A stretch of 64,000 nucleotides of DNA from Aliiglaciecola sp. M165 (lineage in GTDB: Bacteria > Pseudomonadota > Gammaproteobacteria > Enterobacterales > Alteromonadaceae), in contig NZ_VKKH01000002.1 in NCBI RefSeq assembly GCF_007197995.1, positions 558,001 to 622,000 of the forward strand. Reading direction: 5' to 3'. This document shows, one piece after another, positions 1-64,000 of the stretch. The position numbers and the translations under genes are program-made. Position 1 is the stretch's first letter. Each line of letters opens with the position of its first letter. Below the pieces are notes generated by a model that had not been told where the DNA came from, ran no database searches, and saw nothing but the letters and a program-made list of their open reading frames with translations.

Positions 1-1460
1 CGATCATGGGATACCAGTACCATAGCCCCTTCATAACTTTGCAGCGCCAGGTTTAAGGCATAACGCATTTCAAGATCTAAGTGGTTGGTGGGTTCATCTA
101 ACAACAATAAGTTGGGTTTTTGATACACAAGCAAGGCCAAAACCAGGCGGGCTTTTTCACCGCCAGACATAGGTTCAACCTTTCCAAGCGCCTGATCGCC
201 ATGAAAGCCGAATCCGCCGAGATAATCACGTAAACTCTGTTCTGTCGCTTTTCGATCCAAACGAGCCAAATGATCGATGGCCGTATCCTGCGGTCGTAAG
301 AATTCCAATTGATGTTGTGCAAAGTAACCGATCCTCAACCCTGCGGATGTCATATAATCCCCGCTCATGGGTTGTTTTTCGTTTGCCAGCAATTTGATCA
401 GTGTCGATTTCCCTGCGCCATTTCTTCCCAATAAACCAATACGACTACCTGGGACCAAATTTAATCTCAAGCTATCGATAATAACCGTTTCATCATAACC
501 GACCTGCACTTCTTCCATTTTTACTAAAGGGTTCGGAAGTTTAGGAGGCATAAAAAATTCAAAAGAAAATTGTGACTGGGCATGAGCTGGCAACAAGGTC
601 TCCATCTTTTCTAGCTGCTTAACTCTACTTTGAGCTTGCTTAGCTTTGCTTGCTTTTGCCTTAAAACGTCTGACGAATGATTCCAGGTGAGCAATCTTTG
701 TTTGTTGCTTCTGAAACTCTAGGTCCTGTAAGCGCAATCGTTCAGCTTTTTGCTTTTCAAATGATGCATAGTTTCCGGTATAACTGATCAAACGCTGATG
801 TTCAAAACTAACAATTTCATCAACCGTATTGTCGAGAAAGGATTTGTCATGAGAAATAAGAACAAGCGTTCCTGAATATTTAGCTAACCATCTTTCTAGC
901 CAAATTACCGCGTCTAAGTCCAGATGGTTAGTCGGCTCGTCTAACAATAATAAGTCAGAATGGCATAAAAGTGCTTGGGCCAGATTTAACCTCATTCGCC
1001 AACCACCAGAGAAATCGCTAACTGGTTTTTCTATCTGATCCGACGAAAAGCCCAAACCGTCTAAAATGGTTGCTGCCCGGGACTTCATATCATAGGCGCC
1101 AGCTTGCTCGAGTAGCCCGTGTAATTCAGCGATTTTTTCGCCGTCGTGGGTTTCCTCAGCGACTAAAAGCTGTGCTTCTAAACGGCGAAATTGAAGGTTG
1201 CCGTCGATGACATAGTCAACGGCGCATCGGTCGCTGGCAGGCGTTTCCTGTGCAACCGACACGATATTCCAGTTTTTAGGAATGTGACAATCCCCAATAT
1301 CCGGATGCAGCTCACCACGTAACATTGCAAATAAGCTGGATTTTCCACACCCATTTGAGCCAATTAAACCCACTTTGTGGCCTGGATAGATTGTCGAAGA
1401 CGCTTGTTCAAGCAAAATCTTAGTGCCGCGCAGTAAAGTCAGGTCGGAAATTTGGATCAT
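1..1460 (-). CDS. yheS: ABC-F family ATPase YheS (partial, runs off the window start)
   Basis: Soluble ABC-F protein with two ATPase domains and no membrane segments; family members act on ribosomes. Reading the minus strand from the ATG at 1458-1460 gives MIQISDLTLLRGTKILLE. The first domain has Walker A GSNGCGKSS near residue 38, signature SGGWRMRL and Walker B LLLLDEPTNHLD. A charged linker follows (KAKASKAKQAQSRVKQ), then a second domain with GRNGAGKST, SGGEKARL and again LLLLDEPTNHLD. About 486 codons are visible. E. coli YheS has about 637 residues, so the last 150 or so lie outside. The next gene, yheV, is divergent, and the two are also near neighbours in E. coli, which favours YheS over Uup. 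The exact cellular role of YheS is not settled. Confidence 0.93.
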   Translation of the reverse strand, partial: MIQISDLTLLRGTKILLEQASSTIYPGHKVGLIGSNGCGKSSLFAMLRGELHPDIGDCHIPKNWNIVSVAQETPASDRCAVDYVIDGNLQFRRLEAQLLVAEETHDGEKIAELHGLLEQAGAYDMKSRAATILDGLGFSSDQIEKPVSDFSGGWRMRLNLAQALLCHSDLLLLDEPTNHLDLDAVIWLERWLAKYSGTLVLISHDKSFLDNTVDEIVSFEHQRLISYTGNYASFEKQKAERLRLQDLEFQKQQTKIAHLESFVRRFKAKASKAKQAQSRVKQLEKMETLLPAHAQSQFSFEFFMPPKLPNPLVKMEEVQVGYDETVIIDSLRLNLVPGSRIGLLGRNGAGKSTLIKLLANEKQPMSGDYMTSAGLRIGYFAQHQLEFLRPQDTAIDHLARLDRKATEQSLRDYLGGFGFHGDQALGKVEPMSGGEKARLVLALLVYQKPNLLLLDEPTNHLDLEMRYALNLALQSYEGAMVLVSHD

Positions 1461-1568
1461 TGAAGAAAGAATACTAATCAAAAGGAAACTAATTCACGTA
1501 GTATACCACTGTGGCAGTCTTTTAAACCATGCCAAGCACAGATGATAGACAGGAATACTTAAACTTAA

Positions 1569-1775
1569 ATGACAAATAGAAAACGCAAACGCTTTGTTGC
1601 TGGTGCAATTTGCCCAAAATGCAAAGCTCTAGACACCATCATGTTGTATTTTGAAAACAATGTAGAAAAATTGCAGTGCGTACAGTGTGATTACCAAGAA
1701 GTGCAGACCGAAAAGCAAGTTGATAGCGCAAAACGTCAAAACGAAAGCGTTATTGGTGTGTTTAAACCGGAGTAG
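1569..1775 (+). CDS. yheV: YheV family zinc-ribbon protein
   Basis: Small 68-residue protein with two zinc-knuckle pairs, CPKC near residue 17 and CVQC near residue 37, which should bind one zinc ion. The start MTNRKRKRFVAGAICPKC and the length match the YheV/DUF2387 family. Its function is unknown. It is divergent from yheS with about 108 bases between them. In E. coli yheV lies between kefB and slyD, close to slyX and fkpA, both of which are also in this window. No kefB or kefG is present here. Confidence 0.88.
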   Translation: MTNRKRKRFVAGAICPKCKALDTIMLYFENNVEKLQCVQCDYQEVQTEKQVDSAKRQNESVIGVFKPE

Positions 1776-2115
1776 TACCCAGGCATACCCCGAATGCATT
1801 GCCCTCGACCACAGATGCCGATCTTCGAGGGCCTCCTTTGACCCGCTTATCACCCTTAACTTGCTTTTTAGATAATTCTTTCGACTTACTCTTTGCAAAT
1901 TCGCACAAATGCAAAACTGTGCCTACACTAATCACTGATTGATTATTTTTTAACCAATTAACGGGTAATTGACAGTCTAAAATCATACTAATAATTCGCG
2001 TTTTAATACGTCACTGAGCAAAAGCTTATTTAATAGTGCTGTCTGCACCCGGATTTGGAGATTGGAAGCAAAAGTCATTCTAAGGACTGAGGCTAACAAT
2101 AAAAAAGGGGCAGGC
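1776..2115. other. Intergenic region upstream of the oxidase operon
   Basis: 340 bases with no convincing gene. A minus-strand reading frame from 1986 to 1762 is open but overlaps yheV, has no ribosome-binding site and resembles nothing I recognise. The right half is AT-rich and holds the candidate promoter at 1969-1995. Confidence 0.6.
1969..1995 (+). promoter_or_regulatory. Candidate sigma-70 promoter for the cytochrome oxidase operon
   Basis: A perfect TTGACA at 1969-1974 is followed, 15 bases later, by AATAAT at 1990-1995 (five of six matches to TATAAT). The spacer is shorter than the usual 16-18 bases, so this is only a candidate. It lies about 120 bases before the likely coxB start. 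Confidence 0.35.
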
Positions 2116-3510
2116 ATGGGTATTGCCATAGCACTGATTGTTATCGTAATAGGGTCGATAATATTTCATTTTCTATCTCCGTGGATGATGACGCCACTGG
2201 CATCTAATTGGGGGTCAATTGATGACACTATGCTCATCACCCTGATCATCACCGGAATCGTTTTTATTGCGATAAACTTTTTCATCGCCTTTGCGGTGAT
2301 AAAATATCGCCATGATAAAAACCGAAAATCTAAATACGAACCAGAGAACAAAAAACTCGAAGTTTGGCTAACGGTCATTACCAGCATTGGTATTGTAGCG
2401 ATGCTGGCCCCTGGTCTGGTGGTTTACTCCGATGTAGTCACTGTTCCTGAAGAAGCAGATGTAGTGGAAGTTGTAGGTCAGCAGTGGAGTTGGAGTTTCC
2501 GTTTTCCAGGTGCTGACGGTGAGCTGGGGAAAAGCGGCGTTGAGCACATTAGTATCGACAATCCTTTTGGTGTCGATCCCCTTGATCCTCTAGGACAAGA
2601 CGATGTTTTGATTTCCGGGAATCGCCTGGTTTTACCTATCGACCGCCCTGTGAAAGTGCTCATGCGCTCCAAAGATGTGCTGCACAACTTTTACGTACCC
2701 CAGTTCAGAGTCAAAATGGATATGGTGCCTGGCACGGTATCTTACATTTGGTTTACGCCTACGATTACAGGTGAATTCGAAATACTGTGCGCTGAATTTT
2801 GTGGTGTAGGTCATTTTAATATGCGCGGCTATGTTGAGGTGATGTCTCAGCAGGATTTTGATAGTTGGCTGGCTCAACAACCGACATTTAGCCAAGCGCT
2901 TGCTAAAAATAGCTCTGAAGCGTTAAGCGTCACCGCCCAAAGTGGTAAGGATTTATCACAAATTAGCGGTTGTCTGGGCTGTCATAACTTCACCGATAGC
3001 TCCATCGGCCCGACGTGGAAAAACCTATACGGCAAAATGCAAACCCTTGCCGATGGTTCTCAGGTCTTAGTCGACGACGCTTACCTGAAAGAATCCGTTT
3101 TGAACCCTACCGCAAAAATTGTGAAAGGTTTTGCGCCTATTATGCCCGTTATGCAGCTCAACGATTTAGAGATGGACTCAATTATTGCGTATATCAAAGA
3201 AAAAGGTGGGGTTGAAGGTGAAGCTGCTGCGCCTGAAATTTCTGGAGAACAATTGGCCCTGAACAAAGGCTGTTATGCCTGTCACAGTATTGATGGCTCA
3301 AAAATGTTAGGCCCGAGTTGGAAGGGATTGTTCAACAGCGAAAAATCCTTGGCAAGTGGTCAAGTTATTACCGTAGACGAAGAATATCTGAAAGAGTCTA
3401 TTTTTCAGCCAAATGCCAAAATTGTCGCGGGTTATCCGCCAGTTATGCCGCCACCGGTGATCAATGAACAAGAAGCACAAGCGATTATTGATTTTATCAA
3501 GACACTATAA
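2116..3510 (+). CDS. coxB: Cytochrome c oxidase subunit II with CuA and two cytochrome c domains
   Basis: Electron-entry subunit of a caa3-type heme-copper oxidase in the inner membrane, taking electrons from cytochrome c. Two or three N-terminal membrane segments are followed by a cupredoxin domain with the CuA ligands: His in VLHNFYVPQ, then CAEFCGVGHFNM. Two fused class I cytochrome c domains follow, with heme sites CLGCH and CYACH and Met ligands in PIMPVMQ and PPVMPPP. ATG 2116 (464 residues) is preferred because AAGGGG lies 5 bases before it; an upstream in-frame TTG at 2062 has GGAG only 1 base away. Two C-terminal c domains rather than the usual one suggest an electron wire that bypasses or stores soluble cytochrome c. 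First gene of the cox operon. Confidence 0.93.
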   Translation: MGIAIALIVIVIGSIIFHFLSPWMMTPLASNWGSIDDTMLITLIITGIVFIAINFFIAFAVIKYRHDKNRKSKYEPENKKLEVWLTVITSIGIVAMLAPGLVVYSDVVTVPEEADVVEVVGQQWSWSFRFPGADGELGKSGVEHISIDNPFGVDPLDPLGQDDVLISGNRLVLPIDRPVKVLMRSKDVLHNFYVPQFRVKMDMVPGTVSYIWFTPTITGEFEILCAEFCGVGHFNMRGYVEVMSQQDFDSWLAQQPTFSQALAKNSSEALSVTAQSGKDLSQISGCLGCHNFTDSSIGPTWKNLYGKMQTLADGSQVLVDDAYLKESVLNPTAKIVKGFAPIMPVMQLNDLEMDSIIAYIKEKGGVEGEAAAPEISGEQLALNKGCYACHSIDGSKMLGPSWKGLFNSEKSLASGQVITVDEEYLKESIFQPNAKIVAGYPPVMPPPVINEQEAQAIIDFIKTL

Positions 3511-3571
3511 ATAACGGTATGCGTTAGCAATTGAAACAAGAAGTCGGCTAAAAGCAAACGTGGAGTCAAAA

Positions 3572-5299
3572 ATGGAAAATGAAACAGACCATGACATGCA
3601 CGAACCCACTAGCTTCTGGACCAAATATGTTTGGAGTCAGGATCATAAGGTCATTGCAATACAATACTCAGTCATCGCTATTTTAGTCGGGATTGTGGCG
3701 CTTATTCTTTCTGGTCTTATGCGCTTGCAACTCGGCTTTCCTGGCAGTTTTGATTTTATTGACCCAAGCGCCTATTACCAGTTTGTCACCATGCATGGCA
3801 TGATTATGGTGATATATTTGCTCACCGCTATTTTCTTAGGCGGCTTTGGCAATTACTTAATTCCCTTGATGGTTGGCGCTCGCGATATGGTTTTCCCGTT
3901 CGTGAATATGCTCAGCGTGTGGTTTTATTTATTAGCCGTGATTGTCTTGATGGCGAGCTTTTTTGTGCCCGGCGGCCCTACCGGAGCAGGCTGGACGCTG
4001 TACCCGCCTCAAGCCATTTTGCCTGGTACTCCAGGCAATGACTGGGGAATAATTCTCATGCTGGTTTCCTTGGCAATTTTTATTGTTGCGGCAACGATGG
4101 GCGGACTAAATTACGTCACAACTGTATTGCAAGCCCGCACCAGAGGAATGACATTGATGCGCATGCCATTGACAGTGTGGGGCATCTTCATGGCAACGAT
4201 CCTCGCCTTGTTGGCCTTTCCTGCGTTATTTGTTAGCGCAGTGATGATGCTATTTGATAAAATCTTAGGTACGAGCTTTTTTATGCCAGCAATCTTGTCG
4301 ATGGGTCAGCAGCTCGACCACGAAGGTGGAAGCCCTATTCTTTTCCAACATCTTTTTTGGTTCTTTGGACACCCCGAGGTCTACATAGTCGCCCTGCCTG
4401 CTTTTGGTATTGTGTCAGATTTAATTAGCACCCATGCGCGCAAGAACATCTTCGGCTACCGCATGATGGTTTGGGCCATTGTTGGGATCGGCGTGCTGAG
4501 TTTTGTTGTCTGGGCACACCATATGTATATCAGTGGAATGAATCCAATGTTCGGATACTTTTTTGCCACTACCACATTGATCATCGCTGTGCCGACAGCG
4601 ATTAAAGTCTACAACTGGGTACTGACTATCTGGCATGGCAATATTAAGCTGAACGTCCCAATGTTGTTTGCATTAGGTTTTGTTTCGACTTTTACTATTG
4701 GTGGATTAACCGGGTTGTTTTTAGGCAATGTGGTGGTTGATTTACCACTTTCAGACACCTATTTTGTGGTCGCACATTTTCATATGGTGATGGGCGTTTC
4801 GCCTATTCTGGTGGTGTTTGGCGGCATTTATCATTGGTATCCCAAAATGTTTGGCAGAATGCTGAATGACACCATGGGCAAATTCCATTTTTGGGGCACC
4901 TTCTTAGGAACCTACGCAATTTATTTTCCAATGCATTATTTGGGCGTTTTAGGTGTCCCCAGGCGTTATTTCGCCTATGAAAATTACGATTTCATTCCCG
5001 AATCAGCCAAAGATCTCAACGCCATGATCTCAGTGATGGCTATCTTTGTAGCCTTGGTACAACTGGTGTTTATCTACAATCTGATTTGGAGTCTATTTAA
5101 AGGTAAAAAAGCCGGAGACAACCCTTGGAAAGCCACGTCACTTGAGTGGCAAACTGAACATACACCTCCCACTCATGGAAACTGGGGTAAAGAACTCCCC
5201 GTATGCCACCGCTGGGCATACGACTACAGTGTGCCAGGCTACGAACAAGATTTTCTACCGCAAACCTTTACTGGTCAGCCAGAGGGTCAAAAAGCATGA
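3572..5299 (+). CDS. coxA: Cytochrome c oxidase subunit I
   Basis: Catalytic subunit that reduces O2 to water and pumps protons, with about 12 membrane helices in 575 residues. Visible ligands: His in TMHGMIMV (low-spin heme), GHPEVY with the His-Tyr cross-link pair and the proton-channel Glu, WAHHMY with the two CuB histidines, and VAHFHMVMG with both axial histidines. GHPEVY marks an A-type oxidase, not cbb3. Its CuA partner makes it a cytochrome c oxidase rather than a quinol oxidase. ATG 3572 is chosen because GGAG lies 6 bases upstream; an in-frame GTG at 3560 is the alternative. The stop overlaps the next start (ATGA), indicating translational coupling. Confidence 0.95.
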   Translation: MENETDHDMHEPTSFWTKYVWSQDHKVIAIQYSVIAILVGIVALILSGLMRLQLGFPGSFDFIDPSAYYQFVTMHGMIMVIYLLTAIFLGGFGNYLIPLMVGARDMVFPFVNMLSVWFYLLAVIVLMASFFVPGGPTGAGWTLYPPQAILPGTPGNDWGIILMLVSLAIFIVAATMGGLNYVTTVLQARTRGMTLMRMPLTVWGIFMATILALLAFPALFVSAVMMLFDKILGTSFFMPAILSMGQQLDHEGGSPILFQHLFWFFGHPEVYIVALPAFGIVSDLISTHARKNIFGYRMMVWAIVGIGVLSFVVWAHHMYISGMNPMFGYFFATTTLIIAVPTAIKVYNWVLTIWHGNIKLNVPMLFALGFVSTFTIGGLTGLFLGNVVVDLPLSDTYFVVAHFHMVMGVSPILVVFGGIYHWYPKMFGRMLNDTMGKFHFWGTFLGTYAIYFPMHYLGVLGVPRRYFAYENYDFIPESAKDLNAMISVMAIFVALVQLVFIYNLIWSLFKGKKAGDNPWKATSLEWQTEHTPPTHGNWGKELPVCHRWAYDYSVPGYEQDFLPQTFTGQPEGQKA

Positions 5300-5985
5300 A
5301 TATTTTAACCGCATTATCTGAAAAACCCTGGGAGGAAAATCCAAATCCTCAAATGCAAAAAGCAGTAAGAGAACGAGTGCGAATTTCTGGATTACGCGTT
5401 CTGTTGACTGTCGTTTCTGTACTGTTTTTTCTTTTTATCGTGGCTTTTTTAATGCGCTCTCAATATCCAGATTGGCAACCCTTGGCTGAGCAGGCTAGTC
5501 ATCCCCTTTATGATAAAACTCAGCTTTGGCTAAATTCCATTTACCTGATACTGGCCAGTGTCGGTATGCAAATCGCCAGAATGAGTAGTCGGGGAACAAA
5601 AAGACAGTTGACAAAAGGGGCTTTAATCGTTGCAGGAGTTTTCTCTAGCGCCTTTGTAGCCGGACAACTACTATTCTGGCAACAGTTAACTGCTCAGGGG
5701 TTTACTGTCGATGCAAACCCCGCCTTGAGCTTTTTCTATTTGTTTACAGGACTCCATGCACTGCACGTTGCAATTGGTCTAATTACCTGGCTTGTAGCCT
5801 TGCGCATCACTCTGTTTAGTGACCCAACTGCCCATGCTGAAAAAATTAATCACTACATCGAATTGTGCGCGATGTATTGGCACTTTTTGTTAGGTTTATG
5901 GGTACTGCTGTTCGCGCTACTGATCAGTAAACCGGAAACCTACAACGCCATTGTCGAGTTTTGTGGCCTGGGAGGTGGAGTATGA
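5296..5985 (+). CDS. Cytochrome c oxidase subunit III-like protein (first of two)
   Basis: A 229-residue membrane protein with about five helices in the subunit III fold, recognised by GLHALHVAIGLITW and YWHFLLGLWVLLFALL. Compared with a standard subunit III, the acidic residue of the YWHFVD-type motif is replaced (YWHFLL), so this copy looks diverged and may be structural. The start overlaps the coxA stop (ATGA), and its own stop overlaps the next start in the same way. A longer frame upstream, inside coxA, is a shadow. Subunit III normally stabilises the oxidase against turnover inactivation and carries no redox centre. Confidence 0.85.
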   Translation: MNILTALSEKPWEENPNPQMQKAVRERVRISGLRVLLTVVSVLFFLFIVAFLMRSQYPDWQPLAEQASHPLYDKTQLWLNSIYLILASVGMQIARMSSRGTKRQLTKGALIVAGVFSSAFVAGQLLFWQQLTAQGFTVDANPALSFFYLFTGLHALHVAIGLITWLVALRITLFSDPTAHAEKINHYIELCAMYWHFLLGLWVLLFALLISKPETYNAIVEFCGLGGGV

Positions 5986-6662
5986 GCACGCCTTCACAAA
6001 ATACTGGGCAAGAACTACAGGGTGTGTCTGGGTTTGTTGCTGACTGGTCGGCGGACAAAGAATCCTTCAAGGTGCCTTGGGGAAAAGCCATGATGTGGAT
6101 TTTCCTGCTCAGCGACACCTTTGTGTTCAGTTGTTTCCTGATTGGTTACATGGTGATGCGTTTGTCTGTTTCTGATCCCTGGCCTAATGCCAGCGAAGTA
6201 TTTGCGTTGGAAATTGCCGGGCATCATATCCCCCTTGTGCTGATTGCGATCATGACATTTATTTTGATCACTAGCAGCGGCACCATGGCCATGGCTGTCA
6301 ACTTTGGTTATCGAAAAGACAAGCGGAAAGCGGCAATTTTGATGCTCGTCACCGCTGTTTTAGGTTTGTCATTTGTGGGTATGCAAGCCTTCGAATGGTC
6401 TAAGTTAATCGAAGAAGGTGTTAGGCCTTGGGGAAATCCATTTGGCGCAGCCCAGTTTGGGGCGGTATTTTTCATGGTCACCGGTTTTCATGGCGTGCAC
6501 GTGTCTATTGGTGTTATCTATTTGGCCATAGTAGCGATCAAGATCCTGAAAGGGCATTACGAACAAAGCGGCAACTATGAAATTGTCGAAATAACAGGAT
6601 TATATTGGCATTTCGTAGACCTAGTCTGGGTGTTTATTTTTGCGCTTTTCTACCTATGGTGA
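5982..6662 (+). CDS. coxC: Cytochrome c oxidase subunit III (second copy)
   Basis: A 226-residue heme-copper oxidase subunit III with about five membrane helices. It keeps the conserved stretches of the family: MTGFHGVHVSIGVI-like (VTGFHGVHVSIGVIYL), the Glu in QAFEWSKLIEEG, and YWHFVDLVWVFIFALF with the acidic residue intact. It is coupled to the preceding subunit III-like gene by an ATGA overlap. It is the more canonical of the two and the better candidate for the working subunit III. Confidence 0.9.
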   Translation: MSTPSQNTGQELQGVSGFVADWSADKESFKVPWGKAMMWIFLLSDTFVFSCFLIGYMVMRLSVSDPWPNASEVFALEIAGHHIPLVLIAIMTFILITSSGTMAMAVNFGYRKDKRKAAILMLVTAVLGLSFVGMQAFEWSKLIEEGVRPWGNPFGAAQFGAVFFMVTGFHGVHVSIGVIYLAIVAIKILKGHYEQSGNYEIVEITGLYWHFVDLVWVFIFALFYLW

Positions 6663-6688
6663 AAAAGCTTTTTTAATTGGAGATGGCT

Positions 6689-7033
6689 ATGTCATCAGAA
6701 ATTCAAACACAAACCGAAGAACCAATGCATCAAGAGCATCCTATAAGCCTGTATCTAAAAATCTGGTTGCTATTGTTTGTGCTAAGCGGGTTGTCGTATG
6801 CTGTGGACTACATGCAGATTCAAGGCGCATTGAGGTGGACACTCATCCTCTTTTTTATGTTCCTCAAAGCCGGGTTGATCATCTGTATTTTCATGCACAT
6901 GATGTGGGAAAGGATGGCGTTGATTTGTGCGATTTTGCTTCCACCACTTTGTCTTTTGTTATTTATAGGCATTATGGTTCTGGAATCTAACTATACTTTT
7001 TTGAGTCGAATGTTGTTTTTCACCAGCAGTTGA
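6689..7033 (+). CDS. coxD: caa3-type oxidase subunit IV
   Basis: A 114-residue protein with three predicted helices (IWLLLFVLSGLSYAV; ILFFMFLKAGLIICIF; ICAILLPPLCLLLF) and the family signature LKAGLIICIFMHM. It is the small subunit IV of caa3/CyoD-like oxidases, thought to help assembly of subunit I. ATG 6689 has GGAG 6 bases upstream; ATG 6683 and TTG 6677 are in-frame alternatives. It is the last gene of the operon and is followed by a strong terminator. Confidence 0.88.
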   Translation: MSSEIQTQTEEPMHQEHPISLYLKIWLLLFVLSGLSYAVDYMQIQGALRWTLILFFMFLKAGLIICIFMHMMWERMALICAILLPPLCLLLFIGIMVLESNYTFLSRMLFFTSS

Positions 7034-7052
7034 TTGCACAATGATCCAAGAG

Positions 7053-7088
7053 AAAGGCCAGACATCAGCAAGATGTCTGGCCTTTTTT
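7053..7088 (+). terminator. Rho-independent terminator of the cox operon
   Basis: A perfect stem (AAAGGCCAGACATC with its complement), loop AGCAA, runs straight into a T tract at 7083-7088. It lies 20 bases after the coxD stop. Confidence 0.95.
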
Positions 7089-7119
7089 GATATATCTAGA
7101 AGCGTCCGTAACGAGAAGG

Positions 7120-7677
7120 CTAAGGCAGAGTTTTCATCACTTTATGAAATTTTTCCTGACCGTGTACTACCCAACCAGGTGTAGCTTCACCCAGCCCTGC
7201 AACTTCAAGTTTAGGATGTCGCGAAACGACACGAGCCAGGGTGTCTTCCTGTTCTTTATCCACATCGACAAAAAACACATGCTTTCCTTGCTTCAATAAC
7301 TTCTGAAAGCGTTTGAACTGATAATTGGGTATTTGGATCCCAATCAGGCCCCCTTCCCAAGTACAAAAGCCGAGTACAGCCGCAGCGAGGAAACCAAAGG
7401 GGATCCAGCCAGCAGGTGACGTGTGCCATTCCATTAAATAAGCCACCAAGAGTACTAATGACGCAGAAATCACTCCGATCACCGCACCAATTTCGGTAGA
7501 ATGTACCACGTCTTTTTTTAATACCGATTCAATCGCGTGCAAATGATGCTTCTCAACTTCAGCGTCATTTTCACTCAATACATGGATCTGTGGTGTTGCC
7601 ACCCCTTCATCTTCTAACTCTTTTTCGACAACTTCCAAATCATCAAGATCATCGCTTATGTAATAATGTCTCTGCAT
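7120..7677 (-). CDS. Inner membrane protein of unknown function
   Basis: A 185-residue protein that begins MQRHYYISDDLDDLEVVEKE. Its cytoplasmic N-terminal part is acidic and resembles a small stress-response or ferredoxin-like domain (EDEGVATPQIHVLSEND). Two membrane helices follow (AVIGVISASLVLLVAYLM; IPFGFLAAAVLGFCTW), then a second soluble domain (HVFFVDVDKEQEDTLARVV) that looks like a repeat of the first. ATG 7677 is preferred over the upstream 7731 because GAGG lies just before it. Similar proteins in marine gammaproteobacteria carry vague labels; I assign no function. It points toward the cox operon terminator. Confidence 0.75.
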   Translation of the reverse strand: MQRHYYISDDLDDLEVVEKELEDEGVATPQIHVLSENDAEVEKHHLHAIESVLKKDVVHSTEIGAVIGVISASLVLLVAYLMEWHTSPAGWIPFGFLAAAVLGFCTWEGGLIGIQIPNYQFKRFQKLLKQGKHVFFVDVDKEQEDTLARVVSRHPKLEVAGLGEATPGWVVHGQEKFHKVMKTLP

Positions 7678-7812
7678 CGCTTCTCGCCTCTTTTGGGGTC
7701 TCAGGTTGCGCCAAAACTTATTTGTTAACATTTTGTTAAATTCCAGTATAGCACAAAAAATATACAGCGAAGGTTCTCAAACCCTGAGACCTTAGATCAA
7801 GATAGGGCGAAA

Positions 7813-8691
7813 TCAAATGCGATGGTCGATTAGTAGTAGGGTCATTAAGATAGGAATGTAGATAATACTGGCGCGAAAGACCGAACGCGCATTAGAAATA
7901 CTGTAGCGACGGTAAAACCGAATAGACAGCCACAGTAACGCACCACCAAGAATCAGCGCGCTAAACAAAAACAAATGTTTGCCCAAACCTACAGCAGGGG
8001 CCATCAAGGTGATGACTAGCAAAGCAACGCTGAATACAACGATAATCGCTCTGGTGGCTTTGTCTTCTTCTGGATTATCAGGTAACAATTGATACCCACC
8101 CCTCAGGTAATCCTCACGGTAGATAGCCGCAAGTGACATAAAGTGTGGGATCTGCCACAAAAACAAAATAAATCCTAATATAACCGCTTCAATATCAATT
8201 CGTCCTGTTGCTGCTGCCCATCCCATGACCGGTGGTAATGCTCCAGGAACAGCACCAATAAGAACAGCTAGAGGAGTATGCGGTTTAAGAGGCGTATACA
8301 ACATCAAGTAACACACTAACGTAACAAACCCCAGATAAGCGGTGAGTAGATTTACAGTAAAATAAAGAATCACAATTCCAGATAACGACCAAAGCGCGGT
8401 CACAATACAACCGTGGATTGAACCTATGGTGCCTGAGGGAATCGGACGCAATCGAGTACGCGCCATTTTTGCATCACGGTGACGCTCAACCCACTGGTTT
8501 AATCCATTAGCGCCCATCGCAGTCAAGAATGTACCGAGTAAAAACCCGATACATTCTAAAATCTGCCACTGCTGAGCGCCCATGGCATATCCAATCATGC
8601 CGGTAAACAGTACCAACAAACACAATCTAGCCTTACCCAATTGGCAATAAGCACTCAATAGTGATCTAGGGTTCTGCACCTGTGTCTGCAT
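7813..8691 (-). CDS. ctaB: Protoheme IX farnesyltransferase (heme O synthase)
   Basis: UbiA-superfamily integral membrane prenyltransferase that adds farnesyl to heme b, giving heme O, the precursor of heme A. About nine helices in 292 residues. The first aspartate-rich motif is NQWVERHRDAKMARTRLRPI and the second region is YTPLKPHTPLAVLIGAVPGA, both typical of CyoE/CtaB; the second Asp motif region is REDYLRGGYQLLP. ATG 8691 is preferred; the open frame extends to a TTG at 8703. It is convergent with the cox operon. No heme A synthase (ctaA), Cox11/ctaG or SURF1 gene is in this window. Confidence 0.93.
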   Translation of the reverse strand: MQTQVQNPRSLLSAYCQLGKARLCLLVLFTGMIGYAMGAQQWQILECIGFLLGTFLTAMGANGLNQWVERHRDAKMARTRLRPIPSGTIGSIHGCIVTALWSLSGIVILYFTVNLLTAYLGFVTLVCYLMLYTPLKPHTPLAVLIGAVPGALPPVMGWAAATGRIDIEAVILGFILFLWQIPHFMSLAAIYREDYLRGGYQLLPDNPEEDKATRAIIVVFSVALLVITLMAPAVGLGKHLFLFSALILGGALLWLSIRFYRRYSISNARSVFRASIIYIPILMTLLLIDHRI

Positions 8692-8987
8692 AAAATGATT
8701 CAATTTAAACGTTGATACGAATCAAGATTAGTTCAGCCCACAGCATATGGCTAATATCAAGATAAGATTCAGCACATATAACTAACACCATTAAAAAGAT
8801 GCGCACATTTCTAACTCGCCTTTATCGCTCGGGTTGACTAAATTGCTGTTTCGGTAAGAAGACTGTTGCTGATTGACTTTCAACTATAACGATTCAATAG
8901 ACAGTATCTACCAAGTTGTGCTTTAGCCCATTTTTTATACTTGTTGCTATACTGATTATATTGCATTGAGGTCGAGTGAGCTGATCG

Positions 8988-9674
8988 ATGAATAAATCCA
9001 TTGCTGTTCTATTATTGAGCATTTTGTTGTGTATTTCTCCTTTGAGTAAAAGCGAAGAATTGCGACTTGGCTCGCCTTATTTTCCGCCTTATGTCTACTT
9101 TGATATTGACGGTGAGCTGACCGGATTGTGGATGACTCAGTTGGCGCCAGCTTTAGAAGAAGCCGGGATCACCTACAACGCTATACACATCCCTATCAGG
9201 CGTTTTTACGTCTCAGCGGCAACAGGCAAAATTGATTTATTTGCCATGCCAAGGGGGCGGGCAGGAATGGAAAACGTGCTGTTTAGCGAAAAGCCTTTTT
9301 CTCATTTTGATTTGCGTGCATTTTGGTTAGACGATGCCAACGCTATTTCTAGCTTGTCAGAATTGGCAGGCAGAAAAGTGGCTTTGATTAAGGGTTACTC
9401 ATATGGAGGCAAATTAGAGGCCGAAATTTCTGCTGAACAACGCTCACAATTTGTTGTGGCAAATGACCAAAAAATTGCGCTGAAAATGTTAGTTGATAAG
9501 GAAGTTGACTTCGTCCTTGGCTACTGGGCAATCATGGCATTCTTACAGAAAAACTCTCCTGATCTGCAAATCAACAATATCAAAATTGCTGAATTACCCA
9601 TATACCTCGCCATGCATGAGAATGCTGAAAATGCCGAGCAGCTAATGCAAAAATTTAATGACGCCGTGCGGTGA
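8988..9674 (+). CDS. Periplasmic solute-binding protein family 3 (transporter or sensor-type domain)
   Basis: A 228-residue exported protein with signal peptide MNKSIAVLLLSILLCISPLS and a single type II periplasmic binding domain (LRLGSPYFPPYVYFDIDGELTGLW at its start, in the SBP_bac_3 manner; LAGRKVALIKGYSYGG at the domain crossing). No permease or ATPase gene is beside it. Such solo proteins are common in Alteromonadales and the ligand cannot be read from sequence. The first ATG fits the signal peptide. Confidence 0.8.
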   Translation: MNKSIAVLLLSILLCISPLSKSEELRLGSPYFPPYVYFDIDGELTGLWMTQLAPALEEAGITYNAIHIPIRRFYVSAATGKIDLFAMPRGRAGMENVLFSEKPFSHFDLRAFWLDDANAISSLSELAGRKVALIKGYSYGGKLEAEISAEQRSQFVVANDQKIALKMLVDKEVDFVLGYWAIMAFLQKNSPDLQINNIKIAELPIYLAMHENAENAEQLMQKFNDAVR

Positions 9675-9796
9675 TATTCATGTTGACCAGTCTAACATAG
9701 GCAACTACTGGGATAGCTGACATACGGTTATGGGATTTAAATGACGAGCTCTTCAGGCAATTCAGTTAATCCTTCAACTAAATTCGTTGCACTTTG

Positions 9797-10012
9797 TTAG
9801 TAATGAGGTGGAGGTATTTCTTCAGATTGATCGGCAATATTAGAAGGTTCAATTTGCTTCATGCGTTGGGTCATATGTTTTATTTTGAAATTCATCTGAT
9901 CGATTTGCATTTGTTGATCAGATAAAGCGCGATTTAGCTGCTCGATCGTGTCCTCTTGAAAAGCGACTTGGGTTTGCAATTGTTCAATTTGGCTGAGTAA
10001 ATCGTCACTCAT
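9797..10012 (-). CDS. slyX: SlyX family protein
   Basis: A 71-residue coiled coil with heptads through most of its length (LSQIEQLQTQVAFQEDTIEQ) and the C-terminal PPPHY ending typical of SlyX. The biochemical function is unknown; the name comes from a lysis-suppressor locus. It lies 7 bases after the WD40-type lipoprotein gene and may be co-transcribed with it. In E. coli slyX sits between slyD and fkpA; fkpA is two genes away here. Confidence 0.92.
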   Translation of the reverse strand: MSDDLLSQIEQLQTQVAFQEDTIEQLNRALSDQQMQIDQMNFKIKHMTQRMKQIEPSNIADQSEEIPPPHY

Positions 10013-10019
10013 CTATCTA

Positions 10020-11018
10020 TTATTCCTGTTCTGTTTGCCAATATTCGGCAAGTCCACTACTGCTTTCCGATAATACCTGATTTTGCTGCGCAAAGCTCAC
10101 TGCGTAAACAATTGCGCTTTGCGGTTGTGTTCCTTCTTTAGGAGTAACTCGCCATTCTTTAACTTCGCTACCATCTTCCACATTCCACAAATTCATTGCT
10201 CTTCCTGGTGAGCCAGTAAGCAGGTATTTACCATCCTCTGAAAACGTTGCTGTACTGAATATCTTCTGCCGTTGTAAGTAGCGAAGCTGACTGATTTCTT
10301 CGCCCGTTTGTGCGTCCCAAATTCTTGCATCTCGCTTGCTATCTGCGGTAAAAATGTAACGACCTTGGTCGTCCAAAGCAACTTTAGTAACTCGGCTGGA
10401 ATGGGTAAATCGATGGATAACCTGGCCGCTGCGTGTATCCCACAGATAGGCGATATAATCGTTACTGCCAGTGAGAGCGTAAAAACCATTGGGTGAGAGA
10501 TCGACACTATTGATTTTTTCTTGATGACCTAAGAACTCCAAACGCCTTCCGGTAAAGGGTTCAAAGAACAAGGTTTTGCCATTGCCTCGCCCTACTAAGA
10601 TCCCTCTACCATTGTTTGATACTGCCAAGTCCCTAACACTCGCCTCGTCAATGCGCCAAAATCCTTCTGGTTCACCAGTTTCAAGATTCCACAAAGCAAA
10701 AGCGTCTCGATCAGCAGTGACAACATAAGAATTGTCCGCAGCGATATGGATCAGCCCTACGGTATTGTTATTGTCACCTTCCTCTTCGTGGCTCCACTTG
10801 AATCGTTGCTTTTGCGTATCAAGCTCCCACACCAAAATGCCCTCTTGTGCTGTTGATACCACACTCAAGCTGCCGTCTGCAGAAATATCTGCGGCATAGG
10901 CACCACCTTGAGCATGCCTAACTTGAGTAACGGGTTTGCTAGATTCACGCGAGCATGCGCCAACACCCAAAGTCATTGCCAACACCAATAACGGTGGTAA
11001 CAATCGGTTCATTTTCAT
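10020..11018 (-). CDS. WD40-like beta-propeller lipoprotein
   Basis: A predicted lipoprotein of about 332 residues with signal MNRLLPPLLVLAMTLGVGAC, where the Cys is the lipidation site. The rest is seven repeats of about 40 residues ending in patterns such as ILVWELDT, FALWNLETG, YLWDTRSG, ARIWDAQTG and NLWNVEDG, which should form one seven-bladed propeller. Such proteins act as surface or periplasmic scaffolds; the partner is unknown. Several in-frame starts exist (11048, 11018, 11012); 11018 or 11012 give the best signal peptide. It precedes slyX on the same strand and is divergent from fkpA. Confidence 0.85.
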   Translation of the reverse strand: MKMNRLLPPLLVLAMTLGVGACSRESSKPVTQVRHAQGGAYAADISADGSLSVVSTAQEGILVWELDTQKQRFKWSHEEEGDNNNTVGLIHIAADNSYVVTADRDAFALWNLETGEPEGFWRIDEASVRDLAVSNNGRGILVGRGNGKTLFFEPFTGRRLEFLGHQEKINSVDLSPNGFYALTGSNDYIAYLWDTRSGQVIHRFTHSSRVTKVALDDQGRYIFTADSKRDARIWDAQTGEEISQLRYLQRQKIFSTATFSEDGKYLLTGSPGRAMNLWNVEDGSEVKEWRVTPKEGTQPQSAIVYAVSFAQQNQVLSESSSGLAEYWQTEQE

Positions 11019-11165
11019 CGCATTCGCTTTGCACATAAGGACAATCAAGATTTGTGTATTACACCAGTTCGTTTAGTATAAGCGCTTAAAATTACAATAC
11101 CTAATCACTTTTTGCTCCACCATCGCAGCAAACTTATTGATTTATTTACGTTTTGGAGAAATACC

Positions 11166-11900
11166 ATGAAAAAGGCAGCAATTGCTTTAGTCGTCGCATC
11201 AGTTTTCGGCATAACTGCTTGTCAACAGCAAGAAACCGATCCGCTTAAGGTTGAAGAACTGAAGTTTGAGAACAAAGAACAAGAATATGCTTATGCATTT
11301 GGTGCTAGCGTAGGTACCTTCGTTGAACAGAGATTAGCAGAACAAAAAGACGTTAACGTTGAACTCGACCCAGCATTGATTATCAAAGGCTTTACCGCAA
11401 GTATTCAGGGCAAATCTCAATTTGAGATGGGTGAAATCCAAACGCTCAACAGTGAATTAGACAAAGTTATGAAAGAAGCCCAACTTGCAAAAGCACAGGC
11501 GAATGTTGCAAAAGGTAAAGAATGGCTAGTTGAAAACGCTAAAAATGAAAACGTTGTACAAACCGAGTCTGGTCTTCAATACGAAGTACTAACGGCTGGT
11601 GAAGGCGACAAGCCTTCTGCACAAGACACGGTTAAAGTTCACTATCGCGGTACCTTACTTGATGGTAGAGAGTTTGATTCATCTTATAGCCGCGGTGAAC
11701 CGGCAGTATTCCCACTGCATCGAGTTATTGCAGGTTGGACGGAAGGTGTTCAATTGATGAGTGAAGGTGCAAAGTACAAATTCTTCATTCCTTCAGAGTT
11801 AGCTTATGGTGAGCGTGCAACGGGCATCATCACGCCTAACTCAACCTTGATATTTGAAGTTGAATTATTGGAAATCATGAACAAAGGGGAATCTAACTAA
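11166..11900 (+). CDS. fkpA: FKBP-type peptidyl-prolyl isomerase, FkpA-like lipoprotein
   Basis: Periplasmic folding catalyst and chaperone of 244 residues. The signal sequence ends in FGITAC, a lipobox, so it is probably membrane-anchored. An alpha-helical N-terminal dimerisation region (residues 30-135) is followed by an FKBP domain (VKVHYRGTLLDGREFDSS, VIAGWTEGVQLM, ELAYGERATG, FEVELLEI) with the usual aromatic pocket residues. ATG 11166 is preceded by GGAG at 11156-11159; an in-frame start at 11112 is less likely. A terminator follows directly. Confidence 0.92.
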   Translation: MKKAAIALVVASVFGITACQQQETDPLKVEELKFENKEQEYAYAFGASVGTFVEQRLAEQKDVNVELDPALIIKGFTASIQGKSQFEMGEIQTLNSELDKVMKEAQLAKAQANVAKGKEWLVENAKNENVVQTESGLQYEVLTAGEGDKPSAQDTVKVHYRGTLLDGREFDSSYSRGEPAVFPLHRVIAGWTEGVQLMSEGAKYKFFIPSELAYGERATGIITPNSTLIFEVELLEIMNKGESN

Positions 11901-11920
11901 AAGTTTAGTTATTCTCATGA

Positions 11921-11958
11921 AAAAGCCGGAAATCTTAACGATCTCCGGCTTTAATTTT
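11921..11958 (+). terminator. Rho-independent terminator after fkpA
   Basis: AAAGCCGGA pairs with TCCGGCTTT across a short loop and is followed by AATTTTTC. It lies 20 bases after the stop. Confidence 0.9.
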
Positions 11959-12539
11959 TCAACATTCAGCTCTTTCCTTGCTGATCCTAATTCCACAATT
12001 TTATCGGTCTTTCTATTCGACCTTGAGGCCCAGAGACTATCCGGGTTATTTGTATTTAAAGCCGCCTGAATTGTTTATACAATTGCGAACTCTTTAGTTA
12101 GGTTCACATAACATTTTTGCAAAATTAAACGACCATAAACTCGCTAATCATGCGACAATGTTGTATCACAAATCACTGCAACAGGTTAGGCAGCAAAGCC
12201 TTATGCAGCGCGCTTTTTAGACGACTTATATGCAGGTTGTTTAAACGCATCAGTTTGTCGTCTAACTAAGGTTAATACTAGTCTAAATTGTTGCTCATTT
12301 CCTGCTCAATGTGTCGCGTTTTTGGAACAATTTCGACTAATAAATCAGCGGTTATAATTTCTAATTAGAAGCAAAAAGCGCTAATTATCTGTGGAATCTT
12401 TCTAAGTCATTGTAAGATAATGAATAGTCGAAAAATAAACGATTTTCTGTTGCATAGGGTGACAAATTCTCTACGCATTTTTGTGTGCAGCGTTCACACT
12501 ACAAAATAATATTATTACCAATCAATAAGTGGAAATCGG
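11959..12539. other. Long AT-rich intergenic region upstream of greB
   Basis: About 580 bases between the fkpA terminator and greB with no open frame of note and no recognisable RNA. It may hold a long leader or an unrecognised small RNA, but I see no supporting structure. Confidence 0.5.
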
Positions 12540-13034
12540 TTGAAAACGAATTTAATTACTCGAGAAGGGTATGAAAAACTGCAGCAAGAGCTCAATTATC
12601 TTTGGCGTGAGTATCGCCCTGAGATTACAAAGAAGGTCACATGGGCTGCCAGCCTTGGCGATCGTTCTGAAAATGCAGATTACAAAGAAAACAAGCGTAT
12701 TCTAAGACAAATCGATTCACGGGTTCGATATTTACGAAAACGTTTGGAAGCACTCAAAATTGTTGAGTATTCTCCACAGCAAGATGGGCGGGTGTTTTTT
12801 GGCGCCTGGGTGAAAATTGAAAACATAGATGGCGAGGTGCTAAATATTCGGATCGTAGGGCCAGATGAGATATATGGAGATTCAAAAAATCTCATTTCTA
12901 TTGATTCTCCGATGGCAAGAGCACTACTCAAAAAACAAGTTGGTGACGATGCGATAGTGCAAACCCCCAGCGGCCCTAAAGAATGGAATCTGCTGGAAAT
13001 TAACTATAAAAATTTAACGAGCGCGCCAGATTAG
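12540..13034 (+). CDS. greB: Transcription elongation factor GreB
   Basis: A 164-residue factor that enters the RNA polymerase secondary channel and stimulates cleavage of backtracked transcripts. The coiled coil carries the catalytic acidic tip in AASLGDRSENADYKENKR, and the C-terminal domain contains ISIDSPMARALLKKQVGD, almost as in E. coli GreB. The start is TTG at 12540 (MKTNLITREGYEKL), placed by homology to the conserved N terminus. The longer similarity and YSPQQDGRVFFGAWV favour GreB over GreA. In E. coli greB directly precedes tex; here a two-component system and three exported proteins separate them. Confidence 0.95.
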   Translation: MKTNLITREGYEKLQQELNYLWREYRPEITKKVTWAASLGDRSENADYKENKRILRQIDSRVRYLRKRLEALKIVEYSPQQDGRVFFGAWVKIENIDGEVLNIRIVGPDEIYGDSKNLISIDSPMARALLKKQVGDDAIVQTPSGPKEWNLLEINYKNLTSAPD

Positions 13035-13083
13035 GCAATAAACACCCTACTAAGTTATCAAACATCAGTGGTATCTTGAGTCG

Positions 13084-13851
13084 ATGAGTACACAAAACCT
13101 ATCACAAGTTCCGCAACCCAATAGGCGTGTTCGCACGTTGGTTGTCGATGATGAACCTTTGGCCAGAGACTTAATTTCTGGGCTTGTTTCTCGTGATCCG
13201 GATCTAGATCTAGTAGGCGTTGCCGCCTGCGGTTCAGAGGCACTAAGTGCCATAGAGCGTTACGCGCCAGACTTACTGTTGCTCGATATTCAAATGCCAA
13301 ACCTTGATGGCGTCTCTATCGCGGAGCAACTTCTTGGCATGGCATCAACACCCTACATTGTCTTTATTACCGCCCATGACGAATACGCGATTCAAGCGTT
13401 TGAAGTATCAGTAAGAGATTATATCGTCAAGCCTGTCAGCAAAACTCGCTTTGCAGCTTCGATGAGTCGAGCTAAAAAAGCCATTTGTGCAGAGATTATA
13501 GAAAAACCGAAGCCTCTGATTATTAAGAGTGGTGAAACATTAAGCAGTGTTTTACCAAATGATGTTGTTTGGGTAAGCGCAGCTAATCAATATGTGTGTT
13601 TACATACCGCACAAAAACGTGAATTTGTCATCGCTAAGTCTTTACGACAGTTTTCTCGTGATTTGCCAGAAAAAGTGTTTACTCGCATACATCGTTCGAC
13701 GCTGATAAATAAGTCGCACCTAAAAAGCGTCTATAAAGGAGAGGGTTGTTATATCGTAGAGATGAGCGATGGTTCACAACACAAAATTGCCAGAAACCGA
13801 AAATACGTGGTCGCCGACCTTCTGGCCACTACAGGTAGCCAAATACAATGA
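13084..13851 (+). CDS. LytTR-family response regulator
   Basis: A 255-residue DNA-binding response regulator. The receiver domain (residues 18-135) has the acidic pair in VVDDEP, the phospho-acceptor Asp near residue 68 in LLLLDIQMP, Thr in FITAHDE and Lys in YIVKPVS. The C-terminal LytTR domain (residues 150-250) contains FTRIHRSTLINKSHL. The gene overlaps the downstream kinase gene (ATGA at 13848), so the pair is co-translated. Likely targets are unknown; the next three genes encode exported proteins. Confidence 0.92.
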   Translation: MSTQNLSQVPQPNRRVRTLVVDDEPLARDLISGLVSRDPDLDLVGVAACGSEALSAIERYAPDLLLLDIQMPNLDGVSIAEQLLGMASTPYIVFITAHDEYAIQAFEVSVRDYIVKPVSKTRFAASMSRAKKAICAEIIEKPKPLIIKSGETLSSVLPNDVVWVSAANQYVCLHTAQKREFVIAKSLRQFSRDLPEKVFTRIHRSTLINKSHLKSVYKGEGCYIVEMSDGSQHKIARNRKYVVADLLATTGSQIQ

Positions 13852-14966
13852 ACACATCGTCATTCCACCCGGCAACATGGTATTCGTTTGTTAAACGCTA
13901 TTGGCTGCAAATAATTGTCTCTTTTTTAGGCTGGTCGCTGGTCGCGGCCATTCCTGTCACGTCGGCCTATTTGAGCGCTGGTGCTCCTGGGTTTGCTACA
14001 TGGTGGGCAATATTTACTAAAATTGGCCTCTATTATTGGCTATGGGGAACGTTGGCTCCTTTGCTCTACCGTCTCACCGATGTATTACCTTACCAAGGTA
14101 AAGGCGTGTTGCTAACGCTACTTACTCACCTGATCACCGCCTTTGCGTTGTCGTTTATTTTGGGATTCATTGTACATACACAGGCATGGCACGACTGGCT
14201 AATTGGTGAGCGTGCACCCGGCTATCATGCCATGAGCTTTTTTACTTATTCATTGATTGTTTTGTGCTCTCTAGCAATCAAATTCTACCGATTGAGTTTA
14301 TTACGACAAAAGCAAGTTACTGAAGCCAAAATTCATGCGGCACAATTAGACAATCAACTCAATCTTGCCCGAGTTGATTCGCTGCGGATGCAAATGAATC
14401 CGCATTTTCTTTTTAATGCACTCAACAGTATCGCGGCCTTAATAGAGTTGGACTATCGCGATCGCGCTTACCTAGCAGTTGAACAATTGGGTGATCTGCT
14501 TAGGCAGTCAATTTCGATGTCGCAAAATGACGAAATTCCGCTTAGCCGCGAAATCCAATTTTGCAAAGCCTATTTGTCGATGGAACAAATTCGCTTCAAC
14601 GATCGATTACAAGTGGAATGGAAATTAGACGAGCAAGCAATGGATTTGCTTGTGCCTGCGTTTGTTTTACAACCTTTTATTGAAAATACCATCAAGCATG
14701 CGGTAAGCAATTCGACTAACCTTGTCACTGTGACGATCCAAGCTGGGCTTGAGAACGAACAATTGGTGTTATCTGTGAAAGATGATGGCCATGGTCAAGG
14801 CATCAATCAAAACTCAACAGCTACGGGATTATCTAACCTGAACGAACGTTTGCGGTTACGGTATGGTTCAGGTGTAAGCGTCGAATCCCATACACTTTCA
14901 CCAGGGTTTGAAGCCAATATCCGCATCCCACTCAAAATTCTTGCCACTGAATCCGACAAAAAGTAA
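13848..14966 (+). CDS. LytS/YpdA-type sensor histidine kinase
   Basis: A 372-residue membrane kinase, partner of the preceding regulator. Four or so N-terminal helices form the sensor part. After a short coiled coil comes the His_kinase domain with the phospho-acceptor in MNPHFLFNALNS near residue 185, then an ATP-binding region with FIENTIKHAV, KDDGHGQG and GLSNLNERLRLRYG. There is no periplasmic sensor domain of size, so it probably senses a membrane-linked signal. Confidence 0.92.
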   Translation: MNTSSFHPATWYSFVKRYWLQIIVSFLGWSLVAAIPVTSAYLSAGAPGFATWWAIFTKIGLYYWLWGTLAPLLYRLTDVLPYQGKGVLLTLLTHLITAFALSFILGFIVHTQAWHDWLIGERAPGYHAMSFFTYSLIVLCSLAIKFYRLSLLRQKQVTEAKIHAAQLDNQLNLARVDSLRMQMNPHFLFNALNSIAALIELDYRDRAYLAVEQLGDLLRQSISMSQNDEIPLSREIQFCKAYLSMEQIRFNDRLQVEWKLDEQAMDLLVPAFVLQPFIENTIKHAVSNSTNLVTVTIQAGLENEQLVLSVKDDGHGQGINQNSTATGLSNLNERLRLRYGSGVSVESHTLSPGFEANIRIPLKILATESDKK

Positions 14967-15063
14967 CCGTTCACAAACAATTTCTACCATTCTCAAAAGA
15001 ACAACTGAGAACCAACTGCTTTTGACGTACGGTCATATTTCCAACGAATAAAGGGAATATAAG

Positions 15064-15753
15064 ATGACCGTTTTTAACAAAATTGCTATCTCAATCACAT
15101 TGGCTTTCGTTATTCCATCAGCCGTGATGGCAGCCGAAGACAGTAAGATCAAATTGACTCAAGCCTGCGAAGAGTCGCTTGCATTGTCTGCCCTGCCCAT
15201 TCGCCTTCGTGATGGCGCTTCGGTTTACACTTTAACCAATGCAGGCTTTAAACTTACTCACAAAAGCGATGGGCCTTTCACCTGCATAGTGGAGCGCAAT
15301 CATCCGCGCGCAATCATTCCTCAATGTGCAGATGCAGCGGGCACAGATTCGGTAATCCCTGGCGTGATGAAAAAAACCGAGTGGGCATTGGCTGGCGTGA
15401 AGTTGGACGAACGGAAAAAGCGCTTTTCCGCGTTAGCTCAGAAGAACATTCTCCGTGCCCCTGAGAGACCAGGGATAAGCTACATGATGTCTGATTTTAA
15501 TTTCATCTGGAATGAAAATAGCCAAAGCATGATGCACGTTCCCGCGCATGTTATGTATTACGCGCCCAATCTGTCGAATGATGACGTGGGAGGTTCATTT
15601 GAACACGCCATGGGAGGGAATCGCGGAACCCCTGTCATTGTGGATAGTGGGATCCATGGTTATATGACTTCCCTTGTTGAAAAGCCCTCTGACTCCAGTG
15701 CTGTTTTAGCGAATTGTCAGGGTCAAATCCAAATCGATGAGATGAAATCTTAG
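15064..15753 (+). CDS. Exported protein of unknown function
   Basis: A 229-residue protein with a clear signal peptide (MTVFNKIAISITLAFVIPS, cut near AVMAAE). I recognise no family. Three or four cysteines in the mature part (QACEESL, FTCIVER, PQCADA, ANCQGQ) could form disulfides. AAGGGA lies just before the start. It lies about 100 bases after the histidine kinase gene and 9 bases before the exported methyltransferase, so it may share their transcript and regulation. Confidence 0.7.
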   Translation: MTVFNKIAISITLAFVIPSAVMAAEDSKIKLTQACEESLALSALPIRLRDGASVYTLTNAGFKLTHKSDGPFTCIVERNHPRAIIPQCADAAGTDSVIPGVMKKTEWALAGVKLDERKKRFSALAQKNILRAPERPGISYMMSDFNFIWNENSQSMMHVPAHVMYYAPNLSNDDVGGSFEHAMGGNRGTPVIVDSGIHGYMTSLVEKPSDSSAVLANCQGQIQIDEMKS

Positions 15754-15762
15754 GAACCGGTT

Positions 15763-16515
15763 ATGATAAATCGTTCGACAATAATGATTTTGACTTTTGC
15801 TAGTATGATGTTGGCTGTTTCTCCCATAAATGCAAAAGAACCCTACACGCGCATAGACGCAGCAATTGATTCGCCTTTTCGAACAGAACGAGACAGAAGC
15901 CTTGATGAATCCAGGCAACCTGGCAAATTCCTGCAGTTTTTAGCACTCAAGAACGGCGATAAGGTGGCAGAAATAAACGCGGGCCCCGGCTATAATGCCC
16001 GGCTATTAGCAACCATAGTGGGCAATGAAGGTCGGGTTTATGCGAGCAACGCCGATTTTGTGCTTAAATTGTTTTCTGGGTTAAACGAACGACTAGAAGA
16101 CTCTGTGGTCAATATCTACAATATACAGGTCAGTCGTCAGGCAAATTCGCAACTCGACCATCCAGAAATCCTCGACATGGCAATATTGAACAATAATTAT
16201 CACGACTTGCATTGGCAAAAAATTGATGTTTTGGCATTTAATCAAGCCGTGTTCAATGCCCTTCGACCAGGTGGCTACTTTGTTGTGGGTGACCATAAAG
16301 CCAAACAAGGAAGTGGAACTCGAGACGTAGCAACCTTGCATCGTATCGATGCCGACACGGTGATTTCTGAAATTGAAGCTGCGGGCTTTGTATTGGAGTC
16401 GTCTGCTTCATTTTTATCCAATGCAAAAGATGACCTGACACTCCCCGCGTTTGACCCTTCGGTTCGAGGGCGTACAGACCGATTTCTACTAAAATTTAAA
16501 AAGGTTGAGCGTTAA
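15763..16515 (+). CDS. Exported class I SAM-dependent methyltransferase-like protein
   Basis: A 250-residue protein with a signal peptide (MILTFASMMLAVSPINA) and a Rossmann methyltransferase fold. The nucleotide-binding motif reads VAEINAGPGYNARLLA, and GGYFVVGDHKAKQG matches the later strand. It resembles the COG4798 family of predicted methyltransferases, whose members often carry signal peptides. SAM is not expected in the periplasm, so it may be a non-catalytic or differently used fold. AGGA precedes the start, and the next gene begins one base after the stop. Confidence 0.82.
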   Translation: MINRSTIMILTFASMMLAVSPINAKEPYTRIDAAIDSPFRTERDRSLDESRQPGKFLQFLALKNGDKVAEINAGPGYNARLLATIVGNEGRVYASNADFVLKLFSGLNERLEDSVVNIYNIQVSRQANSQLDHPEILDMAILNNNYHDLHWQKIDVLAFNQAVFNALRPGGYFVVGDHKAKQGSGTRDVATLHRIDADTVISEIEAAGFVLESSASFLSNAKDDLTLPAFDPSVRGRTDRFLLKFKKVER

Positions 16516-16516
16516 T

Positions 16517-17014
16517 ATGAAACTTTCTCTTTTCATTCTATTGCTGTTGCTTTGCACTTCTGTGCAAGCAAAAATTTTGTCCTCATCTGATACACATTTT
16601 GTCTTGAGGCACGAAGCAACATCGACACTTTCGACGACACAAATTTGGCAGCGATTAATAAAGCCCGCTAGTTGGTGGCACCCCGAGCACACCTATTCGG
16701 GCGACTCAAACAACCTTTCACTGGATGCTAATGCCGGTGGACTTTGGCTTGAAAGCTGGGAGAGTGGTTCGGTTAAACACGGTGAAGTGCTTTACATAAA
16801 GAATGGCAAGATGCTCAGATTAGATGCACCCTTTGGACCACTTCAGGAATTAGGTGCCCACACCATTTGGACGATCACCATTATCCCTCATGGAGATGGT
16901 TCTAAAGTTCAATTTGATGAAGTATCAAGTGGCCCGCCATCAGCTGACCTAGATGAAGTTGCTAAAGCCGTAGACTATGTCAAAGGCGAAGCAATAAAAC
17001 GACTGACACGATAA
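16517..17014 (+). CDS. Exported SRPBCC-like (START/polyketide cyclase fold) protein
   Basis: A 165-residue protein with signal peptide MKLSLFILLLLLCTSVQA. The rest resembles the SRPBCC superfamily: a start such as RHEATSTLSTTQIWQRLIKPASWW, then GGLWLESW, MLRLDAPFGPLQELG and a C-terminal helix. These folds bind small hydrophobic ligands. ATG 16517 follows the methyltransferase stop by one base; an in-frame TTG at 16505 is less likely because the signal peptide starts at the ATG. Probably co-translated with the methyltransferase. Confidence 0.75.
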   Translation: MKLSLFILLLLLCTSVQAKILSSSDTHFVLRHEATSTLSTTQIWQRLIKPASWWHPEHTYSGDSNNLSLDANAGGLWLESWESGSVKHGEVLYIKNGKMLRLDAPFGPLQELGAHTIWTITIIPHGDGSKVQFDEVSSGPPSADLDEVAKAVDYVKGEAIKRLTR

Positions 17015-17289
17015 AGGCCAAGACACCTAGCATCCAAGCTCTGCTGTTTTTGGTGCATGAGCTTGGTCGTATAAACGTGCACTAAATAGCCTTAGGTCAC
17101 AACGACTGATGCCTTTTAGCCTATTTGTTAAGCAAGATGACCCTGACCCGGTTTAAATACCCCCTCTAGAATGATCGAATACGAAAAATAACCATCAATA
17201 AGTGTTTTTTCTGGCACCCAGCACTGGTAAAGTCTCACACCTCCCTGATAATGGTTTTTTCGGCATAATTGCCTTTCCAAGAGTCTAGT

Positions 17290-19626
17290 ATGATCATCAA
17301 TAAAATTGCTGAAGAATTGAACGTTCAGCAAACACAAGTTCAAGCGGCCGTCGATTTATTAGATGGCGGCGCCACCGTCCCTTTTATCGCACGTTACAGA
17401 AAAGAAGCGACAAATGGCCTCGATGACACGCAATTACGTAACCTCGAACAACGTTTAGGTTATCTTCGAGAAATGTCTGAGCGCATGGACGTGATCCTTA
17501 AATCCATAAAAGAACAGGAAAAGCTCACGCCCGAACTAGAAAAAAACATTCGAGGCGCACAAAACAAAACCGAGCTAGAAGATCTCTATCTGCCCTTTAA
17601 GCCAAAACGAAGAACCAAAGGACAAATTGCCATCGAAGCAGGATTGTTACCTTTGGCTGATGCGTTAATTGCTGACCCGGATCTCGACCCCGAATCCACC
17701 GCTATGCCCTATATCAACGCTGACGCTGGCATTGCAGATACTAAGGCGGCCCTTGATGGTGCTAAATATATTTTAATGGAGCGCTTTGCTGAAGACGCGC
17801 AGTTACTGCAAAAAGTTCGGCGGTATCTGCAACACAATGCACATATCTGCAGCAAAGTGATTGAGGGCAAACAAAAGGACGGCGCAAAATACTCAGATTA
17901 TTTCGAACACAGCGAGGCGATCAGCAAGGTTCCTTCGCATCGCGCCTTGGCGATGTTCCGTGGCCGAAATGAAGGCATGTTGCAAGTCAACCTTGATGCT
18001 GACCCACAAAAAGAAAGCACAGACAGAAGCTCGCACTGCGAACACATCATTGCCGAACACTTTGACTTAAAAATTAGTGGTCGTGCTGCCGATGCTTGGT
18101 TGGCGTCGGTGGTGCAATGGACATGGAAAGTGAAAACTCAACTGCACATGGAAACAGAACTCTTTGGTGCGTTACGAGACAAAGCTGAAGAAGAAGCAAT
18201 TAGTGTTTTTGCTCGCAACCTTAATGACCTTCTCATGGCTGCACCAGCCGGTGCAAAAGTGACTATGGGTCTGGATCCTGGATTAAGAACAGGGGTTAAA
18301 GTTGCCATTGTCGACGCTACCGGAAAGGTGCTAGACACCAATACAATTTTTCCTCATGCACCACAAAATCAATGGGACAAAGCTGCGCGCACGCTCATCA
18401 ATTTATGCAAGCAGCACAAAGTTGAATTGATCAGTATCGGTAATGGCACGGGATCTCGTGAAACCGACAAGCTCGTCGGCGAGATCATCAAAGCTCAGCC
18501 CGAGCTAAAATTAAGAAAAATCATGGTCAGCGAAGCTGGTGCATCGGTGTACTCTGCGTCTGAATTGGCTTCCAATGAACTGCCAGGAATGGATGTGTCA
18601 TTGCGCGGGGCGGTGTCTATCGCTCGCAGGCTACAAGACCCGCTTGCTGAGCTGGTGAAAATCGAACCTAAAGCCATTGGTGTAGGTCAGTATCAGCATG
18701 ATGTGAGCCAGAGCAATTTGGGTAAATCTCTTGAGCACGTCATTGAAGACTGTGTAAATGCCGTTGGCGTAGACTTAAACATGGCATCTCCTGCACTATT
18801 GTCACACGTGTCGGGACTAAATCGTACCTTAGCGAACAACATCGTTATGTACCGCGATCAACAAGGTGCCTTTTCTCAGCGTAAAGACTTATTGAAAGTT
18901 GAACGCTTAGGGCCCAAAGCCTACGAACAAGCAGCGGGTTTTTTACGCATTGTTGGTGGCACCGACCCCCTTGACGCTTCAGCCGTTCACCCAGAAGCGT
19001 ATCCGGTGGTAAACGCCATTGTGGATACGTCTAAATGTGCGGTTAACGATTTGATTGGCAATATAGATGTTCTCAAAAAGCTCGATCCCGCTCAGTACAC
19101 CAATGATGACTTTGGTTTGCCAACCGTTACCGACATTATTAAGGAGCTTGAAAAACCAGGGCGCGATCCCAGACCAGAATTTAAAACCGCTGTGTTTAAA
19201 GAGGGTGTTGAAAAAATCTCTGATCTTAAGGAAGGCATGGTACTCGAAGGGGTTGTCAGCAATGTGGCAAATTTCGGTGCTTTTGTTGATGTGGGAGTGC
19301 ATCAAGACGGACTGGTACATATCTCTGCAATGACCAACAAGTTTATCTCAGACCCTAGGGAAGTCGTTAAAGCTGGTGATATCGTAAAAGTAAAAGTGCT
19401 AGAAGTGGATGAGGCGCGCAAGCGTATCGCCTTTACCATGAAGTTGGATGACAATGCTCAGCATTCGCCGTCTCGCAACAAACGCCAGAATAATCAAAAA
19501 CCAGCGCAAGCAAAGAGTAAAGAACGGAACCACCAGCAAGGTCCACGGTCAAAACCGGCACAACCAGGCAATGCGGCAATGGGTAATGCTTTTGCTGATG
19601 CATTTGCCAAAGCGAAACAAAAATAA
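17290..19626 (+). CDS. tex: Transcription accessory protein Tex (RNA-binding)
   Basis: A 778-residue nucleic-acid-binding protein. In order: Tex N-terminal helical domain ([15 protein letters not shown]), a YqgF-like RNase H fold ([16 protein letters not shown]), a helix-hairpin-helix region ([19 protein letters not shown]) and a C-terminal S1 domain ([20 protein letters not shown]). A basic, Asn/Gln-rich tail follows. ATG 17290 gives the normal N terminus [14 protein letters not shown]; an in-frame TTG at 17269 would add seven residues. E. coli Tex (YhgF) has 773 residues and lies next to greB. Confidence 0.95.
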
Positions 19627-19655
19627 CTTTTTTGTTGAATGGATTAGGATAAAAA

Positions 19656-19835
19656 ATGACTGCACTCATTATCATTGCCGTATTGTTCATCTCACTCATT
19701 GTGATAGTGCCACTCATTGAGCGGTCGAATTTTCGTATGTCAGGTGAACAAATGGGTAAATGGGGCCGTTGGATTCTTCCTCTGGCCATTATCCTGATCA
19801 TTGTTCAAATGGTGATGTATTATTCTGGCGGTTAG
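19656..19835 (+). CDS. Small two-helix membrane protein
   Basis: A 59-residue reading frame starting MTALIIIAVLFISLIVIV and ending IIVQMVMYYSGG. It has two hydrophobic helices joined by a polar stretch (ERSNFRMSGEQMGKWGR). AGGA lies 6 bases before the ATG, a good ribosome-binding site, and the gene starts 29 bases after the tex stop. Length, spacing and membrane character support a real gene. The function is unknown, and it is probably expressed with tex. Confidence 0.7.
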   Translation: MTALIIIAVLFISLIVIVPLIERSNFRMSGEQMGKWGRWILPLAIILIIVQMVMYYSGG

Positions 19836-19946
19836 CGGCTTAGTCCTTTGCGCCCGTTAACGACGTTTCCGGCCTCAAAAACACTTTGCATTGCGTTCTT
19901 TTCCTTTCGCTGATACTGTCTATTTACATTTATTTTTCAAGCAGTT

Positions 19947-21419
19947 ATGAAGGGACTCAGGGTGAAGATTCAAACATTTCAGTTCGATAAATTACGAACG
20001 TTTTTAATTCTTATTTCACTTTTTATCACTCTGGTGATGACCACTAAAAACGCTCATGCACAATCTTCAGACACTAGCGCCTTTGATAAAACACTAGAAA
20101 ACGCCTTTTCAACAACCACATTACCAGGATACAGTCTTGCCTTGGTCAAAGACGGTGAATTAGTTGAAGTCCGTGCCGGCGGAAAAATCAGCTTAGCAGG
20201 CGATACACCAATAACGCCTGAAACGCCCATGCAAATTGGATCTGTGTCGAAAAGTTTTGCCGCACTGGCCATTATGCAATTAGTTGAGGCTGGAAAGCTT
20301 GAACTGGATACGCCCATTGAAAATTATTTGCCCGAGTTTACTGACAAAGCCGCGGGCAGTATCACCTTGCGTCAGGCAATGAGCCATACATCTGGTCTTT
20401 CCACATTACAAGGTAATCAGACACAAACTGATTTAAGTATGGATAGCGAAGCACTGGCTCGGCGAGTCACTGACCTTAGCAATGTTACGCCTGAGCTTCA
20501 GCCTGGTCAGGCATTTATGTATTCCAATGCTAACTATCAAATTGTCGGAAGAATCATTGAGTTGGTGAGTGGAACCTCCTACGCGGATTATGTACAGAGT
20601 AAAATCCTAATGCCACTAACAATGACAGACTCCTACGTCATAGGTGGGAATGAAAAAAACGGCAGCGCGTTAGGCCACCTTCCTTGGTTTGGCAGCCAGG
20701 ATCCCATCGAGAGTTTATTGATGGGTGCAGGCTCTTCCCCTCAAGGAGGCGTTGTGACTACTGCAACAGACCTGTCCAAATACGCGATAGTTATGATGAA
20801 CCAAAAAGACGATATTATCTCTGCACAAAACAAGCGATTGATGATGTCTCCCGTCAGCGAAGCCGTCTCGCACTATGGCTTGGGGTGGAGTATTTATCCG
20901 CCCTTGGGACTCGTTTGGCACAATGGTTCAAATCCTGGATTTCAAGCGCAGCTATCAATGAACCCAGAAACTCAGGATGCTTTTGTTTTTATTGCCAACG
21001 GCGGCAATAGCTACGGTTTTAATGAGATCAGCGCTGTAGGGTTCAATCTTACCCTCGAAGCAATGCAACTTGAAGGACCAAAAGGCGGTGGCGGCATACT
21101 CTCCAAAGCGGTCTTTGTTGCCGCAACATTATTGCCGTTCCTGTTGATTTTCATCGCTTTTCGAAATTGGCAAAAGCGTGAAAAAATGGCTCAACACAGT
21201 TCACTGCGCAGATGGTTCGTGACTCTGACCTACACTTTGATTGCGGCACTATCTTGCTGGGCACTGTTTGTGAGTATTCCATTAATGTTTGGCATCCCGC
21301 TCGACGCATTACAACTCTTTGTGCCCGATTGGTCACTCATACTCCATGCAATTGTTTTCACTTCTATTGTGCTAGCAATGGTTCGGATAGGTTTGATGAT
21401 AGGGGTAAAAAGAACGTAG
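19947..21419 (+). CDS. Serine hydrolase of the beta-lactamase class C fold with C-terminal membrane helices
   Basis: A 490-residue penicillin-binding-protein-like hydrolase. A signal peptide (residues 18-40) is followed by the catalytic domain with SVSK (Ser-x-x-Lys, near residue 100), YSN (Tyr-x-Asn, in MYSNANYQIVG) and HNGSNPGF near residue 330 in place of the KTG motif. The C terminus has three or four membrane helices (FVAATLLPFLLIFIAF, TLIAALSCWALFVSI, IVFTSIVLAMVRIGL). Such proteins cleave peptides or esters; antibiotic resistance is not implied. ATG 19947 is listed; GTG 19962 has AAGGGA 6 bases upstream and may be the real start. Confidence 0.85.
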   Translation: MKGLRVKIQTFQFDKLRTFLILISLFITLVMTTKNAHAQSSDTSAFDKTLENAFSTTTLPGYSLALVKDGELVEVRAGGKISLAGDTPITPETPMQIGSVSKSFAALAIMQLVEAGKLELDTPIENYLPEFTDKAAGSITLRQAMSHTSGLSTLQGNQTQTDLSMDSEALARRVTDLSNVTPELQPGQAFMYSNANYQIVGRIIELVSGTSYADYVQSKILMPLTMTDSYVIGGNEKNGSALGHLPWFGSQDPIESLLMGAGSSPQGGVVTTATDLSKYAIVMMNQKDDIISAQNKRLMMSPVSEAVSHYGLGWSIYPPLGLVWHNGSNPGFQAQLSMNPETQDAFVFIANGGNSYGFNEISAVGFNLTLEAMQLEGPKGGGGILSKAVFVAATLLPFLLIFIAFRNWQKREKMAQHSSLRRWFVTLTYTLIAALSCWALFVSIPLMFGIPLDALQLFVPDWSLILHAIVFTSIVLAMVRIGLMIGVKRT

Positions 21420-21469
21420 CATTAACACGCATAATAAACTGTAAGTGTGTTGACTATGAAGAGATGCCA

Positions 21470-21850
21470 CTATTTGCTTGCTTCTAGTGGCAAGTCTGCT
21501 TCTCGCCAAGCATTGATACCACCAGCGAGGGAATACACGTTGTTAAACCCCATTTCCCTGAGCGTGCGTGCAGCGAGTGCAGAGCGTGCTCCGGAGCGGC
21601 AATACAGTAAAATTGGAAGCGCCGACGCCTCTGCGTCATCACAATCTTTGATGTGCTCACCGATAGAAGCTTCAAGTAGACCTCGTGGAATTGCAATACT
21701 TCCTGCAATGACGCCTTCAGCGAGTTCTTGCGGTTCGCGAATATCGATAACAAGGTTGAAGTCTTGCAACCTAGTTACAAAATCTGCAACCGATACTTCC
21801 GTTATGGTAGCGCGTATGTCATCGACGTAGTGTTTGTAGTTAAGCATCAT
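21470..21850 (-). CDS. Rhodanese-domain sulfurtransferase
   Basis: A 126-residue single-domain rhodanese with the catalytic cysteine in the loop LLYCRSGARS and the usual IDIREPQELAEG start. It moves sulfane sulfur between thiosulfate, persulfides and acceptors. AAGGAG lies a few bases before the start. It lies 19 bases after the TSUP exporter gene on the same strand, so the two form an operon that should be driven from the divergent promoter at 22614-22691. Confidence 0.92.
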   Translation of the reverse strand: MMLNYKHYVDDIRATITEVSVADFVTRLQDFNLVIDIREPQELAEGVIAGSIAIPRGLLEASIGEHIKDCDDAEASALPILLYCRSGARSALAARTLREMGFNNVYSLAGGINAWREADLPLEASK

Positions 21851-21869
21851 CTTTCTCCTTTATTAGGTA

Positions 21870-22613
21870 TTAGACCAAGAGATCCAAAGACATCAGCAGT
21901 GCCACCAGCAAAAGTACACTGGCGAAAAGGCGCTTTATAATTTGCGGATCCAGCTTGTTCGCAATGAAACCCGCCACGACAACGGCAAGTGCACCAATGG
22001 CTGAAATAATCCCTACAACCTGCCAACTAATAACAGGGCTGACAGGTGCCACTTGAAGACTGATAAACGCAGCAAGTCCGTTAAAGACAATCATCACTAA
22101 GCTAATGGCTACAGCTGTTTGCATGGCGACTCCTGCAAAAAGTGTTAACGCGGGCACGATTAAAAATCCGCCGCCGATCCCTACCATGCCGGTCACCGCG
22201 CCGCTGATACCGCCGATAAGCAGAAGCCGCATCGAGGAGCCGTGCTGTGCACGTATTGACTGTTGCGGTCGCCACATTTTGAAAGCCGCTACAACCAGCA
22301 ACGCGATGAGAATCAGTGATTGAAAGCCCATCGGTAAGATTAATCCAAGCCTGGCGGATACCATTGCAGCAGGAATACTGGCAATGGCGAACCAGAATAA
22401 AATTCGCCAATCCAATCGTTTGGCACGCCACCCTTGATATGCGCCAAAAATTGAAATAAACGGCACAATCAAGAGCGCATGAGCAATAGCCTGCTTTTCC
22501 GGTAGATCAAGTAGCAACATAAGCGCAGGCACAAGCAATATTGAGCCACCTGCACCGAGTAAACCTAAACTTAAGCCAACGATAACTGCCGTGATCACAA
22601 TGCTGACCATCAT
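21870..22613 (-). CDS. TauE/SafE-type (TSUP) sulfite/sulfur-compound exporter
   Basis: A 247-residue membrane protein with about eight helices in two repeats. The first half starts GLSLGLLGAGGSILLVPAL and the second GAVTGMVGIGGGFLIVPAL, the twin-GG signature of the TSUP family. It probably exports sulfite or another product of persulfide oxidation. First gene of the exporter-rhodanese operon, divergent from the persulfide dioxygenase gene. Confidence 0.9.
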   Translation of the reverse strand: MMVSIVITAVIVGLSLGLLGAGGSILLVPALMLLLDLPEKQAIAHALLIVPFISIFGAYQGWRAKRLDWRILFWFAIASIPAAMVSARLGLILPMGFQSLILIALLVVAAFKMWRPQQSIRAQHGSSMRLLLIGGISGAVTGMVGIGGGFLIVPALTLFAGVAMQTAVAISLVMIVFNGLAAFISLQVAPVSPVISWQVVGIISAIGALAVVVAGFIANKLDPQIIKRLFASVLLLVALLMSLDLLV

Positions 22614-22650
22614 TAACTTGAAAACCTTTTCATTATTACGTACATTTAGA

Positions 22651-22673
22651 ATATACGATATTATAACTTATAT
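22651..22673. promoter_or_regulatory. Candidate operator for the BigR/YgaV-type repressor
   Basis: A 23-bp imperfect palindrome: ATATA at 22651-22655 pairs with TATAT at 22669-22673, and 18 of 23 positions are symmetric. It lies 18 bases before the persulfide dioxygenase start and 38 before the exporter start. AT-rich dyads of this kind are bound by BigR-type repressors, and a matching repressor gene is at 24413. Confidence 0.65.
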
Positions 22674-22691
22674 CTTCAAGGAATAATTGAA

Positions 22692-23564
22692 ATGAATTTA
22701 TCTGTCATTCCGTTTTTTCATCAGCATACAGGCACGGCGAGCTATATCGTTGTTGACCAGTCACAGCGCTATGCTGTTGTGATCGATAGTGTTTTGGATT
22801 TTGATAGTGCCAGCGGAGAAGTGGCATCAACCCTTGCGGATGAGCAACTGAAATACTTAGATCAACACAACTTATCCTTGGTATGGATTCTGGATACACA
22901 TATTCATGCCGACCACCTTACCGCTGCCAGCTACTTGGCTAATCGCAGTCAGGCAAAGTCGGTCATAGGAAAAGGTATTGCCAAGACACAACAGCGATTT
23001 AGGTTGATGTTTCCAAATGGCAATCAAGAAACGTCGGTCGAAAACCTCTTTGATAAATTGGTCGCCGAAGGGGATACACTATCATTTGGGGATAATGAGA
23101 TAAGGGTTATGGACACCCCCGGTCATACTGATGACAGTGTCAGCTATCTTATTGGTGATAATACTTTTGTTGGCGATACACTTTTTATGCCCGACAGTGG
23201 CACTGCACGTTGCGATTTTCCGGGAGGCGATGCCCATAAACTGTATCAAAGCGTTCAGCGCATTCATGCACTTCCAGATGAAACCAAAATATGGGTCTGT
23301 CACGACTATCAGCCAAATGGCAGAGAAGTAAGAATGCAAACAACGGTAGCTGACAGCAAGCAAAACATTCATTTACGACATCAGGTAAGTGAGTCGGCTT
23401 TCGTGCATATGCGCAATGAACGAGACAGTACACTCCCAGTCCCTAAATTGTTGTACCCGTCGTTGCAAGTGAATATACGTGGGGGCCGTTTACCCAAACC
23501 CAGTGACAACGGTAAACGTTATTTTGCGATCCCCATTTCAAATTTGACACATAGTGATATGTAA
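22692..23564 (+). CDS. blh: Persulfide dioxygenase / beta-lactamase-like hydrolase (Blh, ETHE1-like)
   Basis: A 290-residue metallo-beta-lactamase-fold enzyme expected to oxidise glutathione persulfide to sulfite with a mononuclear iron. Metal-binding motifs are THIHADHLTA (near residue 73), GHTDDS (near 145), FVGDTLFMPDSGTARCDFPG (near 160-180) and WVCHDY (near 205). The VGDTLF and ARCDF residues and the gene context match Blh of the BigR regulon rather than a glyoxalase II. First gene of a four-gene run with two transporter halves and the regulator. Confidence 0.9.
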   Translation: MNLSVIPFFHQHTGTASYIVVDQSQRYAVVIDSVLDFDSASGEVASTLADEQLKYLDQHNLSLVWILDTHIHADHLTAASYLANRSQAKSVIGKGIAKTQQRFRLMFPNGNQETSVENLFDKLVAEGDTLSFGDNEIRVMDTPGHTDDSVSYLIGDNTFVGDTLFMPDSGTARCDFPGGDAHKLYQSVQRIHALPDETKIWVCHDYQPNGREVRMQTTVADSKQNIHLRHQVSESAFVHMRNERDSTLPVPKLLYPSLQVNIRGGRLPKPSDNGKRYFAIPISNLTHSDM

Positions 23565-23573
23565 GGAGTTAGG

Positions 23574-23987
23574 GTGAAAGACATCTATTTTCAGGCACTC
23601 GCGGGGGGAGCGTTACTTGGTATTGGTGCGTTTTTGCTGTTGTATTTAAATGGAAAAATAGCAGGTATCTCTGGGATCACTTATCAGGCGATCGCTTCAA
23701 TAACATCACAAAACAGTTGGCGATGGTGCTTTTTGATTGGCTTAATAGGCGCACCGTTAATTGCAACGAGACTCGGGTTTAGTCTGCCCGATCAGATTTC
23801 AGCGCCAATCATAACCTTGGCGATAGCAGGTCTGCTTGTGGGAATAGGCACACGAATGGGTTCGGGATGTACGAGTGGACACGGAATATGTGGAATAGGT
23901 CGATTATCCAAGCGCTCGATTGTCGCTACGCTGATCTTTATGAGCACTGCGGTTGTGACCGTTGCCATCTCCCGACAAATGCTGTGA
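23574..23987 (+). CDS. YeeE/YedE family half-transporter (first)
   Basis: A 137-residue membrane protein with about four helices. GTRMGSGCTSGHGICGIGRLSK carries the conserved cysteine-containing motif of YeeE/YedE thiosulfate transporters. It is only half the usual length, and the next gene supplies the other half. The start is GTG at 23574 with AAGGAG 6 bases upstream. It lies 9 bases after the blh stop. Confidence 0.88.
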   Translation: MKDIYFQALAGGALLGIGAFLLLYLNGKIAGISGITYQAIASITSQNSWRWCFLIGLIGAPLIATRLGFSLPDQISAPIITLAIAGLLVGIGTRMGSGCTSGHGICGIGRLSKRSIVATLIFMSTAVVTVAISRQML

Positions 23988-23996
23988 GGAAGGACA

Positions 23997-24413
23997 ATGA
24001 AAAATAACATCACTGCCCTTTTTGCTGGCCTGTTAATGGGGTTGGGATTGACGATTTCTACCATGGTTGATCCTCAACGTGTATTGGGTTTTTTAGACTT
24101 GCTTGGACAATGGGACCCAACCCTTATTTTTGTGATGGGCGGCGGCCTGGCGGTTTACATGCCTCTTTATTTTCTGCTCATTCACAACAAAAATACGACG
24201 GCTTTTGGAACCCCCTGCGATTTACCTTCTTCAAAGCAGATAGACAAACCACTTGTGGTAGGTGCGATACTATTTGGTGTCGGATGGGGACTCAGCGGAA
24301 TTTGCCCGGGGCCTGCGCTAGTCAATATAAGTGGCGGTGCCACTGAAATATTAATTTTTGTAGTTACCATGTTGATTGGTATGATTGTAGGGGCGCGCAT
24401 CAAGATGACTTGA
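23997..24413 (+). CDS. YeeE/YedE family half-transporter (second, DUF6691-like)
   Basis: A 138-residue membrane protein, complementary to the preceding gene. It begins with a helix rich in glycine (FAGLLMGLGLTISTMVDP) and ends with the second cysteine motif GVGWGLSGICPGPALVNI. Together the two should make one sulfur-compound channel, as in the PmpA/PmpB and BigR operon pairs. AAGGA precedes the start. The stop overlaps the ATG of the repressor gene by one base. Confidence 0.88.
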   Translation: MKNNITALFAGLLMGLGLTISTMVDPQRVLGFLDLLGQWDPTLIFVMGGGLAVYMPLYFLLIHNKNTTAFGTPCDLPSSKQIDKPLVVGAILFGVGWGLSGICPGPALVNISGGATEILIFVVTMLIGMIVGARIKMT

Positions 24414-24775
24414 TGTGTGAGTCCACTGATAATGAGCTGACAGAATTGATGCATTTACACACAGAAACACCCACTGCAAACGCCTCTTTGGAGGAAATGG
24501 AAGCCAACGCGGAGCGAGCCGCTACGTTGTTGAGAGCGATGGCGAATAAAAATCGATTGCTGTTGTTGTGCCTGCTCAACCAAGGCGAACTGTCCGTTTC
24601 CCAATTAAATTCAGAACTGGATATCCCACAATCAACCTTGTCTCAACACCTAAGCGTACTAAGACAAGACAAACTCGTTAAAACCCGTCGGGAAGCGCAG
24701 ACCATTTATTACGCTCTAGCGAGCAAAGAAGTAGAGGCAATTATTGCCACCTTGTATCAACTTTATTGTGAATAG
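24413..24775 (+). CDS. bigR: ArsR-family repressor, BigR/SqrR/YgaV type (sulfide-responsive)
   Basis: A 120-residue winged-helix repressor. The DNA-binding part contains LSVSQLNSELDIPQSTLSQH. It keeps the two cysteines that sense persulfides in this subgroup: one in LLLLCLLNQGEL (near residue 57) and one close to the C terminus (LYQLYCE). YgaV and BigR have equivalents at the same places. Sulfane sulfur should link them and release the operator at 22651. ATG 24413 overlaps the preceding stop; an in-frame TTG one codon earlier is the alternative. Confidence 0.88.
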   Translation: MCESTDNELTELMHLHTETPTANASLEEMEANAERAATLLRAMANKNRLLLLCLLNQGELSVSQLNSELDIPQSTLSQHLSVLRQDKLVKTRREAQTIYYALASKEVEAIIATLYQLYCE

Positions 24776-24953
24776 CGTTGTCTGGGCCAACATCCATCTC
24801 AACCAAGAACCTCAGAGGAGCTAGCCCTCAATTCTGGCATGCATAGCCTGTATTCTGACATCTTGAATCGTCATTCTGTCGATTGACCCTTGTTAAGCTA
24901 TTGTGAGTCGAATACCTTGCTACTTTGCCATTAGCAAACCCGACAAAGTATTC

Positions 24954-26177
24954 ATGAAACCGATTTCTATTTTAAAATTTTTATCTTGTTTCGCCCTGAT
25001 CATAGCCAGCCAAAGTTTTGCTACGCTGCAAAAATTGTTGCCTGATGATGGTAAGGCAGAAGACCAGTTTAGCTATAGCGTTGCAATTGATGGCAGCACC
25101 GCATTGGTGGGAGCACTTAACGCTGATGTGGATAATATCCAAGACGCGGGGGCAGCCTACGTTTATTCCTTTGGTGATGAAGGTTGGCAGCAGCAAGCAA
25201 AATTAGTCGCCAAGCCAGCGTTTGCTAATGACACACTTGGCGGTAACGTGGCGCTAAAAAATAACATGGCGCTGTTAGGGGTAATAAAAAGAGACGACAA
25301 AGGCGAAGATGCGGGTGCGGTGTTTGCGTTTGAGAAAGAGGCTAAATCATGGTCGCAAAAGCAAATATTAACCGCAAATGATGCTAACGCTGGTGATGCC
25401 TTTGGCCAAAGTATCGCACTTACAACGGAATTTCTTGTTGTAGGCTCTCCTCGCAGCGATTCACCACATAAAGATTCAGGATCAGCTTACGTTTACATTC
25501 GCGATAAAAATACGTGGCGATTTCAAGCCAAACTTACGGCAAAAGACGGAGCGGAAGGCGATTTATTCGGGATCAGTGTTGCCATTGACGGCGAAACTAT
25601 TTTAGTTGGCGCTGACTTGAATGATGAAAAAGCAGAAAAAGCGGGTGCCGTTTATGCCTATGTATTTGACGGTACACAATGGCACCAACAGGCAAAGCTT
25701 ATGGCTGAAGATGGCGCAAATACTGATATCTTTGGCGTCAGAGTCGCGTTGTTTGGCGATACAGCATTAATCTCAGCCAGAAGAGACGATATCGAAAGTG
25801 TTGGCGTAGATGCCGGTTCCGCCTATATATTTGAGCGCACAAATCACAAATGGACGCAAACACAAAAGCTAGTAACCCCAGATGGTAAAGCCGATGACAG
25901 ATTCGGTCGTGGCGTGGCACTAAACCAAGATACGGCTTTAATCAGTGCTATGCACCATGACGCTAATGGAAATAATGCAGGTGCAGTCTATGTGTTCAAA
26001 AAACAACAAAATCAGTGGCGTTATACGTCCAAAATAGTCGCCCTTGATGCCATGCCAGAAGATAGATTAGGTTGGAATATCGCCTTATCAGACAAGCGTG
26101 CCATCGTTGCAGCTCCGCATCGCGACGACAATGGCGATGCATCGGGCGCTGCGTATGTTCTTGATTTGATCGACTAA
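24954..26177 (+). CDS. Exported seven-bladed FG-GAP beta-propeller protein
   Basis: A 407-residue exported protein with signal peptide MKPISILKFLSCFALIIAS. The mature part is seven repeats of about 50 residues, each with a core like DxFGxSVAI, then xTALVGA, and AGAxYVY (DQFSYSVAI, DAFGQSIAL, DLFGISVAI, DIFGVRVAL, DRFGRGVAL, DRLGWNIAL, with one weaker DTLGGNVAL). This is the FG-GAP/integrin-alpha type propeller, usually calcium-linked and surface-exposed. ATG 24954 suits the signal peptide; an in-frame GTG at 24903 is less likely. The ligand is unknown. Confidence 0.85.
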   Translation: MKPISILKFLSCFALIIASQSFATLQKLLPDDGKAEDQFSYSVAIDGSTALVGALNADVDNIQDAGAAYVYSFGDEGWQQQAKLVAKPAFANDTLGGNVALKNNMALLGVIKRDDKGEDAGAVFAFEKEAKSWSQKQILTANDANAGDAFGQSIALTTEFLVVGSPRSDSPHKDSGSAYVYIRDKNTWRFQAKLTAKDGAEGDLFGISVAIDGETILVGADLNDEKAEKAGAVYAYVFDGTQWHQQAKLMAEDGANTDIFGVRVALFGDTALISARRDDIESVGVDAGSAYIFERTNHKWTQTQKLVTPDGKADDRFGRGVALNQDTALISAMHHDANGNNAGAVYVFKKQQNQWRYTSKIVALDAMPEDRLGWNIALSDKRAIVAAPHRDDNGDASGAAYVLDLID

Positions 26178-26181
26178 AGAA

Positions 26182-26202
26182 CACCGTTGGTAGGCAACGG
26201 TG
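26182..26202. terminator. Hairpin between convergent genes, possible terminator
   Basis: CACCGTTG and CAACGGTG form a perfect 8-bp stem around loop GTAGG, 4 bases after the FG-GAP gene stop. No good T tract follows on the plus strand; the minus strand has TTCTTT. Confidence 0.35.
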
Positions 26203-26282
26203 AAAACAATCCTGTGTAGTATTGAACAAAACGTGAGTTGTTTGGTCCTGAGGTTCACGTTAATTAACTCCGCTCCCTTTTC

Positions 26283-26963
26283 CTATTGGCTCCAGGTGGG
26301 ATTCAAAAATTCCTTCACACTTTTTTCATCGTCAATAAGGAAACTACTTTCCCTATTCCAATATTGGTAGAACTCTTTTCTGTCTTCTTGATCAGAAATT
26401 TCAAAGTTGCCCGTTTTCTCTTGTATCTTTAACCAGTTTTGAAATGCATCAAAGGCTTCTATTCCTCGTTGCTGCCATAAAAGTCTGCCGCCACCATAGT
26501 TGTTATAGAAGTACAGTTGCGACTTCCAGTGCGGCAACATGAACTGGGCCATTTGTTCATCCATAGAGGCGGGGGCATATTCTGAAAGCTCATTTATTAG
26601 CTTTTCGATCTCTTCATCTGTTAACTTTTCCTCTTTAGCAAGCTCTCTAATCCTCGCTAACGTTTCCTTCTCCCTTTCTTTAGACTCCTGTTCGTGATTA
26701 GGATATTTTTTATTGAACCAAATTTTAAATTTTTCTATTTCTTCATCTGTTGGTTCAAAAGAAGTTTTGTTTTTCGCTTTGTAACGCTTCAACAACTTTG
26801 GAATGATTATTTGTTGAAGCGATAAGTTGCCACTGTCTTCATTTTTAAGATCAGACCGATAAATTGATTGCTCGAACACCCTTGCAATAGGTTGCTCGTT
26901 TGCATTACTTGTTTGGAATGTGGTGATTGCAGTAAATAAAAGTACAAGAAACAAATTTTTCAT
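26283..26963 (-). CDS. Exported protein with a SurA-N-like segment, function unknown
   Basis: A 226-residue protein with signal peptide MKNLFLVLLFTAITTFQ. After it, ARVFEQSIYRSDL resembles the start of SurA/PpiC-type chaperone N-terminal domains, followed by long charged helices (TDEEIEKFKIWFNKKY; KLTDEEIEKLINELSEY) and a conserved-looking block HWKSQLYFYNNYGGGRLLWQ. There is no parvulin domain. I do not assign a function. Low GC for this window. Confidence 0.6.
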   Translation of the reverse strand: MKNLFLVLLFTAITTFQTSNANEQPIARVFEQSIYRSDLKNEDSGNLSLQQIIIPKLLKRYKAKNKTSFEPTDEEIEKFKIWFNKKYPNHEQESKEREKETLARIRELAKEEKLTDEEIEKLINELSEYAPASMDEQMAQFMLPHWKSQLYFYNNYGGGRLLWQQRGIEAFDAFQNWLKIQEKTGNFEISDQEDRKEFYQYWNRESSFLIDDEKSVKEFLNPTWSQ

Positions 26964-27185
26964 TCATTAATCCCTTACGAATTGTTTTATTTTGATCTAG
27001 AAATTCATGGTATGTGACTAAATCATTACAAACCACAGAGTTATTGTTTTTCATATTTGGAAGCTGTTAAATACGTCGCTTAGAACGACACGTAATTACT
27101 TAGCAATGTCCAATAAACAAAGAAATAGCGCCTTAAGTCACAGGAAAATATAGCCAACCCAAAACAGAGGGATGATTTATTAACT

Positions 27186-27917
27186 CTATCCTCTAAATCC
27201 TAATTTAGATGGATCATCGGTCGCTACGAACAATACTTGGAACACTTTATCTCCTTGCAAAGTGGTGCCTGAGTAATCAAGAACTACGAAATTTTTATCA
27301 AACTCCTCTATCTTATCTATGTCTGCAATGTCTAAGTCCGGACTATGCGTAAACTCCAGTACACATAATTTACCTGCGCAAGCATACTTCTCATTATAGT
27401 AACGACCTGCCAAATTATTTCTCAGCGCATCAGACAATTTTCCCTCCCGCTCAACACTATATGAAGACCGGTCTTTTTCTTTAAATGAGTCCACCAAAAC
27501 ATTGAAATCTTTGATACTAAGTAGCGTAATTACTTTCTCAGCAGTGGCAACATTTTCATTTTCAAAAAATAGGTCTTTTAAGTTGTCTTCAGTGGAGTTG
27601 GCAATATCAACAATAAGTTTCTCTACTCTCTTTTCCATCCGTGCTTCAGCATTGTTGACTTCATTGTTACCTTTTAAAGGTCCATTTGCATTGAGCTCTT
27701 CTTTATTGTTTGAAACTAGTTTTTCAGTGGTATTTTCAAAATTGATATTTCCTACAAATTCAACTTTTCTGTTAACACTTGCTGGAGTTGAATTCTTCGG
27801 TTCAACTTTAGTCGGGTTTAGGCTATAAAAGCCACCTTTAAAGACAACAACCGCCACTAGGATGATTGCTATAGCACCTAGTTTTATTTGTACTTTTTTA
27901 GTCTTAAACAATTTCAT
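27186..27917 (-). CDS. Membrane-anchored protein of unknown function
   Basis: A 243-residue protein with one N-terminal membrane helix (KLGAIAIILVAVVVFKGGFY) preceded by lysines, so the rest should be periplasmic. The Asn/Glu/Lys-rich segment at residues 40-95 looks like a linker. The C-terminal half (LFFENENVATAEKVITLL to the end) seems folded and includes CAGKLCVLEF, a possible disulfide loop. Not recognised. It sits in the same AT-rich, same-strand group as its neighbours. Confidence 0.55.
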   Translation of the reverse strand: MKLFKTKKVQIKLGAIAIILVAVVVFKGGFYSLNPTKVEPKNSTPASVNRKVEFVGNINFENTTEKLVSNNKEELNANGPLKGNNEVNNAEARMEKRVEKLIVDIANSTEDNLKDLFFENENVATAEKVITLLSIKDFNVLVDSFKEKDRSSYSVEREGKLSDALRNNLAGRYYNEKYACAGKLCVLEFTHSPDLDIADIDKIEEFDKNFVVLDYSGTTLQGDKVFQVLFVATDDPSKLGFRG

Positions 27918-28215
27918 CTTGAATTTATCCTTATTCCAAAATGATAAAGGGATCGTTGTGAATGATTCACCGTTGGTGATATTAAAAGATTCCTGCTTTC
28001 TACGAAGTGGCTTGGGACGACTAGGGAATGATGTGGGGTTTGAAGGGCTAGACGTGGGTCAAATAGGAAACGACACATTCTTAACCAAGCCATTTCGTCT
28101 ATTAAAATCCATTACGCTTCATTGTCGAAAAAAATGGGCGGACTTAATTTACACGACTCTTATTCCAATGTGACATGCTTTGAACTCGTACTAAGCACTT
28201 GTCCAGAATATATGG
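27918..28215. other. AT-rich intergenic region without a clear gene
   Basis: 298 bases between two orphan exported-protein genes. Open frames here on the plus strand (27862-28173, 28122-28322) are short, overlap neighbours and lack ribosome-binding sites. No repeat ends or recombination site were recognised. Confidence 0.5.
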
Positions 28216-28797
28216 CTAAATATACAAATCATTGTTTTTCAAAACCTCGCGAATTTGTTCCTGATCTTCAAGCACTGTTTTGTATATCCATTTGTAGAAG
28301 TATTTACCATTGGTCGAGATGACTTTTTCTGCCTTTTCCTTGCCAATCACTTGCGCTAATGCATCCAATTCCATCAAGCAAACAGCAAGGTGCAGGTATG
28401 TAGAAAACTCACTTCTTGCCCCATTTGGGAAACCTACTGGCACAGAAGGATAAATTTTTTTGAGTTCAGTAATGGTATCTGAAACCTTATTTTTTCTAGT
28501 ATCTTCAAACCAGTGTATTTGTTCGTGCAGAAACTGAGATAGGCCCGCAAGGTCATTATTGGGCATGGAAGCTGTGAGAGTTAAAATTGGATGGCTGAAA
28601 GGACTTGGTGCGGATTCGTCAATAATAATTTCGTTTGTAAACAACCATTTCTTGAGATCGTATTGCTCTAAAAGCCTTAAAACCTGCTGTCGTTTACTCT
28701 CTTCCCTTTCCGAGCCGTTAGCAAGAGAAATGTTCATTTCAGCAACGGCAAATTGCGATACAAAAATAGTTGATATAACTAGTTTAAGAATTTTCAT
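28216..28797 (-). CDS. Exported protein with an HExxH motif, putative metallopeptidase-like
   Basis: A 193-residue protein with signal peptide MKILKLVISTIFVSQFAVA. Near the middle is LHEQIHWFEDT, an HExxH zinc-binding pattern, and about 45 residues later a helix with Glu (LHLAVCLMELDALAQVIG) that could supply a third ligand as in gluzincins. The spacing and fold are unproven, so it may be a chance motif. ATG 28797 has AAGGTGG 5 bases upstream, clearly better than the GTG at 28806. Confidence 0.6.
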   Translation of the reverse strand: MKILKLVISTIFVSQFAVAEMNISLANGSEREESKRQQVLRLLEQYDLKKWLFTNEIIIDESAPSPFSHPILTLTASMPNNDLAGLSQFLHEQIHWFEDTRKNKVSDTITELKKIYPSVPVGFPNGARSEFSTYLHLAVCLMELDALAQVIGKEKAEKVISTNGKYFYKWIYKTVLEDQEQIREVLKNNDLYI

Positions 28798-28875
28798 TAA
28801 AACCACCTTGTCTTATAACGTTATGATAAACGGCAATTACTGCTGGGCGCAATTAGGGAAAAGGAGTCGTAAACA

Positions 28876-29760
28876 CTACGTCAGTTCGTCCACTAAAAAG
28901 TCGAAAACCGTTTTAACACGTCGATTCATGCGTAATTCTCGATGCACCACTAACCATATGTCTGATACCAAAGATGGAATGTTAGGAAGTACTTTACACA
29001 AAAGAGGTTCTGACTCGGCGGCTTCCTCAGCAAATATTCCAATGCATATGCCTTGTTTGACCAATTCCCAGTGCACCAGTCGATTTGCACTTAAAAAAGG
29101 GAAATTCTTTTTAGTCAGGCTTAGCCCCATTTGCGAAAGTCGCTCAATCATCACCCCTGATTTTTCAAAGCCAACAAATCTTGCGTTACAAAGATCTTGC
29201 AGACATTGTGGAGCGCCAATTTGCGCTATGTATTTAGCGGTCGCGTAATAGTTTGCTGCGACAGGCTTAAGCTTTCGGGCAATGAGATCCATCTGTTTAG
29301 GCTGAAACCCTCGGATTGCGATGTCTGCTTCTCTGCGCAGAAGATCACTTTCCGTATTGGAAGCGATGATTTCAATTTCGATTCCTGGGTGGAGTGCATG
29401 TAACTTTTTGACTATCGACGGCAAAACAAAAACCGCAGCATCTTCAGTGGCAGAAATACTGATACTCCCTTCAATGTCTTGCGATTTCCCCGACGCGGCC
29501 AATGACAACATATTCGCTGCATCACCCATGGCACGAACGTATTGCACCAATTCCAAGCCATTGGGTGTCAATTCTAATCCTCGACCTTCACGCTCAAATA
29601 ATGCCACACCTAGTTCTTGTTCTAACTGAGAAACCTGTCTACCCAACGTAGGCTGACTCATATTCAGTGATCTCGCCGCTGCGGACAAAGAACCTTCTTC
29701 GGCTGTCACTAAAAATGCTCTTGCCCTGTTCCAATCAAATTTTATGCTGTGCCAATCCAT
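28876..29760 (-). CDS. LysR-family transcriptional regulator
   Basis: A 294-residue regulator with an N-terminal winged helix (FLVTAEEGSLSAAARSLNMS, then QPTLGRQVSQLEQELGVALF) and a periplasmic-binding-like effector domain (IEGSISISATEDAAVFVLPS). ATG 29760 (MDWHSIKFDWNRARAF) is the most likely start. It is divergent from a small surface protein and a methyltransferase gene, which may be its targets. Confidence 0.9.
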   Translation of the reverse strand: MDWHSIKFDWNRARAFLVTAEEGSLSAAARSLNMSQPTLGRQVSQLEQELGVALFEREGRGLELTPNGLELVQYVRAMGDAANMLSLAASGKSQDIEGSISISATEDAAVFVLPSIVKKLHALHPGIEIEIIASNTESDLLRREADIAIRGFQPKQMDLIARKLKPVAANYYATAKYIAQIGAPQCLQDLCNARFVGFEKSGVMIERLSQMGLSLTKKNFPFLSANRLVHWELVKQGICIGIFAEEAAESEPLLCKVLPNIPSLVSDIWLVVHRELRMNRRVKTVFDFLVDELT

Positions 29761-29900
29761 ACAAATATGCATACCTAAAATGCGTTTTTGTCAATTATCC
29801 TACAAAAATTTATAGAATATAATGCCCGCCGCTAAAAACTTTGAATAAGCAAATTAACAATGGCCAAAAGCGCCTAACAATTTTGAATAGGAAAGTAGAA

Positions 29901-30398
29901 ATGAACGTACTAACACGAAAACTCTTATTAACGGGCATACTCTTAACAGCCGCCCAACTAAGCGTTGCAAATACTTTGTCGTTTTCGCTCGGTACAGGTT
30001 ACCCGTTTTTTGTTGTACCAGAAGTTTCGTTATCAAGTGCGGACAATAGTCGACGCTGGCATCTAAATTACAAAGCTGGTCTGGACGACGGGTTTACAAT
30101 TGGTGTTGAACAAGTCATGTTTGATAGTCAGCAACATGCAATGGGTGCAGTGATTGGTGCGATTGGCATTCGAGAGGAAGACACACCCTGTGATGACATT
30201 CCAAGTAATGTGGGTTGTATCGTAGCAACTATTTTTGATGAAGAAACCGTGAATGGCGCAGCAATTAGCTACGGATACTATTTTAACGGATTAAATTCAT
30301 CTGGATGGCACGTCAAATTCGAAGCGGGTTATGGAGAAGGTTCACAAAGCAAAGAAAAGCGTGCAAGCGCCTCAATTCGCTTAAGTTATCAGTTTTAA
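29901..30398 (+). CDS. Exported, probably outer-membrane beta-barrel protein
   Basis: A 165-residue protein with signal peptide (RKLLLTGILLTAAQLSVA). The mature part has alternating polar/hydrophobic strands (LSFSLGTGYPFFVV, WHLNYKAGLDDGFTIGVEQV, ISYGYYFNG, WHVKFEAGYGEG) and ends in ASIRLSYQF, with a terminal Phe as in outer-membrane barrels. One Cys pair (CDDIPSNVGC) lies in a loop. ATG 29901 is preceded by AGGA; a longer frame from 29841 is unlikely. The function is unknown. The next gene is 13 bases away. Confidence 0.7.
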   Translation: MNVLTRKLLLTGILLTAAQLSVANTLSFSLGTGYPFFVVPEVSLSSADNSRRWHLNYKAGLDDGFTIGVEQVMFDSQQHAMGAVIGAIGIREEDTPCDDIPSNVGCIVATIFDEETVNGAAISYGYYFNGLNSSGWHVKFEAGYGEGSQSKEKRASASIRLSYQF

Positions 30399-30411
30399 AG
30401 GAGTAATAAAC

Positions 30412-31032
30412 ATGGTTAACGCTGCAAAGTTCTGGGACAGATGGGCCGAACGTTACTCGAATCAACCCATTAAAGATCCCAAAGCGTATCAAAGCAAACT
30501 AGAACATACTCAAGCGTATTTCAAGCCTGATATGAATGTGTTGGAATTTGGCTGTGGAACGGGTTCGACAGCAATTGTTCACTCGCCTTTTGTGAAGCAC
30601 ATTAAGGCGATTGATATATCTGACAACATGATCGCTATTGCCAAGCAAAAGGCAAACACTCAATCCATTAGTAATATTGATTTTGAAGTCTCCACACTCG
30701 ACTCACTGACTCCTGAAACACAAATGTTCGACGTCATTTTAGGTTTAAGTATTTTGCATTTATTGGAAGATTGGCAATCGGTGCTGACAAAAGCACACAG
30801 TTTGCTCAAGCCTGGGGGTATTTTTGTTTCCAGTACCCCGTGTATCAAGCACATGACACTACTTAAGTTGCTTGCACCACTAGGACAATTCGCGGGTCTG
30901 ATCCCGCAACTGAGCTATTTTTCTAAAGAGGAATTAATATCATCGCTAATTGCCACAGGATTCGAGATTGAATATGACTGGCAACCCAAACAAAATACAG
31001 GCGTTTTTATTATTGCTAGAAAAGTCGCTTAA
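30412..31032 (+). CDS. Class I SAM-dependent methyltransferase
   Basis: A 206-residue cytoplasmic methyltransferase of the UbiE/Methyltransf_11 type. Motif I is VLEFGCGTGSTAI near residue 45, the acidic loop is IKAIDISDNMIAIA, and the later motif is DVILGLSILHLL with LLKPGGIFV. It has no signal peptide. AAGGAG lies 6-8 bases before the ATG. It probably forms an operon with the barrel protein. The substrate is unknown. Confidence 0.88.
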   Translation: MVNAAKFWDRWAERYSNQPIKDPKAYQSKLEHTQAYFKPDMNVLEFGCGTGSTAIVHSPFVKHIKAIDISDNMIAIAKQKANTQSISNIDFEVSTLDSLTPETQMFDVILGLSILHLLEDWQSVLTKAHSLLKPGGIFVSSTPCIKHMTLLKLLAPLGQFAGLIPQLSYFSKEELISSLIATGFEIEYDWQPKQNTGVFIIARKVA

Positions 31033-31039
31033 AGAACAC

Positions 31040-33205
31040 CTAGTCTGTTAGAAAGCCAATTGCAGGATCTTTGTCTACCAACCAGTTTAACTGCCAAGTT
31101 TGCAGGGGGTGAGATTCAAGATAGACTTTGGCTAAATCGGGTTCGTTTGTCAGTAACAAAAGCTTAGCTTTTACTAAGTCTGCGCCGGGTGTATCGAAAT
31201 TTTCGAGATCATATTGGTTAATTTGTGCCTCAAGTAACGCTAGCATCTGCTGCTCTTTTTCACTTCCTTGCTGACAGTAGCAAAAGGCCATGTTCGCCAA
31301 GTGGGAAATTCCCCATGCCATGACGTTGAATTTACCGCGCAAATAGGCATCATCACTAATGACCGATTCATAGTGCATTAGCGATCGAGCACAGTCGTTG
31401 GAAAAGTAGTAATTGAGACCCAGCGCCATTTTCAAAGAGCTATTTTCTGGCCACTGTTGCGCTAAGAATTCTAATTCTTGTAACCAGATATTCAGCTCGT
31501 CATTGTGAAGGTAGATTAAAGATTTGAGCTGATGCTCCAGATAGCCACCTCCTTTGACCAACGCGACCTGTTCCTGTTTTTGCCATGCTGCGTCATATTC
31601 ACCTCGATGAAAATAATCGACAGCGTCGGCTGTGATCATATAAATATTTTTTTCGGGTAACTGCTGCCTTGCAAAGTCCATGTGCTCCAAGGTTTTATCA
31701 GCTTGCATGGTAAATCGATAAAGGTTAGCTAGACCAAGATGACATGCCGGATAGTCAGGGAGCAGAGCAACACAATGTTGGAACTGTTTTAACGCGGCGC
31801 TTAGTTGACCTTTAACGAATAGTGAATCTGCCACCGCAAAATTAGTGATGGCAGACATCGGATTATGCGCAAGCGCAATATTGAAATGATTGAGTGCTTT
31901 AGAATGATTGTCTTGTATCCATAACAAATACCCGTAGTTGTGATGAGCAAGAGCGAGTTTTGGATCAAGTTCAAGTGCGGTTAAAAAAGCTTTTTCAGCC
32001 TGTTCAAACTCCCCAAAGTTAATATGTAGTAGGCCTTGTGCAGCAAATGCAACCGGCATAAATTGGTCGACACCAAGGGCAATATCAATTGCCTTCTGGG
32101 TTGAGGATCTAGCAACTTCTGGGGCTAACAATCGATACTGGTACAGCACCATTTTATTCATCCCAATGGCAATGTGCGCAAGTGCATAATCCGGCTGCAA
32201 CGCCACGGCTTGTTCAAATTCAATCAACGCTTTTTGGATATACTCTGGTGTCGCTTTTGCCGCCATCGCACTGCCACGTAAGAAGTGCATGTAGGCGTCA
32301 CCCAGTTCCGGATGCTTACGTAGTCTGCCAGATGATTGCAACGTATATTCAGGGGCTAACGACTGCACAACTGCCAAACTGATATCTTGCTGCAAGGTAA
32401 AGATTTCTTGTTCCTCAACGTTGAACACTTTTGACCATAAATGGGTACTGTCTTCAACTTTGATAAGCTGCACTGTAATGCGCAAGATGTTTTGATCTTT
32501 CCTGACAGAGCCTTCCAACAGGTAGTTGACGTTTAGCTTGTGTGCAAGAGCTTGAATGTCTAGCCCTTGATCTCGAAACGCGAATGAAGAGGTTCTCGCT
32601 GTCACCGCTAAATCCGGGATCACCGTGAGTTGATGAATAATCTCTTCAACTAATCCATCGGCGAAATATTGGGTGTCTACTTGAGAATGAAAAACATCAA
32701 ACGGTAGCACTGCGATAGACGGTGCGGATTGATTTTTTGTTTTGATGTCAGCAGAATCCAAGGTGATTTTGTCAGTCTGATAAAATCGCCAACTTAAAAC
32801 GCCGACAAGCACTAATACAGACAAAACCAACGCGCTTTTTAACCAAGAAGGTTTGTCAGTTTTTTCATCCGTGATATTACCTTGCTGTAATGGCGACTCG
32901 GCCTGAGCCAACAGCCGATAGCCTTTTTTGGGAACCGTAATAATAATTTGAGGATGATGGGGATCGTCTTCGAGTACCTTACGTAAGTTTGCGATCAGAT
33001 TATAAAGTACATGATCAGCAATAATCTGATTTTTCCAGACTTGTTCAAAGATAAACTCCCGACTGACTACTTCTCCCTCAGCACGGGCCAGTACAATCAG
33101 TAAATCCATTGCCTTAGGTTCGAGTTTTATTCGCTCCTTACCATTTGAAACACTCTGTTCAGACGGAAATACTTGCCATTTACCCAAGTAAAATTCTTTC
33201 AACAT
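31040..33205 (-). CDS. CadC/ToxR-like membrane regulator with TolB-like and TPR domains
   Basis: About 721 residues. An N-terminal winged helix (LKEFYLGKWQVFPSEQSV, then AEGEVVSREFIFEQVWKN and ITVPKKGYRLL) is followed by one membrane helix (SALVLSVLVLVGVLSWRF). A periplasmic region begins SIAVLPFDVFHSQVDTQYFA (TolB/adenylate-cyclase-associated type), then about ten TPR-like repeats (ALIEFEQAVALQPDYALAHI, KALNHFNIALAHNPMSAI). The start is uncertain: ATG 33205 fits the family N terminus, while the frame is open to 33295. Divergent from the dockerin-like gene. Confidence 0.85.
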   Translation of the reverse strand: MLKEFYLGKWQVFPSEQSVSNGKERIKLEPKAMDLLIVLARAEGEVVSREFIFEQVWKNQIIADHVLYNLIANLRKVLEDDPHHPQIIITVPKKGYRLLAQAESPLQQGNITDEKTDKPSWLKSALVLSVLVLVGVLSWRFYQTDKITLDSADIKTKNQSAPSIAVLPFDVFHSQVDTQYFADGLVEEIIHQLTVIPDLAVTARTSSFAFRDQGLDIQALAHKLNVNYLLEGSVRKDQNILRITVQLIKVEDSTHLWSKVFNVEEQEIFTLQQDISLAVVQSLAPEYTLQSSGRLRKHPELGDAYMHFLRGSAMAAKATPEYIQKALIEFEQAVALQPDYALAHIAIGMNKMVLYQYRLLAPEVARSSTQKAIDIALGVDQFMPVAFAAQGLLHINFGEFEQAEKAFLTALELDPKLALAHHNYGYLLWIQDNHSKALNHFNIALAHNPMSAITNFAVADSLFVKGQLSAALKQFQHCVALLPDYPACHLGLANLYRFTMQADKTLEHMDFARQQLPEKNIYMITADAVDYFHRGEYDAAWQKQEQVALVKGGGYLEHQLKSLIYLHNDELNIWLQELEFLAQQWPENSSLKMALGLNYYFSNDCARSLMHYESVISDDAYLRGKFNVMAWGISHLANMAFCYCQQGSEKEQQMLALLEAQINQYDLENFDTPGADLVKAKLLLLTNEPDLAKVYLESHPLQTWQLNWLVDKDPAIGFLTD

Positions 33206-33371
33206 GCGGCTTAACACCCACCCAATTAGTATTGTTGAAATACGGTTCACTAAAAGTATAGCCCTTAGGTAAATATCAACCCATAGATTTTCCATAGGTT
33301 TCCCATAGAACTTTTTGACTGCCTTTGGCTAAGGTTTTGATTGCGACTGAGAAGGGAGAAGGAACAAGACT

Positions 33372-35762
33372 ATGCAGAACCTATTTACACGTTCAATGAG
33401 CACTGCAAGGCGGCAGGTTGTTTTTGCCAAATCACTAATCATTTTCATTTTTTTGATATTGCTGAGTATAAATGCTCAAGCGAAGTTGGTTTTTATTACC
33501 AATGACCCTGCATTTCAAAATGCCACTATTGTGCCGCTTGATGCCGCAAAAGGATTCGCAGCGGGAGTGCAAAATGTGCAATTTACCGAAGGCGGAGTAG
33601 ATTTTGATTTTACCACGGCCAATATCAACGGTTTGTCTGATTTTCGCGGAACGTTGATCTCCTATTTCCCTGAAGGAGTGACTGTTACATTTAGTCAACC
33701 TATGAGCGCGATTGGTTTTCAGTTTGCATTTGCCGAGTGTCAGGGACGTGCAAGATTTATAGGTTCTGCGGCGACCGAAGAACATACCTTTGAATTTGGC
33801 CAAGGTGGTATTTTTGTTGGAGCCGCGGAAATCGGTGACATCACTTCCGTTGAGTTGAACGGCACATGCTTTTTTGCCAATTGGCCTGAGATGCGCTTTG
33901 ATGCCACCACGCCTCCGCCACCACCTACTGAACGTGCCGACCTGTCATTTGATAAATCAGCGCCAAATGTGGCCAGTCAGTTAGATGGATCGATTGATTT
34001 TGATTTAACCGTTACCAACAACGGACCCGACGACGCAACCGGTGTGCAACTGGTAGATTTTCCTCCCGGAGGAATGCAGGTTAATAACAGTACGCCTTCG
34101 ATTCCATTGGTCTCTGCTGGCGGCAAAGTTGTGGTGATGGGAGTGGGCGACCTTGCCAACTCGGATCAGTACACTAACACCCTTAATATGTCGGTTCCGC
34201 CGTTCACTGGGACAGGCGTTGTAACCCAGCACCCCGGGGTGTTTAATTGCAATACCCAACTACTCAATGTTGCCTTGGCCACAGGTAGTTCGATCGATCC
34301 CAATACAACAAATAACTCAGATTTAACTGTGACGCGTTTCGACAAGGCGTCTAGAGCCTCGGTGCCAGAAATTTGTGATAACGGTATCGATGATAATTGT
34401 AATGGACGTGTGGATTGTGGTGATAATGCCTGTTCAAATTCAGCAAATTGTCGACCTCCACGCTTGCTTAATGCCAACAACAACCCACCCTCGATATGCA
34501 ATACCATTAATGGGATCATCATATGTTTGAATAACGGGGGTCCAGCGCCATTCCCAGTTGGTCCAAATCCGGCGCCTGCGCCTCCTCCCCCTCAAGCTTG
34601 TACATTCAGAGACGTACATGGCAGACCCTTTGAAGCTCCGGCATGTTGCTGCTCCTATGGGCCTTGTGATCGTGCCAGATGCGAAAGGCTTGCTGCGCGA
34701 GATCCTAATTTTAAATCCGCCAACCCGCCGGTTAATATCAATGGTTACGGAATCACCCAAGCCGGCAGATTACATGAATACACCATTACCTATGAGAATA
34801 TTGGCAATGCTGATGCAATTGACGTGCGAATATACGATGTGCTTGCGCCAGAGCTAGACGATACAACGCTGCAAATCAATGATGATGGGGTGTATGACGG
34901 AACCATTCGCACTATTACCTGGAGTGACGCGCTTTTACCTCCACAAGAGCCGCGCACCGTATCGTTTAGCATCAACGCCCGAAGTGATTTGCAGCCTGGC
35001 GATAGGATCCGCAATCAGGCGACCATTATCTTCCCCAACGCAGAGCAGCCACGAACTGATACGAATTGGGTGGAACACGCAATAGAAAACCCTGATTTCC
35101 CAGCCGCAGCGGATTTAGGTGTTGTCGAATGTCTGCAAATTGACCCTAACACTGATCTTTATACCGTAGTGCTTTTCAATAAGGGAACAGCATTTGCCCA
35201 CAATGTGAATGCTCAGGTAATAAATCCTCCGCCTGGCATTGTTTTTACTGATGATAGCGCGCGTTTTGGTCGCTCAGATGATACCGACCCCAATGTCATT
35301 GGTACGGTGGTTCCGTTAGGGTCAACTCACAGCATCGATAGTGTTGCATTCACCGCAGATACGCCCGCTTCAGTTTGTAAAGCGCTAAATTGGCGGATCA
35401 GCTACACCAGCTCTGAAGGAGACATCATTGTAGCTGATGTGCAAGCAGCACCCGACGCAGACAGTGATGGTGTAGCGGATATCGATGATAATTGTGTAAA
35501 TACTCCAAATCTGGATCAACGTGATACCGATCAAGATGGGCAAGGGGATGCATGTGAAACTGTCGAACCTGCTCCATGTGGCGATTTAGACGCTGACAAT
35601 GATGTCGATAGAGACGATAAAAACCTGTTTGTCGCTGCACTTAGGTCAGTAGCGGGTGAGGACAGATATTCCACTGAGGCAGACTTTGACGATGATGGTG
35701 ATGTTGATTTCAGTGATTATCAGCAATGGTATCAATGCTACAGAAGCTTTGTTGCGCAATAA
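33372..35762 (+). CDS. Secreted multidomain protein with DUF11, MopE-like, type 3 repeats and dockerin-like C terminus
   Basis: A 796-residue protein with signal peptide (residues 20-37). An N-terminal beta domain (residues 40-170) precedes a proline spacer and a DUF11 domain (ADLSFDKSAPNVASQ). A metal-binding motif ICDNGIDDNCNGRVDC comes next, then a Cys-rich proline stretch (CCCSYGPCDRARC) and a second DUF11 region. A thrombospondin type 3-like calcium repeat follows (DADSDGVADIDDNC, DTDQDGQGDAC). The end carries two calcium-loop/helix units, DADNDVDRDDKNLF and DFDDDGDVDFSDYQQW, like a type I dockerin. GAAGGA precedes the ATG. The next gene has a cohesin-like fold and starts 12 bases later. 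Confidence 0.85.
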   Translation: MQNLFTRSMSTARRQVVFAKSLIIFIFLILLSINAQAKLVFITNDPAFQNATIVPLDAAKGFAAGVQNVQFTEGGVDFDFTTANINGLSDFRGTLISYFPEGVTVTFSQPMSAIGFQFAFAECQGRARFIGSAATEEHTFEFGQGGIFVGAAEIGDITSVELNGTCFFANWPEMRFDATTPPPPPTERADLSFDKSAPNVASQLDGSIDFDLTVTNNGPDDATGVQLVDFPPGGMQVNNSTPSIPLVSAGGKVVVMGVGDLANSDQYTNTLNMSVPPFTGTGVVTQHPGVFNCNTQLLNVALATGSSIDPNTTNNSDLTVTRFDKASRASVPEICDNGIDDNCNGRVDCGDNACSNSANCRPPRLLNANNNPPSICNTINGIIICLNNGGPAPFPVGPNPAPAPPPPQACTFRDVHGRPFEAPACCCSYGPCDRARCERLAARDPNFKSANPPVNINGYGITQAGRLHEYTITYENIGNADAIDVRIYDVLAPELDDTTLQINDDGVYDGTIRTITWSDALLPPQEPRTVSFSINARSDLQPGDRIRNQATIIFPNAEQPRTDTNWVEHAIENPDFPAAADLGVVECLQIDPNTDLYTVVLFNKGTAFAHNVNAQVINPPPGIVFTDDSARFGRSDDTDPNVIGTVVPLGSTHSIDSVAFTADTPASVCKALNWRISYTSSEGDIIVADVQAAPDADSDGVADIDDNCVNTPNLDQRDTDQDGQGDACETVEPAPCGDLDADNDVDRDDKNLFVAALRSVAGEDRYSTEADFDDDGDVDFSDYQQWYQCYRSFVAQ

Positions 35763-35774
35763 AAGGAGACAAAA

Positions 35775-36317
35775 ATGAAGAACAAATTTTGGATCATAAT
35801 GGCGGTACTGATGTTTTTCACAACACAGGCAAATGCCTTGCCGATAACGGCTCTTTTGGTAGACAACCCTAACATCATGGTGGGAGATCAATTCTCAGTT
35901 GAGGTTCGTGTCGATAACGATGTGATGGGTGAGGAATTACTTGCCTTTGGCTTTGATCTGCAAGGAGTTGACCCGTTGCTAAACTATATTGGAGCCAACA
36001 TTGGGCCGGCTTTCCTAGATACGTCTTTTGGGGTGAATAATGTTGCGGGGCTAGCCTTTCCGGGAGTTACTGACACTGACATTTTATTCGCCACTTTAGT
36101 TTTTGATGCGTTGGATGTGGGCGTCGCACAAATCGCTGTGGAAGGAATATTTGATGGCTTCTTTTCTGGCATGTTTTACGAGTTTAGTGGTTTTGATATT
36201 GCCGCTCAAACCAGCGTAACCATAAATCAGCGGCCGCCAGCGGTGCCAGAGCCAGCAGGATTGTTTATCGCCGGGTTAATATTATTTATGTGTATCAGAA
36301 AACGCCCGTTTAACTGA
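35775..36317 (+). CDS. Cohesin-like protein with PEP-CTERM sorting signal
   Basis: A 180-residue exported protein. Signal peptide MKNKFWIIMAVLMFFTTQANA, then a cohesin-like beta domain (NPNIMVGDQFSVEVRVDN; DILFATLVFDALDVGVAQIA). The C terminus is a textbook PEP-CTERM signal: VPEPAGLF, a hydrophobic helix (IAGLILFMCI) and a basic tail RKRPFN, so an exosortase should process it. No exosortase gene is in this window. AAGGAG lies just before the ATG; same operon as the dockerin-like gene. Confidence 0.85.
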   Translation: MKNKFWIIMAVLMFFTTQANALPITALLVDNPNIMVGDQFSVEVRVDNDVMGEELLAFGFDLQGVDPLLNYIGANIGPAFLDTSFGVNNVAGLAFPGVTDTDILFATLVFDALDVGVAQIAVEGIFDGFFSGMFYEFSGFDIAAQTSVTINQRPPAVPEPAGLFIAGLILFMCIRKRPFN

Positions 36318-36479
36318 ACAGAATGTACTGGAAAAAGCCGTTGACCCTTTGTTCGGGTCTGCTTGTGTGAAGTGTTGCATTGGGTCGTCGAAAAACCCCG
36401 TGTTTGGGCAAGCTTATATGTGTGGTAAAAACGCTAATTCTGTACCTTGAAATGTTTCCCCGCACTTTCAACCCTAGTT

Positions 36480-36491
36480 TTAGCGTGCTAA
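36480..36491. promoter_or_regulatory. Candidate operator of the toxin-antitoxin operon
   Basis: TTAGC-GT-GCTAA is a perfect short dyad about 32 bases before the antitoxin start. RelB-type antitoxins autoregulate by binding such sites. Short, so only suggestive. Confidence 0.35.
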
Positions 36492-36523
36492 CATTTGTGA
36501 GTACAGATTAGGGGTGGTTGTTT

Positions 36524-36808
36524 ATGGAAACAAGAATTCAGTTTCGTGTAGATGAAGTTACTAAGCGCTTGGCTCAGCAGATGGCTGAAAGCCAGGGACG
36601 TACATTAAGTGATGCTTGCCGAGAATTAACAGAAGAACTTGCGGAAGCTCAGCGGCAAACGATGTTGCAAGACGATTGGTTGACTAAACAAGTCAATTTA
36701 GCGTTTGAGAAGTATGATGCTGGAAAGTCTGTATTTATTGAAAATGAAGATGCGAAGTCGCGTATGGCGCAATTCAAAGCAAAAATCCGAAGCCAGATTT
36801 CTCAATGA
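36524..36808 (+). CDS. RelB/DinJ-type antitoxin
   Basis: A 94-residue protein with a ribbon-helix-helix-like N terminus (METRIQFRVDEVTKRLAQQM, then GRTLSDACRELTEELAEA) and a charged C-terminal tail that would wrap the toxin. ATG 36524 has GGGGTGG upstream; a TTG two codons earlier is less likely. It overlaps the toxin gene by ATGA at 36805-36808, the usual arrangement of these pairs. Confidence 0.82.
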   Translation: METRIQFRVDEVTKRLAQQMAESQGRTLSDACRELTEELAEAQRQTMLQDDWLTKQVNLAFEKYDAGKSVFIENEDAKSRMAQFKAKIRSQISQ

Positions 36809-37092
36809 TATTGTGGGAGGAAGCATCTCTTAAGGATCGAGAAAAAATTTTTTAATATCTCTTCGAATTCAACCCTGTTGCTGCGGAAGAAACCGATATA
36901 TTGATCGAGACAAAAGTGGAAAATTTGCAAAACCAGCCACAAATGGGTGTTCAAAGAGATGGAATTAGGGGACGATTACTAATTATTCCCGATATTTCTA
37001 TGCTAGTTTCATACTGGATTGATGGGAAAAACATTCGCATAATGCGAGTACTGCATCAAAAACAGAAATTTCCACCATCGTTAGACCTTTGA
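36805..37092 (+). pseudogene. RelE/ParE-type toxin interrupted by a nonsense codon
   Basis: Reading from ATG 36805 gives MILWEEASLKDREKIF, then TAA at 36853-36855, and the same frame continues YLFEFNPVAAEETDILIE through GIRGRLLIIPDISMLVSYWI and RIMRVLHQKQKFP to the stop at 37090-37092. The downstream part is a typical RelE/ParE toxin. One base change (a CAA or GAA codon to TAA) would explain the break, next to an A6T6 tract. No frameshift is needed. The intact length would be 95 residues. It may be a decayed toxin with its antitoxin kept, or a sequencing error; restart at TTG 36901 seems unlikely to give active protein. Confidence 0.85.
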
Positions 37093-37171
37093 AAGCATTC
37101 ATTGTGATGAAGAGGATTAACGGGATTAACTTCAAAGATCGAGTCGTATATTCCAGCATTCTGCGCGATGA

Positions 37172-38386
37172 TTAACTAGTGTGTTCGCGGCGCCAGAAGC
37201 ACAACAATAAGGTCAGCATCAATACCGTCGAACAAACGACCAACGACAAGGTGCTGGAATATTCGACTAAAAATCCAGCGACAAATGCACCTAGTGAGGC
37301 TGCGCTAATTTTTGCGGCAGCTACCCACATATAGATCTGGGCGGCCCCCTGTTGAGGCGCATATTCGCTTCTAGCCGCGAGGGTCACAGCGAAAAAGATC
37401 GAATTGACCACGCCACAAAGCCAGTAAGTAAACAAACCTGCGCTGAAGGATTGACTCAACGCAACGCATATCAATGTAAGCAATAAGATCGCACCCACAT
37501 TTCTAAGTAGTATTAACGCCTCGGCTTTCATGGGTTTCAACATCAAAAACAATGCACCGCACAAACAGCCGACACCGTAAAACGTCACTAAATAGGCTCC
37601 ATTTTCTTTCCCGTGATGCCAGACTTCACTAAGGTATACGGCTAATACAGGTAGTGCCGCTACAGCAAAAGATGCCCCAGAGGTCATGCTCAAGGTCCGC
37701 ATTAACGGACCCGAATGTCGCATAATCCCAATCACTTGCTTTAGCCCCGGTGTCACACCTTGTTGCAAAGTAGTGATAGAAGACCGCATAGGTAGATTAA
37801 GCATAATGAGCCCGGCAAGGACTGGCAAACTCATCAAAACACTGATCGAGACTTGAGTGGAATAGGCTGCGCTTAGCAAACCAATCAATAGTGGGCCGAA
37901 AGTGAGCCCAAATCCGTAAGTGATGGTGTCCCAGCTTTGCGCCCGTCGGCGACTTGCCATGTCCTCATCGACCAGATTAATCAGTTGAGTACTGAGGCCG
38001 CCCATCATAAACGAACTACAACTGCCGCAAACAAGCAGCGCACCTATCGTTAACCAGAAGAGGCCCCACTCAAAGCCCAACATGGCGAGTTGGAAAAATC
38101 CAGCAAACAGCAAAGCACTGGCTGCAATGATCAGGCGTCGGTCACGAACCTTGTCCAACCATCGACCATAAATAGGTCCAAGCACGTGGGGAGCAGTTAG
38201 GCATGCTGCCAGCGCACCCGCCGTTTTGCCATCAGCGCCGTAAGTTCGAGCTAACAAGATAATCGCTACCGCTGACCCTCCTGTCGCCATGCGCGCCAAT
38301 ATTGCTGCGATTACATAGTGTATCAAGCGGCTTTTCTCGCTTTGCGGGTTTGTCCGAGCGACAAGTGCCCGAATTTGACTCACCAT
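37172..38386 (-). CDS. MFS transporter
   Basis: A 404-residue major facilitator with about 12 helices. The first-loop motif appears as GPIYGRWLDKVRDRR between helices 2 and 3. ATG 38386 (MVSQIRALVARTNPQ) is likely; the frame is open to 38488, within the preceding gene. It lies 7 bases after the DHDPS-family gene and is surely co-transcribed, so it may carry the substrate or product of that aldolase. The substrate is unknown. Confidence 0.87.
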   Translation of the reverse strand: MVSQIRALVARTNPQSEKSRLIHYVIAAILARMATGGSAVAIILLARTYGADGKTAGALAACLTAPHVLGPIYGRWLDKVRDRRLIIAASALLFAGFFQLAMLGFEWGLFWLTIGALLVCGSCSSFMMGGLSTQLINLVDEDMASRRRAQSWDTITYGFGLTFGPLLIGLLSAAYSTQVSISVLMSLPVLAGLIMLNLPMRSSITTLQQGVTPGLKQVIGIMRHSGPLMRTLSMTSGASFAVAALPVLAVYLSEVWHHGKENGAYLVTFYGVGCLCGALFLMLKPMKAEALILLRNVGAILLLTLICVALSQSFSAGLFTYWLCGVVNSIFFAVTLAARSEYAPQQGAAQIYMWVAAAKISAASLGAFVAGFLVEYSSTLSLVVCSTVLMLTLLLCFWRREHTS

Positions 38387-38393
38387 GACATAT

Positions 38394-39299
38394 TTAGTCC
38401 AGTTGAAGCTGTTCAAGTAGTTGGGCCAGAGCCCTGCGATCTTCACCTTGCAAAGGAGAAAGCGGCTCTGGTAGGCAGCTTCCCTCACAGTAGCCGAGAA
38501 TATCTGCGGCGGTCGCCATCACTCGCATACCGCCTTTGTTACGCACAAACAATTCCCAAAGCCCATCTAAATGCTGAGATGATTGCATGACTGATTGGTA
38601 TTCCTGCTCATTGTGTTGAGACTGAGCGGCGTGGATCATTCCCATTACTGTTTTGGGAAACAATCCTCCTAAAACGGATAACCAAAGATCACAGCCTGCC
38701 ATCATTCCCGCCGCGCCAAACTTGTCGCCACTAACACCAATGGCAACACTTTTTGGCACAATACTGCGCAATTGCGCTAAACGTTCAGCCCCGAGTTCTG
38801 TGGCAAAAGGCATACCGGGAATTTTAATCGCCGCTACGTTTGGTAATCTCGATATTTCATAGTAGAGATCATCGCTAAAGGTGAATTGGGTGACACCTGG
38901 GTTTTCGTATACGCAAAGTGGCACTGACAATTCTGCCGTGACTTGCGTATACAGAGAAAGAACTTCACTCTCCTTAAGAGGATGATAGGACACCGGAGCA
39001 AGTAATACTGCATTAACACCCGCTTTTTGCGCGGCCTCTGCGTTTTTTAGTACGTTTTGAGTGCGTAGCGAGCCAATACCCACCATAACCGGGATATCGC
39101 CAGCCAAGTTCACTGTCCTTTGAGCTACACTAAACAGCTCATCTCGGTTTAAGTAAGGGTAGAGCCCTGTTGAGCCCATTGCGCATATTGAGTCGACCTT
39201 GGCATCAGTCAAATTGGTCACTAGTCGCTCAAAAGCTTGCATGTCTACTTTTTCGTCCTTAAACGGTGTTAGCGGGAAAGCGGATAAACCAGTAAACAT
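38394..39299 (-). CDS. Dihydrodipicolinate synthase/N-acetylneuraminate lyase family aldolase
   Basis: A 301-residue class I TIM-barrel aldolase. The Schiff-base Lys is in VAAIKIPGMPF near residue 165, the general-base Tyr in VPLCVYENPG near residue 135, and GSTGLYPYL marks the carboxylate-binding loop. It is a catabolic paralogue, not lysine-pathway DapA, judging by its partner MFS and MocR genes. AAGGAG lies 5 bases before ATG 39299; a GTG two codons upstream is the alternative. It is divergent from the MocR regulator. Confidence 0.88.
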   Translation of the reverse strand: MFTGLSAFPLTPFKDEKVDMQAFERLVTNLTDAKVDSICAMGSTGLYPYLNRDELFSVAQRTVNLAGDIPVMVGIGSLRTQNVLKNAEAAQKAGVNAVLLAPVSYHPLKESEVLSLYTQVTAELSVPLCVYENPGVTQFTFSDDLYYEISRLPNVAAIKIPGMPFATELGAERLAQLRSIVPKSVAIGVSGDKFGAAGMMAGCDLWLSVLGGLFPKTVMGMIHAAQSQHNEQEYQSVMQSSQHLDGLWELFVRNKGGMRVMATAADILGYCEGSCLPEPLSPLQGEDRRALAQLLEQLQLD

Positions 39300-39347
39300 T
39301 TTCACTCCTTATTGTTTAGAATATGCTTAAAGCTAAAAACATGGGAT

Positions 39348-39366
39348 AAATAGCGCACCGCTATTT
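39348..39366. promoter_or_regulatory. Palindrome 1 in the MocR divergent promoter
   Basis: AAATAGCG and CGCTATTT form perfect 8-bp arms around a 3-base centre (CAC). It lies between the DHDPS-family and MocR genes and is a candidate binding site for the MocR regulator. Confidence 0.55.
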
Positions 39367-39372
39367 CGAACC

Positions 39373-39394
39373 ATGACAAAAATAATATTGTCAT
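39373..39394. promoter_or_regulatory. Palindrome 2 in the MocR divergent promoter
   Basis: ATGACAA and TTGTCAT form perfect 7-bp arms 8 bases apart, ending 9 bases before the regulator ATG. In this position it could mediate autorepression. Confidence 0.55.
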
Positions 39395-39403
39395 AGGACA
39401 AAG

Positions 39404-40705
39404 ATGAAAGTCAATATTTCAGGTCATTCGGCGCAAGGGATTTTTGAATCTATTCGTGAATTAACCAGCAACGGTCAATTGGTCGCTGGTGATGCATTGC
39501 CGCCAGTTCGCGAACTGGCCGAGCAATTAGGCGTTAATCGCAATACGGTCTCAGCGGCTTATCAACGACTGGCGACGGCGGGCATTGCAGTAACTCAGGG
39601 GCGTCTTGGCACACGTATTAGCCAGCAACCTAATGCGGGGGAACAGGAAGGTGTGACCGATACTGCATTATTCGATCTCGCAGACGGAAGCCCTCGGCGA
39701 GAATGGCTACCAGACCTAAATGACGTAGCTAGTCATACAAAGTTAAATCAGTTTTTATACGGTGAAGCAACGATTTTGCCGCAGATAATCGACTACGCTA
39801 CAAGCTGGTTTGCAGGAACATGTCCAAAAGATTTCGCCATCACATTGTGTAATGGCGCCATAGATACATTAGAGCGCATGATGCTGGCACACCTGGTCCC
39901 AGGTGACAAAGTCGTGGTGGAAGATCCCTGTTATATCAGCTCAGCCAATGCCATACGATTGGCAGGCATGAGAGTGGTAGGCGCTATGGTAGACGAATTT
40001 GGTATGCGCCCTGAGGCATTGCAATCCGCTTTGGAAAAAGGTGCTAAAGCGGTGTTGATAACACCCAGAGCACACAACCCCACCGGCGCCAGCCTCTCAT
40101 CTGAACGTGCAGCAGAGCTGCGAGCAGTGCTGAGTAAGTATCCGAGCGTTTTAGTATTAGAAGATGATCACTTCTCATTGTTGGCGACAACTGAGTATTA
40201 TTCGGTGATCCCCGATAGCAGCTACCATTGGGCGGTTTTCCGCTCGGTGTCAAAAGGTCTTGGGCCAGATCTTCGCTTGGCGTTTGTTGCGGCCGATAAG
40301 GAATCGGTCAAACGCATTACCACTCGCTTAGCACCCGGTATGTCTTGGGTCAGCAGAGTTCTACAGTCATTCGTTTATACGTGTTTAACGAAATCCGTTT
40401 TTCAACTCCATCTAAGTGACGCAAAAGACCAGTGTGCACATGCTCGAACCATGCTTATCGACTCGCTGGCTGAACAAGACATTCCGGTAGCCAAAACGAG
40501 TGACGGTTTAAACGTATGGGTTGCTGTTGGCAAAGATTGCCAGGCCACGACTTTCGCACTATCGAGAAAAGGTTGGCTAGTCAGGCCCGGCAGCAGCTTC
40601 GACATCGAAAACCTGTCGCAGGCAATCAGAGTCAGCGTGCAGAATCTAGATGAAAATTCGGCACGCCGTTTTGCTCAAGATGTGGCTGAAATCATTGCCA
40701 GCTAA
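39404..40705 (+). CDS. MocR-family (GntR-aminotransferase) transcriptional regulator
   Basis: A 433-residue fusion of an N-terminal GntR winged helix (GDALPPVRELAEQLGVNRNT, residues 28-50) with a class I aminotransferase-like domain. The PLP lysine is in FRSVSKGLGPDLRL near residue 287, and the substrate-arginine region is RVSVQNLDE. It is like PtsJ and other MocR proteins, which are regulators rather than enzymes. Its direct targets are probably the divergent aldolase/MFS operon, whose promoter carries two palindromes. It is convergent with the sugar porter gene with 5 bases between. Confidence 0.9.
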   Translation: MKVNISGHSAQGIFESIRELTSNGQLVAGDALPPVRELAEQLGVNRNTVSAAYQRLATAGIAVTQGRLGTRISQQPNAGEQEGVTDTALFDLADGSPRREWLPDLNDVASHTKLNQFLYGEATILPQIIDYATSWFAGTCPKDFAITLCNGAIDTLERMMLAHLVPGDKVVVEDPCYISSANAIRLAGMRVVGAMVDEFGMRPEALQSALEKGAKAVLITPRAHNPTGASLSSERAAELRAVLSKYPSVLVLEDDHFSLLATTEYYSVIPDSSYHWAVFRSVSKGLGPDLRLAFVAADKESVKRITTRLAPGMSWVSRVLQSFVYTCLTKSVFQLHLSDAKDQCAHARTMLIDSLAEQDIPVAKTSDGLNVWVAVGKDCQATTFALSRKGWLVRPGSSFDIENLSQAIRVSVQNLDENSARRFAQDVAEIIAS

Positions 40706-40710
40706 AAAGC

Positions 40711-42111
40711 TCAGCCTTCCATACTCTCCAATTCTTTGCCTTTGGTTTCGTTAACCATTTTAAATACGAATAACACCGAAACAATTGCGCAAAATGCATA
40801 GAAGCCATAGGCACTTGCCAAGCCAATCGTTGCAAGCATGATTGGGAACGTCATCGTAATGGCAAAGTTACTGATCCATTGAGCAAATCCAGCCACAGCT
40901 AGCCCTGAACCACGGATCTGGTTAGGGAACATTTCACCGAGCATCACCCACATTACCGGTCCCCAGGACATATTGAAGAAGAACACGTAGGCATTAGCGG
41001 CAACCAGAGCGATAACGCCTGATTCGCCGAGCATTAGATTACCGTCAGCGCCTGTCTCGGCGCGGGCGAAGACCGCGGCAATGATTACCAGAGTAATACT
41101 CATGCCAATTGAACCAAGCATGAGGAAAGGTTTTCGTCCGATTTTATCAATAAGCGAAATAGTGATGACACAAGCTAAAATGCTCACGCCGCCAGAAATG
41201 ATGTTGATCATCAACGAATCCGATTCTGAAAACCCAACCGCTTGCCACAGCACTGCCCCGTAATAAAATACCACGTTGATCCCAACAAGTTGCTGGAAGG
41301 TTGCAAGGCCTATTCCTACCCAGACGATAGTGCGAACCTTACCACCTGAGACCAAATCCGAAAGTTTAGGGGCGTGTTTATCACTGGCCAAGGACTCGGC
41401 AATTTCTGATAGTTTAGACGCAGCAGCAGATTCTCCGTATAAGCGCGCCAGAGTATCGCGCGCTTTCTGCTGCTCTCCTTTGATCACTAGGTATCTTGGA
41501 CTTTCAGGAATCATCAACAAACCAACAAAAAACAGTACCGCAGGGCCAATCTCCATCCAGAACATCCAGCGCCAGGCTTCATGCCCCAACCAAAAAGATT
41601 CTGTCGAAGCACCAGCAGCATTAGCTAATAAAAAGTTACTGATAAAGGCCGTGAACAAACCAAAAATAATCGCAATTTGTTGGATAGTGGCTAGCCTGCC
41701 TCGTAATCGAGCCGGTGCAATTTCACTGATATACGCAGGTGCCATGACCGACGCAGCACCCACTGCAAGCCCACCTAGAATACGATAAAAGATAAACTCT
41801 CCGGAGCTCGCCGCGACACCCGACCCCCAGGCACTGACCACAAAAAATACCGCAGCAATAATCAGTAGCCCTCTGCGTCCCATAAAATCGGCCAGCCTGC
41901 CGGCAGTAAAGGCCCCCACTGCACAACCCAATAACATACTGGCGACGTTAAATCCTTCACCAATGGATTCCGATTGAAACGCGCGACTTAGTCCTTCAAC
42001 CGTGCCATTGATGACGCCACTATCAAACCCAAACAGAAAACCACCAATAGTGGCTACAGTACTAATTAAAACGATAAAAAGAATGTTCTCTTGCGCGTGA
42101 TTATTATTCAT
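40711..42111 (-). CDS. Sugar porter family MFS transporter
   Basis: A 466-residue permease with 12 helices and the sugar porter signatures: GGFLFGFDSGVINGT in helix 1, RLADFMGRRG after helix 2, PAYISEIAPARLRGR before helix 5, PESPRYLV after helix 6 and LIDKIGRKPFL in the second half. It should import a hexose with protons (XylE/GlcP-like). It lies upstream of and on the same strand as the sigma/FecR genes downstream in the list, separated by about 100 bases from the fecR stop. It likely serves the nearby sugar-use genes. Confidence 0.92.
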   Translation of the reverse strand: MNNNHAQENILFIVLISTVATIGGFLFGFDSGVINGTVEGLSRAFQSESIGEGFNVASMLLGCAVGAFTAGRLADFMGRRGLLIIAAVFFVVSAWGSGVAASSGEFIFYRILGGLAVGAASVMAPAYISEIAPARLRGRLATIQQIAIIFGLFTAFISNFLLANAAGASTESFWLGHEAWRWMFWMEIGPAVLFFVGLLMIPESPRYLVIKGEQQKARDTLARLYGESAAASKLSEIAESLASDKHAPKLSDLVSGGKVRTIVWVGIGLATFQQLVGINVVFYYGAVLWQAVGFSESDSLMINIISGGVSILACVITISLIDKIGRKPFLMLGSIGMSITLVIIAAVFARAETGADGNLMLGESGVIALVAANAYVFFFNMSWGPVMWVMLGEMFPNQIRGSGLAVAGFAQWISNFAITMTFPIMLATIGLASAYGFYAFCAIVSVLFVFKMVNETKGKELESMEG

Positions 42112-42213
42112 TATTGTGTATTCACTCAGAGTTGGGTGGAAAGTTTTAATCCGATAAGTATTTGCCCATCATAGTCGAACCTTTTCTTGCGAATGGTCCG
42201 ACTACAACAAAGA

Positions 42214-43251
42214 TTATTTTTGGCTTAGTTGAATGGTGTTGAAATCCACTTTCTCATATTTAACATTAAAATTCTGTTCTAATGCTATCAATAGCCCATC
42301 AATATCGGTGGTTTTAAACAGCCCTGCAACTTGCACATTTTTGATGGAATCGTCACCAAATTGAAACTCGAATTTGGTATAACGTGCAACTTCTCGCATC
42401 GCTTGCTCCAGTGTTTCACCACGGAATATCAAGCTGCCTTGCTGCCACGCTAAGTCGACTTCAACTTTAAGATTCTCTTCTTGCACCAAACTATTGCGCC
42501 CTTGTTCGAGCTGCGCTTTTTGTCCCTTTTCAACGGCTAAAGACTGACTTGGAAGACGCACCTCTGTCAGTGTGAGTGGCTTGGCCAGACGTTTATCCAC
42601 ATCTGCTACCAGTACTTTTCCGTCAGTCACGATCAATTCCACTGCATCATCGACAATTTCAACATTGAATGCAGTACCTACGGCCTGAATGACTTTATCG
42701 CCAGCATAGACGCTTAGTGGCTGGGAGGTGTTATGCGCAACCGTTACATGCATTTCACCTTGCTGAAGTTCAAACAATCGTTGTTTATCAGTGTAGGTCA
42801 CTTGCACCCGACTATTGGTGTTAAGTTCGACTTTTGTATCGTCTTGCAAAACGATGGTTGTTTGCTCGCCGACTTTTGTCTGATAACTATTTTTAAACTG
42901 TACAACCTGAGCAATCTGTGGCGACGCATTTTTCCCGGTAAATTGCCAAACACCGACGGAGACCAAGGTAGCGACAAATACACTGGCAGCCATGGCCCAG
43001 GGCGCAAACGCAGACTTTTTTTGTTTTTCCGGTTTATGTGGAAACAAGTCACTTAATTGTGAAAGCGACTCCATTTTGTCCCACAGTTTGACTAACTCAA
43101 AAAACAGCTCGGAGTGTTTCTCATCGCTATCTAACCATTGTTTGAGCGACGCTTTTTCGTCAACCGTCAGGCCCCGATCCAATTTAGCGATCCAAAGACT
43201 CGCCTCTTCTACCGGGTCTTTGCTTAACTTGAGTGACACGACTTTACTCAT
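42214..43251 (-). CDS. FecR-family anti-sigma factor
   Basis: A 345-residue inner membrane regulator. An N-terminal DUF4880 region (DPVEEASLWIAKLDRGL) precedes one membrane helix (FAPWAMAASVFVATLVSVG). The periplasmic FecR domain (KVGEQTTIVLQDDTKVELN) and a C-terminal STN/DUF4974-like part (TLEQAMREVARYTKFEF) follow. It passes the signal from a TonB receptor to the sigma factor encoded just before it, with which it overlaps by ATGA. Confidence 0.92.
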   Translation of the reverse strand: MSKVVSLKLSKDPVEEASLWIAKLDRGLTVDEKASLKQWLDSDEKHSELFFELVKLWDKMESLSQLSDLFPHKPEKQKKSAFAPWAMAASVFVATLVSVGVWQFTGKNASPQIAQVVQFKNSYQTKVGEQTTIVLQDDTKVELNTNSRVQVTYTDKQRLFELQQGEMHVTVAHNTSQPLSVYAGDKVIQAVGTAFNVEIVDDAVELIVTDGKVLVADVDKRLAKPLTLTEVRLPSQSLAVEKGQKAQLEQGRNSLVQEENLKVEVDLAWQQGSLIFRGETLEQAMREVARYTKFEFQFGDDSIKNVQVAGLFKTTDIDGLLIALEQNFNVKYEKVDFNTIQLSQK

Positions 43252-43862
43252 TTTCTGCCCTCTTGACCCTTTAAACTCGTTACGGTAGCCGACCTGACGT
43301 CTGCCTGCTCTTTGTTAACCTCGTCGATACGCAACATATAAGTGGCGCATCGCTTAAATCCTGTTGCGATATGTTTTTCGACTGTGCTCTGACTCAAATT
43401 CATTTCGTTGGCAATTTCTTTCTGCGAATAGCCATAAACCTTTTTTAAAACAAACACCCGTCGACACTGAAGCGGCAATTGCCGAACGGCTTCACAAAAA
43501 TGTGCAAACTCTTCATCACTGGCGGCCCCGTCAAAAACTGGATCTCGACGCGTGTGTTGCGCATCAAAGTCTAGTTCAGACTCAACACCATCAGCCAACC
43601 GGGATTCAGCTCGCTTAACATGGTCGAAGGCCAAATTACGTGCGGTTGTCATCAAAAATGATTTTGGCTGAGAGACATTTTCATGATTTTCTAACTGACA
43701 AATGCGGACATAGGTTTCTTGCACAATGTCTTCAATCTCTTTTGGCGGCACAATACGTGACACCATGCGTTCCATGCTGTCTTTAGCTGACATGAACACC
43801 TGATGAAAAGGCGATTTTTTAGTCACTGTGCCAGACGATTGAGTAGACGATTTATTTTGCAT
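43248..43862 (-). CDS. ECF sigma factor, FecI-like
   Basis: A 204-residue extracytoplasmic-function sigma factor. Region 2 includes EIEDIVQETYVRICQ and FLMTTARNLAFDHVKR; region 4 includes LPLQCRRVFVLKKVYGYSQK and EMNLSQSTVEKHIATG. It should direct RNA polymerase to the nearby TonB-receptor genes when FecR signals. A 25-nt motif upstream at 43906-43930 recurs upstream of the second receptor at 57105. Divergent from the STN-bearing receptor. Confidence 0.93.
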   Translation of the reverse strand: MQNKSSTQSSGTVTKKSPFHQVFMSAKDSMERMVSRIVPPKEIEDIVQETYVRICQLENHENVSQPKSFLMTTARNLAFDHVKRAESRLADGVESELDFDAQHTRRDPVFDGAASDEEFAHFCEAVRQLPLQCRRVFVLKKVYGYSQKEIANEMNLSQSTVEKHIATGFKRCATYMLRIDEVNKEQADVRSATVTSLKGQEGRK

Positions 43863-44172
43863 TCTTATCCGTTAGTTCGATATCGTTTTTATGCGTCGCA
43901 TTGATTAAGACGAGTGTGAAACACAAATCCGCCATTCATCGTGATAAAAAATTAAGATTAATTTTGCAGGTTATGCAGAAGATAAAATAGTGTAACTTTT
44001 TTGTAAACTTGTGCTAACGTCTTTGGCGTTTTAATTTGCTTAAAGTGTGTCGAATTTTGCCTGTTTTGAACGCCTTAGGCTAGATCAAATTAGATGCTTA
44101 AAATATAAGAACATGTATTCTACATACACCATACAAGAACAATAATTACAAAATTAACCCGTTGTTTTAATT
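43863..44172. other. Divergent promoter region, sigma factor gene and TonB receptor 1
   Basis: 310 AT-rich bases without a gene. It holds the 25-nt motif at 43906-43930 on the sigma-gene side and, on the receptor side, an ACGTCTTT near 44020-44030 that resembles the CGTCTTA core of that motif, preceded by T-rich tracts. Confidence 0.6.
43906..43930 (-). promoter_or_regulatory. Shared promoter-like motif, copy 1 (sigma gene)
   Basis: On the minus strand this reads GGATT, a T-rich stretch, and then CACTCGTCTTA. 21 of 25 bases match the copy at 57105-57129. It lies 45-68 bases before the sigma ATG. CGTC-type -10 boxes are common for ECF sigma factors, so this may be the factor's own target. Confidence 0.55.
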
Positions 44173-47100
44173 ATGAAATTTAGCCATATGAAAGTGGCAG
44201 TAGGACACGTATTAAATCACCGCACTTTGTTATGTGGGGCGTTATTGTGGGCACCATCTCAAGGTGCTTTTGGTCAACCTGTGAATACAGTGCAATCGTT
44301 TAATGTTCAGGCAAATCAGGCAGACGTAGCACTAATCGAATTTGCTCAACAAGCCGACCTCACCATTATTTTTCCCTTCGAGAGAGTAAAAGAACGGTTG
44401 GCCAATCCTCTAAATGGCGAATTTAGTATCGAAAATGGCATCAATTTGCTGTTAGAAGGCACCGGATTAGAAGCCTCGTTTGAGCGAGAAGGTGTTGTCA
44501 CAATCAAGAGAATTTCAATTCGGGATACTCAACGAGAGGACAGGTCGCTAATTGAAGAAATTGTCGATTTGTTTACCAGTCAAGGTGACGATTTGATGAC
44601 TTATCCTGAAGAAACGTCTCAAATCGAGACAATTCTTGTACGGGGTATTCGCGGTAGTATGAATCGTGCGATGGACATCAAGCAAAATGCATCGGGAGTG
44701 TCCGACGCAATTCAATCGGAAGAAATGGGTAAATTTCCTGATCTCAATTTAGCTGAATCTTTGCAACGTATAACGGGCGTTTCCATTGACCGATCCGAAG
44801 GTGAAGGGCAGTTTGTTACTGTCAGGGGTTTAGGCCCGCAGTTCAATACAGTGTTAAGTAATGGCAGACGGCTTGCAACTGACAACCAAGGCAGAGAATT
44901 TAGCTTTGATACCATCGCCTCCGAGTTAGTCACCGCAGTCACTGTCGATAAGACTTTCTCCGCAGCCCAGCCATCAGGCGGCATCGGGTCTGTGATCAAC
45001 ATTCAAACTGCACGCCCCTTAAGCTCCAGAGGCTTTAAAATGGCTGGAAGTCTCAAAGCCATGTACGACACAATTAGTGAAAATACCACACCTCAAGGGA
45101 CGGTGTTTGTGAGTCACAGCAACGACAAACTGGGCTGGCTGGTTTCAGTTTCTCATCAAAAACGCAAAGCACGCATTCATGAAGCACAAACCGATGGCTG
45201 GTTGCTCAACACCGATGTGCCCGATTCGCAACTGACCACTGAATCTGAGAATATTTTTGTACCGCGAAATTATGATCAGCGAGTCAGGTTCGATGAACGC
45301 ACACGCAGTGGCGGAACTTTAGTATTGCAATATCGTGCTAGCCCAAATTTAGATATCAGTTTTGATTATCTGCAGTCTGATTTTGATGTCAAAACAGACT
45401 CAACTTCCATGGGACATTGGTTTACATCAAGCAATCTGGAGAACGTACTAACCGATGAAAACGGCACGGTCATCGATTTTGAACAAAATGTTGGCCATGC
45501 GACCGACTTTCATGCTCGCACCTTTGATAGGCCCTCGAGCGTCAAAGCGATGGGCCTAAATAGTCAGTGGCAGCTCTCCCCTAGTTTCAACGTCGAACTA
45601 GATCTTTCGAGTTCTGAGGCAACCACTGAAGATACTCAAGGCGCAGGCAATGCACTTTCGCTGATTGGTTATCTAAATCGCTCGCAGTTTTCTATTTCTC
45701 AGGGCGAAACCTTGCCTCGCATCGACGGTTTTCAAACCGCAGATCCGACTATTGTCGATGCTTTGGGTAATCCTAGTGGTGTATCGAATTATCTGGATCC
45801 GATTAATGGCAAAGCCCATGTGATGTTGCGGCGAGGTTGGAATATTCGTGACAAGTTTGACCAATCTAAAATGGATTTCTCCTGGGACGGTGGGCACGAG
45901 AATTTATCCAGTGTGCAGTTTGGATTGCTTTACTCCGAGCAGTCCAAACGCAATGAACGCTGGGATAACGAAGCGAATGCGGTACATTGCACATTTTGTG
46001 GTTATTTTCCGTCTCCTGATATTCCTGACATTTTCCAAACGGTCTTTGATGCCGGAGAAGATTTTCTATCAGGAATTAGCGGCAGTGAGCATATTCCTAA
46101 ACAGTGGCTTAGACACAATGGCGAAGCGTTATTTAGCTTTTTAGAAGCCACCAGCGGGATTAGTTTTGATGCAGTGTTGCGCAACAATTCATTCTCTATC
46201 GAAGAAAGTGTCAGTGCCGCGTACGCTCAGGCCCAATACAACCAGGAGTGGTCAATTGTCACAATGCAAACGACCTTTGGTATCCGCTATGAAAAAACTG
46301 ATATCGATGTCAGTGGATTGGAAGCCGACCTGCTGGCGTTGACCATTCTAGACCAGACAGAATTAGGTCAGGTTACGTCACAAAGCCGAGCAATCGCACA
46401 ATCCGCCAATTACGATAACTGGTTACCCAGCCTTTCCTTTAAATTTGACTTGCCACAAAATTGGGTAGGCCGAGTCGGTATTTCACAATCTTTGACTCGC
46501 CCCACTATGACACAGATGTCGCCCAGTCAGGTGCTTAACACCACCCGCCAGGGTGGCGATTTGCGCGCAAGTGCCGGTAACCCCCAGCTCAAACCCTTTG
46601 AATCCACAAATATCGACCTGGCTCTTGAGTGGTACTATCAGCCTTCAAGTTATTTGTCAGCGAGTTACTTTAGAAAAAAAGTCAGCAATTTCATCGTCAG
46701 CAATGTCAGTAAAACTACCATCAATGATGTCACCGACCCCAGTACAGGTTCGGATCCAGGTGCAGTGGATGATGAAGACAGTCTGGCGGAATTTGATTTG
46801 ACCACGCCCATAAACGGTCAAACGGCAATTGTCAGAGGCTATGAGTTTGCTATTCAACATAATTTTGATAGCGGCCTTGGTATTGTCGCCAACATGACCT
46901 TAGTTGATAGTAACGCGCAATTGGATCCCAACGACCTATCCCAAAAATTTGCCCTCACCGGGCTCAGTGATTCACAAAATCTTATTATTTATTATGAAAA
47001 TGGGCCGGCTCAACTTCGTTTTGCCTGGAATCATCGAGACGGATTTTTGCAGTCGTTGGTGCAAATTCAGGGCCCAGAGCCTACTTATGTTCGCAGCTAC

Positions 47101-47274
47101 AACCAGCTGGATATGAGTGCCAGTTATGCACTTAACGATAACATTTCGGTGTTTGTTGAGGGGGTAAATTTGACGGAAGAAAACGTGATTAAACATGGAC
47201 GCTATCAAAATCAACTGTTGCTGGCCCAACAGCCAGGCGCCCGATACACCTTTGGTGTGCGCGGCAGCTTTTAA
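44173..47274 (+). CDS. TonB-dependent receptor with N-terminal STN signalling domain
   Basis: A 1033-residue outer-membrane receptor. Signal peptide (residues 15-35), STN domain (residues 40-120: SFNVQANQADVALIEFAQQA), plug domain (GKFPDLNLAESLQRITGVSI; GPQFNTVLSNGRRLA) and a large barrel ending RYTFGVRGSF with terminal Phe. The STN domain should touch the FecR protein encoded divergently, giving trans-envelope control of the sigma factor. It is a paralogue of the receptor at 54-57 kb, which lacks STN. The ligand is probably an oligosaccharide, judging by the neighbours. Confidence 0.92.
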   Translation: MKFSHMKVAVGHVLNHRTLLCGALLWAPSQGAFGQPVNTVQSFNVQANQADVALIEFAQQADLTIIFPFERVKERLANPLNGEFSIENGINLLLEGTGLEASFEREGVVTIKRISIRDTQREDRSLIEEIVDLFTSQGDDLMTYPEETSQIETILVRGIRGSMNRAMDIKQNASGVSDAIQSEEMGKFPDLNLAESLQRITGVSIDRSEGEGQFVTVRGLGPQFNTVLSNGRRLATDNQGREFSFDTIASELVTAVTVDKTFSAAQPSGGIGSVINIQTARPLSSRGFKMAGSLKAMYDTISENTTPQGTVFVSHSNDKLGWLVSVSHQKRKARIHEAQTDGWLLNTDVPDSQLTTESENIFVPRNYDQRVRFDERTRSGGTLVLQYRASPNLDISFDYLQSDFDVKTDSTSMGHWFTSSNLENVLTDENGTVIDFEQNVGHATDFHARTFDRPSSVKAMGLNSQWQLSPSFNVELDLSSSEATTEDTQGAGNALSLIGYLNRSQFSISQGETLPRIDGFQTADPTIVDALGNPSGVSNYLDPINGKAHVMLRRGWNIRDKFDQSKMDFSWDGGHENLSSVQFGLLYSEQSKRNERWDNEANAVHCTFCGYFPSPDIPDIFQTVFDAGEDFLSGISGSEHIPKQWLRHNGEALFSFLEATSGISFDAVLRNNSFSIEESVSAAYAQAQYNQEWSIVTMQTTFGIRYEKTDIDVSGLEADLLALTILDQTELGQVTSQSRAIAQSANYDNWLPSLSFKFDLPQNWVGRVGISQSLTRPTMTQMSPSQVLNTTRQGGDLRASAGNPQLKPFESTNIDLALEWYYQPSSYLSASYFRKKVSNFIVSNVSKTTINDVTDPSTGSDPGAVDDEDSLAEFDLTTPINGQTAIVRGYEFAIQHNFDSGLGIVANMTLVDSNAQLDPNDLSQKFALTGLSDSQNLIIYYENGPAQLRFAWNHRDGFLQSLVQIQGPEPTYVRSYNQLDMSASYALNDNISVFVEGVNLTEENVIKHGRYQNQLLLAQQPGARYTFGVRGSF

Positions 47275-47287
47275 TCCAACCAAAAAA

Positions 47288-48091
47288 TTATTCGTCCCAC
47301 TGAGGAGAAAAATCAGGCGTAGCCTGACGATCGCCACAATCCAATTTTGCAATCGCCTGTATCTCCGCTTCATTTAAAGTGAGCCACAAGCTTTGCATAT
47401 TGGCCTGCATATTTTGTTCGTTGGTTGAGGAAGGGATGGTGGTCATATTCTTCTGGCGCAACCAAGCTAAAACAACCTGCGCAGGTGTTGCCTGATGCGA
47501 GTGAGCAATGCTTTGTATCACTTCATCTTTTAGGACCTTACCATACGCAAAGGGCATGTAGGCGGTAATGTGTAGTCCAGCATTATCGCAAAATTCACCT
47601 AATGTGTTGTTTTGCAAATAGGGATGTACTTCAACTTGATTCGTGAATATGTCATCCATGGATATGGTTTCGGCCGCTTGTTTTATTTGCGAAACCGTGA
47701 AGTTGGAAAGGCCGATTTCGCGGGTCAACCCTGCTTTTTTCGCTTCCAACATGGCGTTCAAGTACTCTTCCATCTCAACACCTGCTGGCGCAGCTGGCCA
47801 ATGCACCAACAACAGATCAACAGCGTCTAGTTGTAGCTTTGATAAGCTCTGTTTTACGCTATCTAGCAGTTTTAGTTGAGTTAGATTGTCGTTCCATACC
47901 TTGGTGGTAACAAAAATCTCATTGTGATTGATTTGGCTATCTGCAATGGCTTGACCTACTTGTTCTTCATTTCCATAAATTTGCGCAGTATCAATATGTC
48001 GATACCCTAGTTTTAAGGCAGAAAGTGTAGACTGATAGGCCAGTTCGTCTTGCAAACGAAAGGTACCAAAACCTAAAACAGGCATGTTCAT
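47288..48091 (-). CDS. Aldo/keto reductase
   Basis: A 267-residue NADPH-dependent reductase of the DkgB/AKR5 type. Catalytic residues: Asp in YRHIDTAQIYGNE with the Tyr, Lys in VTTKVW and His in LLVHWP. The cofactor region near the end is TIPSSTNEQNMQANM. AAGGA lies 7 bases before ATG 48091. The preceding gene on the strand is the GH13 amylase, 85 bases away, so it probably reduces a sugar-derived aldehyde. It is convergent with the STN receptor gene. Confidence 0.9.
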   Translation of the reverse strand: MNMPVLGFGTFRLQDELAYQSTLSALKLGYRHIDTAQIYGNEEQVGQAIADSQINHNEIFVTTKVWNDNLTQLKLLDSVKQSLSKLQLDAVDLLLVHWPAAPAGVEMEEYLNAMLEAKKAGLTREIGLSNFTVSQIKQAAETISMDDIFTNQVEVHPYLQNNTLGEFCDNAGLHITAYMPFAYGKVLKDEVIQSIAHSHQATPAQVVLAWLRQKNMTTIPSSTNEQNMQANMQSLWLTLNEAEIQAIAKLDCGDRQATPDFSPQWDE

Positions 48092-48176
48092 AATGTGTCC
48101 TTTGGAAAAATGGAAATGAAATCGAACCGGCCTGCGCAATTGTGTGCTGACCGGCAGATTGCTTAAGTGTGAAAAT

Positions 48177-49559
48177 TTAGGGCTTGACGAAAATCTTATA
48201 ACCGTAAGCAGGTACAAATATTTTGCTGTCAGCTTTTATCATTAGTGACTGCTTTGTGAAATACTCAACATACTGACCAAGCTGAATCGTTTCATCAAAG
48301 GTTGCGCTTTGCTCGGTGTCAGAAAAATTAAAAACAGCAAACACTTTGTCCTGATTTTTTTGCCTAGCAAATGACAAAATAGATTTAGGGTTGGAGTTAG
48401 GTACAGGGATCATTTTGCCGCCCCAGTCGCCATTCCACAGCGCTTGGTTTTCACGTTTTAATGCGAAAAGGCTTTTATATAAGTCACCAATTGGATGAGG
48501 CTTCCATTCAATCAAATCTTTGTCAAAAAATGCCAGACTGCGGTCTAACCCCGCTTCCTGTCCACTGTAAATAAGTGGCATACCCTCAGCCATCACAGTG
48601 AGCACAATGCTCATATCCAAATGCTTATCGAAGCGAGCAAACATGGTGTCTTCCCAAGAATTTTTATCGTGATTATCAACAAAATTCATTTTGATTGCGT
48701 TGTCGGGCCAAGCACTTAATGAATCGGCAAAGTGTTGGTAAACGCCAGCGGCATCTGAATGGCCTTGGGCGACTTCTTCCAATGCGTCATGCAAATCCCA
48801 TGCGTAGGTCATGTCAAACGCCTTTTTATGCAGGTCTCTGGCATCCCATTCAGCCAGCATGAACACTGGTTTGACGGCATCCAATTCGGCACGAACATTG
48901 TCCCAGAAATCAGTGGGGATAAACCCGGCCACGTCGGCGCGGTAGCCATCAATATTCGCTTCTTTAACCCAGTAAACGAGTGCCTCTGTCATGTATTTTC
49001 GCATATCTGGTTGGTTGTAATCGAAATCGATGATGTCGTCCCAATCCCACCACGGCGTAGGTTGGAAATCACCTTTGTGATCTCGAGTATACCAATGCGG
49101 GTGGCTTTTAGTGAGCGGATTGTCCCACGCACTGTGATTGGCCACCCAATCAAGGATCACATACATACCCATGTCGTGAGCCTGTTTGACTAAACTTTTT
49201 AAGTCTTCCAAAGTGCCAAATTCTGGATTCACCTTCATGTAATCTTTTACTGCGTAATAACTGCCCATTTCGCCTTTTCGATTCAGTTCGCCAATGGGAT
49301 GAATAGGCATTAACCACAAAATGTCTGCACCGAGTTCTTTTAGGCGGGGCAAGTGTTTTGCAAAAGCATTAAAGGTACCTTCTTTGGTGTACTGCCTGAC
49401 GTTAACCTCATAAATGGTGGCCTTTTTCGACCATTCAGGATGGGTGAGTTCGACATAAGGTTTAGGTTGATACTTAGACATAGTGTCATCTGCCTGCAAT
49501 AAGGTTGAAACTAAAACGAGACTCAAAAAGGTGATAACTCGTAGCAAATCTAAAGCCAT
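48177..49559 (-). CDS. GH13 alpha-amylase family glycoside hydrolase (exported)
   Basis: A 460-residue enzyme with a signal peptide (LLRVITFLSLVLVSTLLQA). The TIM barrel shows the four GH13 regions: VILDWVANH, DGYRADVAGF (nucleophile Asp), FMLAEWD (acid/base Glu) and NFVDNHDKNSW (transition-state Asp). The C-terminal beta domain is short. It should cut alpha-glucans or maltodextrins outside the cytoplasm, feeding the TonB receptors and sugar porter of this region. GGAG lies 7 bases before the ATG. Divergent from a LysR gene. Confidence 0.92.
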   Translation of the reverse strand: MALDLLRVITFLSLVLVSTLLQADDTMSKYQPKPYVELTHPEWSKKATIYEVNVRQYTKEGTFNAFAKHLPRLKELGADILWLMPIHPIGELNRKGEMGSYYAVKDYMKVNPEFGTLEDLKSLVKQAHDMGMYVILDWVANHSAWDNPLTKSHPHWYTRDHKGDFQPTPWWDWDDIIDFDYNQPDMRKYMTEALVYWVKEANIDGYRADVAGFIPTDFWDNVRAELDAVKPVFMLAEWDARDLHKKAFDMTYAWDLHDALEEVAQGHSDAAGVYQHFADSLSAWPDNAIKMNFVDNHDKNSWEDTMFARFDKHLDMSIVLTVMAEGMPLIYSGQEAGLDRSLAFFDKDLIEWKPHPIGDLYKSLFALKRENQALWNGDWGGKMIPVPNSNPKSILSFARQKNQDKVFAVFNFSDTEQSATFDETIQLGQYVEYFTKQSLMIKADSKIFVPAYGYKIFVKP

Positions 49560-49714
49560 TGTTGTTCTCCAGCGCGATATAACGTTTAAGTACGGATAAC
49601 TAATATGATGATTTAGTGTGCAAGCAAATGAGCTGAATATAAAGTCTCAACATGCGAAAACATTGTTCACACATACGAACAATTGATATATTTATCCCTC
49701 AAACAGAAACAAAT

Positions 49715-50599
49715 ATGGCATTAGTCATGCAACTAGAACGACTTAAACTTTTTGCCGAGTTGGTTAATGGTGGAAGTTTTACCCGCACCGCAGATAAGCT
49801 GGGGGTATCCAAGGCTTTTTTATCAAAGCACATCAAAGAGTTGGAATATGAACTGTCAACACAGCTGCTGATCCGTAACACACGCACGATGCGCCTGACT
49901 CCAAGTGGCGAAGCCTTGTTTAATCATACCAACAAGCTTCGCTCTTTTTGGCAAGACACCCAACGTCTGGTCCAAAATGTTGATCAAAGTTTGGTGGGAG
50001 ATGTTAGCTTCACTGCGCCAGCAGGCTTGATGACTTACCGCATCATGCCGGCTTTGCAGTCTGTTTTAGCGACTTTTTCGGATATTCACCTCAATGTACA
50101 AACAGGCAACCAAACGTATAATCTACTTGATGCCCATTACGACTTTGCGGTGCGTATTACTCGCACCCCTCCCCAAGACATGATTGCCCAGAAGCTATTT
50201 GATTTTGACTATGTAAGTTGTGCAACGCAGCAATACCTCGATAAGCATGGCGAGCCAGCAACACCATTAGCCATTGAGGGGCATGCACGTTTGTCTTTAT
50301 CTTATTGGCAAAACTGGAGCTATGTTTCGCAGGACGGTCCAATACAAATGGACTCGCAGGCCACCTACCGATTTACCGATAATGAGCTGATCAAACAGGG
50401 GGTTAAAGATCACCTAGGGATCGCTCGTTTACCTGCCTACATGATTGAGCAAGAACTAGAGACTGGGGAGTTGGTGGGTCTATTCAATGATTTTGAACCG
50501 GAGCAACGTTCTGTATATCTCGTCTATCCACAAACCATTAAGCGCCCGATGCGTGTGCAAAAAATCATGGATTGCATTAAGGAACATTGCACCAACTAG
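49715..50599 (+). CDS. LysR-family transcriptional regulator
   Basis: A 294-residue regulator with a winged helix (RLKLFAELVNGGSFTRTADK, then GVSKAFLSKHIKELEYEL) and an effector domain that starts GDVSFTAPAGLMTYRIMPA. It belongs to the AaeR/DhcR-like group that often controls adjacent dehydrogenases. Of the in-frame starts, ATG 49715 or 49727 suits the family; the frame is open from 49652. It is divergent from the GH13/aldo-keto reductase pair, its most likely target. Confidence 0.88.
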   Translation: MALVMQLERLKLFAELVNGGSFTRTADKLGVSKAFLSKHIKELEYELSTQLLIRNTRTMRLTPSGEALFNHTNKLRSFWQDTQRLVQNVDQSLVGDVSFTAPAGLMTYRIMPALQSVLATFSDIHLNVQTGNQTYNLLDAHYDFAVRITRTPPQDMIAQKLFDFDYVSCATQQYLDKHGEPATPLAIEGHARLSLSYWQNWSYVSQDGPIQMDSQATYRFTDNELIKQGVKDHLGIARLPAYMIEQELETGELVGLFNDFEPEQRSVYLVYPQTIKRPMRVQKIMDCIKEHCTN

Positions 50600-50646
50600 A
50601 TTAGCTAATCTGAGCTCGAGATAAAGAGAGCCTGTGCAAAGGTTAA

Positions 50647-51363
50647 CTAGGTGGTTACAACACAGAATGCGTTAGCGGTTAATCGCCCTTGTTGTGGTGT
50701 GGGTGCTTGCCACTTTTTTATCAAGCCTGAATGCAATAGATTGCTGGGGTATATCACCATGCGATTTTTCTTTGCCTCAACGTAATGCAGCATTTCAAAT
50801 AAGTCATTACTGCCCTGCAAGTATTTAGCGTCTGGTACACCTTTTACACTGGCATCATCGGCCAAATTGCGAAAATATGCTTTTTGGTTTTTCTCGGTAA
50901 TGGTCTCAAAGCCACTACGTTTGTGCTTGAAAAAGCCTGTTCCACCAAATTCCGGCCCGCAAAGATAATGTACTAAAGCCCACTGGTTAGGGTTAGTCGT
51001 ATCGAAATGTGGTATTCGTTGAATTGGGACCAATGACTCGGGTGCTTGATTGGTCAATGACAAGGCCGCCAAGTTGATGTCTACGTGTTTCAATACCGCT
51101 GCATTGTTATCTGTTAGATGACTCGCTAAGTGGTACTTGACCCATTCTTGAATCATCTGTTCATAGGCTTTATCTAAAGGTTTTCTAACACCGGGATAAT
51201 AGTCAGTGCCTTGGCCAGAGAAGCTGTTCACATCCCCAGCCATTGAAATCAACTCATCGACATTTTGCAAAAAATCATCCACCACCAACACCGGTGTTTG
51301 CAACTCACCAACCCGAGTCACGGTTATCTCTGGATCTTCATTTGTATTGAATTTAACGGGCAT
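50647..51363 (-). CDS. DUF6445 family protein, 2-oxoglutarate/Fe(II)-oxygenase-like
   Basis: A 238-residue protein typical of halogenase/SapC operons of marine proteobacteria. PHFDTTNPNQWALVHYL carries an HxD pair, and YPSNLLHSGLI supplies a possible distal His followed by an Arg, as in prolyl-hydroxylase-like iron oxygenases. Activity is unproven. ATG 51363 is chosen; an in-frame TTG at 51369 is close to the SapC stop. Last gene of the halogenase-SapC-DUF6445 run. Confidence 0.82.
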   Translation of the reverse strand: MPVKFNTNEDPEITVTRVGELQTPVLVVDDFLQNVDELISMAGDVNSFSGQGTDYYPGVRKPLDKAYEQMIQEWVKYHLASHLTDNNAAVLKHVDINLAALSLTNQAPESLVPIQRIPHFDTTNPNQWALVHYLCGPEFGGTGFFKHKRSGFETITEKNQKAYFRNLADDASVKGVPDAKYLQGSNDLFEMLHYVEAKKNRMVIYPSNLLHSGLIKKWQAPTPQQGRLTANAFCVVTT

Positions 51364-51379
51364 ATCCAAGCCAAAACCC

Positions 51380-52123
51380 CTATTCAGCTGCTGCGCTAAA
51401 CCAGGGATCGACTTCGCCGAGCTTTTGATTCTTTTTGTTTAACAACACATAAATCTGCGCTAGTGAGGCAATTTGAGTGTACATCAATTGCAAAGAGCCC
51501 GAGCTGTTGAGTTTTTCCAATGTCTTGCCATCAAGCTGCTTAAGCTTGTCTTCATCGATACTGTAGAGTCCTTGTATTTTTCTAGACTGCTCATCTATAA
51601 AGGTAAACTCTAATGACAATGGCACTAATAGTTTCAAATCGTTGAGCATTTGAATGTAATCAAAAGTTTGTTGTTCGCCACTCACAAGTTGCGCCAGACA
51701 CTCTTGAGCCTGAGCAAGAAAGGGCGTTGCCTGGCCATTTTCATCAAACAAGGCTTCCCCTTCTGTTTTACTCAGTACCGAACTTAGTTCATTAATACAC
51801 ATGACATAATCTTGACCAGACTGCTCGTCTTGGCCCACAAAAAAAGGTTGACGCATTACGCTTAAAGGAATGTAGACGCTGTCAAACTGAGCATTTTGCC
51901 AAAATAGATTTTCTCCCTCTTCGAAGCCTGTCAAAGCGATACAGTTAAACTGCCCTGTTTGCGCATTCTTAGTAAATAGGATCGGAAACTGTGCGACTAT
52001 TTTAGCAAATTCATTCACGCCTACGGGGATCATGTGCAGGTCAGCACCGTATTCTTCGACTTTTTTTGTATCAACTTTCAGGTGTCGATGATGTAGTGGA
52101 TTTAGGGCGACGAGTTTACTCAT
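51380..52123 (-). CDS. SapC family protein
   Basis: A 247-residue protein of the SapC-like family (start LVALNPLHHRHLKVD; middle FPILFTKNAQTGQFNCIALT; LFWQNAQFDSVYIPLSVMRQ). The name is from a Campylobacter S-layer-region gene but function is unknown. In Alteromonadales and Xanthomonadales these genes travel with TonB receptors and tryptophan-halogenase-like genes, which is the arrangement here. AGGA lies 7 bases before the ATG. Confidence 0.88.
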   Translation of the reverse strand: MSKLVALNPLHHRHLKVDTKKVEEYGADLHMIPVGVNEFAKIVAQFPILFTKNAQTGQFNCIALTGFEEGENLFWQNAQFDSVYIPLSVMRQPFFVGQDEQSGQDYVMCINELSSVLSKTEGEALFDENGQATPFLAQAQECLAQLVSGEQQTFDYIQMLNDLKLLVPLSLEFTFIDEQSRKIQGLYSIDEDKLKQLDGKTLEKLNSSGSLQLMYTQIASLAQIYVLLNKKNQKLGEVDPWFSAAAE

Positions 52124-52178
52124 ATTAATATCCTAAGGGTTAAGTCCGTTTGGTTATTTAACGTTTTGACATCTATGG

Positions 52179-53732
52179 CTACACACTTTGCAAACCATAT
52201 TGTCTGATTTTGTTAATTAGCTCGCGGTTTGAGGGCAACAAGCGGCTGGCCTTACTAATGGCTTGTTGGTTGAGCTGAAATTGCTGCAACGCTAAATTGT
52301 GATCTCGGTCACACACAGCGTGAGTTAAATTTTCAGTGACAAACCCCATGCCATACAACACATACTGGTAGCTTGCCGCTGGAAACACTTCATTATTACT
52401 GGAAAAGTCATGATCAGCAGGCGGGTGATATTGCCATAAGGTCATGAGTTCCTGAAGGCTATTAGGGATCGTATCCGGGTTTCGATTGTCAACCCAAAAT
52501 GCATTGTCGGTGCGCTTTGACAACATATAGTGCAGCTTCAAGAAGTCAATAATCCGCTGCCAGCGATAATCGAATGTCTGATTAAATCGATTGGCCACCA
52601 CATCCATCACTTGCCGGCATGCGGGTAGCTGCTCTGCAATCAGTTGCGCAGACAACTCTACCAACACCAATGCCGACGCTTCAAGGGGTTCAAGAAAACC
52701 CGCTGACAACCCCACCGCGACACAATTGTTTTTCCAGAATATTTTTCTATGGCCGCTTTTTATCGGGATTTCTCGTAACTGGAGTTGCTCAAATCCCTCT
52801 CCTACGTATTTACCAAGTTGCTCATAGGCTCGCTCTTTCGAGGTATGACGGCTAGAGAAAACATGACCTACACCACGGCGATGTTGCAAACCGATGTCCC
52901 AAATCCATCCAGCATCTTGCGCGGTTGAAATCGTATGCGAAGCGATAGGTGAGTCATCTAACTCATAGGGTACCTGCACCGCTAAAGCAGTGTCGATAAA
53001 TAGCACATCATCACAGGGAACAAATTCAACGTCGTAATGTTTACCTATCAATAAAGCGCTAAATCCGGTGCAATCGACAAACAAATCCCCAAAGATTTCG
53101 CCCGCTTCTTTGGTGATCACCGAAGCGATATCATTGTTGTCATGACTGGTTATGCTTTCGACATTGGCTAAGACGTGTTTAACACCCAGTTTTTCTGTGC
53201 AGTGTTGTTGTAAAAAGGCTGAAAATTTTGCCGAATCCAGATGATAAGCATAATTTGCTAGGGCATCGAATTCGCCGTGTCGTATGGTTTTAGGCGCGAG
53301 TCCCTGTTCACAAATAGCTTCTTGGTAGCAGACCAATTCCGAAAAGGATTTGCCTGATTTTTGATGTTGTTCGTGCCAATATTTGGCGAGGTTAGTTTTG
53401 TGAAAACCTTGAGGAAGTACCAATGGGTGATAATAAAAATCATCGTCTTCTCCGGTCACCCATTTTGCAAATTTGGCCCCTTGTTTAAAGCTACCATCAC
53501 ACTGATTAATAAAGTCTGATTCGCTAATACCTAGTTTCAACAAGGTCGTGCGCATGGTAGGCCAAGTGCCCTCACCCACGCCAATGGGAGAAATATCCGG
53601 AGATTCAATCAAAGTCACTTCGATGGAAGGGTTGTGTTGATGTTCAGCGGCGATGCGCCCGGCGGTTATCCAGCCTGCGGTGCCACCGCCCACGATCACA
53701 ACTGAATTAATAGCTTGATTGCTCATCATCAT
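52179..53732 (-). CDS. Flavin-dependent halogenase family protein (tryptophan halogenase-like)
   Basis: A 517-residue FAD protein of the PrnA/RebH fold. N-terminal VVIVGGGTAGWITAGRIA binds FAD; CDGSFKQGAKFAKW near residue 85 supplies the candidate catalytic Lys; LEPLEASALVL near residue 345 matches the FAD/Glu region. The usual WxWxIP motif reads WIWDIG, a change seen in the TonB-receptor-linked subgroup, so tryptophan is not a safe substrate. Three consecutive in-frame ATGs (53732, 53729, 53726) make the start uncertain. First gene of a run with SapC and DUF6445. Confidence 0.88.
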   Translation of the reverse strand: MMMSNQAINSVVIVGGGTAGWITAGRIAAEHQHNPSIEVTLIESPDISPIGVGEGTWPTMRTTLLKLGISESDFINQCDGSFKQGAKFAKWVTGEDDDFYYHPLVLPQGFHKTNLAKYWHEQHQKSGKSFSELVCYQEAICEQGLAPKTIRHGEFDALANYAYHLDSAKFSAFLQQHCTEKLGVKHVLANVESITSHDNNDIASVITKEAGEIFGDLFVDCTGFSALLIGKHYDVEFVPCDDVLFIDTALAVQVPYELDDSPIASHTISTAQDAGWIWDIGLQHRRGVGHVFSSRHTSKERAYEQLGKYVGEGFEQLQLREIPIKSGHRKIFWKNNCVAVGLSAGFLEPLEASALVLVELSAQLIAEQLPACRQVMDVVANRFNQTFDYRWQRIIDFLKLHYMLSKRTDNAFWVDNRNPDTIPNSLQELMTLWQYHPPADHDFSSNNEVFPAASYQYVLYGMGFVTENLTHAVCDRDHNLALQQFQLNQQAISKASRLLPSNRELINKIRQYGLQSV

Positions 53733-53797
53733 CGTATCTTTTTTTTATCAGTTTAAGTCATTAAATATTGTTTGGCTTTTAGGTCTTCAAATACTGG

Positions 53798-53887
53798 AGA
53801 TATCTTTATTTGAAAGCTTCGAAAACAGGGATGTTTTCGCAAAGCGCCCAGGGAAGGGTTCACAGCGTCTTTCAAATAAAGATATCT
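53798..53887. repeat. 90-bp element bounded by a perfect 19-bp inverted repeat
   Basis: AGATATCTTTATTTGAAAG at 53798-53816 is the exact reverse complement of 53869-53887. Inside is a second hairpin, CGAAAAC and GTTTTCG around AGGGAT (53820-53839), then a GC-rich stretch with CGCCCAGGGAAGGGTTC. The whole can fold as a branched stem. It resembles the small palindromic elements scattered through Alteromonadales genomes, possibly a MITE-like or REP-like repeat. No second copy was found in this window. Confidence 0.75.
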
Positions 53888-53952
53888 TTTGTAGTTCATA
53901 CTGGTTTCTAAAGCCTACACGTTATGGGCATATAATCCGAAAATAAACCCAA

Positions 53953-53987
53953 AATCTAAAAAGGGCCGCTATCTGATGATAGCGGCC
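53953..53987 (-). terminator. Rho-independent terminator of TonB receptor 2
   Basis: GGCCGCTATC and GATAGCGGCC form a perfect 10-bp stem with loop TGAT at 53964-53987. On the minus strand it is followed by CTTTTTAGATTTT. It lies 80 bases after the receptor stop and separates receptor and halogenase transcripts. Confidence 0.9.
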
Positions 53988-54066
53988 AAACTAGGAGTAC
54001 ACACACGTTTTCTTTTCACTTACAACCAAGCCTTGTCAAAAGTGAAAGAAGTTACTCCGAGACACA

Positions 54067-56919
54067 CTAGAATGATCCTCTAATTCCAAAGGACCAGCGA
54101 CGTCCGCTGTCTTCAACTAACAATAGATGATTGTCGAAACGGCCCCGTTTGTGCACATACTCTTCGGTCAAATTTATGCCTTCGAAGAACACACTGAGGT
54201 TGTCGTTGAGATCGTAACTTCCGCTAATGTCCAACTGTTGATAGTCCTCAACAATGGTAGGGCCGTCGCCAGCGGTTTGCGTTAATGACTGGACAAACTC
54301 ATCTCGCCAGTTCCACGCTAAGCGGGTTTGGAACGGACCTGATTCATAGAAAATCACTGCATTGAGTGAGTCACTTAATCCCGTTAGGGCAAACACTTGG
54401 TTCACATCAGCCGGATCGAGTTCAGCATTACTGTCGGCAAAGGTGGCGTTGGCGATAAAGCCAAATCCATTATCGAACGTATGCTGCCAAGCCATTTCGA
54501 AGCCATCAACACTGGCGTTTTCACCATTGCTGGGCAAGGTATTAGTGAAAACGGCGTCGACATTTCTTGAGGGGTCTTGTACCAAAGAACCATCAGGCAA
54601 ACTAAAGGTAATTTGCGATTGACCATTAACGATAAAGTTAGAGACTTCTTTTTTGAAGTAACCAAAAGACGCATAGCTTGCATCACCGTAATACCACTCT
54701 GCTGATAAGTCGAAATTGTCCGAGGTAAAAGGACTCAACATTGGATTACCACTGAAGGAGCGCAAGTCGCCGCCTTGACGGGTCGTGGTGATGTTGATCG
54801 CCGGTGACATACTTTCGAGCGTTGGACGAGTTAAAGTGCGTGATGCCGCGGCGCGGAAAATCAGCTCATCAGTGTATTCCCACTTAATGCTCATGTTTGG
54901 CAAAATGGCATCATAGTCTGAGCTTTGTGCGATAGGTTCCGCTGGACCATATTCTTGATTGAGCTCAGTAGCATCCAGGATCGTTAATCCGGTCAAAGGT
55001 GCAGAGGTGCCTGACACATCCACATCAGTTTGTTCGACGCGCACACCTGCAGAGATGAATATGGGTTTCTCGGCCAATTCGCCTTCAAAATCCATCTCCA
55101 CATACGCGGCAAGCGTTTGCTCTTCTACTTCAATAGAATTGTTGCGACGCACGGCATCAAAACTTTGACCTGAAACAGACTCGAGGAAAGCAAACTGTGC
55201 TTCACCATCGTGAGCCAGCCAGCTGGTAGGCATTCTTCCACTGCCACTTACGTCAGCTAAAAAGTCACTGCCGGCCTCAAACACATATTGCATGTCAGCG
55301 GGTATAGCTGGCGCATCTGGGTAGCCACAATACAAACAATGTACACCTGTGTCGTTGTCCCAGCGGGTCAGACTTTTGGTTTCATTGGTGTACTGGAATC
55401 CAAACTTGGCGGACATTAGCCCCATGTCTGAACCTTCGTCCCATTCGCCATCTACTTTGAATTGGGTCACGTCATCTTCAACCGCCCAGCCACGGCGCAA
55501 CATAACGTGTGCACGACTGTTGGCAGGGTCCAGATGATTGCTTACACCATCAGGTGCGCTGATACTGGGGTTGTAGATTAGGAAACCAGGGTTGTTTGGA
55601 TCAGCGACAAATAAATTGCCACCGACATCAATTTCGTTTTGGCCGCTGTAAATGTTGGCATTAGGCGTTGCGAACATGCTGGCCAGAGGCAAAATATTGT
55701 CGTCTACCTGAAAACGCACGCGGTTTGCATAACCGATTAACGAAAGCTGATTTTCGCCACCGTTATTGGCTTCTCGTTCTGCGTTGGAGTGATGTAAATC
55801 AAATTCCAAATCAAGATTTTCATTCACATCCCACTCGATGTTCAAACCAATATCAGTGGTTTCTGTTAAACGATCGAATTTTTTCGCGTGCATATCGGTT
55901 GCTAGACCAAGCTCCTGATACAAGTCGACTACTGTACCATTGGCATCGACTATCGCGCTTCGACGATCGCCATTAGCATCAAACAGACTACCATCATCGG
56001 CAACACCCTGAATATTTGGCGCAGTGAACCAATGACCATAAGAGGTTGCATCAGTTTCGATATCAAAGTCGGAATAAAGAACATCGGCGGTTATGGTCAC
56101 ATCTTCACTTGCTGCATATTGGAAAACTAAATTGGCATTAGTTCGAGTTCGCTCTTCAAATGTAACTTTGTGATCATAATTACGTGGCGAGAAGATATTT
56201 CCTGTCCAAGCTTCCCCACTGGCAGTTTCCGGATTTGGCACGCCGACATTTTCCAGCCAGCCATCCATTTGCGCTTGATTCAAACGGGTTTCACGGGATT
56301 GATGAGATACGGCCAACAATAAGCCTACACGGTCATCGTCAAAAGTGTTGCTGATCAATGCTGAGACTTGTGGTGTAGTCTCTTCGCTGTTTTCATCGTA
56401 GACCGCTTTCACGCTGCCTGCGACTTTGAATCCGCTAATACTAAATGGTCGGGCAGTATTAATATTAATGGTAGAACCTATGCCACCAGACTGCATGGTA
56501 GCGGTAGACGTTTTATGCACGTCCAGGCTACTAACCAACTCAGAGGCGATAGTGTCAAAACTGAATGCTCGTGAATTATTTTCAGACGCGATCTGACGGC
56601 CATTCACTAATACCGTGTTGAACTGGGGGCCAAAACCGCGCACGGTGATAAGTTGGCCTTCGCCACCTGAGCGATCAATAGACACCCCGGTAATCCGTTG
56701 CAGCGACTCCGCCAGGTTAGTATCTGGAAATTTACCGATATCTTCAGCGGAAATGGCATCAACCACACCTGCCGATTCTTTTTTCACATCCATCGCCCTT
56801 GCCATACTGGCGCGAATTCCGCGAACCTGGATTTGTTCGATATCTGGGTCAGTTGCAGGCGCTTGTTGTGCCCCTGTTTGTTGTGCATAAACGTGTTGAG
56901 AGCAAGCCATGGAAGCCAT
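54067..56919 (-). CDS. TonB-dependent receptor without STN domain; apparent frameshift in the signal peptide
   Basis: A 950-residue outer-membrane receptor in the open frame. Plug region: GKFPDTNLAESLQRITGVSI and GPQFNTVLVNGRQIA; barrel to RWSFGIRGSF, with terminal Phe. It is a paralogue of the receptor at 44-47 kb. The in-frame ATG at 56919 (MASMACSQHVYAQQTG) leaves only a stub of a signal peptide. An upstream ATG at 56960, with AGGA before it, reads MFKKTK and then stops. One extra A in the A run at 56943-56946 would join it to ITTAVLAVMASMACSQ, a normal signal peptide. So a 1-nt deletion or sequencing error is likely. A 25-nt motif at 57105 is shared with the sigma operon. Confidence 0.9.
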   Translation of the reverse strand: MASMACSQHVYAQQTGAQQAPATDPDIEQIQVRGIRASMARAMDVKKESAGVVDAISAEDIGKFPDTNLAESLQRITGVSIDRSGGEGQLITVRGFGPQFNTVLVNGRQIASENNSRAFSFDTIASELVSSLDVHKTSTATMQSGGIGSTININTARPFSISGFKVAGSVKAVYDENSEETTPQVSALISNTFDDDRVGLLLAVSHQSRETRLNQAQMDGWLENVGVPNPETASGEAWTGNIFSPRNYDHKVTFEERTRTNANLVFQYAASEDVTITADVLYSDFDIETDATSYGHWFTAPNIQGVADDGSLFDANGDRRSAIVDANGTVVDLYQELGLATDMHAKKFDRLTETTDIGLNIEWDVNENLDLEFDLHHSNAEREANNGGENQLSLIGYANRVRFQVDDNILPLASMFATPNANIYSGQNEIDVGGNLFVADPNNPGFLIYNPSISAPDGVSNHLDPANSRAHVMLRRGWAVEDDVTQFKVDGEWDEGSDMGLMSAKFGFQYTNETKSLTRWDNDTGVHCLYCGYPDAPAIPADMQYVFEAGSDFLADVSGSGRMPTSWLAHDGEAQFAFLESVSGQSFDAVRRNNSIEVEEQTLAAYVEMDFEGELAEKPIFISAGVRVEQTDVDVSGTSAPLTGLTILDATELNQEYGPAEPIAQSSDYDAILPNMSIKWEYTDELIFRAAASRTLTRPTLESMSPAINITTTRQGGDLRSFSGNPMLSPFTSDNFDLSAEWYYGDASYASFGYFKKEVSNFIVNGQSQITFSLPDGSLVQDPSRNVDAVFTNTLPSNGENASVDGFEMAWQHTFDNGFGFIANATFADSNAELDPADVNQVFALTGLSDSLNAVIFYESGPFQTRLAWNWRDEFVQSLTQTAGDGPTIVEDYQQLDISGSYDLNDNLSVFFEGINLTEEYVHKRGRFDNHLLLVEDSGRRWSFGIRGSF

Positions 56920-56960
56920 GACGGCGAGTACCGCAGTGGTTATTTTGTTTTCTTGAACAT

Positions 56961-57346
56961 TGCTGTGTCCTGATAATGTGAACCCAAGGCGGTTGACCTT
57001 GTGTTTCCTTTAACCAAAGTGTTAGTTGAAGCGCTCAAAGGGCGGTACCAGTTCCCCAAGGCGCATATCCAATTAACAGTGGATGATGCTCACGCATCGA
57101 ACACTAAGACGAGTGGGAAAAAATAATCCTCCAGATAAATTCACATTTTTTTTACAAAAGGCACGGTAACAGGATAAACAAGTGAGGATCCGTTCAGACC
57201 TTACGAACTTGCAGCGCAGATAAAAGTATGGGGTTAGTCCGTAATGATAACTCTATGAATGTTCAGCAGGAGCAGGATAGTAAATGCAGATCTCCCCGCC
57301 TTGCAGCGGGGATAGTTATGTTCCATCCACAATGTTTTTACGCGTA
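56961..57346. other. Intergenic region upstream of TonB receptor 2
   Basis: 386 bases with no gene. It holds the motif at 57105-57129 and, near the hydrolase end, a small hairpin (TCCCCGC and GCGGGGA, 57293-57312) that lacks a T tract on either strand. Confidence 0.6.
57105..57129 (-). promoter_or_regulatory. Shared promoter-like motif, copy 2 (TonB receptor 2)
   Basis: The minus strand again reads GGATT, a T-rich stretch, then CACTCGTCTTA; 21 of 25 bases match copy 1 at 43906-43930. It lies about 145-170 bases before the repaired receptor start, suggesting control by the FecI-like sigma factor. Confidence 0.55.
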
Positions 57347-58687
57347 TTAATTCCAGTTGCGACTATTCAACTCTTTTGCCCATCGCACAATCAACTGTGC
57401 AATCTCGTCTTCCCACACACCGGGTTTTCCATTGAACGAATCTGCAGGTGCTTCGTGTAATGTGCTCCAGTGGTCCAGTTTGGGATAAATCACCAAATCA
57501 ACATTTTGATTGCCAGCCCGCTTTAAAGTGTCCACGATCATGTGATTGTCTGCTTCAGACATGATCCAATCATTTTCACCCCAACGCACCCTGACCGGGA
57601 CTTTGACTTGTTGCCATTGACCAGCAAAATCAAAATCTTGTAGTTGATGATAATAAGCCATTGGTCGGCCATACATGTGTTCTGGACCATGATAATTGTA
57701 TTGAGCAAGTAAGGGATTTTCTTGAATCACTTGAGCGTAACTCTTTTTCTCGATCAACATACCGTAGTAAAGCGGAATATACGCTTGATTAATCTGTTGA
57801 CTGATTTGCGCCTCGGTTTGCCCCTGCATTTGCTTGATGCGTCTTTCAATTTCAAGCATATGTTCAAACCATGAACGGTAAAAGGTTCCATCGCTAATCA
57901 CACCATTCAATTGATACTTGATAGCAAGGTAAGGGGCTATCGCACTACCCATAGAGTTACCATACACCAGCACCCTATTACGATCGATTCTCGGATCGTT
58001 TAAGAGGGTTTGCAGTCCTTTTTCGTAACCGTGTAGTTCAGTATTGAAATCGGTTTTCGAGCAGTTTCCTTGACTATCACCCATGCCTGGTTTTTCGATT
58101 CGCATTACCAGCATGTCGACAGATTCAACAATCTGCTTCAGCATTTTAATGTAGTTAGACTTGCTAGTAGCCCGCACTTCAGCACTCGAACAACTCAGCC
58201 CTTGCACCATGAAAATCGCTGGGATCTTGCCTTTTGTGGATTTAGGAAGCGTCACTATAGTTCGTTGTTTAAAACCAAAGTCATTTTCTACTACCCCATA
58301 CTCCACATCCAAACCTGCATAACGTTCTAAGGGCACTGGATTAAACCTAGCGGTCACGTCAAAGGTCATCAATCCACGCCTGACGGTTAACTTTGTAGGT
58401 GTATTGGCGACTAAATTATCGGTCAAATCGTCCCAAGTAGCGCCATCTTTAATCAGTGTATTGTTGACTTGCAGTAAAACATCACCGACTTTCAATCCTG
58501 CGTTTTCTAGAGGAGAATCAGAATCGATATTCTCTAACAATCTGCCTAGCGGATTTGCTGCAACAAATTTTGCTTCCCAACTTGCGCGACGAGGTAAATC
58601 ACTGGACATTGCCTGACTGCTGACAAAATAAATCAACGTGCAAATGCCAAAGAATGACTTGAACAATCGAATGCTTAAAAACTTCAT
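57347..58687 (-). CDS. Exported PDZ-containing alpha/beta hydrolase
   Basis: A 446-residue protein. A signal peptide (LFKSFFGICTLIYFVSS) is followed by a PDZ-like domain (NIDSDSPLENAGLKVGDVLL, residues 45-110) and an alpha/beta hydrolase domain. The nucleophile Ser is in VLVYGNSMGSAIAP near residue 255, Asp is likely in RWGENDWIM, and the His is in KLDHWSTLHE. PDZ fused to a serine hydrolase suggests recognition of a peptide or lipid end. GGGAG lies just before ATG 58687; the frame is open to 58801. It is divergent from a LytTR membrane regulator. Confidence 0.85.
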   Translation of the reverse strand: MKFLSIRLFKSFFGICTLIYFVSSQAMSSDLPRRASWEAKFVAANPLGRLLENIDSDSPLENAGLKVGDVLLQVNNTLIKDGATWDDLTDNLVANTPTKLTVRRGLMTFDVTARFNPVPLERYAGLDVEYGVVENDFGFKQRTIVTLPKSTKGKIPAIFMVQGLSCSSAEVRATSKSNYIKMLKQIVESVDMLVMRIEKPGMGDSQGNCSKTDFNTELHGYEKGLQTLLNDPRIDRNRVLVYGNSMGSAIAPYLAIKYQLNGVISDGTFYRSWFEHMLEIERRIKQMQGQTEAQISQQINQAYIPLYYGMLIEKKSYAQVIQENPLLAQYNYHGPEHMYGRPMAYYHQLQDFDFAGQWQQVKVPVRVRWGENDWIMSEADNHMIVDTLKRAGNQNVDLVIYPKLDHWSTLHEAPADSFNGKPGVWEDEIAQLIVRWAKELNSRNWN

Positions 58688-58836
58688 TTTCTCTCCCAAT
58701 ACAATTAACCGACTATTTAGAGGTGTTGAGCGGATCTGAATTGCCCATTGCTCTTGCTTTTTATAGGGTAAAAGGTGGGCGGATGTGCGGCATTTATACA
58801 AAAATGCTGTTTATCTATACCAAACAAAAGGAAACA

Positions 58837-59649
58837 ATGATGACTTTAAACACTGCAAATCTAATTGATGATCGTGGTTACTTGTTTGGCTCAAGGCTGC
58901 TGACCCATGGCCTTTTCTGGATGGCCTACTATGTGGTTTTTTCTTTAATCTGGATGCGAGAAGAGCACGGATATTTTGCGTCTTTCTACCTTGAATTTTT
59001 ACTCTTACCGCCAAGAATCTTATGTGTTTATTGTGTAGTGTATGTGTTGATCCCAAGGTATCTATTGGAACGTCGTTTTTCTTTATTTTTAACGTCCTAT
59101 ATTGCCATTTTATCCGTAGCGGCCAGTCTACAATCCGCCGCTATTTGGTTTTTTTATGACGGTTTGCTTTACCCACAGAGTGACATCGTATTTAGTTTGC
59201 ATTATTGGATTAAAAATCTGATGTTGATCAACAGCACTGTGGTATTTATCGGTGCTATAAGTATTCTTAAGCACTACCTGAGATTAAGGACCCAGCTCAA
59301 GTCTGAATTGCAGAGGCGCAACATTGAGCAACCATTGGAGTTGGTGGTCGACCGTCGGACCTACTTTGTCGAATTATCGGATATTGCCTACATTCAAGGC
59401 ATGGGAAATTATGTGGAAGTGTACTTATGCAACGGCAAAAAGCTGACAACCTACAGTTCGATTAAATCTATGTTGTCTCGGCTAACTGAGGGTTTCGTGC
59501 GGGTACACAAGTCTTACATTGTAAATACCCTGCACATTGAGTCCTTTTCTGCCAGCGACATTACAGTGTTGGGCAGGCAAATTCCTCGAGGTAAAGAACA
59601 AACCGATCACCAGCTAAGTACCAGAATATTGAGGCTTGCGGTTGAGTAA
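58837..59649 (+). CDS. Membrane-bound LytTR DNA-binding regulator
   Basis: A 270-residue protein with four membrane helices (GLFWMAYYVVFSLIWM, FLLLPPRILCVYCVVYVLI, FLTSYIAILSVAASLQSAA, LMLINSTVVFIGAISIL) followed directly by a LytTR domain (ELVVDRRTYFVELSDIAYIQ; GFVRVHKSYIVNTLHIESF). There is no receiver or kinase domain, so it should sense a membrane signal and bind DNA itself. AAGGA lies before ATG 58837; the frame extends upstream to 58723. Divergent from the PDZ hydrolase, its probable target. Confidence 0.85.
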   Translation: MMTLNTANLIDDRGYLFGSRLLTHGLFWMAYYVVFSLIWMREEHGYFASFYLEFLLLPPRILCVYCVVYVLIPRYLLERRFSLFLTSYIAILSVAASLQSAAIWFFYDGLLYPQSDIVFSLHYWIKNLMLINSTVVFIGAISILKHYLRLRTQLKSELQRRNIEQPLELVVDRRTYFVELSDIAYIQGMGNYVEVYLCNGKKLTTYSSIKSMLSRLTEGFVRVHKSYIVNTLHIESFSASDITVLGRQIPRGKEQTDHQLSTRILRLAVE

Positions 59650-59654
59650 TAATT

Positions 59655-60020
59655 TTAATCAAAAACGTTTGGGCAAGCACCATATTCATTAAATTTATCA
59701 TCCCATCGGCGTACGTCGTTCGCTCTTCTCCAGCGTGAATGAAAGAACTCCATTAAGCACACTTTCGAGCCAAGTTGGACCATGAAAGTGTCATACTCTT
59801 TTACCTGCTCATAGGGCGGGTAGGTATCACTGGTTCCCCAGGTTATGCCACCTCGTTGTTGAGCATAATCTGACCAAAACTGTTCGGGTGAAACCCAACC
59901 AGATTTGGCTTCGCTCCAAACTAGCGATTCGTTTCCACTTTTGAATTGACCATCGCTAGCCTGCTGAGCACCTATGGAGAAACTCGTTAGGAAAAGAAAA
60001 AGAACTAAAAACTGCTTCAT
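59655..60020 (-). CDS. Small exported protein of unknown function
   Basis: A 121-residue protein with signal peptide MKQFLVLFLFLTSFSIGAQ. The mature part is rich in Trp and aromatic residues (WSEAKSGWVSPEQFWSDYAQ; GGITWGTSDTYPPYEQV) and has two Cys that could form a disulfide (KVCLMEF; YGACPN). I recognise no family. Convergent with the LytTR regulator, 5 bases away. Confidence 0.7.
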   Translation of the reverse strand: MKQFLVLFLFLTSFSIGAQQASDGQFKSGNESLVWSEAKSGWVSPEQFWSDYAQQRGGITWGTSDTYPPYEQVKEYDTFMVQLGSKVCLMEFFHSRWRRANDVRRWDDKFNEYGACPNVFD

Positions 60021-60082
60021 GGATTACACCTTATAAACCGTCATTTAACAGGCTATACAATAGTCGTTAATTTGAAAGAGTG

Positions 60083-61102
60083 CTAGGCGCTTTGTTGTAG
60101 ACCAAAATCACGAGGTTGTGCGACAGATTGATAGAAGTTTTCAATCACAGAAACCCGTCTTAAAATACTGCTATCGCGATTTTCTGCAAGCCTTCTTGTT
60201 TGCTCAGACGGAGCATTTTGATCAGTGTCAAGCTGAGCTTTGTCAAGCGAACGGGTGGGGGGCTGAGCAGATATGCCATCAATTATATCGTCTAAATCAG
60301 GCACTTCAGCACCAACTTCAGAAGACGGTCGACTATCATTGTTTCCGAGTATCGGTGCGGCATTTTGCTGAGTATTTTCATCCGCAACAGTGTTAATATC
60401 GTCAATGGAAGTGGCCACTGCGTCTCTGGCTTCTTCCGCATCTTGTCGAGCTATATCTGAGCGTGCCTCGGTGGCAATCTGTGTTGCTTCACTGGCAACA
60501 CGCAAATCTTGAGGAGACGGATCAGCCGGCGCCAAGGCTGCTGCCCTAACCTGTTGCATCTTGCGAACGGTTTCTTCAGGGGTGTTTTCCTCTGATATGT
60601 CGATAGAGACTTCACCACCCACAGCGTACTGTCGACCATCAGGGCCACTTTCGAATTCATAAGAGGGTGAACCTGCGTATTGCCCACCTACTGACGCATG
60701 GGCCTGCTCGTGAGCACGAACTTCGCGGTCGCGCTGTTTGAGCGCTTCCACTTCACGTTGCTCTGCCGCTTGCTGTTGCTCTTGTTGTCGGCTTTCAGCA
60801 TTTTCTCGTCCAGCACTTGGATCTTCGCCGTTATCCTGGTTAAACAAATCACCTTGATTGGCGGAGTTTTGGTTCAATACATTTTGCTGGATTTGCGGTC
60901 TTTCGTAGGTTAGTTGTGGCGACTGCCCCGGTGTTTTGACACGATCAGATTCTGAGCCCACACCCGACTCAGCGGCTGAATTTTCCGCGTTGCTGGTCTG
61001 AGGGATGGTTTCTCTAAGTGTGTTATCGCGACGCGCAGACTCCGTTGCCACATTTCCAGTGGGAAAGACAACTGCAGTTGGGATAGGCGTAACGATATTC
61101 AT
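60083..61102 (-). CDS. SprA-related putative metalloprotease-like protein
   Basis: A 339-residue protein of the SprA-related family (PF12118). A low-complexity Gln/Glu/Asn-rich N-terminal half (residues 20-130) precedes the conserved core [40 protein letters not shown] and [18 protein letters not shown]. The core contains HEQAH, an HExxH pattern, so a zinc peptidase-like role has been proposed for the family. The C-terminal part is again low-complexity. No signal peptide. The next gene on the strand starts upstream, 9 bases away, and encodes a flagellar-like protein. Confidence 0.85.
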
Positions 61103-61111
61103 CAGGTTAAC

Positions 61112-61432
61112 CTAGGCTAACTCATCAATGATTCGGCCAACGGTATCGTTGACCACTTCGAGCACTTTGCCTGAAGCAAGCGCATTGCGACTGTTAATTT
61201 GCAACGAGATCAAGTCGTTGGTCAAACTATCACCACCTTGGGGGAGGAGTTGATTCACCTGGCCTATTTGTTGTGTCGCGGCATTGGTAAGGAGGTCTTG
61301 TGGCGTTTGCGCTTGAGCGTTGCGCTGGGCAATATTCAACGACGCCTCAGTGATACCCTGTTGCGCACGATTTAAACCAAGCGTTCCTGAAATGATCGCT
61401 GAGTTGATGTTGTTTGATACATCAAATGCCAT
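61112..61432 (-). CDS. Small flagellar rod/hook-like protein
   Basis: A 106-residue protein whose ends resemble flagellar rod/hook family proteins: an N terminus NINSAIISGTLGLNRAQQGI with helix-forming repeats, and a C terminus NDLISLQINSRNALASGKVL that recalls the Flg_bbr_C helix. It lacks the middle domain and is far shorter than FlgB/FlgC. Coded just before the SprA-related gene, so co-expressed. Role unknown. Confidence 0.6.
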   Translation of the reverse strand: MAFDVSNNINSAIISGTLGLNRAQQGITEASLNIAQRNAQAQTPQDLLTNAATQQIGQVNQLLPQGGDSLTNDLISLQINSRNALASGKVLEVVNDTVGRIIDELA

Positions 61433-61624
61433 AGATAACCCCCATTACCTGTGTAAATTATAGCCTATCAACAATGATTTAAAAAGCTTTGACTCAAAAC
61501 AAACTACTAAACACAAGCACTGCATCCATGACCGTTGTGTGATTAACAAATGTGCTGTTTTTAGGAGATCCCCGCATTCGCAAAAATGATCTGAAAGGAG
61601 CGCGAGGATGATGTTCTATTCCCT

Positions 61625-61690
61625 AATACGTCATTCCCAAAACGCCACCCCCTGTGCGTCATTCCCGAAAAGCTGTTAATCGGGAATCTA
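61625..61690. repeat. Degenerate short repeat (CGTCATTCCC type)
   Basis: CGTCATTCCC occurs twice about 30 bases apart, and the second copy pairs with CGGGAAT a few bases on (ATTCCCG, loop AAAAGCTGTTAAT, CGGGAAT). This is like the REP-type stem-loops with TCATTCCCG that are common in bacterial intergenic DNA. The first copy is degenerate. It lies in the bioH downstream region. Confidence 0.5.
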
Positions 61691-61724
61691 CCAAAAACCT
61701 GTTTGTAATAAACAGCCGTGCGCT

Positions 61725-62522
61725 TTAATAAGGTTCCTCACCCTGATATTCGATATTAAATATTTGAGCTATGGATTGCATGAAAAGTTGTGGATGGGAG
61801 ATAAAAGGTGCGTGAGATGCATGGGCAAAGACATGGTGCTGAGCATCTGTATACAAGGACTGAATGCGTTCAATCGCTTTGTGTGGCACTAAACTATCTA
61901 AGCGACCATACAGACAGTTAACAGGGCACGTGATGTCTTTTATTCGATGTCGTAAGTCAGACTGTGCCAAAATCGCAAGACCCGCTTGTAGGGCGCGATT
62001 ATCTGGAATGGGAAAATGTTGAATGTGGGCTTTAATTTGTTTGATGTCATCTCGCGCAGATTCACTGCCCATTGCCTGAATTGCCATAAAACGATCCAAG
62101 GTTTTACTGAAATCTTGCTCTAGTTGCCGCTCAAAAGTTTCTAGTACAACTTTTCTAATCCCCGGCCAATCTTCTGATTGTGAAAACTTTGGGGTGCTTG
62201 CCACTAACATTAGCCTGTCTAGACACTCACAATGCTCAATGGCGATTTCCTGTGCCACCAAGCCACCCAATGACCAACCCAATAAACTGCACTTGTCTGG
62301 CATTACGGCCAATACCATACTTGCGATAGATTCCAGGGTGTAATCCTTAGGCATATTGGCCGCATTTCGGCCAAAGCCCGGTAAATCTATCATGGTGATC
62401 CTGAAGTGCTGTTCCAGATAATGGCTGATCGGCTCCCAGACACCACTATTTAGCCCCCAACCGTGCAGCATGACAAGTTCGGGCCCCTGACCTCTAGATT
62501 CGGTAAACAATGGAGTATTCAT
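61725..62522 (-). CDS. bioH: Pimeloyl-ACP methyl ester carboxylesterase BioH
   Basis: A 265-residue alpha/beta hydrolase that ends pimeloyl chain synthesis for biotin by cleaving the methyl ester. Oxyanion/substrate motif VMLHGWGLNSGVW; nucleophile Ser in LLGWSLGGLVA near residue 80; Asp in LYGRLDSLVP near residue 207; His in HASHAPFISHP near residue 236. Length and motifs match BioH. ATG 62522 is listed, with TTG one codon earlier as an alternative. Divergent from comF, as in E. coli (bioH-gntX). Confidence 0.93.
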   Translation of the reverse strand: MNTPLFTESRGQGPELVMLHGWGLNSGVWEPISHYLEQHFRITMIDLPGFGRNAANMPKDYTLESIASMVLAVMPDKCSLLGWSLGGLVAQEIAIEHCECLDRLMLVASTPKFSQSEDWPGIRKVVLETFERQLEQDFSKTLDRFMAIQAMGSESARDDIKQIKAHIQHFPIPDNRALQAGLAILAQSDLRHRIKDITCPVNCLYGRLDSLVPHKAIERIQSLYTDAQHHVFAHASHAPFISHPQLFMQSIAQIFNIEYQGEEPY

Positions 62523-62550
62523 CAACGCCTATTTAAGAAAGGAAACAAGG

Positions 62551-63240
62551 ATGTTTAATGGTATCAAAGGATGGTTTGGCTGGTTAGCAATAAATCAACA
62601 ATGTGTTTTGTGTCATCAACTGAGCAAGGCATTAGTTTGCCCGTATTGTTTTGCTGACCTGCCACGATTCAATATGCAGAATGAGGCGCAAAATTTGTTA
62701 TGTAATCCTAAAATTTTGCGCGAGTTAAAGGTGATTAATTTTGACCGTCTGTTTGCCATGTCTGAATATCAGTGGCCGTATTCTTACCTGCTCTCGGGAC
62801 TGAAATTCAACCGCAAAGTCGTTTTTGCTCAGGCGCTATCAGAACTATTTTGTCACTTGGAGTTAGCGCATACGGATTTACCTAAGGCACTGGTACCAAT
62901 CCCGCTTCATCCCTCACGAATGGCCTCGCGAAAGTACAATCAGGCAAGTATCATCGGCAAAAATATCGCCAAACATTATTGTCTAAAGTTTTTGCCACAA
63001 ACGCTGCAACGGGTGGTCAACAGCCAAGCACAAACTCGGCTCAACAGCGCCCAAAGAATGAAAAATGCACAAGGCATCTTCACCATGGCGCATGAGCTAG
63101 ATGTTGATCATATCGCTATTTTTGATGATGTGATCACGACAGGGGCGACAGTGGGCGCAGCCGTTGATGCGATAAGAGCACAGTTCCCAGACATCAAGAT
63201 AGATGTCTGGGCACTATGTATCACCCCTGAGCGTCGATAA
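62551..63240 (+). CDS. comF: ComF family protein (GntX-like phosphoribosyltransferase fold)
   Basis: A 229-residue protein. Zinc-binding pairs CVLCH and CPYC near the start precede a phosphoribosyltransferase domain with IPLHPSRMASRKYNQA and the PRPP loop IAIFDDVITTGATVGA near residue 190. It is needed for DNA uptake in some competent bacteria; in others the role is unclear. AAGGA lies before the ATG. Its last 20 bases overlap the end of the convergent M14-like gene. Confidence 0.9.
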   Translation: MFNGIKGWFGWLAINQQCVLCHQLSKALVCPYCFADLPRFNMQNEAQNLLCNPKILRELKVINFDRLFAMSEYQWPYSYLLSGLKFNRKVVFAQALSELFCHLELAHTDLPKALVPIPLHPSRMASRKYNQASIIGKNIAKHYCLKFLPQTLQRVVNSQAQTRLNSAQRMKNAQGIFTMAHELDVDHIAIFDDVITTGATVGAAVDAIRAQFPDIKIDVWALCITPERR

Positions 63241-64000
63241 ATGCCGACATAAAAATGGCATTGCTCAGTAAACGGCTGGTGCCGTACCAATATCCTCTGA
63301 AATTTGGGTTTGTTACAAAGCCAATTACTGTGCCTTGTTCAAGACGATGTGCGACGATCGCCGCAGAATCAGCAATAAGATCTTCCATCTCATCTGACGC
63401 ATAGCCTGCCAGCAGCGGCTTTTCGGTAAATTGAGCAACGGTGACAAAGGGTTTTTCGGGCATTAACAATACATCTCCCCGATTTCTAAAGACCGGTAGT
63501 AAAGTGCGTTGGTAACCGTAACCAAGCGGATGACTGGTATCTAGTGTTGTCTCAAAGGCAGCGCCAGCGATACGTTGTTTGGCCGCAAAGGCTTCGCGTT
63601 CAGCGAAGTTTAACGCCTTTCCATCAAATGCATCGTCTATTTCAGATTGCATCATAAAAGTGGCCTTGAGCCATTCTTTTTCGCTAAACCATTTAGTTGC
63701 TGATTGCTGGCCAATCAGTACGCCGCCACTTTTGACCCAATCACCTATTTTCTCCACAGTACTATCGGTGAGAAATGAATAGTCCCCAGACACCCAAATC
63801 ATATGGGTATAGTCTTCAATATTTGTCTGTCCGAGTCGGTCTAAATCAATAATTGATACGGGCATGCCCACGTGGTTATCGAGATAGTGCCATGCTTCGC
63901 CTGCTTCATATTGCGATGTTCCCAAGCCTCCTACAATCATCACTTTAGGTTGTTTTACAGCGGCCATTTTGCTACTACCCAAATCGATGCCTTGTTGGGT
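63221..64000 (-). CDS. C-terminal part of an M14 zinc carboxypeptidase-like protein (partial at the window end)
   Basis: 260 codons are visible, and the frame is open through the window end (TQQGID before a TTG at 63982), so the start lies outside. The sequence is not the catalytic M14 domain but its usual partner region in large Alteromonadales proteins: a Rossmann-like/ThuA-like unit (KVMIVGGLGTSQYEAGEAWH; YTHMIWVSGDYSFLTD; GGVLIGQQSATKWF) and a C-terminal block (NPNFRGYWYGTSRLLSNAIF). The missing upstream part would carry the peptidase. It overlaps comF by 20 bases, tail to tail. Confidence 0.7.
   Translation of the reverse strand, partial: TQQGIDLGSSKMAAVKQPKVMIVGGLGTSQYEAGEAWHYLDNHVGMPVSIIDLDRLGQTNIEDYTHMIWVSGDYSFLTDSTVEKIGDWVKSGGVLIGQQSATKWFSEKEWLKATFMMQSEIDDAFDGKALNFAEREAFAAKQRIAGAAFETTLDTSHPLGYGYQRTLLPVFRNRGDVLLMPEKPFVTVAQFTEKPLLAGYASDEMEDLIADSAAIVAHRLEQGTVIGFVTNPNFRGYWYGTSRLLSNAIFMSAFIDAQG

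Follow-up and report, generated by a model that had tools for sequence, protein, structure and literature searches.

The closest described relatives of the gene pair reported here are the cellulosomal type I cohesin-dockerin pairs (1ohz, 2vn5, 2y3n, 1g1k), to which it is homologous and with which it shares the double F-hand dockerin and the cohesin fold. Unlike these, pairs of the present type have one cohesin per carrier, a PEP-CTERM-like tail, adjoining genes and a Gram-negative host, and no cellulase was seen among the clients scanned. Genomes have long been known to encode cohesins and dockerins that belong to no cellulosome and have no known role (PMC5244752, citing Peer et al. 2009), and such modules are carried by ANME archaea (PMC5244752). 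Solved non-cellulosomal modules come from Clostridium perfringens (2jh2, 2vo8) and Archaeoglobus fulgidus (2xdh), and the best fold match of our structural model is a C. perfringens module of this kind. Standard PEP-CTERM/exosortase sorting shows the same tail layout together with an exosortase in the genome, whereas in the present system the protein being sorted would itself serve as the socket into which a second protein fits, acting in trans. The function of PEP-CTERM proteins is mostly unknown. A further likeness is to the ExeM/NucH extracellular nucleases (NF033681, NF033680), the same enzyme family as the commonest passenger here. The described ExeM reportedly carries a GlyGly-CTERM tail, and GlyGly-CTERM is a cis-sorting signal; among the 150 best listed family-level ExeM genes, 89 end in a dockerin versus about 14 in a GlyGly-CTERM-like tail. 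A one-cohesin, exosortase-sorted carrier beside its dockerin client is not mentioned in the PDB titles or in the relevant sections of PMC5244752. In the CC-licensed literature searched, no paper joined PEP-CTERM to cohesin or dockerin (absence from print is not claimed), none was found for dockerin with "extracellular nuclease", and only PMC5244752 held dockerin and exosortase together. What is new is probably a variant of the cohesin-dockerin theme and not a cellulosome, namely trans-anchoring by a single-cohesin, exosortase-sorted socket, the binding itself being inferred.

The features of the locus within the window (the whole stretch of DNA analysed, 64,000 nucleotides) are collected in the table. 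Signal-peptide-like starts were read on both the passenger and the cohesin protein, and the AAGGAGA in the gap between their genes is likely to be a ribosome-binding site, which is inferred from sequence alone. An earlier sequence-only reading had described a secreted multidomain protein ending in two calcium loops, and this held at the exact position of the open reading frame, the passenger being a DUF11/DUF7619/TSP3 protein. Its second claim, a cohesin-like PEP-CTERM gene 12 bases further on, also held, with the cohesin supported through profiles and fold and the PEP motif remaining below threshold.

Features of the dockerin-cohesin locus, in positions of the window
Feature	Position	Strand	Basis
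Regulator gene, CadC/HilA-like winged helix with TPRs	31040-33295	-	Trans_reg_C 7.9e-20 and TPRs (Pfam)
Passenger gene, secreted 796-aa protein with dockerin-like C-terminus	33372-35762	+	ORF; Pfam DUF11, DUF7619, weak TSP3
DUF11 domain of passenger, aa 190-317	33939-34322	+	PF01345, whole-protein E 1.3e-22
DUF7619 domain of passenger, aa 444-559	34701-35048	+	PF24595, E 2.8e-13
Thrombospondin type 3 repeat (TSP3) of passenger, weak, aa 695-716	35454-35519	+	PF02412, E 0.017, under cut-off
Dockerin-like module of passenger, aa 733-796	35568-35759	+	Alignments A2 and A3; family profile against solved dockerins
F-hand calcium loop 1, DLDADNDVDRDD	35583-35618	+	Read from sequence
F-hand calcium loop 2, DFDDDGDVDFSD	35682-35717	+	Read from sequence
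12-nt gap between passenger and cohesin genes	35763-35774	+	Starts AAGGAGA
Single-cohesin protein, 180 aa, signal-peptide-like start, PEP-CTERM-like tail	35775-36317	+	ORF; relatives
Cohesin domain, about aa 22-155	35838-36239	+	Family profile; AlphaFold model match to cohesins
PEP-CTERM-like sorting tail: VPEPAG, hydrophobic stretch, RKR	36240-36314	+	PF07589 at aa 156-177

The C-terminus of the passenger is a dockerin homologue with a double F-hand; its calcium-dependent binding of cohesin is inferred. Taken singly, the passenger does not reach the curated cut-off of the Pfam dockerin model PF00404 (12.4 against 22.9 bits), but 30 of 34 dockerin relatives match this model at E <= 0.01 and the C24 dockerin of the window's own genome exceeds its cut-off. 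The family profile matches solved dockerins (2y3n_B at 7e-13, 1ohz_B at 2.4e-9), and EF-hand proteins, calmodulin among them, also come up with it, starting at 3.6e-8. Both loops of the window carry Asp at positions 1, 3, 5, 9 and 12, as read from the sequence, and positions 1 and 12, i.e. four Asp, are invariant across 34 aligned sequences.

The cohesin fold of the neighbouring protein is shown by homology and fold, while binding and interface are inferred. Pfam Cohesin (PF00963) gives no match to the window's protein, which contains one cohesin domain; the model is matched by 7 of 35 relatives at E <= 0.01 and is reached by the second cohesin of the same genome (24.8 bits, cut-off 24.1). The family profile matches the solved cohesins 1g1k (8.8e-6) and 2vn5 (1.7e-5), and in a Foldseek search of the AlphaFold model the top two matches are cohesins and the best ten include 2jh2, 4ums, 2vo8 and 1g1k. 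AlphaFold models of two read-through pairs, made without a mismatched-pair control, reached pLDDT 87 and 81 with pTM 0.71 each; a simple error model with values of our own choosing gave 0.52-0.59 for chains with a free dockerin and 0.66-0.74 for docked ones, which, in the absence of coordinates, is merely suggestive of docking. The tail has the PEP-CTERM layout although it does not reach the PF07589 cut-off (15.4 against 20.7 bits). That model is matched by 18 of 35 family members at E <= 0.01, and the PEP motif is degenerate in the two closest orthologues. Despite these sub-threshold single sequences the pair lies far beyond chance, because the family profiles, the fold match and the adjacency in relatives agree.

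The pairing of dockerin and cohesin genes is systematic and not one isolated case. Across 295 family genomes, 150 dockerin places were taken as the best listed; 75 of these have a listed cohesin place no more than 400 nt away, always downstream and on the same strand. The sequence-only reading had described a single pair, and the system is far wider. The best listed ExeM-type nuclease genes, also 150, divide into 89 that end in a dockerin, 72 of them with a cohesin next, and 61 dockerin-free ones, none of them with a cohesin next. Here "next" was defined as a core-model match in a same-strand open reading frame of at least 100 aa within 1.4 kb past the stop; the opposite strand was left out, and a few regions were cut by contig ends (L315, L334, L341). 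Dockerin-ending ExeM spans 25 genera; in 19 of these, one or more of the genes have a cohesin next to them. Both states of ExeM occur in 9 genera. An adjacent cohesin is missing for 17 of the 89, among them all 9 from the window's genus, a paralogue of the passenger (L113) has no cohesin downstream, and 56 of 150 listed cohesins lack a dockerin neighbour even in the enlarged list. A reversed gene order with N-terminal dockerins also occurs. Counted raw, cohesin matches occur in 181 of the 295 genomes, a figure unfit as a prevalence, because the model behind it (A1) takes in the signal peptide and the PEP tail; a core model without these parts was applied to other families and to ExeM. It passes over four plain PEP-CTERM proteins, as desired, and the nine proteins matched in that check include members used to build it.

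An exosortase is found in 142 of 153 dockerin genomes versus 64 of the remaining 142 family genomes; of the 57 genomes that have a listed pair, 55 encode one. This leaves 11 dockerin genomes and 2 pair genomes in which none was found; neither these nor the pairing counts are phylogenetically independent. The genome search that the sequence-only reading had proposed found an exosortase in the window's own genome (PF09721, E 8.8e-71, at G000:C26) and a second dockerin-cohesin pair. That genome has four dockerin places and four cohesin matches, only two of the latter in the listed best. The claim of an exosortase-processed partner held in part, since the enzyme is encoded and cleavage of this tail is inferred, and the inferred docking pair is supported by homology, fold and recurrence with different passengers, physical binding and interface remaining inferred.

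Two further comparisons of the partners carry less. Over 89 distinct pairs, cut from 107, the distances between dockerins correlate with those between cohesins (r 0.65, reached by 0 of 2000 permutations), and the value falls to 0.38 among dockerins less than 55% identical; it counts little, because the shared history of neighbouring genes also predicts such a correlation. Residue covariation in the 89 distinct pairs (Neff 59.5) couples positions 9 and 11 of the second loop to beta-strand 3 of the cohesin (z 5.1, ranks 6-7), and couplings to this strand fall near the location of the cellulosomal interface. For docking this is suggestive at most, because a signal-peptide column and tail columns also rank within the best 25.

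The passengers are diverse. ExeM/NucH nucleases are the commonest, with 14 of the 39 scanned clients, and the others include M9 collagenase, S8 protease, sugar dehydrogenase, copper oxidase, PKD and DUF11 proteins. Four near-duplicate pairs (L001, L008, L015, L030) had been removed before the scan, and one of the 39 (L171) is a dockerin protein next to which no cohesin lies. No glycoside hydrolase family of Pfam was found among these clients, for most of which the scan covered about 480 aa at most, and no plant cell-wall enzyme domain in the whole passenger of the window. Carbohydrate-linked matches were CBM_6 in 1 client and the Sde0182 cellulose-binding C-terminal model in 8 (equal to the PKD count), and the NCBIfam alpha-amylase MalA model matched 7. 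Cellulosome membership is rejected because the carriers hold a single cohesin, with no multi-cohesin scaffoldin, and the clients, as far as scanned, are other than plant cell-wall enzymes.

It is likely that the pair acts as a plug-and-socket tether, one instance of a widespread system that serves many unrelated exported proteins in gammaproteobacteria of the Alteromonadaceae type and in some others; that the two proteins bind, through which interface, and where they end up is inferred. Both proteins would be exported through their signal-peptide-like starts, the double F-hand module would fold on calcium into a dockerin (the calcium dependence is inferred), and this would dock onto the cohesin domain from the neighbouring gene. 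The PEP-CTERM-like tail, putatively recognised by the exosortase encoded elsewhere, would retain the cohesin protein, and the small partner would thereby sort the passenger in trans, instead of a tail of the passenger's own in cis. The same two-gene layout recurs behind very different secreted proteins and therefore looks like a general tethering route. The pairing offers a testable job for non-cellulosomal cohesins and dockerins and for PEP-CTERM proteins, i.e. a calcium-dependent tether by which marine-type bacteria would fix their extracellular nucleases, proteases and giant surface proteins, and the compact next-door pairs supply new dockerin-cohesin specificities. A bolder reading, to which we lean by a narrow margin, is a modular trans-sorting in gammaproteobacteria, where exosortase-sorted single-cohesin sockets beside their clients replace cis sorting tags. 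If true, a dockerin cassette could be added N- or C-terminally to nucleases, proteases, oxidases or giant RHS-repeat proteins, and the tagged clients would become fixed to the cell or its matrix.

The rival that survives best, and which remains possible, is that the pair binds but the role of the cohesin lies in export or in loading of the matrix and not in anchoring at the cell surface, with exosortase cleavage freeing the complex into the exopolysaccharide matrix or the medium. In its favor, the exosortase gene sits among open reading frames resembling an exopolysaccharide cluster (judged by eye, without a family search), and the NCBIfam PepA model for flocculation-associated PEP-CTERM proteins matches 3 of 35 cohesins, probably via the tail. 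Little is known of the fate of PEP-CTERM proteins after exosortase, which also favors this rival. Against it, GlyGly-CTERM-like tails were read by eye on about 14 of the 61 dockerin-free ExeM genes, which suggests a retention role and is not decisive; the automatic tail classes are rough (L300 and L237 were misfiled), and the total includes L291, L308 and perhaps L220, judged GlyGly-CTERM-like on reading. That the F-hand module does no more than cap the passenger, stabilised by calcium, and that the cohesin-like protein is an unrelated adhesin which happens to share its operon, is very unlikely. The window's modules are singly under the Pfam cut-offs, a TSP3-like calcium repeat precedes the F-hand module and some dockerin genes lack a cohesin neighbour, but the ExeM contrast and the recurrence of the pair with unrelated passengers, also in reversed order, speak against it. 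Equally improbable is a cellulosome-like scaffold gathering multiple dockerin proteins on a common cohesin carrier into a multi-enzyme complex, as might be suggested by the genome's four dockerin places against two cohesins in the listed best and by a single cohesin gene flanked by two dockerin genes (L175), whereas in the 35 extracted pairs the cohesin proteins (173-231 aa) have space for one cohesin apiece and each pair consists of a single dockerin gene next to a single cohesin gene; sharing between distant loci lies outside the data.

For the pair of the window, the proposed control by the divergent CadC-like gene held in part: the CadC/HilA-like regulator is a possible controller, control being inferred from gene position. 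Its homologues, 56% and 51% identical, are divergent from the orthologous pairs L112/L040 and L111/L041, and this position is kept in both orthologous loci found.

The pair in the window is best read as a trans-anchoring pair, and we consider this likely. In this reading the client, tagged with a dockerin, would be held by a single-cohesin socket protein, and the socket itself would be sorted by exosortase. Cellulosome identity was rejected in favour of a trans-anchoring pair; the modules are homologous to those of known cohesin-dockerin tethers and would work alike. The sequence-only reading had likewise claimed a surface docking pair with an exosortase-processed partner, which remains the best-supported reading, its binding, processing and location being inferred.

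The positions claimed for the three open reading frames (client, cohesin-like protein and divergent regulator) held on checking, as did the 12 nt spacing within the pair. The claim that the passenger ends in two dockerin-type calcium loops also held by sequence, since two 12-residue loops carry Asp at positions 1, 3, 5, 9 and 12, and dependence on calcium is inferred. Taken singly, the dockerin, cohesin and PEP-CTERM calls are weak: the Pfam dockerin score is sub-threshold (12.4 bits against a cut-off of 22.9), Pfam cohesin has no match in the cohesin-like protein, and its PEP-CTERM score is 15.4 against 20.7.

Features of the window and of extracted loci (L numbers)
Feature	Coordinates	Strand	Description
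Regulator	31040-33295	-	CadC/HilA-like, divergent
Passenger (client)	33372-35762	+	796 aa; signal-peptide-like start; DUF11 and DUF7619 domains; weak TSP3 match
Cohesin-like protein	35775-36317	+	180 aa; signal-peptide-like start; one beta-rich domain; VPEPAG-hydrophobic-RKR tail
FG-GAP_2 protein	24903-26177	+	424 aa; seven FG-GAP_2 stretches
Unmatched protein	29841-30398	+	185 aa; exported-looking; no match in Pfam or NCBIfam
RelB-like protein	36518-36808	+	antitoxin-type; directly past the pair; matches weak
Cohesin, L029	1402-1989	+	GlyGly-CTERM-like rather than PEP-CTERM tail
Cohesin, L031	1354-1995	-	as L029; also in L049
Passenger paralogue, L113	4536-6134	+	uncultured Glaciecola; ends in dockerin; no cohesin gene downstream
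Flanked cohesin, L175	2-3174	+	single cohesin gene between two dockerin genes
Very large protein, L349	1-6420	-	exported-looking; window's own genome (cf. contig C27)
Very large protein, L350	1932-5999	+	exported-looking
Very large protein, L351	1-5553	-	exported-looking
Very large protein, L352	5478-11972	-	exported-looking

Homology of both modules is shown once relatives are pooled, and the cohesin fold by a predicted model. The cohesin-like protein alone had matches at E <= 0.01 in 27 of the 295 genomes of the window's family, several of the weaker ones being noise once inspected. A profile of 34 dockerin modules had the solved dockerin 2y3n_B as top match (7e-13), followed by two chains named just 'Serine protease' (8x39, 8x3a) and by 1ohz_B (2.4e-9), with EF-hand proteins such as calmodulin from about 3e-8. 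The profile of 35 cohesins best matched cohesins (1g1k, 8.8e-6; 2vn5, 1.7e-5), its weaker matches including an immunoglobulin-like chain (5.7e-4), lactoperoxidase and antibody chains. In single-sequence scans at E <= 0.01, PF00404 was matched by 30/34 dockerins, PF00963 by 7/35 cohesins and PEP-CTERM by 18/35. The heterodimer modelling proposed by the sequence-only reading was partly done, as an AlphaFold chain read through the passenger stop codon (pLDDT 87, pTM 0.71; second pair of the genome, 81 and 0.71). Foldseek against the PDB supports the cohesin fold, the majority of best matches being cohesins (2jh2, 4ums, 2w1n, 2vo8, 1g1k), among a cilium protein (rank 3), an adhesin domain, complement C3c and YcnI. 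Binding is inferred. A simple error model with values picked by us (pTM for free dockerin 0.52-0.59, docked 0.66-0.74) suggests that a pTM of 0.71 would require a dockerin lying against the cohesin, with no interface seen and no mismatched-pair control.

The arrangement recurs. Dockerin profile matches occur in 153/295 family genomes, and among the top 150 dockerin places at least 75 lie no more than 400 nt from one of the top 150 cohesin places. In all 75 the cohesin is downstream on the same strand, less than 75 nt away in 56. When ExeM dockerins are added, 94/150 cohesins adjoin a dockerin and 56 lack a listed one, two of which (in genomes G183 and G121) do have a dockerin in reversed order or farther away. 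Across the wider class, 51/369 genomes gave a dockerin match, many weak. The 14 best loci (L170-L183), three of them from the window's family, have a cohesin downstream in seven, upstream of an N-terminal dockerin in two, where a further check bore it out, and none found in five; outside the family 7/11 have one, and of the four misses L180 lies close to the end of its contig. The 16 weaker loci (L184-L199) yielded a downstream cohesin at L190 alone by the core model, a cohesin profile without signal peptide and PEP tail. The very large proteins of L349-L352 carry the dockerin right behind the signal peptide, with RHS repeats in two and MopE/Ig or PKD in the others; a cohesin gene is directly upstream in L350-L352, and none was found in the L349 stretch.

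ExeM/NucH nucleases are the commonest passengers (14/39 clients scanned, mostly over no more than about 480 aa preceding the dockerin, the window client excepted), beside M9 collagenase, subtilase, sugar dehydrogenase, multicopper oxidase, and PKD and DUF11 proteins. The ExeM comparison keeps the enzyme constant and is thus usable as a test of the dockerin-cohesin link. ExeM matches occur in 223/295 family genomes, and tails and downstream genes were read for the 150 best listed places, 89 with a dockerin end and 61 without. A cohesin gene is next in 72/89 against 0/61 (Fisher 9e-27, not phylogenetically independent). Dockerin ExeM spans 25 genera, in 19 of which a cohesin gene follows at least once; dockerin-free ExeM spans 18, and nine genera have both states. 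From these counts and this distribution, the neighbouring cohesin tracks the dockerin rather than the enzyme. Dockerin-free ExeM ends by eye in GlyGly-CTERM-like tails in about 14 and otherwise in the remainder, which is compatible with alternative sorting routes for one enzyme. Against the pairing rule, no cohesin adjoins any of the nine ExeM dockerins in the window's genus. They would need one made elsewhere, possibly, in the window's genome, that of contig C29, for which there are no cross-binding data.

The search of this genome (4.6 Mb, 29 contigs) suggested by the sequence-only reading did find further modules, including one more pair, a second dockerin gene followed by a second cohesin gene on C29. 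On C24 a third dockerin is the C-terminal module of an ExeM-type nuclease, no cohesin adjoining, and on C27 a fourth is N-terminal in an RHS-repeat protein of very large size. The suggested exosortase search was also positive, with one (PF09721, 8.8e-71) among open reading frames resembling, by eye, an exopolysaccharide cluster. Co-occurrence is shown, exosortase being present in 142/153 family dockerin genomes against 64/142 others, and in 55/57 with a listed pair. Tail processing is inferred, and cleavage of the window cohesin is uncertain because its two closest orthologues (L003, L004) have degenerate tails. The GlyGly-CTERM-like cohesin tails look as if another sorting system can perhaps receive the socket.

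In the 5.39 million CC-licensed papers searched, PEP-CTERM was not found with cohesin, with dockerin or with both, a negative limited in reach because subscription journals were mostly missing. The one paper there to mention dockerin and exosortase together, PMC5244752, reviews methanotrophic archaea and states that cohesin/dockerin modules outside cellulosomes have no known function.

Control by the divergent CadC-like regulator had also been suggested; conserved placement supports it, and control is merely plausible from position, without regulation data. Homologues are divergent at the loci orthologous to the pair, at 56% identity in L112/L040 (L112 from an uncultured Alteromonadaceae bacterium of the window's genus) and 51% in L111/L041 (L111 from an uncultured Glaciecola sp. 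of its family), and one 37% identical adjoins the N-terminal-dockerin locus L352. Matches thus came from five loci in three genomes, and 15 of the 20 loci searched, many with short flanks, had none.

Across 89 distinct pairs, with gaps of 4-137 nt between the genes, two kinds of dockerin can be told apart, a Cys-tailed class (74, with a CTRxRCA-like end) and a Tyr/Trp class (15, the window's among them). Position 59 in cohesin strand 3 is Asp or Glu in 37/89 pairs, yet in just 2/15 of the Tyr/Trp class, where Gly is commonest (10/15).
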